DNA of 36,605 nucleotides from a virus. The stretch lies in IMG/VR virus record IMGVR_UViG_3300036046_000144, positions 1 to 36,605 of that record. One strand, written 5' to 3'. Of the stretch, positions 1 to 36,605 are shown one piece after another (the first letter of the stretch is position 1; every line of letters begins with the position of its first letter). The position numbers and the translations under genes are program-made. The notes beneath the pieces were generated by a model that ran no database searches, was not told the DNA's origin, and saw only the letters and a program-made list of their open reading frames with translations.

Positions 1-253
1 AAAAACTGGATGAAACGTTGGCATAACTATTCGTAATGACTGCCATCATGATTAAACCAGGCACAATAAATTGCATGTAGCTAAAGCCGCCCATTTCACC
101 AATACGAGAGCCAACTAAATTACCAAAAATCACAAAGTACAAGCTCATAGTGATGGCAGGTGGTAACAAAGTTTGTGGCCAAATTCGCATAAAACGACGA
201 ATTTCTTTAACAACCAACGTCCAAAGTGCAGTTTTTAATTGACTGAAATTCAT
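1..253 (-). CDS. ABC-2 type transport permease, N-terminal part
   Basis: The reading frame runs leftward from an ATG at 251-253 and is cut by the window edge, so only about 84 residues are seen. The start reads MNFSQLKTALWTLVVKEIRR, followed by the conserved segment RIWPQTLLPPAIT and a first hydrophobic stretch (SLYFVIFGNLVG), as in YadH-type ABC-2 permeases. It would form the membrane channel of the exporter whose ATPase is encoded just upstream. The ATPase stop and this start share ATGA, so the two are translationally coupled. The substrate is unknown. This is chromosomal flank, not phage. Confidence 0.85.
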   Translation of the reverse strand, partial: MNFSQLKTALWTLVVKEIRRFMRIWPQTLLPPAITMSLYFVIFGNLVGSRIGEMGGFSYMQFIVPGLIMMAVITNSYANVSSSF

Positions 254-1185
254 TGATTCGCTCCTGCAAGATTCTTCTCGACCATTTTCACGAACAATTC
301 TTCCAAACGATTGGATTTATTACGCATACTGCTGACTTGGATATTTTGCGATTGTAGCAATAAGAACAGGTCATTCATGCTATGTGCTTTGTCCATGGTG
401 ATTTCTAAAGTCACTGGATCAATTAGATTAAACGTGAACCCAAGAATATCGAGTTGCAGTGTTTCAATCGGTTCAGCCAGATCACAAATGAAAGACTCTT
501 CATTGAGTTGATTGAGGAAACCTTTCATGGTGGTATCTTCTTTAATCACACCACGATCAATAATCGCGATACGACGGCACAGCATTTCTGCTTCTTCTAA
601 ATAGTGAGTCGTTAGAATAATAGACGTACCGTTTTCATTCATTTCGGTGAGAAAATCCCACATTGAACGACGTAACTCAATGTCTACACCCGCAGTTGGC
701 TCATCCAATATAAGCAACTTAGGTTCATGCATCATGGCACGTGCAATCATTAGGCGGCGTTTCATACCACCTGAAAGCATACGTGATTGAATATTACGTT
801 TTTCCCATAAACCGAGTTTTTCTAAATAGAACTCAGCTCGTTGTTCTGCGAGTTTTTTGGGAATGCCATAATAACCTGCTTGGGTCACTAGAATATCGAA
901 GGTTTTTTCGAATTGTCCAAAGTTAAATTCTTGTGGAACAACACCAAGACATTGTTTTGCGTGGGATGGATGGGTATCTAAGTTATGCCCAAAAATTTCC
1001 ACTGTACCCGATGTTTTTTTGGTTAAGGAGCTAATGATACTGATCGTTGTCGATTTACCTGCACCATTAGGGCCTAATAATGCGTAAAATTCACCTTCAG
1101 GTACGGTTAAATCAATACCTTTTAACGCCTGAAAACCATTACGATAAGTTTTGGACAAATCGCTCAACACCAAAGCATCAGTCAT
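250..1185 (-). CDS. ABC transporter ATP-binding protein (YadG-like)
   Basis: A 311-residue ATPase of an ABC-2 exporter. The sequence shows Walker A GPNGAGKST at residues 38-46, the Q-loop region VVPQEF near 82-87, signature LSGGM at 137-141, Walker B LLILDEP at 157-163 and the switch histidine H194 in LTTHY. The remaining C-terminal third is a divergent domain, as in YadG-type proteins. It hydrolyses ATP to drive the permease encoded by the overlapping downstream gene (4-bp overlap). The exported substrate cannot be told from sequence. The pair is ordinary chromosomal content and marks the host side of the phage junction. Confidence 0.93.
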   Translation of the reverse strand: MTDALVLSDLSKTYRNGFQALKGIDLTVPEGEFYALLGPNGAGKSTTISIISSLTKKTSGTVEIFGHNLDTHPSHAKQCLGVVPQEFNFGQFEKTFDILVTQAGYYGIPKKLAEQRAEFYLEKLGLWEKRNIQSRMLSGGMKRRLMIARAMMHEPKLLILDEPTAGVDIELRRSMWDFLTEMNENGTSIILTTHYLEEAEMLCRRIAIIDRGVIKEDTTMKGFLNQLNEESFICDLAEPIETLQLDILGFTFNLIDPVTLEITMDKAHSMNDLFLLLQSQNIQVSSMRNKSNRLEELFVKMVEKNLAGANQ

Positions 1186-1274
1186 GAACGTCTCACGTTG
1201 TTAAATAGAATGGGTATTTTGAGCGATATAAAAAAATAAACCAAGTAGAAAAATAGGTTTATGATGTGTCAAAA

Positions 1275-1412
1275 ATGGAACGATTGAATAACAGGGTAGA
1301 TCATAAGAATTTCTTATTTTTAGGGGAGATTAACGTAGATGGGTATTATGGTTATTCTTATCCATCTGACAATGGATTTAAACGAGTTGAAGATTGTATT
1401 TGGCTAATATAG
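1275..1412 (+). CDS. possible 45-residue ORF in host intergenic region
   Basis: This small frame lies in the 332-bp gap between the ABC operon and the gene at 1518. It starts at ATG 1275 and contains an aromatic stretch INVDGYYGYSYPSDNGFKR. No clear ribosome binding site precedes it and I recognise no family. It may be a real small gene or a gene remnant near the integration site. I see nothing else in the 1186-1517 gap apart from AT-rich sequence. Confidence 0.2.
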   Translation: MERLNNRVDHKNFLFLGEINVDGYYGYSYPSDNGFKRVEDCIWLI

Positions 1413-1517
1413 AAAACCCTCATGAGCCACCTGTATCTAAGGAATAGCTGGCTGGATGTAAGAAGTATTTTGAAGTGAATTAAATTTAGAGATTTAATTT
1501 CATTAAAAATATCTAAA

Positions 1518-1892
1518 TTGGATAGTAAATTAATGAATAAAACTTACCTTATTCTGATGCTTATTTTACCTTTGATGTCTGGAATTGTTTGGAAATCTAA
1601 TCATGATAGATTGAAAAGGGAGCAAGAAGAACAACAGCAATTTCAACAATACATGCAAAAAATGGCTCAATTAGAGGTGGATCATCGAGAAAAGTTGGCA
1701 CAAGAAGCGGCTGAGAAAGCCAGAAAAGATCAACAGCGAAAAGTTGAAAATGAAGAAGCTAGACGTGAGTCAGAAAGATTTGATCATGAAATGAGAATGA
1801 AAGAATATGATAGATCTAATGAATATCCTAGTTCATCTGAAGAAGAGGAAGTGCTAAGACATATTTTTGACCAGAAATATTCATCAAATTGA
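1518..1892 (+). CDS. small membrane-anchored coiled-coil protein
   Basis: A 124-residue protein of unknown function. An in-frame alternative ATG lies six codons in (MNKTYLILMLIL). The N-terminus has one hydrophobic segment (about residues 7-25), either an uncleaved signal anchor or a signal peptide. A long, highly charged helix rich in Glu, Gln, Arg and Lys follows (about 30-100), a likely coiled coil, then an acidic serine-rich tail. The rest of the protein is most likely periplasmic. It is followed by a strong terminator at 1930 and is probably monocistronic. I do not recognise the family. It lies outside the inferred attachment site, so it is probably host or older island DNA. Confidence 0.6.
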   Translation: MDSKLMNKTYLILMLILPLMSGIVWKSNHDRLKREQEEQQQFQQYMQKMAQLEVDHREKLAQEAAEKARKDQQRKVENEEARRESERFDHEMRMKEYDRSNEYPSSSEEEEVLRHIFDQKYSSN

Positions 1893-1896
1893 TGCT

Positions 1897-2247
1897 TTAG
1901 AAGTATGATTTTTTTATCCTACTAAACAGAACCCACTCAATCGAGTGGGTTTTTATTGGAGCAAATTGATGTGTGCTGAAATTACAGGAGACTTCCACAT
2001 CGCATTTCTTTTCAGTAGAAGGGGCGATGTTCTGAGTAATCAGCTTTTTGCATTCAGCACGCTTTTCTCTTACATCAGCTAATGAAACATCAGGGTAGAT
2101 GCCAAAGGACATGCTGTTTCTTTTTCGAGTAATTGGTCTTGTATAGTCAAAGCGCCAGTAAGTGCTGCTATTTTTATCAATAATCAGGTACAAATCATTG
2201 CTATCAGCAAGCTTTAGTAATGTTTTTTCATCATTTTTTTTTATGTG
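1897..2247 (-). pseudogene. truncated tyrosine integrase, N-terminal fragment
   Basis: Reading leftward from about 2247, the frame encodes LKLADSNDLYLIIDKNSSTY and then YWRFDYTRPITRKRNSMSFG, YPDVSLADVREKRAECKKLI and NIAPSTEKKCD. This is the arm-type DNA-binding domain (DUF4102) at the N-terminus of P4-type tyrosine integrases. Similarity stops near 1999. The core-binding and catalytic domains with the Arg-His-Arg-Tyr residues are missing, and the frame runs on for about 30 unrelated residues through a terminator hairpin. No ATG opens the frame: an in-frame stop lies upstream at about 2290. It is a dead fragment, either of this phage's integrase or of an older element at the same site. Confidence 0.75.
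1930..1957. terminator. intrinsic terminator after the 1518 gene
   Basis: A perfect 9-bp stem AACCCACTC / GAGTGGGTT with loop AATC (1930-1951) is followed by a T-rich tract. The same stem sequence recurs at 35068-35090. The hairpin also lies within the open frame of the integrase remnant on the minus strand. Confidence 0.8.
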
Positions 2248-2349
2248 AACTGATGAGAAAGCATGAGAAGTTGTGATAATAAACTTGAATTAATAGTTAT
2301 TGTATTGCAATGGTTTTGATATGAATTGAGAAGAAATGAAAAACAAATC

Positions 2350-2368
2350 TGGTGCGCTCAGCGGGAAT
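2350..2368 (-). other. tRNA 3'-end fragment, probable attachment site (attL)
   Basis: On the minus strand this reads ATTCCCGCTGAGCGCACCA. It has the form of a tRNA 3' terminus: T-loop end ATT, T-stem strand CCCGC, seven-base acceptor strand TGAGCGC, discriminator A and CCA. A matching 5' acceptor would be GCGCTCA, which would suit a tRNA-Arg, but the rest of the tRNA is absent. Such duplicated 3' ends are left when a phage integrates into a tRNA gene. The intact tRNA would then lie on the minus strand beyond the right edge. The site sits between host-like DNA and the first phage regulator. Confidence 0.5.
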
Positions 2369-2426
2369 TATACTTTGTTTTTAACATATTGAATAATAAT
2401 ATTAAAATAATTAATTTTATAAAATA

Positions 2427-2448
2427 TACCGTAAAATGTACCGTTAAA
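2427..2448. repeat. short direct repeats near the att site
   Basis: TACCGTAAA (2427) and TACCGTTAAA (2439) are spaced 12 bp apart in a very AT-rich stretch (2371-2460) next to the putative attachment core. They could be integrase arm-type or excisionase sites. This is inference from position only. Confidence 0.3.
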
Positions 2449-2470
2449 ATTAAAACCACTTATAAATATA

Positions 2471-2489
2471 AAGGCGCATTATGCGCCTT
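2471..2489 (-). terminator. hairpin ending the leftward early operon
   Basis: A perfect 7-bp stem AAGGCGC / GCGCCTT with a 5-nt loop overlaps the last codons of the AlpA-like gene. On the minus strand it runs into TTATATTT. It is the likely end of the PL transcript. Confidence 0.6.
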
Positions 2490-2658
2490 GTTCTTTTAGA
2501 CTTTCTATCTGAGCAGGGGAAAAACGTATACTGCTATTTCTCCCTTTTCCTAATTTGATTCTGGTTAATAAGCCATCATTTATATATCTATATAAGGTGG
2601 TGCGAGATATACTCAAGATGCGCTGCACATCACTTGCAGTCAATAACACTTCTGACAT
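2479..2658 (-). CDS. AlpA-family DNA-binding regulator / excisionase-like
   Basis: A 59-residue protein beginning MSEVLLTASDVQRILSISRT. The start at 2658 is chosen because GGAGGAGTGAAT sits directly before the ATG; a longer frame to 2682 lacks a comparable site. The sequence is a single MerR-like winged-helix domain with the helix-turn-helix RILSISRTTLYRYINDG and a basic wing (KLGKGRNSSIRF), typical of AlpA and phage excisionases. It is the last gene of the leftward early operon and the one closest to the attachment site, where an excision factor is usually found. It may activate or direct excision, but no intact integrase lies beside it. Confidence 0.82.
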   Translation of the reverse strand: MSEVLLTASDVQRILSISRTTLYRYINDGLLTRIKLGKGRNSSIRFSPAQIESLKEQGA

Positions 2659-2660
2659 AT

Positions 2661-3233
2661 TCACTCCTCCGCACCAAAACACACATCTTCAGCAAGCTCT
2701 GTCAAAAGGAATCCGATGGGGCAGGCTTCAACATAGTTTTGACGTATCAAGCGTTGAACAGACTGTTTTACTGCATCCATATCAAGACCTGTTGTTTTTG
2801 CTATATCAGCATGATTCAGTGGCTCATATCGCAAAGCATTCAATACATGCATATCAATTCGTTCGTTTTGCTGTTCTATGCTCATTGATTTCCCTCCGCA
2901 TCCGCTTTTTTGTTCTTTGCGATCCAATCGTTCAATTTCTGCAATTAATAAAGCAGCAGCTCTCACAAGATCAGCTCTTGGATTTTTTGGTTTCCAAAAA
3001 TCTAAATCCCAAGGCCAAAGATCAGGCGCTTCTTTAGATTGATAAACTTCAGGACTAAAACTTGAATCATGCACCCATCCACGTCTAACAACATTTTCCG
3101 CATAACATACAGATGCTCTTAAAAGTTCATTTTCCTTATACTCATCATCATGCTCAGTTGAATAATGCTCTTTATTTATTTGACGCTCACGCTCAGCAAG
3201 GACATCATTTATAGCTTTAGGTAAATTACTCAT
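2661..3233 (-). CDS. conserved phage protein with C-terminal helix-turn-helix-like region
   Basis: A 190-residue protein starting MSNLPKAINDVLAERERQ. This ATG overlaps the stop of the upstream gene (ATGAGTAA), which supports it over longer in-frame starts. The N-terminal part (1-110) matches a phage family I recognise by its layout: INDVLAERERQ, an EHDDEY motif, WPWDLDFWKPK and LVRAAALLIAEIERLDR. Its function is not known. The C-terminal 75 residues (from MSIEQQNERIDMHVLNALRY) resemble a winged helix (HADIAKTTGLDMDAVKQSVQ). An internal ATG at that point could give the C-terminal domain separately. It is in the middle of the leftward early operon. Confidence 0.65.
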   Translation of the reverse strand: MSNLPKAINDVLAERERQINKEHYSTEHDDEYKENELLRASVCYAENVVRRGWVHDSSFSPEVYQSKEAPDLWPWDLDFWKPKNPRADLVRAAALLIAEIERLDRKEQKSGCGGKSMSIEQQNERIDMHVLNALRYEPLNHADIAKTTGLDMDAVKQSVQRLIRQNYVEACPIGFLLTELAEDVCFGAEE

Positions 3234-3414
3234 TTTCACCACCATCCTTACATTTCGCGCTGTATTGAATAACTGGCTCAGCAACAATAATGATCTGCTT
3301 TTCACAGCATTTGCATTTGTATTCAAATTCACCTGGTTTGTTTAAAGAGTCTTCATGCAAACAATCTTCAATATTGTGCTCATATTCACAATGCGGGCAA
3401 TCAAAGTCATACAT
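3226..3414 (-). CDS. small zinc-ribbon protein
   Basis: A 62-residue protein with two cysteine pairs, CPHC near the N-terminus (residues 6-9) and CKCC in the middle, that could bind one zinc ion. The rest is acidic. It overlaps the genes on both sides by 8 bp, so it is certainly part of the early operon. Function unknown; small zinc ribbons of this kind are common in phage early regions and may bind nucleic acid or host proteins. Confidence 0.65.
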   Translation of the reverse strand: MYDFDCPHCEYEHNIEDCLHEDSLNKPGEFEYKCKCCEKQIIIVAEPVIQYSAKCKDGGENE

Positions 3415-3748
3415 GGTTTACACCCCTTGCTGCTTCTATCATCAAAGCCCAAATTTTTCCCTCATCAATATTAGAAAAATGAATCAACATGTCATCACCA
3501 AATGTGCCAATCGCATTTTTTCTTAATTCATCAAAAAGCATATCTGCAAAATCAGGGTCAGGGCATTGAACAGGCACCACCACGCAGCCTTCGGTTTTTT
3601 TTGCCCGCTCTAACCATGCTTCCCAAGCTAATTGTGTTTTTTCAGCATAAAATTTTGTTGATCCGTTGTACAAAGTCTCATGATCAACATTTAAATTTTT
3701 ACTTGTAGCCCAATCAATAAAAGCCACTCTTTCTTTTTTAATATTCAT
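3407..3748 (-). CDS. hypothetical early protein
   Basis: A 113-residue protein starting MNIKKERVAFIDWATSKNLN. The N-terminal half (FIDWATSKNLNV... and TQLAWEAWLERA) resembles the short helical region seen in many phage early proteins that end with AWEAWLERA. The C-terminal half (VVVPVQCPDPDFADMLFDEL) is predicted alpha/beta. It overlaps the following gene by 8 bp and follows the clamp-like gene after two bases. No function can be assigned. Confidence 0.6.
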   Translation of the reverse strand: MNIKKERVAFIDWATSKNLNVDHETLYNGSTKFYAEKTQLAWEAWLERAKKTEGCVVVPVQCPDPDFADMLFDELRKNAIGTFGDDMLIHFSNIDEGKIWALMIEAARGVNHV

Positions 3749-3752
3749 GCTG

Positions 3753-4304
3753 TCACCACTCTCTTATTGGCATTAAAATTCCATGCACTTCTTCATTGAG
3801 CTCAACATAAGTAGCTTTGTCATGTGCGGTTGGAAAGAATTTTGGATAAAGAACTTTGAGTGTTTTTGCGCACTTCATGAACATGTGCAAGTAATCTAGA
3901 TTCCAGTGAATAAACTGATTTGGCGCTTCAGATGGCTTGGCAATATCAACACGGCCAATATCTGGAAACTTACCATCTATAGGCTTAAACATTTCAAAAA
4001 CATCATTCATGTAATCCATTAGCCAAAATTCTTTATCAATTTGACTTATTGTTATTAGGTCTTGCATTGGGTTTTTACCCAGTTTTTTAATCAAGGATTC
4101 AATTGCAATGCGTGGAATAATAATTTCCATATCACTTACATCATCTGAATTACAGATAAGAGCGCAATGGCCATTTGTAGCCGCCACCATTCCGTCTTTT
4201 ACCAAAACACCAGTAAGATAGAATCGAACATCCTGTTTTGCTGCAAAAAGTAATGCGGCTTGGATGTGGCTGTATTTAACGGTTACTTGTTTGATAAATT
4301 CCAT
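3753..4304 (-). CDS. DNA polymerase III beta sliding clamp-like protein
   Basis: A 183-residue protein starting MEFIKQVTVKYSHIQ. ATG 4304 is chosen because GGAG lies 6 nt upstream; a TTG further up is less likely. Residues 25-75 (DVRFYLTGVLVKDGMVAATN, GHCALICN, then IIIPRIAIESLIKKL) follow the pattern of a DnaN domain, in which a strand pair ending in TDGHRL leads to the helix. The rest is weaker. A full clamp has three such domains, so this is at most a partial or single-domain relative. It might recruit host polymerase or repair factors, or mimic the clamp. It lies in a recombination operon with an ERF protein. Confidence 0.5.
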   Translation of the reverse strand: MEFIKQVTVKYSHIQAALLFAAKQDVRFYLTGVLVKDGMVAATNGHCALICNSDDVSDMEIIIPRIAIESLIKKLGKNPMQDLITISQIDKEFWLMDYMNDVFEMFKPIDGKFPDIGRVDIAKPSEAPNQFIHWNLDYLHMFMKCAKTLKVLYPKFFPTAHDKATYVELNEEVHGILMPIREW

Positions 4305-4447
4305 CACTTTCTCCAAACCGATTCTTTGAACTTGGCGTTGGCCACAAGTGCCGTAACTTCTGATTCATTCACATTGTCGAAAATGTGAGTCATCTTGCCC
4401 CCGAACACTTCAAGTGTTCGGGTAATAGTTGAGTATTTGAATTTCAT
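4304..4447 (-). CDS. 47-residue early protein
   Basis: This short gene fills the gap between the clamp-like gene and the 497-residue gene. It starts at 4447 (MKFKYSTITRTLEVFGGKMT), overlapping the upstream stop by ATGA. It stops at 4304-4306, sharing TGATG with the next start. Overlap on both sides and continuous coding character make it a real member of the operon despite its size. It has a mixed sequence ending NAKFKESVWRK, with no recognisable motif. Function unknown. Confidence 0.7.
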   Translation of the reverse strand: MKFKYSTITRTLEVFGGKMTHIFDNVNESEVTALVANAKFKESVWRK

Positions 4448-5937
4448 GGCAAGTCCTCATCATTTATTGCAGCAGTTGAGGCTTTCTCTAATTCAAGTCG
4501 GCGAGTGCGGATATAGCGCATCATTTCAGGCTGAATGACTGGATCTAAACTTGATACATCAATTTCAAGCGCATCCAGCTCGGTTAAGTCGGGTGCATTT
4601 TGAATACGAACCATCAATGAAGGTGCCACTTCAGCTTTATTCTGTTGAAGCTCTTCCAGACGTTTATGCATGTACTGCAATAAAGGGGCACGTTGATCCT
4701 CTGACCAGCCGCTCGTGTATTTAACAACTACGTTGACTTCTGTAGGTGTCTTTGATTCATCTACACGTTGTTTTAATGTGGCCAACTTATCCTGGTATTC
4801 GTCATTATTAGATTTGCCAGAACTATTCTTTTGTTGCGTTTCTTCATCAAGTTTTTGAGCATGTGCTACAGCTGCAGCAGCTACACTTTCAAAAGAAACA
4901 GTCGATTGTTCTTTTTCAAATGAAGCACTCTTTAAGTTTAAGCGTGTTGCTAACTCAGCACTTTCAACTTCTGTTAAATCGCCGTTTGAATTGATTCGTG
5001 TGCGAATTGCTTTCAAGTCTTGATCAGAAACAGCGGCATCAATTTCAGTAATGAATGCATCACACAAAACTGATAGTTCAGCATAATGCGTTTCCACTTG
5101 ACTCTGAATAAGCAATTCATGTGCAGCATTTTCAGCTGCAGTCTTTTCTTGCGACAACTGGTCCAACTTTTCATTTTTAGCTTTATCAATAGCATCGGAT
5201 TGATCCTGATTAAAGCCGTTATTTTCCAAGCCAAAACAGGTGGTCTTAACTTCTTCTGCAGTAACACAAGTTGCAATCGCATCAATCACAAGATCCTTGT
5301 TGTGTTCAATCTGTGGATATACAGATTCCTTTTTACTACCGCGAGTTCGTTTTGGTTTATAGTCAATAGTTGCTGTAGGGGTTTTTACCTCTTCAACCTT
5401 GAGAGTTTCTAAAACTTGGCTGCTGGCTGGCCCAAGAATATCATCTAATGAAATATCATCATTTGCATCCAGTACTTCGTTGTTATCGGCTATTTTCCAG
5501 TGATTACTATCATTTGTTTTATCGATAATTTGAATATTTGTGTGTTCAATAGAAAAGTAATCATGGCTAAAAAACTTACAGAATGCTTTTAAATGCAATT
5601 CAGCATTTTCAGCATCACGTTGAGCAAATCCATTAATAATGCAGTCTGCCAACATATCGCTGTTGTCAAATTTATAATGATGAATTACCCCATTAGGCTG
5701 TATCACAAATAAATCTTGATTAGGTTTAACATCCTCAAGAGCCAATGGCTTAGTAAAAGTTATACCAGCTAATACAATGGTTTCAATTTTGATGCAAAAC
5801 TCGTGCTCTGGCATTACCCAGATAGTTGCAGGGAATTGGTCTAATGAATCAAATTCACCAAGGATGTGACGGCATAGAACCGTCTTACCTAGGCAAAGAG
5901 CTGCAAAAGCTTCTTGAGCATTTAAAATATTGTTCAT
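4444..5937 (-). CDS. large early protein with C-terminal helical repeats
   Basis: A 497-residue protein starting MNNILNAQEAFAALCLGKTV after AAGGATAAGAAT. The N-terminal 130 residues form a compact mixed domain that begins like phage proteins of the type A-x-x-AL-x-GK-x-V. A basic linker follows (DYKPKRTRGSKKES, about 190-205). The C-terminal half contains four diverged repeats of about 45 residues, each with a T/D-x-x-E-L core and a terminal helix such as LLQYMHKRLEEL and MMRYIRTRRLEL. It is coded between the ERF annealing protein and the clamp-like protein, so a role in recombination or replication is plausible, but I do not recognise a defined family. Confidence 0.65.
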   Translation of the reverse strand: MNNILNAQEAFAALCLGKTVLCRHILGEFDSLDQFPATIWVMPEHEFCIKIETIVLAGITFTKPLALEDVKPNQDLFVIQPNGVIHHYKFDNSDMLADCIINGFAQRDAENAELHLKAFCKFFSHDYFSIEHTNIQIIDKTNDSNHWKIADNNEVLDANDDISLDDILGPASSQVLETLKVEEVKTPTATIDYKPKRTRGSKKESVYPQIEHNKDLVIDAIATCVTAEEVKTTCFGLENNGFNQDQSDAIDKAKNEKLDQLSQEKTAAENAAHELLIQSQVETHYAELSVLCDAFITEIDAAVSDQDLKAIRTRINSNGDLTEVESAELATRLNLKSASFEKEQSTVSFESVAAAAVAHAQKLDEETQQKNSSGKSNNDEYQDKLATLKQRVDESKTPTEVNVVVKYTSGWSEDQRAPLLQYMHKRLEELQQNKAEVAPSLMVRIQNAPDLTELDALEIDVSSLDPVIQPEMMRYIRTRRLELEKASTAAINDEDLP

Positions 5938-5948
5938 ATTCTTATCCT

Positions 5949-6680
5949 TTAATGATGCATATTGTTGTTTTGGCCATTATTCGGATTGCCATTCGACCAA
6001 CCCATTTGATCTGCGCGAGCACGGCAGGCATTCTCAATTCCAGCTGAAAAGGTTGAGCCTTTAAATGTGGCGATTGCTTTATCTAAAGTTGCTGGTTTGT
6101 TTGCATTGCGAATAGATACCAGTGCACTTTGATAACGATCTGCGAGAGGCTTTGTTGCCGCCTGTTTTTGTTGATTATTCCCACGCTGATTGTTTTGAGC
6201 GTTTGAATTCTGTTGATTTTGAGCCTTGTTGGTTTGCTGATTGGTTGTAGTTTGAGAATTTATTTGCTGTTGATAAGCATCGGTATCAGCATCTTGACTA
6301 TCATCAATAAGGAATAGACCATTAAGTGCGTATTTCCGAGCATATGAACTAGAAGAGCCAAAGGTTTGCGCAACATCCATGCCTTTCTTATTAATGTCTA
6401 CGCCAGCATGAGCAGTAACAACTGTTTGCTTGCCAGTTGCATCAGTAAATACAGCCTTAGCAGTTAGAACAACTACAGATCCAATTTCCTGCACTTCATC
6501 AGTCAAAACTAGAGTAGCGTTATGTTGTAGCAAAAATGGCTTAACACCCTCAAGAATGTCTTCAAGGCTGCGGTAATGGAAATTTCCAAATTTATTGAAT
6601 TTGCTTTTTGGTGCCTTTAATTCCTGTTGAATGGTGCGCAACACATCTAATTCAGCAGATTGATTTTGTTGTTGTGACAT
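5949..6680 (-). CDS. ERF family single-strand annealing protein
   Basis: A 243-residue recombinase of the ERF superfamily. It anneals complementary single strands in phage recombination and genome circularisation. The ERF core spans residues 10-130: the motif FGNFHYRSLEDILEGVKPFL, a beta region with VVVLTAKAVFTD, and the hallmark QTFGSSSSYARKYALNGLFL followed by DDSQDAD. A Gln/Asn-rich linker (about 135-175) leads to a short basic C-terminal domain ending in MGWSNGNPNNGQNNN, which may bind host SSB or DNA. The ribosome binding site AAGGAGATCTGAC precedes the ATG. It is the main recombination gene of the leftward operon. Confidence 0.9.
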   Translation of the reverse strand: MSQQQNQSAELDVLRTIQQELKAPKSKFNKFGNFHYRSLEDILEGVKPFLLQHNATLVLTDEVQEIGSVVVLTAKAVFTDATGKQTVVTAHAGVDINKKGMDVAQTFGSSSSYARKYALNGLFLIDDSQDADTDAYQQQINSQTTTNQQTNKAQNQQNSNAQNNQRGNNQQKQAATKPLADRYQSALVSIRNANKPATLDKAIATFKGSTFSAGIENACRARADQMGWSNGNPNNGQNNNMHH

Positions 6681-6691
6681 GTCAGATCTCC

Positions 6692-7009
6692 TTAATTAGA
6701 TCGTGCATTTTTATATGCGATTTTTTGGTTTTGGCTGTACGGAGTGCGTTGAAAGCAGTCTTTTGCATACATTGCTTTACGTTCATTTGTACGTTGCTTA
6801 TCAACTTCTTGCTTTAGATTGCGAAGAATCCAAGGTTTACCTTTCAAATATTCAGGATCTACTGGTGTGCCGCCGTTCTCAGTTTCAAGACGAATGTCAG
6901 TAAACTTGTAATTTGTTGAAAACGTTTGAGGCCCTAAGCGAACGTGATAGCGACCTTGGTCATCACGAGCGATAAATTCGCGGAATGGGGTGGTGTATTG
7001 AGTGCTCAT
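6692..7009 (-). CDS. hypothetical early protein
   Basis: A 105-residue basic protein starting MSTQYTTPFREFIARDDQGR. The first half looks like a short beta domain (YHVRLGPQTFSTNYKFTDIR) and the second half is a lysine- and arginine-rich helix. The start overlaps the upstream stop by ATGA, with GAGGTGGAATC as ribosome binding site. It lies directly before the ERF gene, where such small proteins may help recombination. No family recognised. Confidence 0.62.
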   Translation of the reverse strand: MSTQYTTPFREFIARDDQGRYHVRLGPQTFSTNYKFTDIRLETENGGTPVDPEYLKGKPWILRNLKQEVDKQRTNERKAMYAKDCFQRTPYSQNQKIAYKNARSN

Positions 7010-7470
7010 GATTCCACCTCAATCATTTTATTTTTTTCGATATAAGCAGCTAACTGAGCATTGATATTGCGGTGGTCATCAAAGATGGTGAAATCTTTAT
7101 AGTTGTTACCATTGCTATCAGTGATCTGACCAATTTCTAAATTAGTAACCTCAATCGCTGTGAACTCTGAACCTGGCACACCGTAACTGTCTTTGTGTTT
7201 ATCAAAAACGAACTTTACAGGGACATTAAAACCATCAATGTTGATGACAGCTTCACCAGTGATATCAGAAGTAAGTTGAAGTGACATAACCCCATATGAA
7301 CTAGAGGTCACGTTTGCGTATGGTGCAGTACTTGAGTGAGCCAGGTTGTAATCGCAAGATGTAATGGCAGTGGCAATTCCAAACAGTGTGATGCTAGTCA
7401 CAGCCCATGTACTGAATACAACTTTTCCAAATTGGAAAGCTGAATTGCTTTGAATAGTTTTTTGTTCCAT
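7006..7470 (-). CDS. hypothetical protein, first gene of the PL operon
   Basis: A 154-residue protein with GAGGTAGATT before its ATG. One hydrophobic segment (about residues 14-38, KVVFSTWAVTSITLFGIATA) could be a membrane span or buried strand. The remainder is predicted to be a beta-rich domain (MSLQLTSDITGEAVINIDG, VPVKFVFDKHKD). The C-terminal part contains a conserved-looking ITDSNGNNYKDFTIFDD. As the promoter-proximal gene of the leftward operon, it stands where lambda carries N, but nothing in it resembles an arginine-rich antiterminator. Function unknown. Confidence 0.6.
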   Translation of the reverse strand: MEQKTIQSNSAFQFGKVVFSTWAVTSITLFGIATAITSCDYNLAHSSTAPYANVTSSSYGVMSLQLTSDITGEAVINIDGFNVPVKFVFDKHKDSYGVPGSEFTAIEVTNLEIGQITDSNGNNYKDFTIFDDHRNINAQLAAYIEKNKMIEVES

Positions 7471-7491
7471 AATCTACCTCATGTAGGTGAG

Positions 7492-7525
7492 AAGCCCTGG
7501 TCGCCGTTGGAAGTTGTCAGGGCTT
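7492..7525. other. hairpin in the PL leader
   Basis: An 8-bp inverted repeat, AAGCCCTG (7492) and CAGGGCTT (7518), lies between PL and the first early gene. On the plus strand it is followed by TTT and would act as a terminator for rightward transcripts. On the leftward leader RNA it forms a hairpin without a U-tract and could be an antitermination or RNA-processing structure. Confidence 0.5.
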
Positions 7526-7543
7526 TTTGCTGTTCATGAGATA

Positions 7544-7572
7544 AATATACCTGCAAGGTAAAATTATGTAAA
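7544..7572 (-). promoter_or_regulatory. PL promoter of the leftward early operon
   Basis: On the minus strand, -35 TTTACA (7567-7572), a 17-bp spacer and -10 TATATT (7544-7549) form a good sigma70 promoter. One repressor operator (7548-7560) overlaps the -10 and spacer. Another (7573-7585) abuts the -35. The geometry matches PR exactly. Confidence 0.8.
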
Positions 7573-7618
7573 TACCTGTCAGGTAAAATTTAATAAATTA
7601 ATTTATACTTATTAGGTA
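7548..7618. promoter_or_regulatory. OL: three repressor operators
   Basis: Three 13-bp near-palindromes: TACCTGCAAGGTA (7548-7560), TACCTGTCAGGTA (7573-7585) and TACTTATTAGGTA (7606-7618). They share the form TACCTGNNAGGTA with the four sites at 9535-9623. They cover PL and are the expected binding sites for CI and Cro. Confidence 0.85.
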
Positions 7619-7634
7619 AAATATTGTATTTCAA

Positions 7635-7665
7635 TAGACAAAAGAAAACCCACCCAGTGTGGGTT
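7635..7665 (-). terminator. terminator of the CI operon
   Basis: A 7-bp stem AACCCAC / GTGGGTT (7647-7665) is followed on the minus strand by TTCTTTT. It lies downstream of the last small gene behind CI and before OL, so it would end the lysogenic transcript. Confidence 0.65.
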
Positions 7666-7679
7666 AGGAGTTTATTGAG

Positions 7680-7988
7680 ATGATAGGTGTAACCAAAGAT
7701 GGTCAAAAAATTATACTAAATAAGCACACGCCTATTACTGGTAAAAGGTTTGTTGCAATTATTTTGGAGAAAGATGAAACTAAAGTTTTGTCCACACATC
7801 TAAGCCATCTTGTGAAAGAGCACCAAATTGATTTTCTAAAAGATCGTCAAGTTCTCCAAGACGTTTCACATAAATTTCTACATGATCATCCGTTGAGTAA
7901 ACAACAGTCAAAACTTCAAAAATGTAAGCATCTTCTTCAAGAAGCACTTCAATCCATTCGCCTTTGCGTGGAAGTTTTGAAAAATTAA
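7680..7988 (+). CDS. possible rightward ORF antisense to the CI operon
   Basis: A 102-codon frame starting MIGVTKDGQKIILNKHTPIT. It is preceded by AGGAG at 9 nt. The first 33 codons (7680-7780) have a good coding pattern and lie where no minus-strand gene is present. From 7780 on it runs antisense through the well-supported minus-strand gene 7780-8042. The second part is therefore probably a shadow. It may be a short real gene whose end was altered, or chance. No family recognised. Confidence 0.28.
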   Translation: MIGVTKDGQKIILNKHTPITGKRFVAIILEKDETKVLSTHLSHLVKEHQIDFLKDRQVLQDVSHKFLHDHPLSKQQSKLQKCKHLLQEALQSIRLCVEVLKN

Positions 7989-8042
7989 ATTCACCTAAAG
8001 TGGCTTATCTTTTTGACTTAAATCAATTACGCCAATTTGCAT
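7780..8042 (-). pseudogene. frameshifted small gene in the CI operon
   Basis: A strong ribosome binding site (GGTGGAGATAAAT) precedes ATG 8042. The frame encodes MQIGVIDLSQKDKPL and hits TAG at 7995-7997. In the -1 frame, coding continues without a break: LGEFNFSKLPRKGEWIEVLL, YIFEVLTVVYSTDDHVEIYV and KRLGELDDLL, ending at a stop at 7780. That part has no start codon of its own. One extra T in the TTT run at 7997-7999 would join both into an 87-residue protein. I recognise this as a type of small phage protein (GEW-E pattern then VVYSTDD-VEIYVKRLG) with no known function. It is the last gene of the CI operon. Confidence 0.65.
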
Positions 8043-8091
8043 ATTTATCTCCACCCGATCTGTTCTAAAGGGCTGTGTCGGGTTCACAGTT

Positions 8092-8382
8092 TTAAATTTC
8101 TTGTTGTCCTGAAAATTCAATTCTTGATAAATAATCAATCGGTAATGCTTTCTTCTCACCAGTAATGGTTTCGAAATGCACCCATATTGCAGCTGCTTCA
8201 TTTTCAAAATTCACACTTAGCAGCTTTACTAAATTATATGGCTCAGCTGTACCCATCATTATGATATTGAAACGATGATCCTCTCGAACATAAGATATAA
8301 GCATCTGGTGTATTGCCATTTGCTCACCACTCGATAAGCATCTGTATTCATGTAGCTCGGGTTGTTTGTGTTTTTTATTCAT
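8092..8382 (-). CDS. hypothetical protein in the CI operon
   Basis: A 96-residue protein starting MNKKHKQPELHEYRCLSSGE. ATG 8382 follows CAGGAAGAT closely; an in-frame ATG at 8397 has no ribosome binding site. The centre (MLISYVREDHRFNIIMMGTA) and the strand pair AAAIWVHFETITGEKKALPI suggest a small alpha/beta protein. It is cotranscribed with the repressor, the position of rex in lambda, so it should be made in the lysogen. Exclusion or other host-benefit roles are possible but not shown by the sequence. Confidence 0.6.
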   Translation of the reverse strand: MNKKHKQPELHEYRCLSSGEQMAIHQMLISYVREDHRFNIIMMGTAEPYNLVKLLSVNFENEAAAIWVHFETITGEKKALPIDYLSRIEFSGQQEI

Positions 8383-8414
8383 ATCTTCCTGTCTCATGAA
8401 AGGATTTGTGTTCT

Positions 8415-8717
8415 TTATATGCCTTTATACTTTTCTAAAAACTCATCAATCCAGCCTTGTGCTTGATCTAAATTAGTAATGTCCCCAAGCTTTAGATTAG
8501 TACCCTCAGCCTCATTAAATCCCTCAACTATTGCTTCAAAGATATTTGCTTCACTAACTACCTCGCGCGCCATTTCCGCAGCGTCATAGCTTTGCTTGGC
8601 TTTTTTAAGTGATGCTATTTGTTTATCAATACCATCGCCAATTTTTGACAATGCTGCTTTAAATTCTTGTTTGTTAATAGATAAGGCTGTTTTGGATTTA
8701 TTAAGGGTTCCGATCAT
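8415..8717 (-). CDS. hypothetical helical protein in the CI operon
   Basis: A 100-residue, mostly helical protein starting MIGTLNKSKTALSINKQEFK. Residues 20-60 (FKAALSKIGDGIDKQIASLK, then AKQSYDAAEMAREVVSE) look like an amphipathic helix pair. The end (DLDQAQGW-like: ITNLDQAQGWIDEFLEKY) is another helix. It is the first gene after CI, 32 bp downstream, and is probably expressed from PRM in the lysogen. No family recognised. The rex-like position makes it a candidate for superinfection functions. Confidence 0.62.
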   Translation of the reverse strand: MIGTLNKSKTALSINKQEFKAALSKIGDGIDKQIASLKKAKQSYDAAEMAREVVSEANIFEAIVEGFNEAEGTNLKLGDITNLDQAQGWIDEFLEKYKGI

Positions 8718-8749
8718 GATTTTATTCCTATTAATTTCTGTAAGGTTTC

Positions 8750-9499
8750 TTATGGTTTAACCAGTGCAGACTCTAATCGACCAACAAAATGCAATTCATT
8801 TAATTGTTCTCTGGTAATCACCTCATCTGGGTATTTTTTCTTATCTGGGTTGTCACTTTGTAGGCGTACAGTTCTTTCGTCACCGTAGCTAATAAAAACT
8901 CGTTTCATACGCAATAGGCTATTGTGAAGAAAAACGTAAACATCCCCACTAATCATTGCTTCAGTATCAATTGGAGAAATATCAACAAATAAAGGACTAT
9001 CGGGAGCTACTGTAGGCCACATGCTATATTCGGCAGAGTAGATAACTCTTAAATTTTTAGGGTTTGCCTTAATCCCAAGTAATTTCAATATTTGCGGGTC
9101 AATATCCAGATAGTCTGTAATGTCTTCTAAAAAATTAGCAACACCATCTCCACAAGATGCTTTTACATCTTTATGTACAGGAATTCTTACAGTGTTTTTA
9201 TTTTCATCAGATGGGTTGAATCTTATTGGTGATATATAGACTTCATTTTTGGGTGGCGCATGGGTTGGCGATGTCATGGATTGATCTAAAAACCCTTTTG
9301 GTTTATCGAAAGCTTGTTCAATTTTTTCAGCCGTTTCATCGCCAATATTTTTCGTTGGGTTCTTTCCAATATATTGACTAAGCAAGTTGTAAGACATTTC
9401 AATTTTTTCAGCAAATTCAGATCGGCTCATACCCAAGTCTTTCATAAGCTTTCTAGTGTTACTAAGTCTTATCTCATGAATTGTTTGCAATTCAGCCAT
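8750..9499 (-). CDS. CI-type repressor (HTH plus S24 peptidase)
   Basis: A 249-residue repressor that maintains lysogeny. ATG 9499 (MAELQTIHEI) is preferred over a GTG five codons upstream. An N-terminal Xre-type helix-turn-helix (about 10-65, with MSRSEFAEKIEMSYNLLSQY) binds the operators. The C-terminal S24/LexA-like domain has the nucleophile Ser159 (EYSMWPT) and base Lys199 (LLRMKRV). A likely self-cleavage site is Cys116-Gly117 (KASCGDG). DNA damage should therefore trigger autocleavage and induction. It sits between OL and OR, divergent from cro, and its own promoter would be covered by the operator at 9535. The antirepressor at 34180 may also target it. Confidence 0.92.
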   Translation of the reverse strand: MAELQTIHEIRLSNTRKLMKDLGMSRSEFAEKIEMSYNLLSQYIGKNPTKNIGDETAEKIEQAFDKPKGFLDQSMTSPTHAPPKNEVYISPIRFNPSDENKNTVRIPVHKDVKASCGDGVANFLEDITDYLDIDPQILKLLGIKANPKNLRVIYSAEYSMWPTVAPDSPLFVDISPIDTEAMISGDVYVFLHNSLLRMKRVFISYGDERTVRLQSDNPDKKKYPDEVITREQLNELHFVGRLESALVKP

Positions 9500-9534
9500 G
9501 ATGAAATCTACCACCCTTTAATTATTGGATAATT

Positions 9535-9623
9535 TACCTGTTAGGTAGAAAAAATAAATACCCTGACAGGTTGTTTTTTATTTACCTAGTAGGTATATTT
9601 ATATTTAATTTACCTACTAGGTG
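9535..9623. promoter_or_regulatory. OR: four repressor operators
   Basis: Four related sites lie in the CI-Cro gap: TACCTGTTAGGTA (9535-9547), ACCCTGACAGGTT (9560-9572), TACCTAGTAGGTA (9583-9595, a near-perfect palindrome) and TACCTACTAGGTG (9611-9623). Spacings are 25, 23 and 28 bp. The third covers the PR -10, the second the PR -35, and the fourth ends 5 bp before the cro start. The first lies on the cI side, where it would control the maintenance promoter. Confidence 0.88.
9571..9599 (+). promoter_or_regulatory. PR promoter of the rightward early operon
   Basis: -35 TTGTTT (9571-9576), 17-bp spacer and -10 TATATT (9594-9599). The layout relative to the operators (-10 inside one site, -35 abutting the next) is the same as at PL. 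It drives cro and the replication genes. Confidence 0.75.
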
Positions 9624-9628
9624 TACTT

Positions 9629-9862
9629 ATGCTCACTCTTTATGATTTTTGGCGTGGGTTGGAAAAAAGTGAACGTATCCATTTTTGTGAAGTAACAAGT
9701 ATTTCTTATGGATACATGGAGTCCCACTTAATTCATGGCCGCAAAAAACCAAGCATGGACACCATTCAAAAAATGGTTGATGCCAGCAGTAAAAAACTAA
9801 CCCACGAGGGTTTGTTTAACTTCTTTTTAGGAAAAAAAGCAGAGCAACAGGTGGTCGTATGA
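9629..9862 (+). CDS. Cro-like repressor
   Basis: A 77-residue protein immediately downstream of PR and divergent from CI. The body is a small helix-turn-helix of the YdaS/Cro type: LYDFWRGLEKSERIHFCEVT, then SYGYMESHLIHGRKKPSMDT and IQKMVDASSKKLT. The recognition helix is probably around SYGYMESHLI. It should compete with CI for the OR and OL operators and favour lytic growth. It overlaps the following gene by four bases (ATGA), so the two are made together. Confidence 0.78.
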   Translation: MLTLYDFWRGLEKSERIHFCEVTSISYGYMESHLIHGRKKPSMDTIQKMVDASSKKLTHEGLFNFFLGKKAEQQVVV

Positions 9863-10122
9863 GTCTTGAAAAAGAAGATCTTCGCTTGAAGATGCTCCCA
9901 GACATGATGGAGCGATTGCGACTTATCGCAGATGTTCGCGGTAAAGATTATGCACATCAAGCAATTATCCTTTTAGAGAAAGCAATCATGGGTGATTACC
10001 ATGAGGTTAGCTTAATGCTTGAAAGAGCGAATAAAAATAGGAAGAAAAGGGAGAGTCTGGGCTTAGTTGGGAAGGTTGGGGTAAACCCTGAATCACAAAT
10101 TTTAGAAATAAAAAAAGCCTGA
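9859..10122 (+). CDS. small basic protein after cro, possibly ribbon-helix-helix
   Basis: An 87-residue protein starting MSLEKEDLRLKMLPDMMERL. The first 55 residues (strand-like LRLKMLP, then MMERLRLIADVRGKDYAHQA and a helix) resemble a ribbon-helix-helix fold. The tail is basic (ANKNRKKRESLG). It holds the position of cII in lambda, but its sequence does not resemble CII. It may be a second DNA-binding regulator. A terminator hairpin begins at its last codons. Confidence 0.55.
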   Translation: MSLEKEDLRLKMLPDMMERLRLIADVRGKDYAHQAIILLEKAIMGDYHEVSLMLERANKNRKKRESLGLVGKVGVNPESQILEIKKA

Positions 10123-10142
10123 TTTCTGACATCAAGCTTTTT
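10112..10142 (+). terminator. terminator after the cro pair (tR1-like)
   Basis: The stem AAAAAGC-C-TGAT / ATCA-A-GCTTTTT, with one mismatch and a 7-nt loop, overlaps the stop of the upstream gene and ends in a T run. It would limit readthrough from PR unless antitermination occurs. Confidence 0.6.
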
Positions 10143-10171
10143 GTGTTCATTAATTATTGGAACCAAAGAAC

Positions 10172-10516
10172 ATGACAAATATACCAAAACCAATTCAAAC
10201 GAACAACAGTGATTTTGTAGACGGTGACACGGTTGTTTTTATTGATGAGTCTAAACCAGGTCATTTGATGACGGTTACTCAAGTTCAAAAAAATGGCGTG
10301 TTGCTGAATGGGAATAACAGCTTTTCACTTAATCATCTGATTCGTCACGCGACTGTTGCTGAGTTTATAAATCAACGCCGTTTGCCACAACTAACAGCCG
10401 ATCTTGGTGATGATCAACACATTGAAAATAACATTTCTCCAAAATGTAAGACCATTTCGAATGATGTGCATATTCACCTCGGTAGAGCATTGGTAGCTCA
10501 AAAGGAGGTGTCATGA
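10172..10516 (+). CDS. hypothetical early protein
   Basis: A 114-residue protein starting MTNIPKPIQTNNSDFVDGDT. ATG 10172 is preferred to an in-frame TTG 15 bases upstream. Residues 15-55 (VDGDTVVFIDESKPGHLMTV and VQKNGVLLNGNNSFSLNHLI) look like a small beta-barrel of the SH3/KOW type. The C-terminal part is less ordered. It is the first gene after the terminator at 10112 and overlaps the next by ATGA. No function recognised. Confidence 0.6.
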   Translation: MTNIPKPIQTNNSDFVDGDTVVFIDESKPGHLMTVTQVQKNGVLLNGNNSFSLNHLIRHATVAEFINQRRLPQLTADLGDDQHIENNISPKCKTISNDVHIHLGRALVAQKEVS

Positions 10517-10806
10517 ATACATCTAAACTTCCTGAGTTTAAGCAAACTCAAATAATCCAATCCTGGCATGAGCCAGCACTAAGAACTCTAAACAGTTATT
10601 TAGATGTTCGGAAAGCTAATTTACGTAAGATTAATCGTGACGAAGCGAATGCTGCAGTAACACGTGATGAGCTAATTGAGGCTTTAAGCAAAGATCACAG
10701 GATTTCATATCAAGATGCTGGAATGATTATTTCAAGCCTACATCGTTGTGAAAAAATCATCATGTTTGGTCGGTTTGTTCAGTTGGCCAAGGAAGGTGAT
10801 GAATGA
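10513..10806 (+). CDS. hypothetical early protein
   Basis: A 97-residue protein starting MNTSKLPEFKQTQIIQSWHE. Its ATG follows a strong ribosome binding site (AAAGGAGGTGTC). The sequence is mostly helical, with a region VTRDELIEALSKDHRISYQD that could be a helix-turn-helix. It overlaps its neighbours on both sides by four bases and so belongs to the replication operon. No family recognised. Confidence 0.62.
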   Translation: MNTSKLPEFKQTQIIQSWHEPALRTLNSYLDVRKANLRKINRDEANAAVTRDELIEALSKDHRISYQDAGMIISSLHRCEKIIMFGRFVQLAKEGDE

Positions 10807-11654
10807 CTCCAATCATTGATGACATCTGGCTTAATCCATCTTTATTTGTCATTAACCATAGTGGTGGTAAAGATAGCCAAGCCATGATGATTAAGCTATT
10901 AGAGTTTGTGCCTAAGGAGCAAATTTTAGTAGTTCACGCTAGTTTAGGTTTCATGGAATGGCCTGGTGCATTGGAGTTGGCACGGAATCAAGCCGCAGCT
11001 GCTGGTGTAGATTTTATTGTGGCCAAGGCACAAAAGTCATTTCTCGATATGGTCCTTAAACGTTTTATTGAGCGTCCAGAGGTTCCGTCCTTTCCATCAC
11101 CTAAATACCGCCAATGTACCAGCGATTTAAAACGCGGACCTATTACACGAGAAGTACGCCGTTATGCAAAGGCCAATGGCTTTGACCGAATTATCAATTG
11201 CATGGGATTGCGTGCTGAAGAGTCAGACAATCGAGCAAAGCAAGAAATATATAAGCCTGCTGTAGATAATGGGAAAGCTGGCAGATATTGGTACAACTAT
11301 TTACCAGTACATGATTTTAATACGTTCCAAGTTTTTGGAACCATAAACGCAGCCGATCAGCAACCACATTGGGCGTATCAGGATAACGATCGACTGAGTT
11401 GTATTACATGCATCATGGCCAGTGCTGCAGATCTCATCCACGGCGCAAGCAAAAACCCACAAGTGTATGCATTGATGTGTCTGGTTGAGCAGGTCACAGG
11501 ATATGCATTACATGCAAGTATGCGAACCCTGCCAGATATCACTAGTATTCAGCCAGATTATTCACTTTTGAATGGGTACCAGGATCTTATTTCAAAATTC
11601 TCTAATACGCGATCTAGCAGAAACCGTATACCAATGCTGGAGGTTGCAGCATGA
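10803..11654 (+). CDS. PP-loop ATPase, phage PAPS reductase-like family
   Basis: A 283-residue protein of the adenine nucleotide alpha-hydrolase superfamily. The pyrophosphate-binding loop SGGKDS is at residues 20-25. Further family motifs are KYRQCTSDLKRGPI, NCMGLRAEESDNRAK, a YLPVHDF segment and a cysteine pair CITC before IMASAADL. With Cys in CTSDLKR, these could hold an iron-sulfur cluster as in PAPS reductase and DndC relatives. True sulfate reduction is unlikely for a phage. Nucleic-acid modification or nucleotide sulfur chemistry is more plausible. It is coded directly before the replication initiator, overlapping by ATGA. Confidence 0.85.
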   Translation: MTPIIDDIWLNPSLFVINHSGGKDSQAMMIKLLEFVPKEQILVVHASLGFMEWPGALELARNQAAAAGVDFIVAKAQKSFLDMVLKRFIERPEVPSFPSPKYRQCTSDLKRGPITREVRRYAKANGFDRIINCMGLRAEESDNRAKQEIYKPAVDNGKAGRYWYNYLPVHDFNTFQVFGTINAADQQPHWAYQDNDRLSCITCIMASAADLIHGASKNPQVYALMCLVEQVTGYALHASMRTLPDITSIQPDYSLLNGYQDLISKFSNTRSSRNRIPMLEVAA

Positions 11655-12754
11655 GTAAATACACCCCTAATTCTTTTCAAGTAACTAATGCTTTTGTTGA
11701 TGATGCAATGAATAAGATCTCTGATCCAGCGGTCAAGATCTATTTGATTATTAATCGTAAAACACGTGGTTGGAACAAAGAAGTAGATGCGCTATCTATT
11801 TCGCAATTAGAGAAACTGTCTGGAAAGAGTCGCCCTACAGTGGTTAAGTGCACCAATGAACTTGTTAAAGTGGGTTTAGTAACACTACATGAGCAGTCAG
11901 TTCATGGAAATGTATTTTCATTAACTGACAATTACAACCTTGGTACCTTAATTAATTTTCCAAGTAAAAGCGCTGTACTTATCCAGATACTTACGCCGTT
12001 TAAAGGTCGACTGGTTAAAGATTTTAACTACCTGAACCAGCGTTTGAAAAAATCTAATCGTGGAAGAAAAAGTAAAAAAACGCGCTTAAATTTTCCTCAA
12101 TATTCAAACGTACTAGTAAAAGCGTTTAACTACATTGAAAAACCATGCTGGTTAAAGCGTTTAACCCCTACTAGTAAAAGCGTTTTACCTTTACTAGTTA
12201 AAGCGTTTAACACACAAAACACACTATCAAAACACACTAATCAAAATAAAAATAATACGTGGTTTATTTTGGAAAATTTGAAATTAGAAATTTGTTCTAT
12301 CGATCACTCAATCGATACCAACGAGATTTTTAAAGCTGCTTGGTTTGAGCGTGAATTATCTAGCTTCAAAAATTTCAATGAAGAGCGAAATCATTCTGAT
12401 GAGGCGATGGTTCGATTCTTTGCAGACTGGATGCTTAAAGCTCGCGCTAAATACGCGAAGATGAAAGCACCAGTACAACGTTTTTCTGAAAACAAAAATT
12501 CTGGACAACAAGCTCAAATTGAAAACAGCACACCAGAAGTTATTAAGTTTGCATCTGACAAACAGCTCTATGCATTCGCAAAACAAATGGTTTTCCATCC
12601 TAAGTTCAAAGATTCATTTTGCAAAAGTGGCGAGTCATGGATGGATGCAGCTAAACGTATGGCCGTATTGATCTCAGATCCTGAACAACAAAAACCATTC
12701 ATTCCATTCCTGATCGAACTTGGTTTCAAACAAACCAAAGGGGCGGCAGCATGA
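11651..12754 (+). CDS. phage replication initiator (lambda O-like)
   Basis: A 367-residue protein starting MSKYTPNSFQVTNAFVDDAM. Residues 1-100 form the O-type winged-helix domain (PAVKIYLIINRKTRGWNKEV, SISQLEKLSGKSRPTVVKCT, NELVKVGLVTLHE), which binds origin iterons. The middle (about 100-200) is basic, low in conservation, and is where the DNA carries the iterons. The C-terminal part (from about 215) is helical and probably loads the host helicase; no helicase or loader gene follows. It therefore initiates replication from an origin inside its own gene, as in lambda. Confidence 0.83.
   Translation: MSKYTPNSFQVTNAFVDDAMNKISDPAVKIYLIINRKTRGWNKEVDALSISQLEKLSGKSRPTVVKCTNELVKVGLVTLHEQSVHGNVFSLTDNYNLGTLINFPSKSAVLIQILTPFKGRLVKDFNYLNQRLKKSNRGRKSKKTRLNFPQYSNVLVKAFNYIEKPCWLKRLTPTSKSVLPLLVKAFNTQNTLSKHTNQNKNNTWFILENLKLEICSIDHSIDTNEIFKAAWFERELSSFKNFNEERNHSDEAMVRFFADWMLKARAKYAKMKAPVQRFSENKNSGQQAQIENSTPEVIKFASDKQLYAFAKQMVFHPKFKDSFCKSGESWMDAAKRMAVLISDPEQQKPFIPFLIELGFKQTKGAAA
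12112..12300. other. replication origin: iterons plus AT-rich region
   Basis: Four 19-bp iterons lie inside the initiator gene: ACTAGTAAAAGCGTTTAAC (12112), GCTGGTTAAAGCGTTTAAC (12147), ACTAGTAAAAGCGTTTTAC (12170) and ACTAGTTAAAGCGTTTAAC (12193). The last three are exactly 23 bp apart, about two helical turns. Degenerate copies are at 11960 and 12010. A stretch rich in A and T, with CACA repeats, follows at 12212-12300 and would be the unwinding element. The arrangement matches lambda ori. Confidence 0.8.
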
Positions 12755-12960
12755 ATATCGTTCTAACAAATTCGGATATTAGATTTTATCTTGTGTGGTT
12801 GGCAGATATTAAACGCCGTCCTCACTACGAAGTTTTCGTTGTTCGCCAAGTGATCAAAGCATTTCAGAATAACGCTGAGCATCGACTAAAAACTGAAATA
12901 TTAAATCTGGTTGATCTGAGTCGCCGTGCTACCGAATTGAATATGGAGTCTGCTCAGTGA
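12751..12960 (+). CDS. hypothetical small protein
   Basis: A 69-residue protein starting MNIVLTNSDIRFYLVWLADI. It is compact and helical, with a basic centre (KRRPHYEVFVVRQVIKAFQN). It overlaps the initiator stop and the next start by four bases each. The position after an O-like gene is where helicase-interaction proteins are often found, but it is too short for a DnaC or P homologue. Unknown function. Confidence 0.6.
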   Translation: MNIVLTNSDIRFYLVWLADIKRRPHYEVFVVRQVIKAFQNNAEHRLKTEILNLVDLSRRATELNMESAQ

Positions 12961-13706
12961 AACATTACCATGGACTACCAATTACACCAGCAACGGCAGC
13001 TTATGAGGCTGTAAGACAAGGCCATGCATTTGTTAGTTTTGCTCATAAACAACAGGTTGGGGTTGCAATCGATGTGTGCCAGAGCTTTGCAGTTGATAAC
13101 GGCGCTTTTAGTGCATGGAAGTCGGGCAAACCTATTACAGATTGGAGTGAATTTTATGCGTTTGCTTTTGATTGCTTGCGCTACCCACATTGCGACTGGA
13201 TTGTTATTCCTGACGTGATTGATGGTACTGAAGCCGACAACGATACATTACTTGCAGAATGTCCTGTTTCAAAAGATTTTGCAGTACCTGTTTACCACAT
13301 GCATGAATCATTGGAGCGTTTATCACGATTAGCATCAGATTACTCCCGGATTGCGCTTGGCTCATCTGGTGAGTTTGCTGAAATAGGGACAAACAAATGG
13401 TGGAAACGGATTAATCAGATGATGGCCGTTGTTTGTGATCAAGATGGTTTTCCGTTAGTCAAGATGCATGGTTTGCGTATGTTAAATCCAGCAATTTTCT
13501 CAAAACTCCCACTTGAATCAGCAGATTCAACAAATATCGCGCGAAACATTGGAATTGATTCAGCTTGGAAAGGCACATATCAGCCCCCGACCAAAGAAAT
13601 GCGAGCTGCTGTAATGAGGTCAAGAATTGAGTCTGTAAATTCTGCAAATTTCTATGTTCAACAGCAAGTTTCTAACCAACTTTGCTTTTTTGGAGGTGGT
13701 CTGTGA
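12957..13706 (+). CDS. queuine tRNA-ribosyltransferase-like phage protein
   Basis: A 249-residue protein I recognise as the phage family distantly related to tRNA-guanine transglycosylases (TIM barrel). Visible motifs: AVDNGAFSAWKSG (46-58), comparable to the SGGFQ loop with the catalytic Asp in TGT; IPDVIDG (84-90); ALGSSGEF (133-140); and MHGLRMLNP (170-178). TGTs swap guanine for a 7-deazaguanine base. Phage and DpdA relatives can do this on DNA. No deazaguanine synthesis genes are visible here, so a host-supplied precursor or another substrate would be required. The catalytic second Asp is not certain. It is in the replication operon with a PP-loop enzyme. Confidence 0.75.
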   Translation: MKHYHGLPITPATAAYEAVRQGHAFVSFAHKQQVGVAIDVCQSFAVDNGAFSAWKSGKPITDWSEFYAFAFDCLRYPHCDWIVIPDVIDGTEADNDTLLAECPVSKDFAVPVYHMHESLERLSRLASDYSRIALGSSGEFAEIGTNKWWKRINQMMAVVCDQDGFPLVKMHGLRMLNPAIFSKLPLESADSTNIARNIGIDSAWKGTYQPPTKEMRAAVMRSRIESVNSANFYVQQQVSNQLCFFGGGL

Positions 13707-13978
13707 TTAAAAAAGGCGATCGCGTGAAAGTGGATTTCATTAGCGAGTCACGCACGATCTACTCTGGAAAACGTTTCACTGGTTACGGCGTAGTTGATCG
13801 ATTTGAAGACAACCGTGTTTTCGGTCGTTTGGAAGATGGTCAAACGTTTATGTGTTTTGAATCTGATGTCTCTAAAGAACGTCCAATTTCTAGCAAACGA
13901 AAACGCAAATTACAGAAGTTAGGCAAAACGGTTTATTGGTCAAAATGTCTTGAATCTTATGTTTATGTGATGGAGTGA
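13703..13978 (+). CDS. hypothetical protein with GTG start
   Basis: A 91-residue protein. The GTG at 13703 is chosen because GGAGGTGGTCT stands directly before it and it overlaps the upstream stop (GTGA). Longer frames would run far into the upstream gene. The sequence VIKKGDRVKVDFISESRTIYSG and GYGVVDRFEDNRVFGRLEDG is a small beta barrel, probably SH3-like. A basic linker (SSKRKRKLQKLGK) follows. It may bind nucleic acid. No named family. Confidence 0.62.
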   Translation: MIKKGDRVKVDFISESRTIYSGKRFTGYGVVDRFEDNRVFGRLEDGQTFMCFESDVSKERPISSKRKRKLQKLGKTVYWSKCLESYVYVME

Positions 13979-13983
13979 GGCTA

Positions 13984-14658
13984 ATGACTAATTTAACACA
14001 TAGACGACTCTGTGAAATTGGATCTGCATTATTACAAAGATCAGAATCTGCTAACGGTCATGGCTGTCATTTTGCTATCGCAGAACCTGCTTGTTATGGA
14101 GAGAATCCAGATGTTTTTGGGATTCGTCATGGTAATGGATATAACGCAGGAACAGTGTTGTTGGAGGCAAAAACAAGTCGTTCAGATTTTTTAGCAGACA
14201 AGAAAAAACCTCACCGTATTGAACCTGCAACAGGCATTGGCAAATGGAGATACTTCATTTGCCCATCTGATTTAATCATTCCTGATGATTTACCTGAGCT
14301 TTGGGGGTTGATCTATGTTTCTGAAAGTGGGCGTTGCAAATATATCAAAGGTGCTTTAGCTGTAGAAAAAGACTGTGTTGGTTATAGCGGTCGCAAATTC
14401 CGTAGCGGCATAGCACTTGAGCAAAGCTTTAAAGAGTTTTCTTTCCCAGAAAGAAATATCCAGAACGAGTTTAATTTGTTGGGGATGGCTTTAGCACGAT
14501 TAAAAGATCCAGAACAAATCCTCTATATGCAGCGTAATTACACAAGATTGGAAGCACGTAATCATGAGCTTTCTATCGAGTTAAGTAAGCTACAGCGTGA
14601 ACAAAAGCTTAGAGGCTTTTACCAATCACGAGATATTTCAGGGGAGCAAAGCCAATGA
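13984..14658 (+). CDS. MmcB-like PD-(D/E)XK nuclease family protein
   Basis: A 224-residue protein starting MTNLTHRRLCEIGSALLQRS; a GTG three codons upstream is an alternative. The core shows a nuclease-type arrangement: NPDVFGIRHGNG supplies the Asp, and VLLEAKTSRSDFLADKKKPH supplies the E-x-K. KWRYFICPSDLIIPDDLPELWGLIYV follows. This order matches MmcB-type and similar phage proteins. The C-terminal 60 residues form a coiled coil. A role in DNA repair or recombination of replicating phage DNA is likely. It overlaps the following gene by four bases. Confidence 0.62.
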   Translation: MTNLTHRRLCEIGSALLQRSESANGHGCHFAIAEPACYGENPDVFGIRHGNGYNAGTVLLEAKTSRSDFLADKKKPHRIEPATGIGKWRYFICPSDLIIPDDLPELWGLIYVSESGRCKYIKGALAVEKDCVGYSGRKFRSGIALEQSFKEFSFPERNIQNEFNLLGMALARLKDPEQILYMQRNYTRLEARNHELSIELSKLQREQKLRGFYQSRDISGEQSQ

Positions 14659-14912
14659 ACGCACATTTATTTATAAATCGGTTTGGGGTAGAAGCAGCCA
14701 ATCGCATAGTAGATAACGTGGTTTTTGAAGCCAAATACTACAGTGAAAAAACAGGTAGTTACTATTCAGGCTATAAGGATGGTGCGGTGGAAATTAAAAA
14801 ACTAGCCCAAGCGATTCGTGAATATAAGCAACTAGTTTCAGCGAAAGCAGCATACGAAACAAGATTGATGCACTGGAATGCCGCGCTGAACAAGGATGGT
14901 GCAGCCGCATGA
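14655..14912 (+). CDS. hypothetical small protein
   Basis: An 85-residue protein starting MNAHLFINRFGVEAANRIVD. It is mostly helical, with a tyrosine-rich centre (AKYYSEKTGSYYSGYKDGAV). It is coupled by ATGA overlaps to the nuclease genes on both sides. Small proteins with this form are frequent in the NinX region of phages, but I cannot name a function. Confidence 0.6.
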   Translation: MNAHLFINRFGVEAANRIVDNVVFEAKYYSEKTGSYYSGYKDGAVEIKKLAQAIREYKQLVSAKAAYETRLMHWNAALNKDGAAA

Positions 14913-15322
14913 CATCAATGAGCGTCGAACAGTACCGCCGTGAAATCTTGAAGCAGTCTGAAAAACCAAAGGCTGCTAAGCGCAACAAGTTTAATGCTCA
15001 GAAAGTTGAACTAGACGGAATGACTTTTGACAGCAAGAAAGAACACAAGCGGTACATCGAGCTTAAAGCCATGCAACAACGGGGCGAGATATTCGGTTTA
15101 GAGCATCACACTAAATTTGAACTTGCACCAAAAACTAAACTTGAGGGAGAGAAAAGGACAAAGCCAGCACTGCGTTATTTTGCTGATTTCACTTACTACA
15201 TCATCACAGGTCAATACATTGTTGAAGATGTGAAGTCAGAAGCTACGAGAAAGAAAGATAGTTACAGAAACAAAAAGCACTTAATGAAAACGGTTCTAAA
15301 TATTGATGTGAGAGAGGTTTGA
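14909..15322 (+). CDS. DUF1064 family nuclease-like protein
   Basis: A 137-residue protein of the DUF1064 family. Typical motifs are KRNKFNAQKVELDGMTFDSK, then KKEHKRYIELKAMQQRGEI and the nuclease core RYFADFTYY followed by VEDVKSEATRKK, with Asp and E-x-K as metal ligands. The family has a PD-(D/E)XK-like fold and is thought to act on DNA. In phages without RusA it occupies the Holliday-junction resolvase position before the late regulator, as here. An alternative start is at 14918. Confidence 0.8.
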   Translation: MTSMSVEQYRREILKQSEKPKAAKRNKFNAQKVELDGMTFDSKKEHKRYIELKAMQQRGEIFGLEHHTKFELAPKTKLEGEKRTKPALRYFADFTYYIITGQYIVEDVKSEATRKKDSYRNKKHLMKTVLNIDVREV

Positions 15323-15326
15323 TTAA

Positions 15327-15764
15327 ATGAATGCAGTTGCTAAAAACAATGTTATGGATTGGTCTAAATACACTCTGGATGAATGGCTTAGTCAATATGG
15401 TGCATTCATATCAATTAATCGTATGCGCGGTGGGCATGAGCCAGATGACTTGGGTATCAATCAAATTTACTGGCTTGTACAACAGAATGCTACAAAGCCA
15501 GCGCGTAATAACAAGACAATCATTCTTAATATGACTGATTTTGAGTATGAACAAGTGCAGCGACTACTACGACAGATTCGTGGTTCAATTGCTATCTGCA
15601 AGTCTGCAAAAGTGGCAGTTGAACTATACATTCAGAAGCAAGTGCGTGGCTTAACTTTAGATCAAATGGATAGCGAATTTAAACTTAGTCGTAGCTCAAT
15701 TAACAACATGATTACAGCAGGGCGTTGGTATTTGGCAGGGCACGACAAAAGACTTGTCATTTAA
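15327..15764 (+). CDS. late antiterminator Q-like protein
   Basis: A 145-residue protein starting MNAVAKNNVMDWSKYTLDEW. The segment WLSQYGAFI with the following GGHEPDDLGI resembles the N-terminus of phage antitermination Q proteins. The C-terminal region (LTLDQMDSEFKLSRSSINNM) is a helix-turn-helix. It is the last gene of the early rightward operon. Directly downstream, from 15754, come a promoter and two terminators before the late genes, exactly the target a Q protein would act on. The sequence link is moderate; the context is strong. Confidence 0.68.
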   Translation: MNAVAKNNVMDWSKYTLDEWLSQYGAFISINRMRGGHEPDDLGINQIYWLVQQNATKPARNNKTIILNMTDFEYEQVQRLLRQIRGSIAICKSAKVAVELYIQKQVRGLTLDQMDSEFKLSRSSINNMITAGRWYLAGHDKRLVI

Positions 15765-15782
15765 ATAAGAAGTGCGTATATT
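15754..15782 (+). promoter_or_regulatory. late promoter (PR'-like)
   Basis: -35 TTGTCA (15754-15759), 17-bp spacer, -10 TATATT (15777-15782). The -35 overlaps the last codons of the Q-like gene. The transcript would meet the terminators at 15827 and 15915 within about 130 nt. Confidence 0.7.
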
Positions 15783-15826
15783 CTGCTATAGTGGACAAAG
15801 TTATAGAAATTCACTAGGTATTTACA

Positions 15827-15850
15827 AAGCTCGCTTATGCGGGCTTTTTT
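15827..15850 (+). terminator. first late-leader terminator (tR'-like)
   Basis: An 8-bp stem AAGCTCGC / GCGGGCTT (one G-U pair), TTAT loop, then six T. It stops the PR' transcript unless antitermination acts. Confidence 0.82.
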
Positions 15851-15914
15851 ATTGTCTAGAATTCTGATTGGTTGGAATTACACCATATTTAAACCTATCG
15901 AATTCGAAACCTTT

Positions 15915-15940
15915 AAGCCCCACCGAAGTGGGGGCTTTAT
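15915..15940 (+). terminator. second late-leader terminator
   Basis: A GC-rich stem AAGCCCCAC / GTGGGGGCTT with CGAA tetraloop, followed by TATTATT. Tandem terminators ahead of the late genes fit Q control. Confidence 0.8.
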
Positions 15941-15962
15941 TATTTCCTTATTTGGAGATGCT

Positions 15963-16163
15963 ATGAGTCAAAATAATATAGATAACGAGATTCTAGCTAC
16001 TGAACAAGAATTAAAGCATCTGGGTAGTTGCACAACAAAAGGTTTAACTGATGAAGAAATCGCTCAACAAGATGAGCGATTTTTTTTGGCCATTGCAAAA
16101 TTGGAATGGCTGAAAGGTCGCCGTGATGTGAGGGTATTTGAATGGAAGCCTGTAAAAGTATAA
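15963..16163 (+). CDS. hypothetical small protein
   Basis: A 66-residue protein starting MSQNNIDNEILATEQELKHL. ATG 15963 follows TTTGGAGATGCT; longer in-frame starts run back through the terminators and are rejected. The sequence is mostly two helices with a gap region (GLTDEEIAQQDERFFLAIAK). No recognised motif. It is the first gene of the late operon. Confidence 0.6.
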   Translation: MSQNNIDNEILATEQELKHLGSCTTKGLTDEEIAQQDERFFLAIAKLEWLKGRRDVRVFEWKPVKV

Positions 16164-16276
16164 GGTTATAAAATATAATTGTGATGTATATATCGTTTGT
16201 ATTTACAAAAGTTAAATAGTATATATTTTTTATAGAATATAAATTGGTTAAACAATAATCATAAAATGGTGTGAAA

Positions 16277-16459
16277 ATGAAAAAAATGCTTCTAACCCTT
16301 GCAATTGCTACTATATCTACTCTGGCTTTAGCTGGAAGTTGTAATGATTGCTATACAACCTATAAAGAAGAACTAAAACAATGCTCTGATGGCGGTGGTG
16401 GAGATACGTGTCGTCAGCGAGCTAAGGAAAAATATAATCAGTGTACGGTTGGATGCTAA
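16277..16459 (+). CDS. secreted cysteine-rich small protein
   Basis: A 60-residue protein. ATG 16277 or an in-frame GTG at 16271 could be the start. Residues 1-19 (MKKMLLTLAIATISTLALA) are a classical signal peptide with an ALA cleavage site. The mature part is about 41 residues with six cysteines, able to form three disulfides: two in CNDC, then singles, ending in CTVGC. No lipobox is in the correct register. It has its own AT-rich upstream region (16164-16270) and a terminator behind it, so it may be a separately expressed moron. The function is unknown; a periplasmic or secreted effector is possible. Confidence 0.65.
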   Translation: MKKMLLTLAIATISTLALAGSCNDCYTTYKEELKQCSDGGGGDTCRQRAKEKYNQCTVGC

Positions 16460-16486
16460 TATCCCCTACAATCTTTGACTTATATC

Positions 16487-16515
16487 AAAACCCACCTCAA
16501 ACAGGTGGGTTTTTT
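16487..16515 (+). terminator. intrinsic terminator
   Basis: A perfect 11-bp stem AAAACCCACCT / AGGTGGGTTTT, 5-nt loop CAAAC, T run. It lies immediately before the start of the next gene. Confidence 0.88.
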
Positions 16516-16528
16516 AATGGGTGAAAAT

Positions 16529-16996
16529 ATGGAAGCTGATCAATATTTTCAACTCACCAAAAAACGCGAACATAAAAACAAGCCACGCAATACGCCGTTG
16601 CCCAAAGCCAAACAAAACTATTTAGAAGCTTTTGAAGATTTTGAACAAGCGTTACAGGTTTTTGAAATTAAATATGAAACGCTTTTTCAGTTTAATACTA
16701 CAAAGCACTGGCGCTATGACTTTAACATCATTGAGCACAAAATTTTAGTAGAAATATCAGGCGGTCCGTGGTCAGGTGGTAGAGGTGGTAAGTTAAAAAA
16801 TAAGGCTTGGAGCTTGGACAAATACGATCAAGCTTGGGAAAAGGGTTATACCGTTGTAAGGATTGAATCAGCTGCTAGATACAAGATCAATGAGTCTGGG
16901 CCAACACAGATAGATGCTTGTTATGCGGATAATTTCCTGAGACGTTTAAAAAGGCAGAAATTCAATGAACCAAATCCGACCATTTCCACCGACTGA
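16529..16996 (+). CDS. VSR/DUF559-like endonuclease
   Basis: A 155-residue protein. ATG 16529 (MEADQYFQLTKKREHK) follows GGTGA; an in-frame ATG at 16517 sits in the terminator. The core WRYDFNIIEHKILVEISGGP (61-80) shows the spaced Asp64 and Glu75 of PD-(D/E)XK nucleases in the VSR-like group. It is followed by WSGGRGGKLKNKAWSLDKYD and GYTVVRIESA. Such proteins appear next to terminase genes and may cut or trim DNA during recombination or packaging. It overlaps the following gene by 32 bp. Confidence 0.7.
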   Translation: MEADQYFQLTKKREHKNKPRNTPLPKAKQNYLEAFEDFEQALQVFEIKYETLFQFNTTKHWRYDFNIIEHKILVEISGGPWSGGRGGKLKNKAWSLDKYDQAWEKGYTVVRIESAARYKINESGPTQIDACYADNFLRRLKRQKFNEPNPTISTD

Positions 16997-17606
16997 TTTG
17001 ATAGACCAAGCTGAGGAAGAGGAGGCCTTACGTTTAGCACCAGCACCAGACTTAAAAGATTGGGTAGTTGCTAATTATCTCACTGTTGATGCTGAACTCT
17101 ACAATCCAGATCATGACCATATCGCTGAACTACTACACGACAATGAAGAGTTTCTAGCATTTGCTTGGGCATCACAAGCTTGTACTGTTAAAAAGAAAAT
17201 GGTGCTTGGCCAGTGCGAGAAAGTCATGTTTAACGTTGGTGGTTGGCGAAAAGCAAGACAAGAGCAACAAATGCGAGACTGGTTTGGCTTTGTACCAGTT
17301 TACCTAATCACCATTGATGCCAGTTTTTGTGAACAAACTTCCGATCGTGAGTTTTGCGCTTTGATTGAGCATGAGCTATATCATATCGGTGTTGAACGTG
17401 ACGGTGAGGGCGAGATCATCTATAGCGATAATACTGGATTGCCTAAGCATTTCTTAGCTGGTCACGATGTTGAAGAATTCATAGGCGTAGTCAAACGACA
17501 CGGTGCAAGCGAGAACGTTAAGCGGCTTGTCGAAGTGGCGAAGCAAGCGCCGTTTGTACCAGATTTAAGTATTACCAAGTGCTGTGGGACATGCGTTATA
17601 AGTTGA
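16965..17606 (+). CDS. putative phage metallopeptidase
   Basis: A 213-residue protein. The motif EHELYHIG places HELYH at residues 136-140, matching the zinc-binding HExxH. A third ligand may be in the region HFLAGHDVEEF. The N-terminal half includes the conserved-looking KKKMVLGQCEKVMFNVGG and the strand VPVYLITIDASFC. I recognise this as the phage putative metallopeptidase family, related to SprT-like proteins. The substrate is unknown. The C-terminus ends with CCGTC, a cysteine cluster. It begins inside the nuclease gene, so the two are coupled. Confidence 0.75.
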   Translation: MNQIRPFPPTDLIDQAEEEEALRLAPAPDLKDWVVANYLTVDAELYNPDHDHIAELLHDNEEFLAFAWASQACTVKKKMVLGQCEKVMFNVGGWRKARQEQQMRDWFGFVPVYLITIDASFCEQTSDREFCALIEHELYHIGVERDGEGEIIYSDNTGLPKHFLAGHDVEEFIGVVKRHGASENVKRLVEVAKQAPFVPDLSITKCCGTCVIS

Positions 17607-17628
17607 GCCGATTGGCTCATTTTTTTTG
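17604..17628 (+). terminator. intrinsic terminator before terminase
   Basis: A 6-bp stem TGAGCC / GGCTCA, GATT loop, then nine T. It overlaps the stop of the metallopeptidase gene. Confidence 0.85.
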
Positions 17629-17665
17629 CCATGTTTCCTTGATGAGCCTTGATGGATTTTGAATT

Positions 17666-18172
17666 ATGGCAAAGCTAAAAAAAGCCGAGCAACTCTATAT
17701 AGTTCGGTCACTTGCACAGTTCATGACACCCACAGAAGTTGTTAAGGACATCAAGGAAAAATTCAATATTGATGTATCACCGCAGCAAGTGGAAGCATAC
17801 GACCCAACCAAAGTTGCAGGCAGGGACTTAAGACAGGAATACAAGGATGCTTTTGAAGTAACGAGAGGGGAATATCTCAAGCAACCGATTCACAACATAA
17901 GTGGGGCAAACGACATAGTTCAGTTAAAAATCTTAAGTGATCTTCTTTGGAACAAAAAAAGCAACGTTACGATGACAATTAAGATCGTGGACCAGATGCA
18001 AAAGATTATGAAAGGTTTTTATGAGAAGCGAGTTGAAATTACTGGGGCGGGCGGTGGTGCGATCAAAACGGAAAATACTCAAGTTCCACCAATACCCATT
18101 TTCACACCAGAAGAATTGGCAGCTATGTCGCCGTTGGAACTTTCTCGTTTAGTACTTACAGGTAAGAAATGA
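17666..18172 (+). CDS. terminase small subunit (DUF2280)
   Basis: A 168-residue protein that recognises phage DNA for packaging. The N-terminal DNA-binding domain (MAKLKKAEQLYIVRSLAQFM, TPTEVVKDIKEKFNIDVSPQ, VEAYDPTKVAGRDL) is the DUF2280 signature. The central helices form the oligomer. The proline-rich C-terminus (QVPPIPIFTPEELAAMSPLE) probably contacts the large subunit. It overlaps the large-subunit gene by four bases. Confidence 0.88.
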   Translation: MAKLKKAEQLYIVRSLAQFMTPTEVVKDIKEKFNIDVSPQQVEAYDPTKVAGRDLRQEYKDAFEVTRGEYLKQPIHNISGANDIVQLKILSDLLWNKKSNVTMTIKIVDQMQKIMKGFYEKRVEITGAGGGAIKTENTQVPPIPIFTPEELAAMSPLELSRLVLTGKK

Positions 18173-19827
18173 CTTATGCATTGGATGAGATTGCGCCATT
18201 AATTAAACAGTGGACGATAAATACTCGATTGCCTGACGTTGTGGCTGAAATGTCACGGCGTTACTACTACAAGGCTGTAATTGAGCAGAACGAGCTAAGC
18301 ATACAGGCAGAACTATATAAGTGTAGAACTGATCCCGCCCACTGGTTCAATCATTGGATATGGACTTACGATCCGCGCGGTATGTCCTTTGGTTTACCTG
18401 CAAACATTCCTTTTGTGTTGCGCCCTAAGCAAGTTGAGCTGGTCGATTGGTTATTAGAAAGAGAAAACACGCAGACCCATGGCTTAATTGAAAAATCCCG
18501 TGATGAAGGAATGAGCTATGTTGTTCTTGGGTATTTCTTACATCGGTGGTTATTTGTAGATGGCTTTGCAGGTGGTGTTGGTAGTCGTAAAGAGGAGTTG
18601 GTCGATAAGAAAGGCGACCCTAAAACGCTATTTCATAAATTCCGAGACATGTTTTCTAAAATGCCAAGCTGGATGAAGCCCAAGGGCTTTGTTGAGAAAG
18701 TGCATGATAATTATATGCGGATCATCAATCCAGATAATGGTGCAACTATCACTGGTGAGGCTGGCGATAATATTGGCCGTGGTGGACGTACCACAATGTA
18801 TTTTCTAGATGAGTGGGCTTTCGTAGAACGACAAGAGGCGGTTGATGCTGCTATATCGCAGAACACGAATGTACATATCAAAGGATCTACCCCGAACGGG
18901 ATTGGTGATCGATTTCACATAGATAGATTTAGCGGTCGTTACGCCGTTTTTTCTATGCCTTGGAGGGCTAATCCAGATAAGAACTGGACCGTTGAATATA
19001 ACGGGAAGAAAATCCACCCATGGTATGAAAAGCAACTAGCCACTTTGGATGATGTGGTTCTTGCTCAAGAAGTGGATATTAACTATGCGGCATCGGTCGA
19101 AGGTGTCTTAATCCCATCTACATGGGTGCAACTTGCTTTAGATGCACATAAGAAGCTTAGCATTGAGCCTACTGGTGATCGTATTGGTGGCTTGGATGTT
19201 GCAGATGAGGGTAAGGATAAAAATTCGTTTGCAGCACGTCACGGCGTGGTAATGACGTATTTGGATACGTGGTCGGGCAAAGGCGACGATATTTTTGGCA
19301 CGACTCAAAAGGCTATGGACCTTAGTATCGAACAATCAATCGATACGATGTTCTACGATGCTGATGGTCTTGGAGCTGGGTGTCGTGGTGATGCTCGTGT
19401 GGTTAACGAGCAACGTAGAGAGCAGGGATTATCTGAGGTTGACGTTCAGCCATTCCGTGGATCTGGTGCAGTGCATGAGCCAGATGAGCAGATGGTAGAA
19501 ATGCGTTTTAATAAGGATTTCTTTGCAAATCTCAAAGCACAGTCTTGGTGGTCATTGCGTTTACGTTTTCAGGAAACTTTTAGAGCACTGGAAGGGCGTG
19601 ATTATGATCCTGACATGATCATTTCGCTATCAAGTGAGCATATCAATCCTAAAGAACTAGCATTGCTCACTACAGAGCTGTCACAGCCCACGTATACCAA
19701 AAATGGCGTGGGCAAGATCTTAGTCAATAAGCAACCAGATGGCACAGCATCACCAAATCGGGCTGATAGCGTCATGATTTGTTTTAACCCGCAGATTGCA
19801 GCCTTAAGTGTTTGGGGTAAGCTTTAA
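18169..19827 (+). CDS. terminase large subunit
   Basis: A 552-residue packaging motor. The ATPase domain has a deviant Walker A, EKSRDEGMSY (about 104-113), Walker B MYFLDEWAF and coupling motif KGSTPNG. The nuclease domain, RNase H-like, carries IGGLDVADEGKDKNSFA (first Asp), the second acidic motif MFYDADGLGAG and a late acidic segment NRADSVMICF. It translocates DNA into the prohead and cuts it. The deviant Walker A with Arg-Asp-Glu-Gly is typical of this terminase family, not a defect. Confidence 0.94.
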   Translation: MTYALDEIAPLIKQWTINTRLPDVVAEMSRRYYYKAVIEQNELSIQAELYKCRTDPAHWFNHWIWTYDPRGMSFGLPANIPFVLRPKQVELVDWLLERENTQTHGLIEKSRDEGMSYVVLGYFLHRWLFVDGFAGGVGSRKEELVDKKGDPKTLFHKFRDMFSKMPSWMKPKGFVEKVHDNYMRIINPDNGATITGEAGDNIGRGGRTTMYFLDEWAFVERQEAVDAAISQNTNVHIKGSTPNGIGDRFHIDRFSGRYAVFSMPWRANPDKNWTVEYNGKKIHPWYEKQLATLDDVVLAQEVDINYAASVEGVLIPSTWVQLALDAHKKLSIEPTGDRIGGLDVADEGKDKNSFAARHGVVMTYLDTWSGKGDDIFGTTQKAMDLSIEQSIDTMFYDADGLGAGCRGDARVVNEQRREQGLSEVDVQPFRGSGAVHEPDEQMVEMRFNKDFFANLKAQSWWSLRLRFQETFRALEGRDYDPDMIISLSSEHINPKELALLTTELSQPTYTKNGVGKILVNKQPDGTASPNRADSVMICFNPQIAALSVWGKL

Positions 19828-19839
19828 TACGAGAAAATT

Positions 19840-21243
19840 ATGGGACTCTTAAAATTTACGGCGGACAGTTTCCAAAACTTCGCCGCTCGCGTTGGCTTGG
19901 GTTCAGGAAACCAACATGATCAGTCTGGTTATGGTTTCAATTATTTAAGCCGTAATCGATTAAAACTCGAAGCAATGTATCGAACATCTTGGGTTGTTGG
20001 TCAAGTCGTTGATGTTGTAGCTGATGATATGACACGCAAGGGTTGTAACATTAAGGGTTTTAGCACCCCTAAAGATGGAGAGATGATTGACCAGGAAATG
20101 GATCGTCTGCATGTGTGGGATCGGATTAATAAAACGATTAAGTGGTCTAGACTCTACGGTGGAACGATCGCCGTAATGTTGATTGACGGTCAAAACGTTT
20201 CTACACCATTAAATACCAATACTGTTAGTAAGGGACAATTCAAGGGTTTGCTTGTTTTAGACCGCTGGATGGTTCAGCCTTCGATGCAAGATCTTGTCAC
20301 TGAATATGGACCTCACTATGGAATGCCTAAGTTTTATGATGTCATTCATGATTCTGTTGGATTATGCAACCAGAAAGTCCATTACACCCGTGTAATCCGA
20401 ATGGATGGTGTTGAGCTTCCGTACAATCAATCGATTACGGAAAACCTTTGGGGTCAGTCTGTAATTGAGCGTCTAGAGGATCGGTTGACGATTTTCGATA
20501 GCGCCACATTAGGTGCGGGCCAGTTGGTCTACAAGGCGCATTTACGGACATATAAAGTCAAAGGATTGCGTACGATCATTGCTACAGGTGGCAAGGTTTA
20601 TGATGCATTGGTAAAGCAAATCAATCAGATCAGGCAATGGCAATCTAATGAGGGTATGACCCTTATGGATGCTGAGGATACTTTTGAAACCCACCAATAT
20701 AGTTTCACTGGCTTAGATAATTTATTGCTGCAGTTTGGTCAACAGATCTCAGGTGCTACAGGTATTCCTTTAGTTCGTTTGTTTGGCCAATCACCTGCAG
20801 GGCTTAATGCTACAGGTGAATCTGATCTTGCCAACTATTACGACAATATCAATCAACAACAAGAGGGGCGATTACGTACGCCGTTGCAGATCCTTTATGC
20901 AGTGTTATCCATGTCAGTGGTTGGTAAGCCTTTACCCGATTCTTTCGACTTTCAGTTCGCTTCATTGTGGCAGCTTGGGGACGATAAAAAAGCGGAAGTG
21001 GCTAAGAGTGTTGTTGATGCTGTTATTTCGGTTGAAGAATCTGGATTAATTAAACGCTCTACAGCTCTTAAAGAATTGCGACAATCAAGTGAGGTTACGG
21101 GAATTTTCTCTCATATCACTGATCAGGAAATTAATGATGCAGATGAAGAAGAGCCGCCGTCGCCTGGAGAGCGTTTAGCTGATGAGGAATCAAATGAACC
21201 GCCTGACGCCAAACAGGGCGAGAAAGATGGAGATTCGGTATAG
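19840..21243 (+). CDS. portal protein (DUF1073)
   Basis: A 467-residue portal, forming the ring through which DNA enters the head and the tail attaches. Recognisable family regions: YRTSWVVGQVVDVVADDMTR near residues 48-67, KTIKWSRLYGGTIAVMLIDG, and the C-terminal crown with GIPLVRLFGQSPAGLNATGE and DLANYYDNINQQQEGRLRTP. This is the DUF1073 type of portal. The acidic tail (DEEEPPSPGERLADEESNE) is coded over the start of the next gene. Portal and morphogenesis genes overlap by 50 bp. Confidence 0.92.
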   Translation: MGLLKFTADSFQNFAARVGLGSGNQHDQSGYGFNYLSRNRLKLEAMYRTSWVVGQVVDVVADDMTRKGCNIKGFSTPKDGEMIDQEMDRLHVWDRINKTIKWSRLYGGTIAVMLIDGQNVSTPLNTNTVSKGQFKGLLVLDRWMVQPSMQDLVTEYGPHYGMPKFYDVIHDSVGLCNQKVHYTRVIRMDGVELPYNQSITENLWGQSVIERLEDRLTIFDSATLGAGQLVYKAHLRTYKVKGLRTIIATGGKVYDALVKQINQIRQWQSNEGMTLMDAEDTFETHQYSFTGLDNLLLQFGQQISGATGIPLVRLFGQSPAGLNATGESDLANYYDNINQQQEGRLRTPLQILYAVLSMSVVGKPLPDSFDFQFASLWQLGDDKKAEVAKSVVDAVISVEESGLIKRSTALKELRQSSEVTGIFSHITDQEINDADEEEPPSPGERLADEESNEPPDAKQGEKDGDSV

Positions 21244-21922
21244 CCAGCAACTTAGAAAGATAGCAGGTTATGTCGATACAATTATTAAGGGTTTTGATGC
21301 AAATGATCCAAGAGTGCACCCCTTGATGATTGCATCCTTAAAAGAATATGCAAACACACTACAGTTTTGGGCTCCTAATGCTGCAGGTCGAATCATTACA
21401 GATATTGCATTACGTGATGAGAAAACTTGGCTGATATATGCAAATGATTTATCACGTGGCATGCGTGAACAGATCCGCAATACTGATATTGGTGTGATTT
21501 ATCAAGAATTGCTCAATGAGCAAATACGCTTGATTAAGTCACTACCTCTGGAGGCTGCTCAACGGGTTCACGACCTTTCGACACGATCCTTAATCGATGG
21601 CAGTCGATCCAGTGAAATTGCTGGTCTAATTATGGCGACTGGTCATGTAACAAGATCAAGAGCAAATACGATTGCTCGCACAGAAGTAAGCCGTGCATCA
21701 ACTCTATTCACTCAAGCACGAGCTTTAAATCTTGGTTCTGAGGGTTATACATGGCGCACTAGTGAAGATGGTGATGTGCGAATAGATCATGAAGAGTTGA
21801 ATGGAAAATTTATCTATTGGAATAGGCCGCCAATTGTTGACAAGAGATCAGGGCGAAAAGCACATGCAGGTTGTGACATAAATTGCCGTTGCTATCCAGA
21901 GCCATCCATACCTGAGGATTAA
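21194..21922 (+). CDS. head morphogenesis protein (SPP1 gp7 / Mu F-like)
   Basis: A 242-residue minor head protein. ATG 21194 follows GAGGAATCAA; another in-frame ATG at 21182 is possible. The C-terminal domain (about 150-240) has the family hallmarks: ITRTE-like IARTEVSRAS, WRTSEDGDVRIDHEELNGK, and the metal-binding C/H end HAGCDINCRCYPEP. It binds the portal and enters the prohead in small copy number. It lies inside the portal gene end, as usual in this gene order. Confidence 0.88.
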   Translation: MNRLTPNRARKMEIRYSQQLRKIAGYVDTIIKGFDANDPRVHPLMIASLKEYANTLQFWAPNAAGRIITDIALRDEKTWLIYANDLSRGMREQIRNTDIGVIYQELLNEQIRLIKSLPLEAAQRVHDLSTRSLIDGSRSSEIAGLIMATGHVTRSRANTIARTEVSRASTLFTQARALNLGSEGYTWRTSEDGDVRIDHEELNGKFIYWNRPPIVDKRSGRKAHAGCDINCRCYPEPSIPED

Positions 21923-21923
21923 A

Positions 21924-22811
21924 ATGAAAGATATTATTTTTAGAGATACAGTCCAATTTGGCATTTGGAAGTATTTAGATGAAGTTAATGGTGTTGTGAT
22001 TCCCCAATACAGTTGCGCTCAACCAATTGCTAACGGCGTTCGCCTTGGAGGTGGTAACGATACTATTGCAGGTGTGGGTGAGTGTGGAGTAACGCCGCCG
22101 TCAATTAGCTGTGATGGCGCCACAATGTCAATGAGCTTCAGCCAAATTGCTGGTGTATGGAGTATCTATGTTGATGATATGGAAACACCAGTTGCGACAG
22201 GGAACATTGGTGCTGCATTAAGTCAAGTTTTGACAACGTATAGCGGAAAATTAATAGGGGATTATGATGGAGTCATGTTTATTCAGAATATTGACAATAT
22301 TCCGCATCGAATAAAATTGGTTCCTGAATCAGCTACAAGTTTTACGGCTAATGTTGAAGATAATCCGACTTTTCTTGTAGATGAAGATGGGAGTTTGACA
22401 TTTTGTTTAAATTCGCAGCAATCGTTGATTAGCTGTGATGGAGCAACTAACAGTGTTGTATTTGAAGAAAATCCAGACTTTACATCGTGGGGCTCTATTA
22501 ACACGATTGTAATCAATAACACTGAATATGAGAAACCTGAAGAACATCCAGTTAATGAAATCATCTCACTTCCACAATTATTAACAGCTGATGATCAGAT
22601 TACGATCATGGTTCAAGGTGTTCACCCAAATCGGTTTCTTGTGTTTGGGAATATTGGATCAAGATCAGCGCGAATCAAGATTAAATTAAAACAAGATTGG
22701 TTTGATAGTAATTTGATTAGCGCTGGTTTACATCCATCAAACAATAACCCTACCGTAGTTTTTGATAATGAGAACCTTGAAGTAAGTTTCTGTTTATCTG
22801 TACTAGGTTAA
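21924..22811 (+). CDS. beta-rich structural protein with internal duplication
   Basis: A 295-residue protein starting MKDIIFRDTVQFGIWKYLDE. After a short N-terminal part (1-60), two domains begin with the same SCDGAT motif (about 62 and 171) and end with TFCLN and VSFCLSVLG. Both are rich in beta strands and short Gly/Asp turns, so the protein looks like a tandem Ig- or jelly-roll-like duplication. It stands between the head morphogenesis gene and the protease gene and is followed by a terminator. It may be a head decoration or accessory virion protein. I do not recognise the family. Confidence 0.6.
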   Translation: MKDIIFRDTVQFGIWKYLDEVNGVVIPQYSCAQPIANGVRLGGGNDTIAGVGECGVTPPSISCDGATMSMSFSQIAGVWSIYVDDMETPVATGNIGAALSQVLTTYSGKLIGDYDGVMFIQNIDNIPHRIKLVPESATSFTANVEDNPTFLVDEDGSLTFCLNSQQSLISCDGATNSVVFEENPDFTSWGSINTIVINNTEYEKPEEHPVNEIISLPQLLTADDQITIMVQGVHPNRFLVFGNIGSRSARIKIKLKQDWFDSNLISAGLHPSNNNPTVVFDNENLEVSFCLSVLG

Positions 22812-22832
22812 AAGCAAAATCAATATTTTGAG

Positions 22833-22856
22833 ACCACCTAAAAAGGTGGTTTTTTA
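22833..22856 (+). terminator. intrinsic terminator within head genes
   Basis: A stem ACCACCT / AGGTGGT with AAAA loop and T6. A partial copy (CCTAAAAAAGGTGGTTT) directly before the next ATG supplies its ribosome binding site AAGGTGG. Confidence 0.82.
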
Positions 22857-22876
22857 TTGCCTAAAAAAGGTGGTTT

Positions 22877-24190
22877 ATGTTTAAGAAAAAACCTAAAGAG
22901 CAAAAAACCATAGATCGCTCAAATATCTATACAACTGGGCAATTGGGTCGCACACGGGAGATTACCCCCGAGGGTTATTTGTTATGTCGTGATGTTCCGA
23001 TCGCACGCATCGGCACCTTGATGTATGCGGATGGTGAGGTTCCTGTCACAGCAGATAATACAGGGTTGATCCTTATTTATCGCGGTGAAGATATCTTATT
23101 TGATCCTATCACTGTAGCAAGTGCGGAAAGTAAGCCAATCACAGATGATCATCCTGATGATTGGGTATCGCCAGACAACTGGAAAGATCTTTCCAAAGGC
23201 ATGGGAAAAGATGTTCGACGTGGTGATGGAGTCGATTCTGATTTCCTTATGGCTGATCTTTTGGTTACGGATAAGGACACAATCCAAAAGGTTATCGATG
23301 GAAAAGTAGAAATCTCCCTAGGCTATGATGCTGATTATACAGAGACCAGCAAAGGCAAAGGGTTACAGAGCAATATTCGGGTGAACCATATTGCATTAGT
23401 TGATAAAGGGCGATGCGGTTCTCGCTGCTCTATAGGAGATAGTTTTATGTCTACTAAGACAAAAAAAGAGCCTTGGTATAAAGAATTACTAGGTATTAAG
23501 CGTACCGTTGACCAAGCCATCGAAGCAGCTGAAAAGACTTCTGATTCAGATGATGACGATGACAAAACGAAAGATGATGACGAGCCTGATAACGACAAAA
23601 CGAAAACAGGTGATGCGGCTTTTCAGGCTGAAATGCGTAATTTCATGAGAACCATGGACAAGCGCATGAGTGCTATCGAAAAGAAAAAAACTAAAGATTC
23701 GGACGATCCTGAAAAGAAAACCGAGGACGATGATGAACCTGATGATGATAAAACAAAGGATGATGGTGATCTGACCGATCCAGAAAAATCTGAAAAGCTA
23801 TCTGATAAAGGTGTGCAAAGCTACACAGGTGATTCATTAAAAGAAGTTATCTCTCGTGCTGAAATTCTTTCGCCTGGTTATCGCATGCCAACACTGGACA
23901 GTGCCAATAATGGCAAAGTTATTCTAAGTGTAAAACGTCAGGTACTTAAAGCTTCATACGCCACACAAGATGGACAGAAGGCAATCGCGCCGTTTGTTGG
24001 AGTAGACCCTGATTTTGATAAGTTACCCATCCACACAATCGATGCTGCTTTTGCAGGGGCATCCGAGTTGATCAAACAGCAGAACAATACCCGTGGGGTT
24101 CGTTCTGGAATTAGAACTAGTGATTTCGGTCGATCCGCACCAACACCCGCCGAAATTAATGCAAAAAACCGTGAATTCTGGAATAAATAA
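22877..24190 (+). CDS. prohead protease with scaffold domain (DUF2213)
   Basis: A 437-residue fusion. Residues 1-190 are the DUF2213 protease: start TGQLGRTREITPEGYLLCRD, VASAESKPITDDHP with the His, LLVTDKDTIQKVIDGKVEIS and HIALVDKGRCGSRCSIGD. These motifs are herpes/HK97-type prohead protease features, with catalytic His and Ser in the usual order. From about 190 the protein becomes a charged, low-complexity scaffold (repeated DDDDK and DDEPD blocks), then a conserved C-terminal domain that contacts the shell (SYTGDSLKEVISRAEILSPG). It matures the prohead and is removed by self-digestion. Confidence 0.88.
   Translation: MFKKKPKEQKTIDRSNIYTTGQLGRTREITPEGYLLCRDVPIARIGTLMYADGEVPVTADNTGLILIYRGEDILFDPITVASAESKPITDDHPDDWVSPDNWKDLSKGMGKDVRRGDGVDSDFLMADLLVTDKDTIQKVIDGKVEISLGYDADYTETSKGKGLQSNIRVNHIALVDKGRCGSRCSIGDSFMSTKTKKEPWYKELLGIKRTVDQAIEAAEKTSDSDDDDDKTKDDDEPDNDKTKTGDAAFQAEMRNFMRTMDKRMSAIEKKKTKDSDDPEKKTEDDDEPDDDKTKDDGDLTDPEKSEKLSDKGVQSYTGDSLKEVISRAEILSPGYRMPTLDSANNGKVILSVKRQVLKASYATQDGQKAIAPFVGVDPDFDKLPIHTIDAAFAGASELIKQQNNTRGVRSGIRTSDFGRSAPTPAEINAKNREFWNK
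23447..24190 (+). CDS. nested scaffold protein from an internal start
   Basis: An in-frame ATG at 23447 (MSTKTKKEPWYKELLGIKRT) lies exactly at the end of the protease domain. It is preceded by AGGAGAT at 7 nt, a stronger ribosome binding site than most genes here. Translation from it would give a 247-residue scaffold without protease, like Nu3 nested in C of lambda. The sequence supports this directly; expression is inferred. Confidence 0.6.
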   Translation: MSTKTKKEPWYKELLGIKRTVDQAIEAAEKTSDSDDDDDKTKDDDEPDNDKTKTGDAAFQAEMRNFMRTMDKRMSAIEKKKTKDSDDPEKKTEDDDEPDDDKTKDDGDLTDPEKSEKLSDKGVQSYTGDSLKEVISRAEILSPGYRMPTLDSANNGKVILSVKRQVLKASYATQDGQKAIAPFVGVDPDFDKLPIHTIDAAFAGASELIKQQNNTRGVRSGIRTSDFGRSAPTPAEINAKNREFWNK

Positions 24191-24201
24191 GGATAGGAAA
24201 T

Positions 24202-24690
24202 ATGTCTAACGCATTTTTATATCGCATGCCGAGTGGTATCCCTGGCGATGTCTCTCGCAAAAGCCAATCAACCATTGAATCACATCCTGTGGGTGCGCAA
24301 TTCGCTGCATTTGGTCTTTTCGGTAAGATTGATGGAACAACAGGGAAATTTATACCACTAGCTGCAGCTGACACGGCGGCAGTAATTTATGGTCTGTTTG
24401 TTCGAGCCTACCCGACTCAATCAGCACAAAATGAATTGGGTAAAGCAGTACCTCAGCCTAACGGCATTCAAGATGTGTTGCGCCGTGGTTATATGACCGT
24501 GAAATGTAATGCGGGCAATGCTAAAAAAGCAGGAACTGTTTATGTGCGAGTAACCGCAGGTACAGAAGCCAAACCAGTCGGCGGCATTGAAGCTGCAGCA
24601 GATGGTGCCAACAGCATCGCATTGCCTAGTGCATTTTTTATGCATGATGCTGATGCACAGGGCAATGTAGAAATTTCATTCAACATCTAA
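24202..24690 (+). CDS. structural cement protein (Gp24-like)
   Basis: A 162-residue protein. MSNAFLYRMPSGIPGDVSRK and the following QSTIESHPVGAQFAAFGLFG, together with the repeated beta pattern, match the phage structural cement (decoration) proteins that bind the capsid surface. A shell-stabilising role follows from the family. It lies between the protease/scaffold and the major capsid gene and ends shortly before a terminator. Confidence 0.8.
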   Translation: MSNAFLYRMPSGIPGDVSRKSQSTIESHPVGAQFAAFGLFGKIDGTTGKFIPLAAADTAAVIYGLFVRAYPTQSAQNELGKAVPQPNGIQDVLRRGYMTVKCNAGNAKKAGTVYVRVTAGTEAKPVGGIEAAADGANSIALPSAFFMHDADAQGNVEISFNI

Positions 24691-24710
24691 AACAAATTTG
24701 ATTCGCACGG

Positions 24711-24732
24711 CCACCAATAAGGTGGTTTTTTT
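24711..24732 (+). terminator. intrinsic terminator before the capsid gene
   Basis: A 5-bp GC stem CCACC / GGTGG, AATAA loop and seven T. It lies 20 bp before the capsid start. Reduced readthrough from upstream would be balanced by antitermination. Confidence 0.7.
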
Positions 24733-24752
24733 GTGCATGGAGAAAAGACAAT

Positions 24753-25778
24753 ATGAGTAAGTTATTAATTGCAACTACTCTCGCCCAAGCTGTGGCCATG
24801 GGTACTGCAAACCCTGTGCGTGCGCGTACACGTGACCACATGATGACGTTTGATGCTCAGACGGTGGATAGCACTGGTGCGTTTCTAGTTGGTGAATTAG
24901 AACGCCTAGATCAAACCATGCATGAGCCTTTGGCTGATGTCACTTGGTCCCGCGATATCGATCTACGTTCTGATGTATCCATTGCTGATGAAATCTCGAG
25001 TTTCTCAAATGCAACCTTTGCTGCAGCTGGTGGCGCATCTCCTCAAGGTAAGTCTTGGGTAGGTAAGAATGCTGATGCAATCCAGGGGATTGCATTGGAT
25101 ATCGGCAAAACCGCTCAACCATTAACCTTGTGGGCCAATCAGATCGGTTGGACACTTCCCGAGTTGGAATCAGCTCGCCAAGTCGGGCGTCCTGTGGATG
25201 CATTGAAACATAGCGGCTTAATTCTTAAGCACAATATGGACACGGATGAGCAGATCTATATTGGTGACGATATCGTAGGCGTTAAAGGCTTACTTAACTC
25301 TGACAAGGTAGGCGTTACCAATGTTAATAAAGAATGGGTTCTTGCTACTGCAGATGAGATTTTGGCAGATGTAAACACCATTTTATATAACTCATGGCAT
25401 GCATCAGGGTTTGCTGTTTGTCCATCTAAATTGCTATTACCGCCTGAGCAATTCGGTTTGATCGTTACTCGTAAAGTTTCAGATGCGGGTAATATTTCAA
25501 TTTTGGAATATATCAAAGTGAACTGTATTGCGATGGCAAAGAATGGTAAGCCTTTGGATATTCAACCATCCAAATGGTTGGTTGGTCGCGGTACTGCAGG
25601 TACTGACCGCATGATGTGTTATGAGCAAAAAGAAAACCGTGTTCGTTTCCCGATGGTCCCATTACAGCGCACACCAGTGGAATACCGCGATTTACGTCAA
25701 TTAACTACATATTACGGCCGTTTAGGTGCAGTTGAATGGGTTTACCCTGAAACAGCATTCTATGCTGATGGTCTGTAA
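24753..25778 (+). CDS. major capsid protein (DUF2184)
   Basis: A 341-residue shell protein of the DUF2184 family with the HK97-like fold. Recognisable parts are FDAQTVDSTGAFLVGELERL, LDIGKTAQPLTLWANQIGWT, the EQIYIGDDIVGVKGLLN segment and the C-terminal TYYGRLGAVEWVYPETAFYA. There is no long N-terminal delta domain, which fits a separate scaffold (nested in the gene at 22877). The ribosome binding site GGAGAAAAGACAAT precedes the ATG. Confidence 0.92.
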   Translation: MSKLLIATTLAQAVAMGTANPVRARTRDHMMTFDAQTVDSTGAFLVGELERLDQTMHEPLADVTWSRDIDLRSDVSIADEISSFSNATFAAAGGASPQGKSWVGKNADAIQGIALDIGKTAQPLTLWANQIGWTLPELESARQVGRPVDALKHSGLILKHNMDTDEQIYIGDDIVGVKGLLNSDKVGVTNVNKEWVLATADEILADVNTILYNSWHASGFAVCPSKLLLPPEQFGLIVTRKVSDAGNISILEYIKVNCIAMAKNGKPLDIQPSKWLVGRGTAGTDRMMCYEQKENRVRFPMVPLQRTPVEYRDLRQLTTYYGRLGAVEWVYPETAFYADGL

Positions 25779-25788
25779 GGAGAACAAC

Positions 25789-26196
25789 ATGACTAAGCAA
25801 GTACAAATTCTCCTTTCTCGTCCATTGACTGTAAATCTTGGTACTGATGAACATGGTCGTGCAATTACGGAAAAACTTAATCCTGGTCTGCAATTTGTAG
25901 ATCAAGAGGTTGCTGATAACTGGTTTGTAAAAGCTCATTGCCAAGAGCTCACCCAAGAAGATGTTGAAAACGGTGAACTACAAAAGCAGGTTGAGCAATT
26001 GCAAGGTGACCTGAAAGCATTACAAGAGCAATCGGATAAAGCCACTGCAACAATTGACAAGCTTACCGAAGATTTGGCAGGTCGTGATAAGACAATCGCT
26101 GATCTAAATATCCAATTGACCAAAGCTCAACAAGCAGCAACAGACACAAAACCAAAAGAAGCAGCGAAAGCAAAAGAGCAACCAAAGGAAACCTAA
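25789..26196 (+). CDS. small virion protein with coiled-coil tail
   Basis: A 135-residue protein. ATG 25789 follows AAGGAGAACAAC. Residues 1-50 form a short beta domain (KQVQILLSRPLTVNLGTDEH, GLQFVDQEVADNWFVKAHCQ), which resembles the small proteins following capsid genes. From 60 on there is a long Glu/Gln/Lys coiled coil (LQGDLKALQEQSDKATATID) and an Ala/Lys tail. Probably a head accessory protein; no defined function. Confidence 0.65.
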   Translation: MTKQVQILLSRPLTVNLGTDEHGRAITEKLNPGLQFVDQEVADNWFVKAHCQELTQEDVENGELQKQVEQLQGDLKALQEQSDKATATIDKLTEDLAGRDKTIADLNIQLTKAQQAATDTKPKEAAKAKEQPKET

Positions 26197-26199
26197 CCC

Positions 26200-26595
26200 A
26201 TGATCAACGAATCAGATTTTAGACAAGCTTTTCCTGTGTTTTCAGATAAAGATGTCTATCCAACGGCGCAGTTTAATTTTTGGTTGAACTTTTCAAAAAA
26301 AATGATGAACGAAAACCGTTGGGCTGATTTGTATGATGAAGGTCAAATGCTTTTTGTTGCTCATTATCTCGTACTGTATGCCCGTGAAGTAGAGGCTACC
26401 AGCAATGGTAGTGATGCCGCATATGCAGGACAAGTTCAGGGCGTAGAAACATCAAAATCTGTAGATAAGGTCTCTGTTTCATTTGATGTATCTAAAATTA
26501 CTTTAGATGATGCAGGGCATTGGAACATGACGACCTATGGTATCCAGTTTTATCAATTAATCCGTATGGTTGGAATGGGAGGTGTTCAACTATGA
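26200..26595 (+). CDS. head-tail connector protein (DUF4054)
   Basis: A 131-residue protein with the DUF4054 pattern: FRQAFPVFSDKDVYPTAQFN, a helical centre WADLYDEGQMLFVAHYLVLY, and the C-terminal SVSFDVSKI and WNMTTYGIQFYQLIRM. It forms an adaptor ring under the portal. It overlaps the next gene by ATGA. Confidence 0.85.
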   Translation: MINESDFRQAFPVFSDKDVYPTAQFNFWLNFSKKMMNENRWADLYDEGQMLFVAHYLVLYAREVEATSNGSDAAYAGQVQGVETSKSVDKVSVSFDVSKITLDDAGHWNMTTYGIQFYQLIRMVGMGGVQL

Positions 26596-27131
26596 GCGTC
26601 ACCATGACAGGTGAGGGTTTAACAGGCATCTTTGAGGCAATACAAGAGCTGATGGATAAAGAGGTTTTGGTTGGTATTCCGCATGGTGAAAATCGTACGG
26701 ATGCTGATGGTATGACCAATGCACAGCTTTATTATTTGCATGAACATGGATCCCCTGCACAAAACATTCCTGCAAGACCTACCTTGATTCCTGGTGTTGC
26801 CTCTGTGCAAGAAAAAATTGCGGATCGACTTTGCAAAGCTGTAGATGCTGCATTGGATGGTAATGCTGAAGGTGTGATGAAACATTACAACGCTGCTGGG
26901 ATGACCGCACAAAATGCAGTAAGGCTTTATTTTGTGGAAGGAGGTTTAGCTCCATTATCTATAGCAACGATCAGAGCGCGTGCTCGCCGTGGTCGGAAAG
27001 GTGCTAAGCAATATCTTAAGCAAATTGAGCAAGGCCCTCCACAAGATGGGCTTGTTAAACCTTTGATTGATACAGGCGAGATGCGGAAGAGCATTACTTA
27101 TGTAATTCGCAAGCGAGGTGACGATGGCTAG
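26592..27131 (+). CDS. neck / virion morphogenesis protein (HK97 gp10-like)
   Basis: A 179-residue protein. ATG 26592 overlaps the upstream stop. A longer frame to 26520 is antisense-free but unlikely. The sequence DKEVLVGIPHGENRTDADGM, NAQLYYLHEHGSPAQNIPAR and the final PLIDTGEMRKSITYVIRKRG are typical of gp10-type tail-completion proteins. The conserved P-ARP and GxMRxSI motifs are visible. Part of the neck. Confidence 0.75.
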   Translation: MSVTMTGEGLTGIFEAIQELMDKEVLVGIPHGENRTDADGMTNAQLYYLHEHGSPAQNIPARPTLIPGVASVQEKIADRLCKAVDAALDGNAEGVMKHYNAAGMTAQNAVRLYFVEGGLAPLSIATIRARARRGRKGAKQYLKQIEQGPPQDGLVKPLIDTGEMRKSITYVIRKRGDDG

Positions 27132-27498
27132 ATTGGATGTTACTCGTGTTTTAAGAGATCCGCGGTTTATGGATAAGAGCATTATCTGTATTCGTAAGAC
27201 TCAAGTTATTAACGATAAGGGGCGAGCTGAAAATAAGGAATGTAAGACTAAGTTTTCAGGTGTAGTCACTTCAAACGACGGAACTAATATCGATCGTCGC
27301 CCAGACGGCTCAATAGTTTCAGGTGCTATCAATATTGTGACTCGTTTTAATCTTGTTGCAGGTAAAGAAAACCGAGATTCAGATGAGATTTGTTGGCGTG
27401 GGAAACATTATTTTGTGAACAGCGTTGACGATTATTCACATTTTGGAAAGGGCTTTATTCAAGCGGTTTGTATTCTTAAGCCATTCGCAGGTTCTTAA
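27124..27498 (+). CDS. head-tail joining protein, probable
   Basis: A 124-residue protein. ATG 27124 follows GAGGTGACG and overlaps the upstream gene by 8 bases. The sequence shows beta-rich character (TKFSGVVTSNDGTNIDRRPD, GAINIVTRFNLVAG) and the end ICWRGKHYFVNSVDDYSHFG resembles head-completion proteins in this gene position. Function is inferred mainly from order. Confidence 0.65.
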   Translation: MARLDVTRVLRDPRFMDKSIICIRKTQVINDKGRAENKECKTKFSGVVTSNDGTNIDRRPDGSIVSGAINIVTRFNLVAGKENRDSDEICWRGKHYFVNSVDDYSHFGKGFIQAVCILKPFAGS

Positions 27499-28029
27499 AT
27501 GTCTAATACAAGTGCAACAGGTGGCTATCTGTCATCTGATGGCGAAGCTGTGCCTAGTGATGATGATTTAGAGGACATATTGCAAGACCATGTTGTGAAT
27601 ATAACGGGTCTAATTCCATCCTTGGTGCGTCCACGATGGCAAGAAGAAACGCCAAAATTACCTGAGCCAAATATTACATGGGCATCGATCGGGGTGGTAA
27701 GTAGTGAAGATCCAGACTCACCATATTTTGATGATGATGGGAATTCGATTAACCACGAAACCTTTGATGTTTTGGTCTCCTTTTATGGCCCACAAGCTGA
27801 AGCTAAAGCCAAGTTGTTCAAATCAGGTCTAGCAATTCCTCAAAACAACAATCAACTCAAATCATTTGGAATGACTTTTGTTCGCTCTCAACCTATTCGT
27901 AATGTGCCTGAGCTAATCAATCAACAATGGTTACGCCGATACGATTTTGAGTTCACATTGCGCCGTAAAAAATCAATTCACTACCCAATTTTAAATCTAC
28001 TCACACCGCCCGATATTAATATGGGCTAG
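27499..28029 (+). CDS. phage neck terminator protein (gp12-like)
   Basis: A 176-residue protein. The start MSNTSATGGYLSSDGEAVPS and the motifs ITGLIPSLVRPRWQEE and TWASIGV match the neck terminator family. SINHETFDVLVSFYGPQAEA and the C-terminal RRYDFEFTLRRKKSIHYPIL follow the same family. It caps the tail tube at the neck. It starts one base after the preceding stop. Confidence 0.82.
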   Translation: MSNTSATGGYLSSDGEAVPSDDDLEDILQDHVVNITGLIPSLVRPRWQEETPKLPEPNITWASIGVVSSEDPDSPYFDDDGNSINHETFDVLVSFYGPQAEAKAKLFKSGLAIPQNNNQLKSFGMTFVRSQPIRNVPELINQQWLRRYDFEFTLRRKKSIHYPILNLLTPPDINMG

Positions 28030-28037
28030 GAGATCGT

Positions 28038-29189
28038 ATGACCGCAGCATTACCTGTGGACCTGGTTGTTAATGTACAAGTTTCATTAACACCCATTGCA
28101 GCCCAAACTCGTAGCTTTGGCTCATTATTAATTTTAGGCTCAACCCCTGTTATTACAGCTGGAGAGCGTATACGTCCGTATTCAAGTATTTCAGAGATTG
28201 CTGAAGATTTTGGAATTAATGATCCTGAATATAGTGCAGCAATTAAGTTCTTTGCTCAGAATCCGAGACCAACTACTGTATACATCGGACGTTGGGTGCA
28301 AGCAGGGGTTGAAGAAGCTCCACCAGAAACATTATTAGAAGCGGTTCAAGCTTGTGCTGATGCATCTAATGCATGGTATGGGCTGACTGTTGCAGCCCCA
28401 ATCGCAACAGATAACGATATTATTTCGGTTGCAGAGTTTATCGAAGCATCTTCACCATATCGTATTGTAGGCTTTACCTCTCAGGATATCGCGGTGAAAG
28501 CCCCTACAATTGGAGATGCTGAGCCCACAGATATTGCGTATAAGCTGAAAAAACAGAAATTTGAACGTACCTTAATTCAGTATTCTTCTAATTCACCTTA
28601 TGCCGCAGTCTCATTGTTAGCTCGAACGTTTGCCGTGAACTTCTTGGGTAACAACACAACCATTACGCTCAAGTTCAAACAAGAACCTACAATCGCAGCG
28701 GAATATTTACGTACCAGTGAAGCGCTTACGCTTAAAAATAAAAACTGTAATGTCTTTGCTGAGTACAACAATGACACCGCAATCATCCAAGAAGGTGTGA
28801 TGTGTAGTGGCACATTCATTGATGAACGTCACGGCTTGGATTGGTTGCAAAATTACTTGCAAACAGCTCTCTGGAATGCGCATTACACTAGCCCAACAAA
28901 GATTCCTCAAACAGAAGCGGGCATGAACCGCCACTGTGCTGTTTTAGAACATGCATTAGAGCAAGCCGTTACTAATGGGTTGGTTGCGCCAGGTGTATGG
29001 AATGGAGATACCTTTGGCACATTAAAAACAGGCGATACCCTAACAAAAGGCTATTACGTCTACTCAAACCCAATTGATGGGCAATCACAGGCAGATCGTG
29101 AAGCACGCAAGGCAACGCCAATCCAAGTTGCTGTAAAACTTGCAGGTGCAATCCACTCTGTTGATGTACTCGTTAATGTAAATCGATAA
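28038..29189 (+). CDS. tail sheath-like protein (DUF3383)
   Basis: A 383-residue protein of the DUF3383 family. N-terminal VDLVVNVQVSLTPIAAQTRS, FGSLLILGSTPVITAGERIR and the segment AAIKFFAQNPRPTTVYIGRW are characteristic, as is the end TPIQVAVKLAGAIHSVDVLV. The family resembles contractile tail sheath proteins, which suggests a myovirus-like tail. The next gene is the tube protein. The ribosome binding site AGGAGATCGT precedes the ATG. Confidence 0.85.
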   Translation: MTAALPVDLVVNVQVSLTPIAAQTRSFGSLLILGSTPVITAGERIRPYSSISEIAEDFGINDPEYSAAIKFFAQNPRPTTVYIGRWVQAGVEEAPPETLLEAVQACADASNAWYGLTVAAPIATDNDIISVAEFIEASSPYRIVGFTSQDIAVKAPTIGDAEPTDIAYKLKKQKFERTLIQYSSNSPYAAVSLLARTFAVNFLGNNTTITLKFKQEPTIAAEYLRTSEALTLKNKNCNVFAEYNNDTAIIQEGVMCSGTFIDERHGLDWLQNYLQTALWNAHYTSPTKIPQTEAGMNRHCAVLEHALEQAVTNGLVAPGVWNGDTFGTLKTGDTLTKGYYVYSNPIDGQSQADREARKATPIQVAVKLAGAIHSVDVLVNVNR

Positions 29190-29201
29190 GGAGAACAATG
29201 A

Positions 29202-29648
29202 ATGTCAACTTATAGCTTTTTAGATGTGACAGCTACATTAACCAGCGCTGATGCAACGATAGATTTGGGCTATGGCGCAGCAATTGCCGATGAAGGTATT
29301 GGTTTTGCTATGGCCAATGACAAAAACACAATGACCATAGGTGCAGATGGTGAGGGCATGCACGCGCTTCATTGTGATAATTCTGGTCAAGTCACAATCC
29401 GTCTACTTAAAACATCTCCTGCAAATGCCAAGCTTTCAGATTTGTATGATCTGCAGAAAGGCAATACGAAGAAATGGGGTAAAAACACCATCACATTTAA
29501 TCATGCGGGCAGTGGTGACAACGGCACAGCAGCAAAATGTGCTTTCAAGAAACGCCCTGATCTTAAATACGCTAAAGATGGCGATACTGTGGAATGGGTA
29601 TTTGATTCAATCAAACTAGAAATTAAACAGGGTGCTTACAGTGAATAA
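29202..29648 (+). CDS. tail tube protein (DUF3277)
   Basis: A 148-residue protein. STYSFLDVTATLTSADATID, the EGIGFAMANDKNTMTIGADG strand pair and the tail DTVEWVFDSIKLEIKQGAY are the DUF3277 pattern. It would form the inner tube around which the sheath (DUF3383) contracts. It overlaps the chaperone gene start by 8 bp. Confidence 0.85.
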   Translation: MSTYSFLDVTATLTSADATIDLGYGAAIADEGIGFAMANDKNTMTIGADGEGMHALHCDNSGQVTIRLLKTSPANAKLSDLYDLQKGNTKKWGKNTITFNHAGSGDNGTAAKCAFKKRPDLKYAKDGDTVEWVFDSIKLEIKQGAYSE

Positions 29649-30102
29649 TGACTTAATTGAAATTGGCGAATACAAATACCAAATTGGCAAGCTTAATGCG
29701 CTCGATCAATTACATGTGTCTCGCCGTATTGCTCCGATTATTCCGACAATTGCACCATTGTTGGTCCAATTGGTTGATGCTGGCTTGACTGATTTGGATG
29801 AAGGTGAGCCTTTGGATATTGAAATGCTCAAGACACTTGCACCCTCATTCCAACCTTTCGCAGAAGCATTAGCGGAAATGACAGATGAGCACACAGAATA
29901 TGTATTAAGTAAATGCATGTCGGTCGTTCGCCGTAAAACTAATGATGGTTTTGCGGCAGTGTGGCGCGGCAAATCACCTGCATTTGATGATATGGAAATG
30001 TCGGAAATTCTTCCGCTTGTAATTGCTGTTTTACGGAGCAGCTTGGGAAATTTTATGGCAGGTCTGCATACGAGCCAGACCAAAGCGACGGAAGCTCAAT
30101 AA
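29641..30102 (+). CDS. tail assembly chaperone, frame 0 product (G-like)
   Basis: A 153-residue protein. GTG 29641 is preferred, with CAGGGTG before it; an in-frame GTG at 29632 is possible. The sequence is helical (LNALDQLHVSRRIAPIIPTI, EGEPLDIEMLKTLAPSFQPF) and fits tail assembly chaperones in the region before a tape measure gene. It contains the slippery site GGGAAAT at 30045-30051 in the codon phase G-GGA-AAT. Part of the ribosomes should shift to -1 and produce the longer form. Confidence 0.8.
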   Translation: MNNDLIEIGEYKYQIGKLNALDQLHVSRRIAPIIPTIAPLLVQLVDAGLTDLDEGEPLDIEMLKTLAPSFQPFAEALAEMTDEHTEYVLSKCMSVVRRKTNDGFAAVWRGKSPAFDDMEMSEILPLVIAVLRSSLGNFMAGLHTSQTKATEAQ

Positions 30103-30272
30103 ATTGGCGTAGCTTGCCTGACCAAGAAGATTGGCTACTTCGTCCTGTTGTCAAAGGTATGTGCTGTTTTGAATCGTTGAAAGACGGCACACTTGATCTA
30201 GCGGATATTGCATTGATGAATGATGCTTTAAATGTGATTGCTGATAACGAACGTTTGGCGAGTGAAAAGTAA
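30045..30272 (+). CDS. tail chaperone -1 frameshift extension (GT-like, DUF6889)
   Basis: After -1 slippage at GGGAAAT the frame continues FYGRSAYEPDQSDGSSINWR, SLPDQEDWLLRPVVKGMCCF and ESLKDGTLDLADIALMNDAL to a stop at 30270-30272. The second part matches the small DUF6889 family, which follows tail chaperones. There is no good independent start before the conserved part, only a TTG at 30114 and an ATG at 30159 inside it. The fusion would be about 210 residues. The same design makes lambda G/GT. Confidence 0.75.
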   Translation, partial: GKFYGRSAYEPDQSDGSSINWRSLPDQEDWLLRPVVKGMCCFESLKDGTLDLADIALMNDALNVIADNERLASEK

Positions 30273-30457
30273 AAGTCCGAATAGAGCGTATTCGGACTTT
30301 CGCAAATAGAAATTAGAAATTGGAAAGCTCATAGTTCTGCTATGGGCTTTTTACATTTAAGTAACAAATAAAACAGGCGATTCTTTGAAAAACCATGACC
30401 TCTTCAAAAATCAGCTGTTAAAAAAGCAAAAAGCTCAAGATGTGGCGTCTTGAGCTT
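30273..30457 (+). terminator. three successive hairpins before the tape measure genes
   Basis: Stems: AAGTCCGAAT / ATTCGGACTT (30273-30299); AAAGCTCATAG / CTATGGGCTTT (30324-30350), followed by TTTTTA; and AAGCTCAAGA / TCTTGAGCTT (30431-30457), followed by CTTT. The second is a good intrinsic terminator. The rest of the 30273-30501 gap shows no gene. Confidence 0.7.
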
Positions 30458-30501
30458 CTTTGAATCCCATCCACAAACGAGACTTGAGGATAAGAATATA
30501 G

Positions 30502-30663
30502 ATGGATTTTAACATTGGAGATTGGATAGTGAAAGCTTTAGAGCTTATTCAAACCCATAAAACAGTTCGTAATTTTTGTTACTGCATTTTATTAGTCGCA
30601 GCTTTGTTTCCTTTAGCAAAAGTAATTGAAGCAGCAGCGAAATTGATTGAAGTTATTAAGTAG
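30502..30663 (+). CDS. 53-residue single-span membrane protein
   Basis: A short gene starting MDFNIGDWIVKALELIQTHK and ending just before the tape measure start. One hydrophobic segment (FCYCILLVAALFPLAKVIE, about 27-45) is flanked by basic residues on the N-side. The sequence GAGGATAAG lies about 8 nt upstream. It follows three hairpins and precedes the tape measure gene by 9 bp, so it is probably part of the tail operon. It could be a holin-like or tail-associated membrane peptide; no family recognised. Confidence 0.62.
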   Translation: MDFNIGDWIVKALELIQTHKTVRNFCYCILLVAALFPLAKVIEAAAKLIEVIK

Positions 30664-30672
30664 GTAGCATGT

Positions 30673-32736
30673 ATGAGTAGTACAGTTATTCGGGACTTTT
30701 TAGTTGCCTTAACTTTTAAAACCGATGAAACAGGGTCTAAAAAGTCAGAAGATGCGATGAAGCGCAATGAGAAAGGCGCAAAATTATTAAGTAGTGCATT
30801 GATCGCTTTAGCTAGTACAGCGGTCATTGCTGTTGCAAAAACTGCGAATGAGCTTGAAAAACTGTATTACTCATCAAAAAGAATTGGTGCATCTGCTGAG
30901 AATATTCGAGCTTATGGTGATGCTATTTCGCAGATGGGTGGCAATGCAGAGGGCGCAATTTCATCCCTTGAGAGCGTAGCACGTAAATTACGTGAATCAC
31001 CTGGTTATGAGGGAATGCTCAAAGGATTGGGTGTAAATACCCGAGATCAAAATGGACAAATGCGTGACCGTGTTGAAGTCATGAAAGATTTATCTAAAAC
31101 GTTGCAAGGCATGGAGTATTACAAAGCTAATGCTTATGCAGGTGCTTTGGGAATTGATGAAACCACACTACAAGCTATGCGCGATGGTAAATTTACTTCT
31201 GAAATGGAGAAGTATCAGAAGTTACGCAAAGACATGGGGCTGAGTGATGATTTGGCGAAGTCAGGTCAGGAGTTCTCATACCAATGGCGTGACATGATGA
31301 TGACACTCAAAGCTTTAATGGAAGTCATTTTGATGACCGCAGGTAAAGCTTTGATTCCTGTTTTAAGACTATTAAATCAGCTTATTCAGTTTGTCATTCA
31401 CTGGTTTAGCAAATTAGATCCACAGCTCAAATCATTCTTGGCCACAGGGTTAAAGATTGCATTATTAACAGTGGTGTTCGCTGGTTTATTTACTGCTGTT
31501 GGTAATTTTGTAAAACTCTTGCCATTGCTTAAAGGTGTGTTGAATGTTTTTAGGGCGTTACGTGTTGTGTGGCTTGCTTCGCCCATTGGTATTATTCTTG
31601 CGTTGGCTGCTGCCATTGCCTTGCTTTGGGATGACTTCCAAACATGGAAGAATGGAGGGGAATCCTTAATTGATTGGAGTAAGTGGTCTAATGGTTTGGA
31701 TAGTGCTATCGAATCAATCAAAGACCTATCTGAACGGTTACGCAATTTGGCTCAAAGTTGGATTGAGTTTGGTAAAGGTTCTTATGACAAAGTGGTTGAA
31801 TGGACTTCACGCAATGTTATTGAATCAGTTGCTAAGGCAGGTACAGCGGCAAGTAAGGCTGTGATTGATACTGCAAATGGCATTAATCGTGATGTTAATG
31901 AAAAGGTACGGGCTAATGCGGGTGGTAGGTATGCGTTTAGTTTTGGCAAGGATGTTGATGGGTATATTAAAGAAGCATCCAATAAATATGGTATTCCAGA
32001 AGATGTACTAAGAGGCTTTGTTAAAATGGAGGCTGGTTGGACTGGAAAAATGTCTCCTACAGGGGCAATTGGTACAGGTCAATTTACCCAGAGTACATGG
32101 AATGGTTTGGTTGGAACCAATGAGGGTGATGAAATTGGAATGACTAAAATTAATAAAAATAATTTTAGAAAATCCAATGATCCAAGATGGGATAAAAGAA
32201 CTAATACTTTGGCTACCGGCTTGCTAGCAAAACAAAATGCAGCAATTCTCAAAAAATATGGATTGGCTGCTACAGGTGAGAATTTATATCTTGCCCATAA
32301 TATTGGTGCAGAAACTTTTGCAAGAGCATTGTCAGGAAAAGGGGCAAGCAAAAAAGGTTTGCAAGCCATGAAAGACAATGGGATGAGGCGGGGAGAAACA
32401 CCAGAACAATTTGTAAAAAGGCAAGCTAGTATCTATATGAAGCACTATAAAACTGCAAATGAAACAGTTAAAAATGATGTTGCTTCTCAAACCCCGATAA
32501 ATAAGGAAGGATTGGCAAGAATGGCTCAAAATGCGAGCATTCCTGAAAAGAATAATCATTTAGTTCCAGCCAATGCTGCTTCGAACCCTTCTAACAAAAA
32601 GGTTGAACTGCATCAAAAAACCGACATTCATATTTCAGGGGTTTCTGATCCTATCAAAGCAGCTAAAACCATTCAACAGGAACAAAATGCCGTTAATCTT
32701 CAAATGGGTAGGAATGCAAGAGGTATTTTTGATTAA
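30673..32736 (+). CDS. tape measure protein with lytic transglycosylase domain
   Basis: A 687-residue tail length protein. Residues 1-200 are helical and coiled; hydrophobic segments lie at about 225-330 (LKIALLTVVFAGLFTAVGNF, WLASPIGIILALAAAIALLW), as in tape measure proteins that cross the inner membrane. Residues about 428-590 form a lysozyme-like transglycosylase: YIKEASNKYGIPEDVLRGFV with Glu453 in KMEAGW as catalytic residue, PTGAIGTGQFTQSTWNGLVG and NLYLAHNIGAETFARAL. On injection it should open the peptidoglycan. At the usual 0.15 nm per residue the tail would be about 100 nm. Its stop is shared as TTAA with the convergent LprI gene. Confidence 0.9.
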   Translation: MSSTVIRDFLVALTFKTDETGSKKSEDAMKRNEKGAKLLSSALIALASTAVIAVAKTANELEKLYYSSKRIGASAENIRAYGDAISQMGGNAEGAISSLESVARKLRESPGYEGMLKGLGVNTRDQNGQMRDRVEVMKDLSKTLQGMEYYKANAYAGALGIDETTLQAMRDGKFTSEMEKYQKLRKDMGLSDDLAKSGQEFSYQWRDMMMTLKALMEVILMTAGKALIPVLRLLNQLIQFVIHWFSKLDPQLKSFLATGLKIALLTVVFAGLFTAVGNFVKLLPLLKGVLNVFRALRVVWLASPIGIILALAAAIALLWDDFQTWKNGGESLIDWSKWSNGLDSAIESIKDLSERLRNLAQSWIEFGKGSYDKVVEWTSRNVIESVAKAGTAASKAVIDTANGINRDVNEKVRANAGGRYAFSFGKDVDGYIKEASNKYGIPEDVLRGFVKMEAGWTGKMSPTGAIGTGQFTQSTWNGLVGTNEGDEIGMTKINKNNFRKSNDPRWDKRTNTLATGLLAKQNAAILKKYGLAATGENLYLAHNIGAETFARALSGKGASKKGLQAMKDNGMRRGETPEQFVKRQASIYMKHYKTANETVKNDVASQTPINKEGLARMAQNASIPEKNNHLVPANAASNPSNKKVELHQKTDIHISGVSDPIKAAKTIQQEQNAVNLQMGRNARGIFD

Positions 32737-33092
32737 AACGATTCAATGTCGTTCTGTAGTTGTAATGCTCTTTTGTTATTTAAATCTACGATGCAATTAG
32801 CATGGTTATTTATCTCTTGATGATAGGTACTGTATGTTTCGCAATAACTATCTCGATATTTTAACCATGCTTTTTGCGAATTTATTAATGAAGTTACGGC
32901 AAATTTATCTGATGGCATTTCTTTTTTAGTTTTAGAAAGCAACTGACTATATTTTTGGTTGACTTCTTTTAGTGACTGTTTTTGAAAGCATGTCGCCACA
33001 TCACTTGGATTTTTTGAATTTGCTTCACAATCCCCAGCAGCATAAACCCCAGCACTAAGTGTGCAGCATAAAAGCAATAGTAGTTTTTTCAT
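32733..33092 (-). CDS. LprI-family secreted protein, lysozyme-inhibitor homologue
   Basis: A 119-residue protein with a signal peptide (MKKLLLLLCCTLSAGVYA, cleavage before AGDCEA). The mature part has four cysteines (DCEAN, ATCFQKQ, SYCETY, ANCIVD) and the helical DUF1311/LprI layout with SLINSQKAWLKYRDSYCETY. LprI proteins are known as periplasmic or cell-surface inhibitors of lysozyme-type enzymes. It is on the minus strand against the tail genes, last in the Mnt-like operon, and convergent with the tape measure gene. It is most likely a lysogenic-conversion gene. Inhibition of a phage transglycosylase is my hypothesis. Confidence 0.78.
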   Translation of the reverse strand: MKKLLLLLCCTLSAGVYAAGDCEANSKNPSDVATCFQKQSLKEVNQKYSQLLSKTKKEMPSDKFAVTSLINSQKAWLKYRDSYCETYSTYHQEINNHANCIVDLNNKRALQLQNDIESF

Positions 33093-33553
33093 TATTGAGA
33101 TTCTCTAATTGTTTCAACTGTAGTTAGGTTATCAGATTTTTGGACTTTTTGTTTTTGTTCAAAATCCTTGTAGTCTTTCTCTGTTGGGATGTAATCATGG
33201 GCTGCATGTTCTGATCGCTCAGCCTCAACAGCTTCCTCAACATCTTGAATATGAGATTGATCTGCTTTTGTATTTGTGACGATCTTAGGTTGTTCCTTGT
33301 TGGACTTGCTTTTATCAATTGCTATAAAAATTGATATTCCGACAACAACAGTAATTACAAAGAGAGATAATTTTAAGATAGAGCCTAGGCAACTACCTTT
33401 TGATTTAGTCTCATCTGAGCTAAAGTTTTCTATTTCAAAATTATTTCCACAACCTTTACATGTGTATTTTGATGTGAAGAATCCTGATTTGCTTGGTGTA
33501 TAGCGAGTTTGCTTGCTATTGCAATATGGACACCTTGGTCTAGGATCGCTCAT
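33092..33553 (-). CDS. zinc-ribbon single-span membrane protein
   Basis: A 153-residue protein. A zinc ribbon (Cys8, Cys11, Cys32, Cys35 in CPYC and CKGC) is followed by one membrane segment at about 56-79 (CLGSILKLSLFVITVVVGIS) and a long acidic, probably periplasmic, tail of about 70 residues. By the charge pattern the ribbon is cytoplasmic. It starts immediately after the Mnt-like gene stop and overlaps the LprI gene by one base. The operon position equals sieA in P22, which is also a membrane protein, but no sequence similarity is evident. Confidence 0.68.
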   Translation of the reverse strand: MSDPRPRCPYCNSKQTRYTPSKSGFFTSKYTCKGCGNNFEIENFSSDETKSKGSCLGSILKLSLFVITVVVGISIFIAIDKSKSNKEQPKIVTNTKADQSHIQDVEEAVEAERSEHAAHDYIPTEKDYKDFEQKQKVQKSDNLTTVETIRESQ

Positions 33554-33799
33554 TTATTCCCCCTTGTTAACAAGTGCCTCGGCAAGAGTATGAATAGTCA
33601 TATTCATATTCTTAATTTCTTTCCTTAGTTCATCAATTTCACTTTCTTGTGATTGGGTGGTTTCAAAACTTTGTTCTAGGCGTAGGCATATTTCAGCATT
33701 CATTGAACGGTTGTGTTCTTTGGCAGACTGGGAAACTTTATCTCGCAGATCTTCAGACCATCTTAATTTGTATTGAGGGTCTCTTTGATTTTCACTCAT
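33554..33799 (-). CDS. Mnt-like ribbon-helix-helix repressor
   Basis: An 81-residue repressor. ATG 33799 (MSENQRDPQYKLRWSEDLRD) is chosen because longer frames run back through the divergent promoters. Residues 6-45 are a ribbon-helix-helix domain whose RDPQYKLRWSEDLRDKVSQS and NRSMNAEICLRLEQSF parallel P22 Mnt (RDDPHFNFRMPMEVREKLKF, GRSMNSELL). The C-terminal helix (SQESEIDELRKEIKNMNMTI) would make the tetramerising coiled coil, also as in Mnt. It should bind the repeats at 33846-33901 and repress the antirepressor promoter in the lysogen. Confidence 0.85.
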   Translation of the reverse strand: MSENQRDPQYKLRWSEDLRDKVSQSAKEHNRSMNAEICLRLEQSFETTQSQESEIDELRKEIKNMNMTIHTLAEALVNKGE

Positions 33800-33830
33800 A
33801 AAATTTATATACCGCAAAAATAGCATACTC

Positions 33831-33901
33831 ATAATAATGAACCATAGAGGTGCTTGACAATGGTCGCAGAGAGGTACATTATTTATAAACCAAAGAGGTA
33901 C
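33831..33901. promoter_or_regulatory. immI-like divergent promoters with three operators
   Basis: Rightward promoter: TTGACA (33854-33859), 17 bp, CATTAT (33877-33882). Leftward promoter: TTGTCA (33855-33860, minus), 18 bp, TATTAT (33831-33836). The two -35 boxes share TTGACAA. Three direct repeats AGAGGTRC start at 33846, 33870 and 33894, exactly 24 bp apart, one in each spacer and one downstream of the rightward -10. They are the likely operators for the two ribbon-helix-helix proteins. Confidence 0.75.
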
Positions 33902-33912
33902 TAGAGGCAAAT

Positions 33913-34101
33913 ATGGAACTTCCAACAAAACCGATAAAGAGTGGCAGTCAACGAACTAAAGTTCAGTACAACCTGCGAATTGAAACAGAATTATTGGATT
34001 GGTTAAAAAAACAAGGAGAAGTATATGAGAGACCAGTAAATTTTTTAATTAACCATGCCGTCAAACAAATGAAAGCAGAAATAGAGAGTGCGAAAGCATG
34101 A
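33913..34101 (+). CDS. Arc-like ribbon-helix-helix regulator
   Basis: A 62-residue protein starting MELPTKPIKSGSQRTKVQYN. The segment KVQYNLRIETELLDWLKKQG and the helix RPVNFLINHAVKQMKAEIE form a ribbon-helix-helix dimer fold as in P22 Arc. A strand residue pattern (Q-Y-N-L-R) resembles Arc's QFNLRW. It is the first gene of the rightward immI-like transcript, ahead of the antirepressor. As in P22 it would damp that transcript after induction. Confidence 0.78.
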   Translation: MELPTKPIKSGSQRTKVQYNLRIETELLDWLKKQGEVYERPVNFLINHAVKQMKAEIESAKA

Positions 34102-34114
34102 AATCAATAGACAA

Positions 34115-34179
34115 CAAAAAAGCCCAACACTTGCAGGCGGCGGGCTTGATTGATGTCGCTATCTACAAGGAAAGACAAC
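34115..34179 (-). ncRNA. possible sar-like antisense RNA over the antirepressor start
   Basis: On the minus strand, -35 TTTACA (34209-34214), a 17-bp spacer and -10 TAAAGT (34186-34191) would start a transcript near 34179. It would run to a hairpin AAGCCC / GGGCTT (34120-34147) followed by a T run. The RNA of about 65 nt is complementary to the antirepressor's ribosome binding site. P22 has the sar RNA (about 70 nt) at the same place. The promoter is modest and the hairpin has a long loop, so this is a hypothesis. Confidence 0.35.
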
Positions 34180-35043
34180 ATGTCTACTTTAACATTAAGT
34201 TTTAACGATGTAAATTTTTCACCAGTACAGCACGACAATCAAATTTGGTTGTCATCTAGCGAATTAGCTTCAGCATTAGGTTATTCTCGTTCAGACAAGG
34301 TTACTCAAATCTATACACGTAATTCTGATGAATTTACTGAAAAAATGACGCAAATTATTGATATTTCCGAGAACCTCAATTTGGGGGTCTCGAATTTAGT
34401 ATCAAAAGTCCGTATTTTTTCATTACGTGGCTGTCATCTTATAGCAATGCTTGCTCGTACATCTGTTGCTAAAGAATTTCGTAAGTGGGTGCTTGATATT
34501 TTGGATAAAGAGGTTGGTAAGCCAATAGTCAAGACTCATAAATCTGAACGAGAGCCTCTTACCAACGCTGTAAATTTATTGGTTGCTAAAACAAAGCATC
34601 TAAATTACAGCGACGCATATAAACTGGTTCATCAGCGATTTAATGTTCAGCATATTGATGAGATTGCATTTGATGCTATTCCTATTGCGGTTGAATATGT
34701 ACATCATCTAATTGCTTTGTATAGTAGTGCAGGTAAACAAGGTTCATTGTTTGATAAAGATATGTATGAGCTTATTCGAGAATTTACAGAATCTGTATTA
34801 AGTCAAAACTTTATGATGCAAGATGTTTGGAAAGCTCTCATGCTGATCAACAAAAGCGACATGATGTATTACTCAAAATACGTTCTTGACTCAAATAAGC
34901 TTGCACGCAAGGTTAGTATTGAATTGGATTTCAAAACAAGGAAGGGTGTGCCATTGGTAAGCCCAGATTTGAAACAAATCAATTTTCATAGTGGGACTAT
35001 TTTTGGGGTTAACCCAAAATGGTTTAATGCGCCATCTTGGTAA
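34180..35043 (+). CDS. phage antirepressor with Bro-N domain
   Basis: A 287-residue protein. ATG 34180 (MSTLTLSFNDVNFSPVQHDN) follows AAGGAAAGACAAC; an in-frame start at 34150 is less good. The Bro-N domain (about 5-105) shows IWLSSSELASALGYSRSDKV, the TQIYTRNSDEFTEKM part, and FSLRGCHLIAMLARTSVAKE plus FRKWVLDILDKE. The C-terminal domain (about 125-287) is helical and probably binds the target repressor. It is the analogue of P22 Ant, able to inactivate a CI-type repressor and so induce lysis. The next element is a terminator at 35068. Confidence 0.88.
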   Translation: MSTLTLSFNDVNFSPVQHDNQIWLSSSELASALGYSRSDKVTQIYTRNSDEFTEKMTQIIDISENLNLGVSNLVSKVRIFSLRGCHLIAMLARTSVAKEFRKWVLDILDKEVGKPIVKTHKSEREPLTNAVNLLVAKTKHLNYSDAYKLVHQRFNVQHIDEIAFDAIPIAVEYVHHLIALYSSAGKQGSLFDKDMYELIREFTESVLSQNFMMQDVWKALMLINKSDMMYYSKYVLDSNKLARKVSIELDFKTRKGVPLVSPDLKQINFHSGTIFGVNPKWFNAPSW

Positions 35044-35067
35044 AACATAAAGTTTAACTAACTTAAT

Positions 35068-35095
35068 AACCCACTCGATTTGAGTGGGTTTTTTA
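35068..35095 (+). terminator. intrinsic terminator after the antirepressor
   Basis: A perfect 9-bp stem AACCCACTC / GAGTGGGTT, GATTT loop, T6. The stem is identical to that at 1930. Confidence 0.9.
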
Positions 35096-35132
35096 TAGTA
35101 GTTTTTTCATTTTAAATTTCCTTAACAGGTTC

Positions 35133-35161
35133 ACGCATAAAATATACACAAATTTATGCGT
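35133..35161. promoter_or_regulatory. inverted repeat upstream of the 35219 gene
   Basis: A perfect 9-bp inverted repeat ACGCATAAA / TTTATGCGT with an 11-bp centre, followed by another half-site GCATAAAA at 35168. A -10-like TATGAT lies just downstream (35178). It could be an autoregulatory operator for the two-gene cassette that follows. Confidence 0.55.
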
Positions 35162-35218
35162 AAAAGCATAAAAGTGGTATGATGGAGTATATGGTACGAT
35201 ATAAATTGGGTTGGTGTT

Positions 35219-35557
35219 ATGAAATCCGTCCGAGCAAGAACAATGGATAGAGCTACTTGCTTTAAAGATACGGGCAACACGTATCAAGCTTTTGTTGAGC
35301 CAAAAAAAAGAACTTTTCAATTCCGTATTATCAAAAAAGATTCAATTCGCCTTGCTTACTATTATAGTGGCAATACTGTTGTACGCTTTTGGCAAGAAGT
35401 TGCTCATCAAATTAACACTAGAACTGTTAATCAAGAAAAGTACTTTGATATAGATAACTTAGCTAGATTAGCTAAGGAAGAATCGTTTACAATGCCACGA
35501 GGTTTAACCCGCGAGCAAAGACGAGAATGGGCGAAGAGAAATCTAATCAACAAGTAG
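35219..35557 (+). CDS. hypothetical protein, first gene of a two-gene cassette
   Basis: A 112-residue basic protein starting MKSVRARTMDRATCFKDTGN. The first half looks beta-rich (TYQAFVEPKKRTFQFRIIKK, IRLAYYYSGNTVVRFWQEVA) and the end is helical and basic (RGLTREQRREWAKRNL). The upstream palindrome and own promoter-like sequence suggest expression independent of the tail operon. It overlaps the next gene by 31 bp. It could be the antitoxin of a toxin-antitoxin pair, but I do not recognise the family. Confidence 0.6.
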   Translation: MKSVRARTMDRATCFKDTGNTYQAFVEPKKRTFQFRIIKKDSIRLAYYYSGNTVVRFWQEVAHQINTRTVNQEKYFDIDNLARLAKEESFTMPRGLTREQRREWAKRNLINK

Positions 35558-35952
35558 AACAATACAGTATTGCTTTTGGCTTAACCTTTAATAAATATTA
35601 TGCAGAATCATATTCAGAAAATACACTGGATTTGATTGATGATTTTATTGACCATTATGAAGCTAATGGATTTAAGGACTGGATAGGAAAAGTTGCCCAA
35701 TCCAATAGAGTTCCTGAGAATTATGAAAATAGAGATGATTTAATCAAGAAAGCAAATAAATACAATCTTTGGCATGTTCATATTGGTGATCCACGTTGGG
35801 AAACTCCCGCACATGGGAAATTCAAAACATCTGAATGGGTGCTACATCTCAGAAGAGTGGGTAAGAAAATTGTTTTACTAGAACTGGGTTGGCACAACCC
35901 TATGTATCTACCAAAAGATAAAATTCTCAAAGAAGATTTCATTGATGTTTAA
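35527..35952 (+). CDS. hypothetical protein, possible RelE/YafO-type toxin
   Basis: A 141-residue protein starting MGEEKSNQQVEQYSIAFGLT, after GACGAGA. The core has helix TLDLIDDFIDHYEANGFKDW, then NLWHVHIGDPRWETPAHGKF, a strand SEWVLHLRRVGKKIVLLELG and the end WHNPMYLPKD. The order helices, a VHIG strand and LLELG strand recalls RelE-fold toxins that act on mRNA or ribosomes (such as YafO). Catalytic residues cannot be assigned. The start inside the upstream gene fits a coupled pair. The call is tentative. Confidence 0.5.
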   Translation: MGEEKSNQQVEQYSIAFGLTFNKYYAESYSENTLDLIDDFIDHYEANGFKDWIGKVAQSNRVPENYENRDDLIKKANKYNLWHVHIGDPRWETPAHGKFKTSEWVLHLRRVGKKIVLLELGWHNPMYLPKDKILKEDFIDV

Positions 35953-35981
35953 ATACGATATTTTTAATTGAATCCTTAAAG

Positions 35982-36003
35982 CCACTCTCTTGAGTGGTTT
36001 TTT
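35982..36003 (+). terminator. intrinsic terminator before the baseplate gene
   Basis: A 6-bp stem CCACTC / GAGTGG with a TCTT loop, followed by T7. It ends 17 bp before the next ATG. Confidence 0.78.
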
Positions 36004-36020
36004 ATTGCTTGGAGAAAAGT

Positions 36021-36605
36021 ATGGCATTACCAGCAATAGTGCAATCCGCACTAAGCCAAGCGGCACAATATAACAGCGGGATCGAAACTGTAGGTTCACT
36101 TCTGTTTGCTAAGAAACGAACAATCATGGGTCTATTTGCAGATGTCACGATCGAGGAGCAGCATAGTGATGAACTGAATATTACCGAGCATCCAGTCGAA
36201 ACAGGTTCCCCCATTTCTGATCATGCCTATATGACTCCACCAGAAGTGACGATTAAATTGGGTTGGTCAGAAAGTGCAGGAAAGCTAAATAATTTGCTCG
36301 GTAATAGTTTTATTGCAGGCTCTCCTTCGCTAATTGCGATCTATGAAGCATTACGAGTACTACAGCGGAACGCCGTTAGATTGGTGATCATGACAGGTAA
36401 GCGACTCTATACAGATATGTTGATTAAGTCGTTAAAGGTAACAACAGACCTTGATACTGAGAATGCTTTGATTGTCACAATGACTTTGAAAAAAGTGATT
36501 ATCACAAGTACTCAAGAAACCAATCTGAGAATTGAGCAGCAAAAAGAGCCTGAAGCTACTGCCGGTGCAGTAGATGCAGGGGTAGTGCAACCAAAACCTG
36601 CTGAT
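36021..36605 (+). CDS. Dit-like tail / baseplate protein, N-terminal part
   Basis: The frame opens at ATG 36021 after GGAGAAAAGT and runs past the window edge (195 residues seen). The start MALPAIVQSALSQAAQYNSG and the core ADVTIEEQHSDELNITEHPV, followed by SDHAYMTPPEVTIKLGW, are the N-terminal domain of Dit-like tail proteins. This protein forms the hub ring at the tip of the tube, next to the tape measure. It is the first tail gene after the inserted immI-like block, and the normal tail gene order resumes here. Confidence 0.85.
   Translation, partial: MALPAIVQSALSQAAQYNSGIETVGSLLFAKKRTIMGLFADVTIEEQHSDELNITEHPVETGSPISDHAYMTPPEVTIKLGWSESAGKLNNLLGNSFIAGSPSLIAIYEALRVLQRNAVRLVIMTGKRLYTDMLIKSLKVTTDLDTENALIVTMTLKKVIITSTQETNLRIEQQKEPEATAGAVDAGVVQPKPAD

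What the first reader, a model, noticed from the sequence alone, without database searches (positions are those of the whole stretch)
32733..33092. Prophage lysozyme inhibitor (LprI family) convergent with the tape measure transglycosylase: a possible superinfection block
Seen: a signal peptide plus LprI-like mature domain, on the lysogenic strand, sharing the TTAA stop with a tape measure gene that carries a transglycosylase domain (Glu453). Known: LprI proteins inhibit lysozymes; P22 carries sieA behind mnt. Inference: in lysogens the periplasmic inhibitor could block the muralytic step of incoming related phages. I know of no described exclusion system of this type.
Basis: partly seen in the sequence, partly recalled or inferred. 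Interest (0 to 1): 0.75.

Follow-up and report, generated by a model that had tools for sequence, protein, structure and literature searches.

The report
Phage tail-enzyme and matching periplasmic inhibitor
A temperate Acinetobacter phage carries, next to the gene for its cell-wall-cutting tail protein, a gene for a small secreted protein that probably blocks that same enzyme; related phages swap enzyme and partner together, which suggests phages shut rivals out of their host the way bacteria protect themselves from each other's injected toxins.

Summary
Window 32733-33092(-) encodes a secreted PF07007 (LprI) protein on the repressor's strand, sharing a TTAA stop overlap with a tape measure protein (TMP) whose C-terminal domain models as a lytic transglycosylase (Glu453 conserved).

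In 71 distinct loci with a homologous TMP backbone, the TMP C-terminus is swapped among nine or more types, mostly known or likely muralytic, and 64 of 66 TMP stops adjoin a small signal-peptide gene. That gene's family tracks the C-terminal type (permutation p=5e-5), not the backbone or the next structural gene. Transglycosylase A pairs with LprI-A, Hydrolase_2 with LprI-B, a VgrG3-like muramidase with LprI-C, tail lysozyme with an unrelated family. Some prophages carry extra, non-cognate inhibitors.

The LprI model matches DUF1311 and, more weakly, TsiV3, the immunity protein of VgrG3 muramidase. Best reading: a cognate periplasmic inhibitor of the tail muralytic domain, giving superinfection exclusion and protection from tail damage.

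Nothing was tested biochemically; tight linkage is the main caveat.

The parts
32733..33092 (-). LprI-A: 119-aa secreted three-helix protein (PF07007, phrog_4895), candidate inhibitor of the TMP transglycosylase domain
30673..32736 (+). Tape measure protein, 687 aa, with swappable C-terminal muralytic domain
31930..32442 (+). Type A lytic transglycosylase domain (TMP residues 420-590); catalytic candidate Glu453 at 32029-32031
32733..32736 (.). TTAA: overlapping convergent stop codons of TMP and LprI-A; same -3 offset in most relatives
33092..33553 (-). 153-aa protein: N-terminal zinc ribbon, one likely transmembrane segment, conserved tail (AAH-YIPTE-DYK); its stop overlaps the LprI start
33554..33802 (-). 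Arc-like ribbon-helix-helix protein (likely start MSENQRD), first gene of the minus-strand set
33913..34101 (+). Divergent Arc-like repressor, 62 aa
34150..35043 (+). Bro-N antirepressor (P22 Ant-like position)
8750..9514 (-). Prophage repressor (HTH_3 plus Peptidase_S24), same strand as LprI-A

Best explanation
The LprI-A protein is the cognate periplasmic inhibitor ('immunity protein') of the lytic transglycosylase domain at the C-terminus of this phage's own tape measure protein. Shown here: a secreted LprI-fold protein on the repressor's strand, convergent with a transglycosylase-bearing TMP, and co-swapping of muralytic type with secreted partner across related prophages. Inferred: it is made in the lysogen from the Arc-ZnR-LprI gene set, exported by Sec, and binds the basic transglycosylase domain when an incoming virion delivers the TMP into the periplasm, so that peptidoglycan is not opened. 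The effect would be to reduce DNA entry of phages carrying the same muralytic type, including heteroimmune recombinants that the repressor does not stop, and to spare lysogens from wall damage by virions of induced siblings.
For: (1) In 71 distinct loci, collapsed to 40 backbone/hydrolase/inhibitor combinations, hydrolase type and adjacent secreted family share 2.46 bits against a shuffled mean of 1.63 (maximum of 20,000 shuffles 2.09, p 5e-5). Hydrolase type does not track the next structural gene (z about 0.1) or the backbone (z 0.4), but does track the inhibitor (z 7.7). (2) The N-terminal tree needs at least 36 changes of hydrolase type; in 8 independent pairs differing in type A, LprI-A goes the same way in about 7 and never the opposite way (p 0.016). 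(3) Type A with LprI-A in 23 of 25 distinct loci; Hydrolase_2 with LprI-B; VgrG3-like with LprI-C; Phage_lysozyme2 with CV1. (4) Type E domain is PF21277 (2.6e-28) and matches crystallised VgrG3 (E 1.6e-11), whose partner TsiV3 aligns to the LprI-A model at 2.4-2.7 A, Z 8.5-9.2. (5) 64 of 66 TMP stops adjoin a signal-peptide gene against 12.7% background by the same crude rule. (6) Tandem non-cognate inhibitors in L071, L087, L093, L080 and an orphan LprI-A/LprI-B array in an unrelated prophage (L254). (7) Hydrolase domains carry +4 to +18 charge, LprI-A -3 to +1. (8) DUF1311/LprI is listed among domains implicated in T6SS immunity (PMC12135965).
Against: The inhibitor is the nearest neighbour of the swapped domain, so joint recombination of one DNA tract could give part of the association. 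Pairing is imperfect: L158/L175 (type D) carries LprI-B, L095 (B2) carries CV2, CV3 occurs with A, B1, D and F, and L127 (A) has nothing. Virulent phages with the same type A domain have no adjacent LprI. TsiV3 similarity is by fold only; a three-helix bundle at Z 9 may be a common arrangement. ScwA shows that an LprI domain need not inhibit lysozyme. Homoimmune phages would be stopped by the repressor anyway. No binding, inhibition or plating data exist.
Confidence: 0.66

Rival explanations
1. Hitch-hiking: the TMP 3' end is a recombination hot spot that accepts secreted morons of mixed function, and hydrolase and neighbour travel together only because one crossover tract covers both.
For: Pairing is imperfect and several families occupy the site; some are co-directional with the late genes.
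Against: The next structural gene, often only about 0.35-1 kb further on, shows no association with hydrolase type. LprI subfamilies track hydrolase types in distant backbones (66% against 1.8% same family). Within type A, hydrolase and LprI distances correlate after removing backbone distance (partial Mantel r 0.29, p 0.0045).
Confidence: 0.17
2. Lysogenic conversion against foreign muramidases: the prophage protects its bacterium from T6SS muramidases of competitors or from animal lysozyme, unrelated to phage entry.
For: LprI-family proteins occur as T6SS immunity candidates; M. tuberculosis LprI is reported as a lysozyme inhibitor (cited).
Against: The family follows the muralytic domain of the phage's own TMP. 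LprI-A is rare outside these prophages: of 5 hits in 347 Moraxellaceae genomes, 3 lie beside a type A TMP, one is an orphan prophage copy and one is a weak match. ScwA did not affect lysozyme sensitivity.
Confidence: 0.08
3. Self-protection: the inhibitor mainly guards the lysogen or infected cell from lysis from without by virions released nearby, rather than excluding DNA entry. It is a variant of the best explanation with the same target.
For: T4 spackle was found through loss of resistance to lysis from without. Type H partners are co-directional with late genes.
Against: In the window and most relatives the gene is on the repressor's strand, which suits the lysogen rather than the late phase.
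Confidence: 0.25
4. The protein tunes a host peptidoglycan enzyme or the phage's own endolysin, as ScwA affects host murein enzymes.
For: ScwA controls the levels of a murein lytic enzyme (PMC7933661).
Against: This would not explain why its family changes with the TMP domain. Endolysin type was not examined.
Confidence: 0.06

Closest known systems
T4 Spackle (gp61.3; PF25676) inhibiting gp5 tail lysozyme
   Same: Small periplasmic alpha-helical, disulfide-bearing phage protein acting on the muralytic domain that a tail brings into the periplasm; superinfection exclusion (PMC7677548). LprI-D of L082 matches PF25676 weakly (E 0.009, below cut-off).
   Different: T4 is virulent and has one inhibitor of a hub-spike lysozyme, made early in infection. 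Here the target would be a TMP domain, the gene lies on the prophage repressor strand, and inhibitor and hydrolase are swapped together among many unrelated families.
VgrG3-TsiV3 T6SS muramidase effector-immunity pair (4noo, 4nso)
   Same: LprI-A model aligns to TsiV3 (Z 8.5-9.2, 2.4-2.7 A). Type E TMP domain is a VgrG3-like muramidase by sequence and pairs with an LprI protein. Polymorphism, adjacency and orphan immunity genes are alike.
   Different: No T6SS; the hydrolase is on a phage tape measure; no sequence-level match to TsiV3 was detected.
DUF1311/LprI proteins next to T6SS lysozyme-like effectors (Pantoea, Salmonella SPI-19 LysM/LysMI)
   Same: Same Pfam family, signal peptide, next to a peptidoglycan hydrolase gene (PMC8867033; PMC12135965).
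   Different: Bacterial secretion loci, not phage tails; the Salmonella pair is a prediction.
P22 SieA and immI region (mnt, arc, ant)
   Same: Minus-strand genes led by an Arc/Mnt-like gene, divergent Arc-like gene and antirepressor; P22 sieA also lies beside the gene of an ejection protein that is its target.
   Different: [quoted passage not shown] escape maps to gp16 and gp20.
HK97 gp15 and TP-J34 Ltp
   Same: Prophage-encoded envelope proteins whose target is, or depends on, the incoming phage's tape measure protein.
   Different: Not known to act on a muralytic domain; unrelated proteins.

Membership tests
PF07007 LprI / DUF1311 | Profile match above the curated cut-off | tested here: met
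   41.8 bits against cut-off 22, residues 37-112; fold match to DUF1311 3gi7 Z 12.6
PF07007 LprI / DUF1311 | Signal peptide and conserved cysteines | tested here: met
   Signal-like N-terminus by eye and by a crude script; four mature cysteines conserved in all LprI-A relatives. No dedicated signal-peptide predictor was available
Lysozyme-inhibitor lipoproteins (M. tuberculosis LprI, MliC/PliC) | MliC domain | tested here: not met
   No MliC/PF09864 match among Pfam hits
Lysozyme-inhibitor lipoproteins (M. tuberculosis LprI, MliC/PliC) | Inhibits lysozyme | not testable with these tools
   Needs purified protein
T4 Spackle family | PF25676 profile | tested here: not met
   No match for the window protein; LprI-D of L082 weak, 17.0 bits against cut-off 27
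T4 Spackle-type exclusion (as a mechanism) | Inhibits the muralytic domain of the phage's own tail | not testable with these tools
   Only co-swapping of the genes shown
TsiV3 T6SS immunity family | Fold and sequence relationship | tested here: inconclusive
   Fold Z 8.5-9.2, under the 13 advised for helical bundles; no sequence match
Effector-immunity-like pairing | Inhibitor family tracks hydrolase type independently of backbone and of the next gene | tested here: met
Lytic transglycosylase (TMP residues 420-590) | LT fold with invariant catalytic Glu | tested here: met
   Z 12.1 to phiKZ gp144 and 11.6 to phi6 P5; Glu453 invariant; model of low confidence at residues 39-45 of the domain
P22-like immI module | Arc/Mnt-like pair plus antirepressor | tested here: met
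   Arc 7e-13 and Bro-N 5.4e-11; phrog_3180 Arc-like 4.4e-10. Present in the window; not annotated at the LprI-A locus of Ab105-1phi

The most novel reading that the evidence does not exclude
Acinetobacter temperate phages carry a polymorphic tail-hydrolase/periplasmic-immunity system: nine or more muralytic TMP types, with dedicated secreted inhibitors from several unrelated families, plus orphan inhibitor arrays. It sets who can superinfect whom, as T6SS effector-immunity repertoires set who can kill whom.
Probability: 0.5. Interest if true: 0.85.

Novelty: new variant of a known kind. Interest (0 to 1): 0.72.

Why it matters
If true, one can predict from sequence which prophages exclude which incoming phages by matching muralytic type to inhibitor type, in a genus where phage therapy is actively pursued. 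It would also give functions to several families of small secreted phage proteins with no known role, and link phage tail evolution to T6SS effector-immunity evolution through a shared muramidase type and a possibly shared inhibitor fold. It makes testable why temperate phages keep swapping the muralytic end of the tape measure: escape from resident inhibitors.

Tried and rejected
Sequence search of the LprI proteins against the PDB found DUF1311-like entries (3gi7, 6ar7) but no TsiV3 or Spackle. Promoter and terminator scans of 32600-34300 gave counts at the shuffled expectation (6 against 5.4; 1 against 0.8), so the divergent -10/-35 pair near 33831-33882 is not evidence. Pfam gave no accepted family for CV1 to CV5, IC1 or IC2. 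The first clustering of C-termini and of convergent proteins merged unlike sequences because of shared linkers and signal peptides; it was replaced by hand-seeded HMMs. Some 'no inhibitor' loci of that first pass in fact carry a co-directional secreted gene, or CV1 at offset -34. In one search the 'H vs IC' test counted an unlabelled type H locus as matching, so its p value is not used. Carobbi et al. 2022, on a T6SS lysozyme-like effector with a DUF1311 partner, was not held. Literature searches found no report of LprI paired with a tape measure. No tool could predict the complex of the two proteins.

Full report
What is there. The window is an IMG/VR virus record of 36,605 bases from an Acinetobacter-type temperate phage; its nearest relatives by tape measure are Ab105-1phi, AbTJ and BUCTT20. 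ORF 32733-33092(-) encodes 119 residues: a signal-like N-terminus and a PF07007 LprI domain (41.8 bits, cut-off 22), and it belongs to phrog_4895, function unknown. Its stop overlaps that of the tape measure gene 30673-32736(+) in the sequence TTAA. The gene is the last of a tightly packed minus-strand set: an Arc-like ribbon-helix-helix gene, a zinc-ribbon/transmembrane protein with a conserved tail, and LprI. Facing them are another Arc-like gene and a Bro-N antirepressor, an arrangement like P22 immI. The prophage repressor (S24 type) is on the same strand as LprI.

The enzyme. TMP residues 420-590 form a basic domain with invariant Glu453. Pfam is silent or weak on it, but the AlphaFold2 model (pLDDT 81) aligns best to phage lytic transglycosylases, phiKZ gp144 (Z 12.1, 156 residues) and phi6 P5 (Z 11.6), then Slt and MltE.

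The inhibitor candidate. The model of LprI-A (pLDDT 85) is a three-helix protein. The best PDB match is DUF1311 protein 3gi7 (Z 12.6); then, besides the LprI-like 6ar7, come three entries of TsiV3, the immunity protein of the V. cholerae VgrG3 muramidase (Z 8.5-9.2, 2.4-2.7 A). Helical bundles give such scores by chance more often than other folds, so this is supportive, not decisive.

The survey. TMPs with an N-terminus homologous to the window's were collected from IMG/VR and from genomes: 164 rows, 75 distinct, 71 used. Their C-termini fall into at least nine types, known or likely to be muralytic: A, transglycosylase; B1 and B2, PF07486 Hydrolase_2; C, PF18013 tail lysozyme; E, PF21277 VgrG3-like; D, F, G and H, without a Pfam family. 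Directly at the TMP stop, in 64 of 66 loci with enough flank, lies a small gene with a signal-like N-terminus, against 12.7% of other gene-like ORFs by the same crude rule. It is convergent in most and co-directional in type H and a few others.

Co-swapping. Type A goes with LprI-A in 23 of 25 distinct loci; B with LprI-B in 8 of 15, otherwise with various other small proteins; C with CV1 in 4 of 5; D mostly with CV2; E with LprI-C in 2 of 2; F with LprI-D or with a disrupted or truncated CV3. Mutual information between hydrolase type and partner family is 2.46 bits against 1.63 on shuffling (p 5e-5). The next structural gene and the backbone show no such association. With distant backbones (under 75% identity), 66% of same-hydrolase pairs share the partner family against 1.8% of different-hydrolase pairs; with close backbones (75% or more) and different hydrolases it is 3.3%. 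On the backbone tree the hydrolase type changed at least 36 times, and in independent pairs LprI-A follows type A about 7 of 8 times, never the reverse. Within type A the two distance matrices correlate beyond the backbone (r 0.29, p 0.0045). So the partner follows the enzyme. Linkage of neighbours may contribute, but a gene often only about 0.35-1 kb further on shows no trace of it.

Orphans. L071, L087 and L093 have LprI-A at the TMP stop and LprI-B behind it; L080 has LprI-C and further on a CV2. A genome without a detected type A domain has LprI-A and LprI-B close together in a prophage beside portal and head-morphogenesis genes (L254). Prophages L192 to L195 carry LprI-B upstream of an unrelated TMP. 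Inhibitors kept without their enzyme are what one expects if they act on other phages. Acinetobacter chromosomal LprI genes score only 13-20 bits against these phage models (120-180 for phage copies), so the phage proteins are not recent host copies.

Mechanism. Shown: gene structure, fold classes, co-swapping, strand. Inferred: expression in the lysogen, periplasmic location, binding and inhibition, exclusion. The precedents are T4 Spackle, a periplasmic helical inhibitor of the gp5 tail lysozyme (PMC7677548); the VgrG3cp muramidase with its neutralising partner TsiV3cp (PMC9927483); and exclusion proteins acting through the tape measure, Ltp and HK97 gp15 (PMC3952083, PMC10883804). Because homoimmune phages are already blocked by the repressor, the likely use is against heteroimmune recombinants sharing the tail enzyme and against wall damage by sibling virions. 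The family name alone is not proof: ScwA, an LprI-domain protein, did not affect lysozyme sensitivity (PMC7933661).

Verdict. The polymorphic co-swapped repertoire with orphans in temperate phages was not found in the literature searched here, which covers open-licence papers only.

Noticed in passing
L080 and L094 TMP C-termini: A VgrG3-like T6SS muramidase domain (PF21277, 2.6e-28 in L094) sits at the end of a phage tape measure and pairs with an LprI protein.
   Followed up: partly
L254:6957-8139: LprI-A, another small possibly secreted gene and LprI-B form an array in a prophage whose genome has no detected type A TMP domain, beside portal and head-morphogenesis genes.
   Followed up: partly
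L130, convergent to the TMP: A CV3 gene appears split by a 402-aa transposase-like ORF, leaving 64- and 71-aa fragments near the TMP stop.
   Followed up: no
window 33092-33553: Zinc-ribbon/transmembrane partner of LprI; relatives swap the zinc-ribbon part but keep the C-terminal tail (AAH-YIP, TTIR). Role unknown; it occurs with several hydrolase types.
   Followed up: partly
L055, TMP stop +9, and relatives: Secreted family IC1 (GGGAGG-Y motif) follows type H TMPs on the late strand and also occurs next to LprI-B in L186 and L192 to L195; no Pfam family.
   Followed up: partly
L235:3108-6469 and L236:3393-6220: More distant TMPs with a type A domain are followed by a secreted gene overlapping the TMP stop, not LprI.
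   Followed up: partly
window 250-1185(-): ABC-type ATPase with AAA_21 similarity at the left end; moron or flanking host gene.
   Followed up: no
window 35219-35952(+): Two small ORFs of unknown function (phrog_18801, phrog_5954) lie between the antirepressor and the next structural gene.
   Followed up: no
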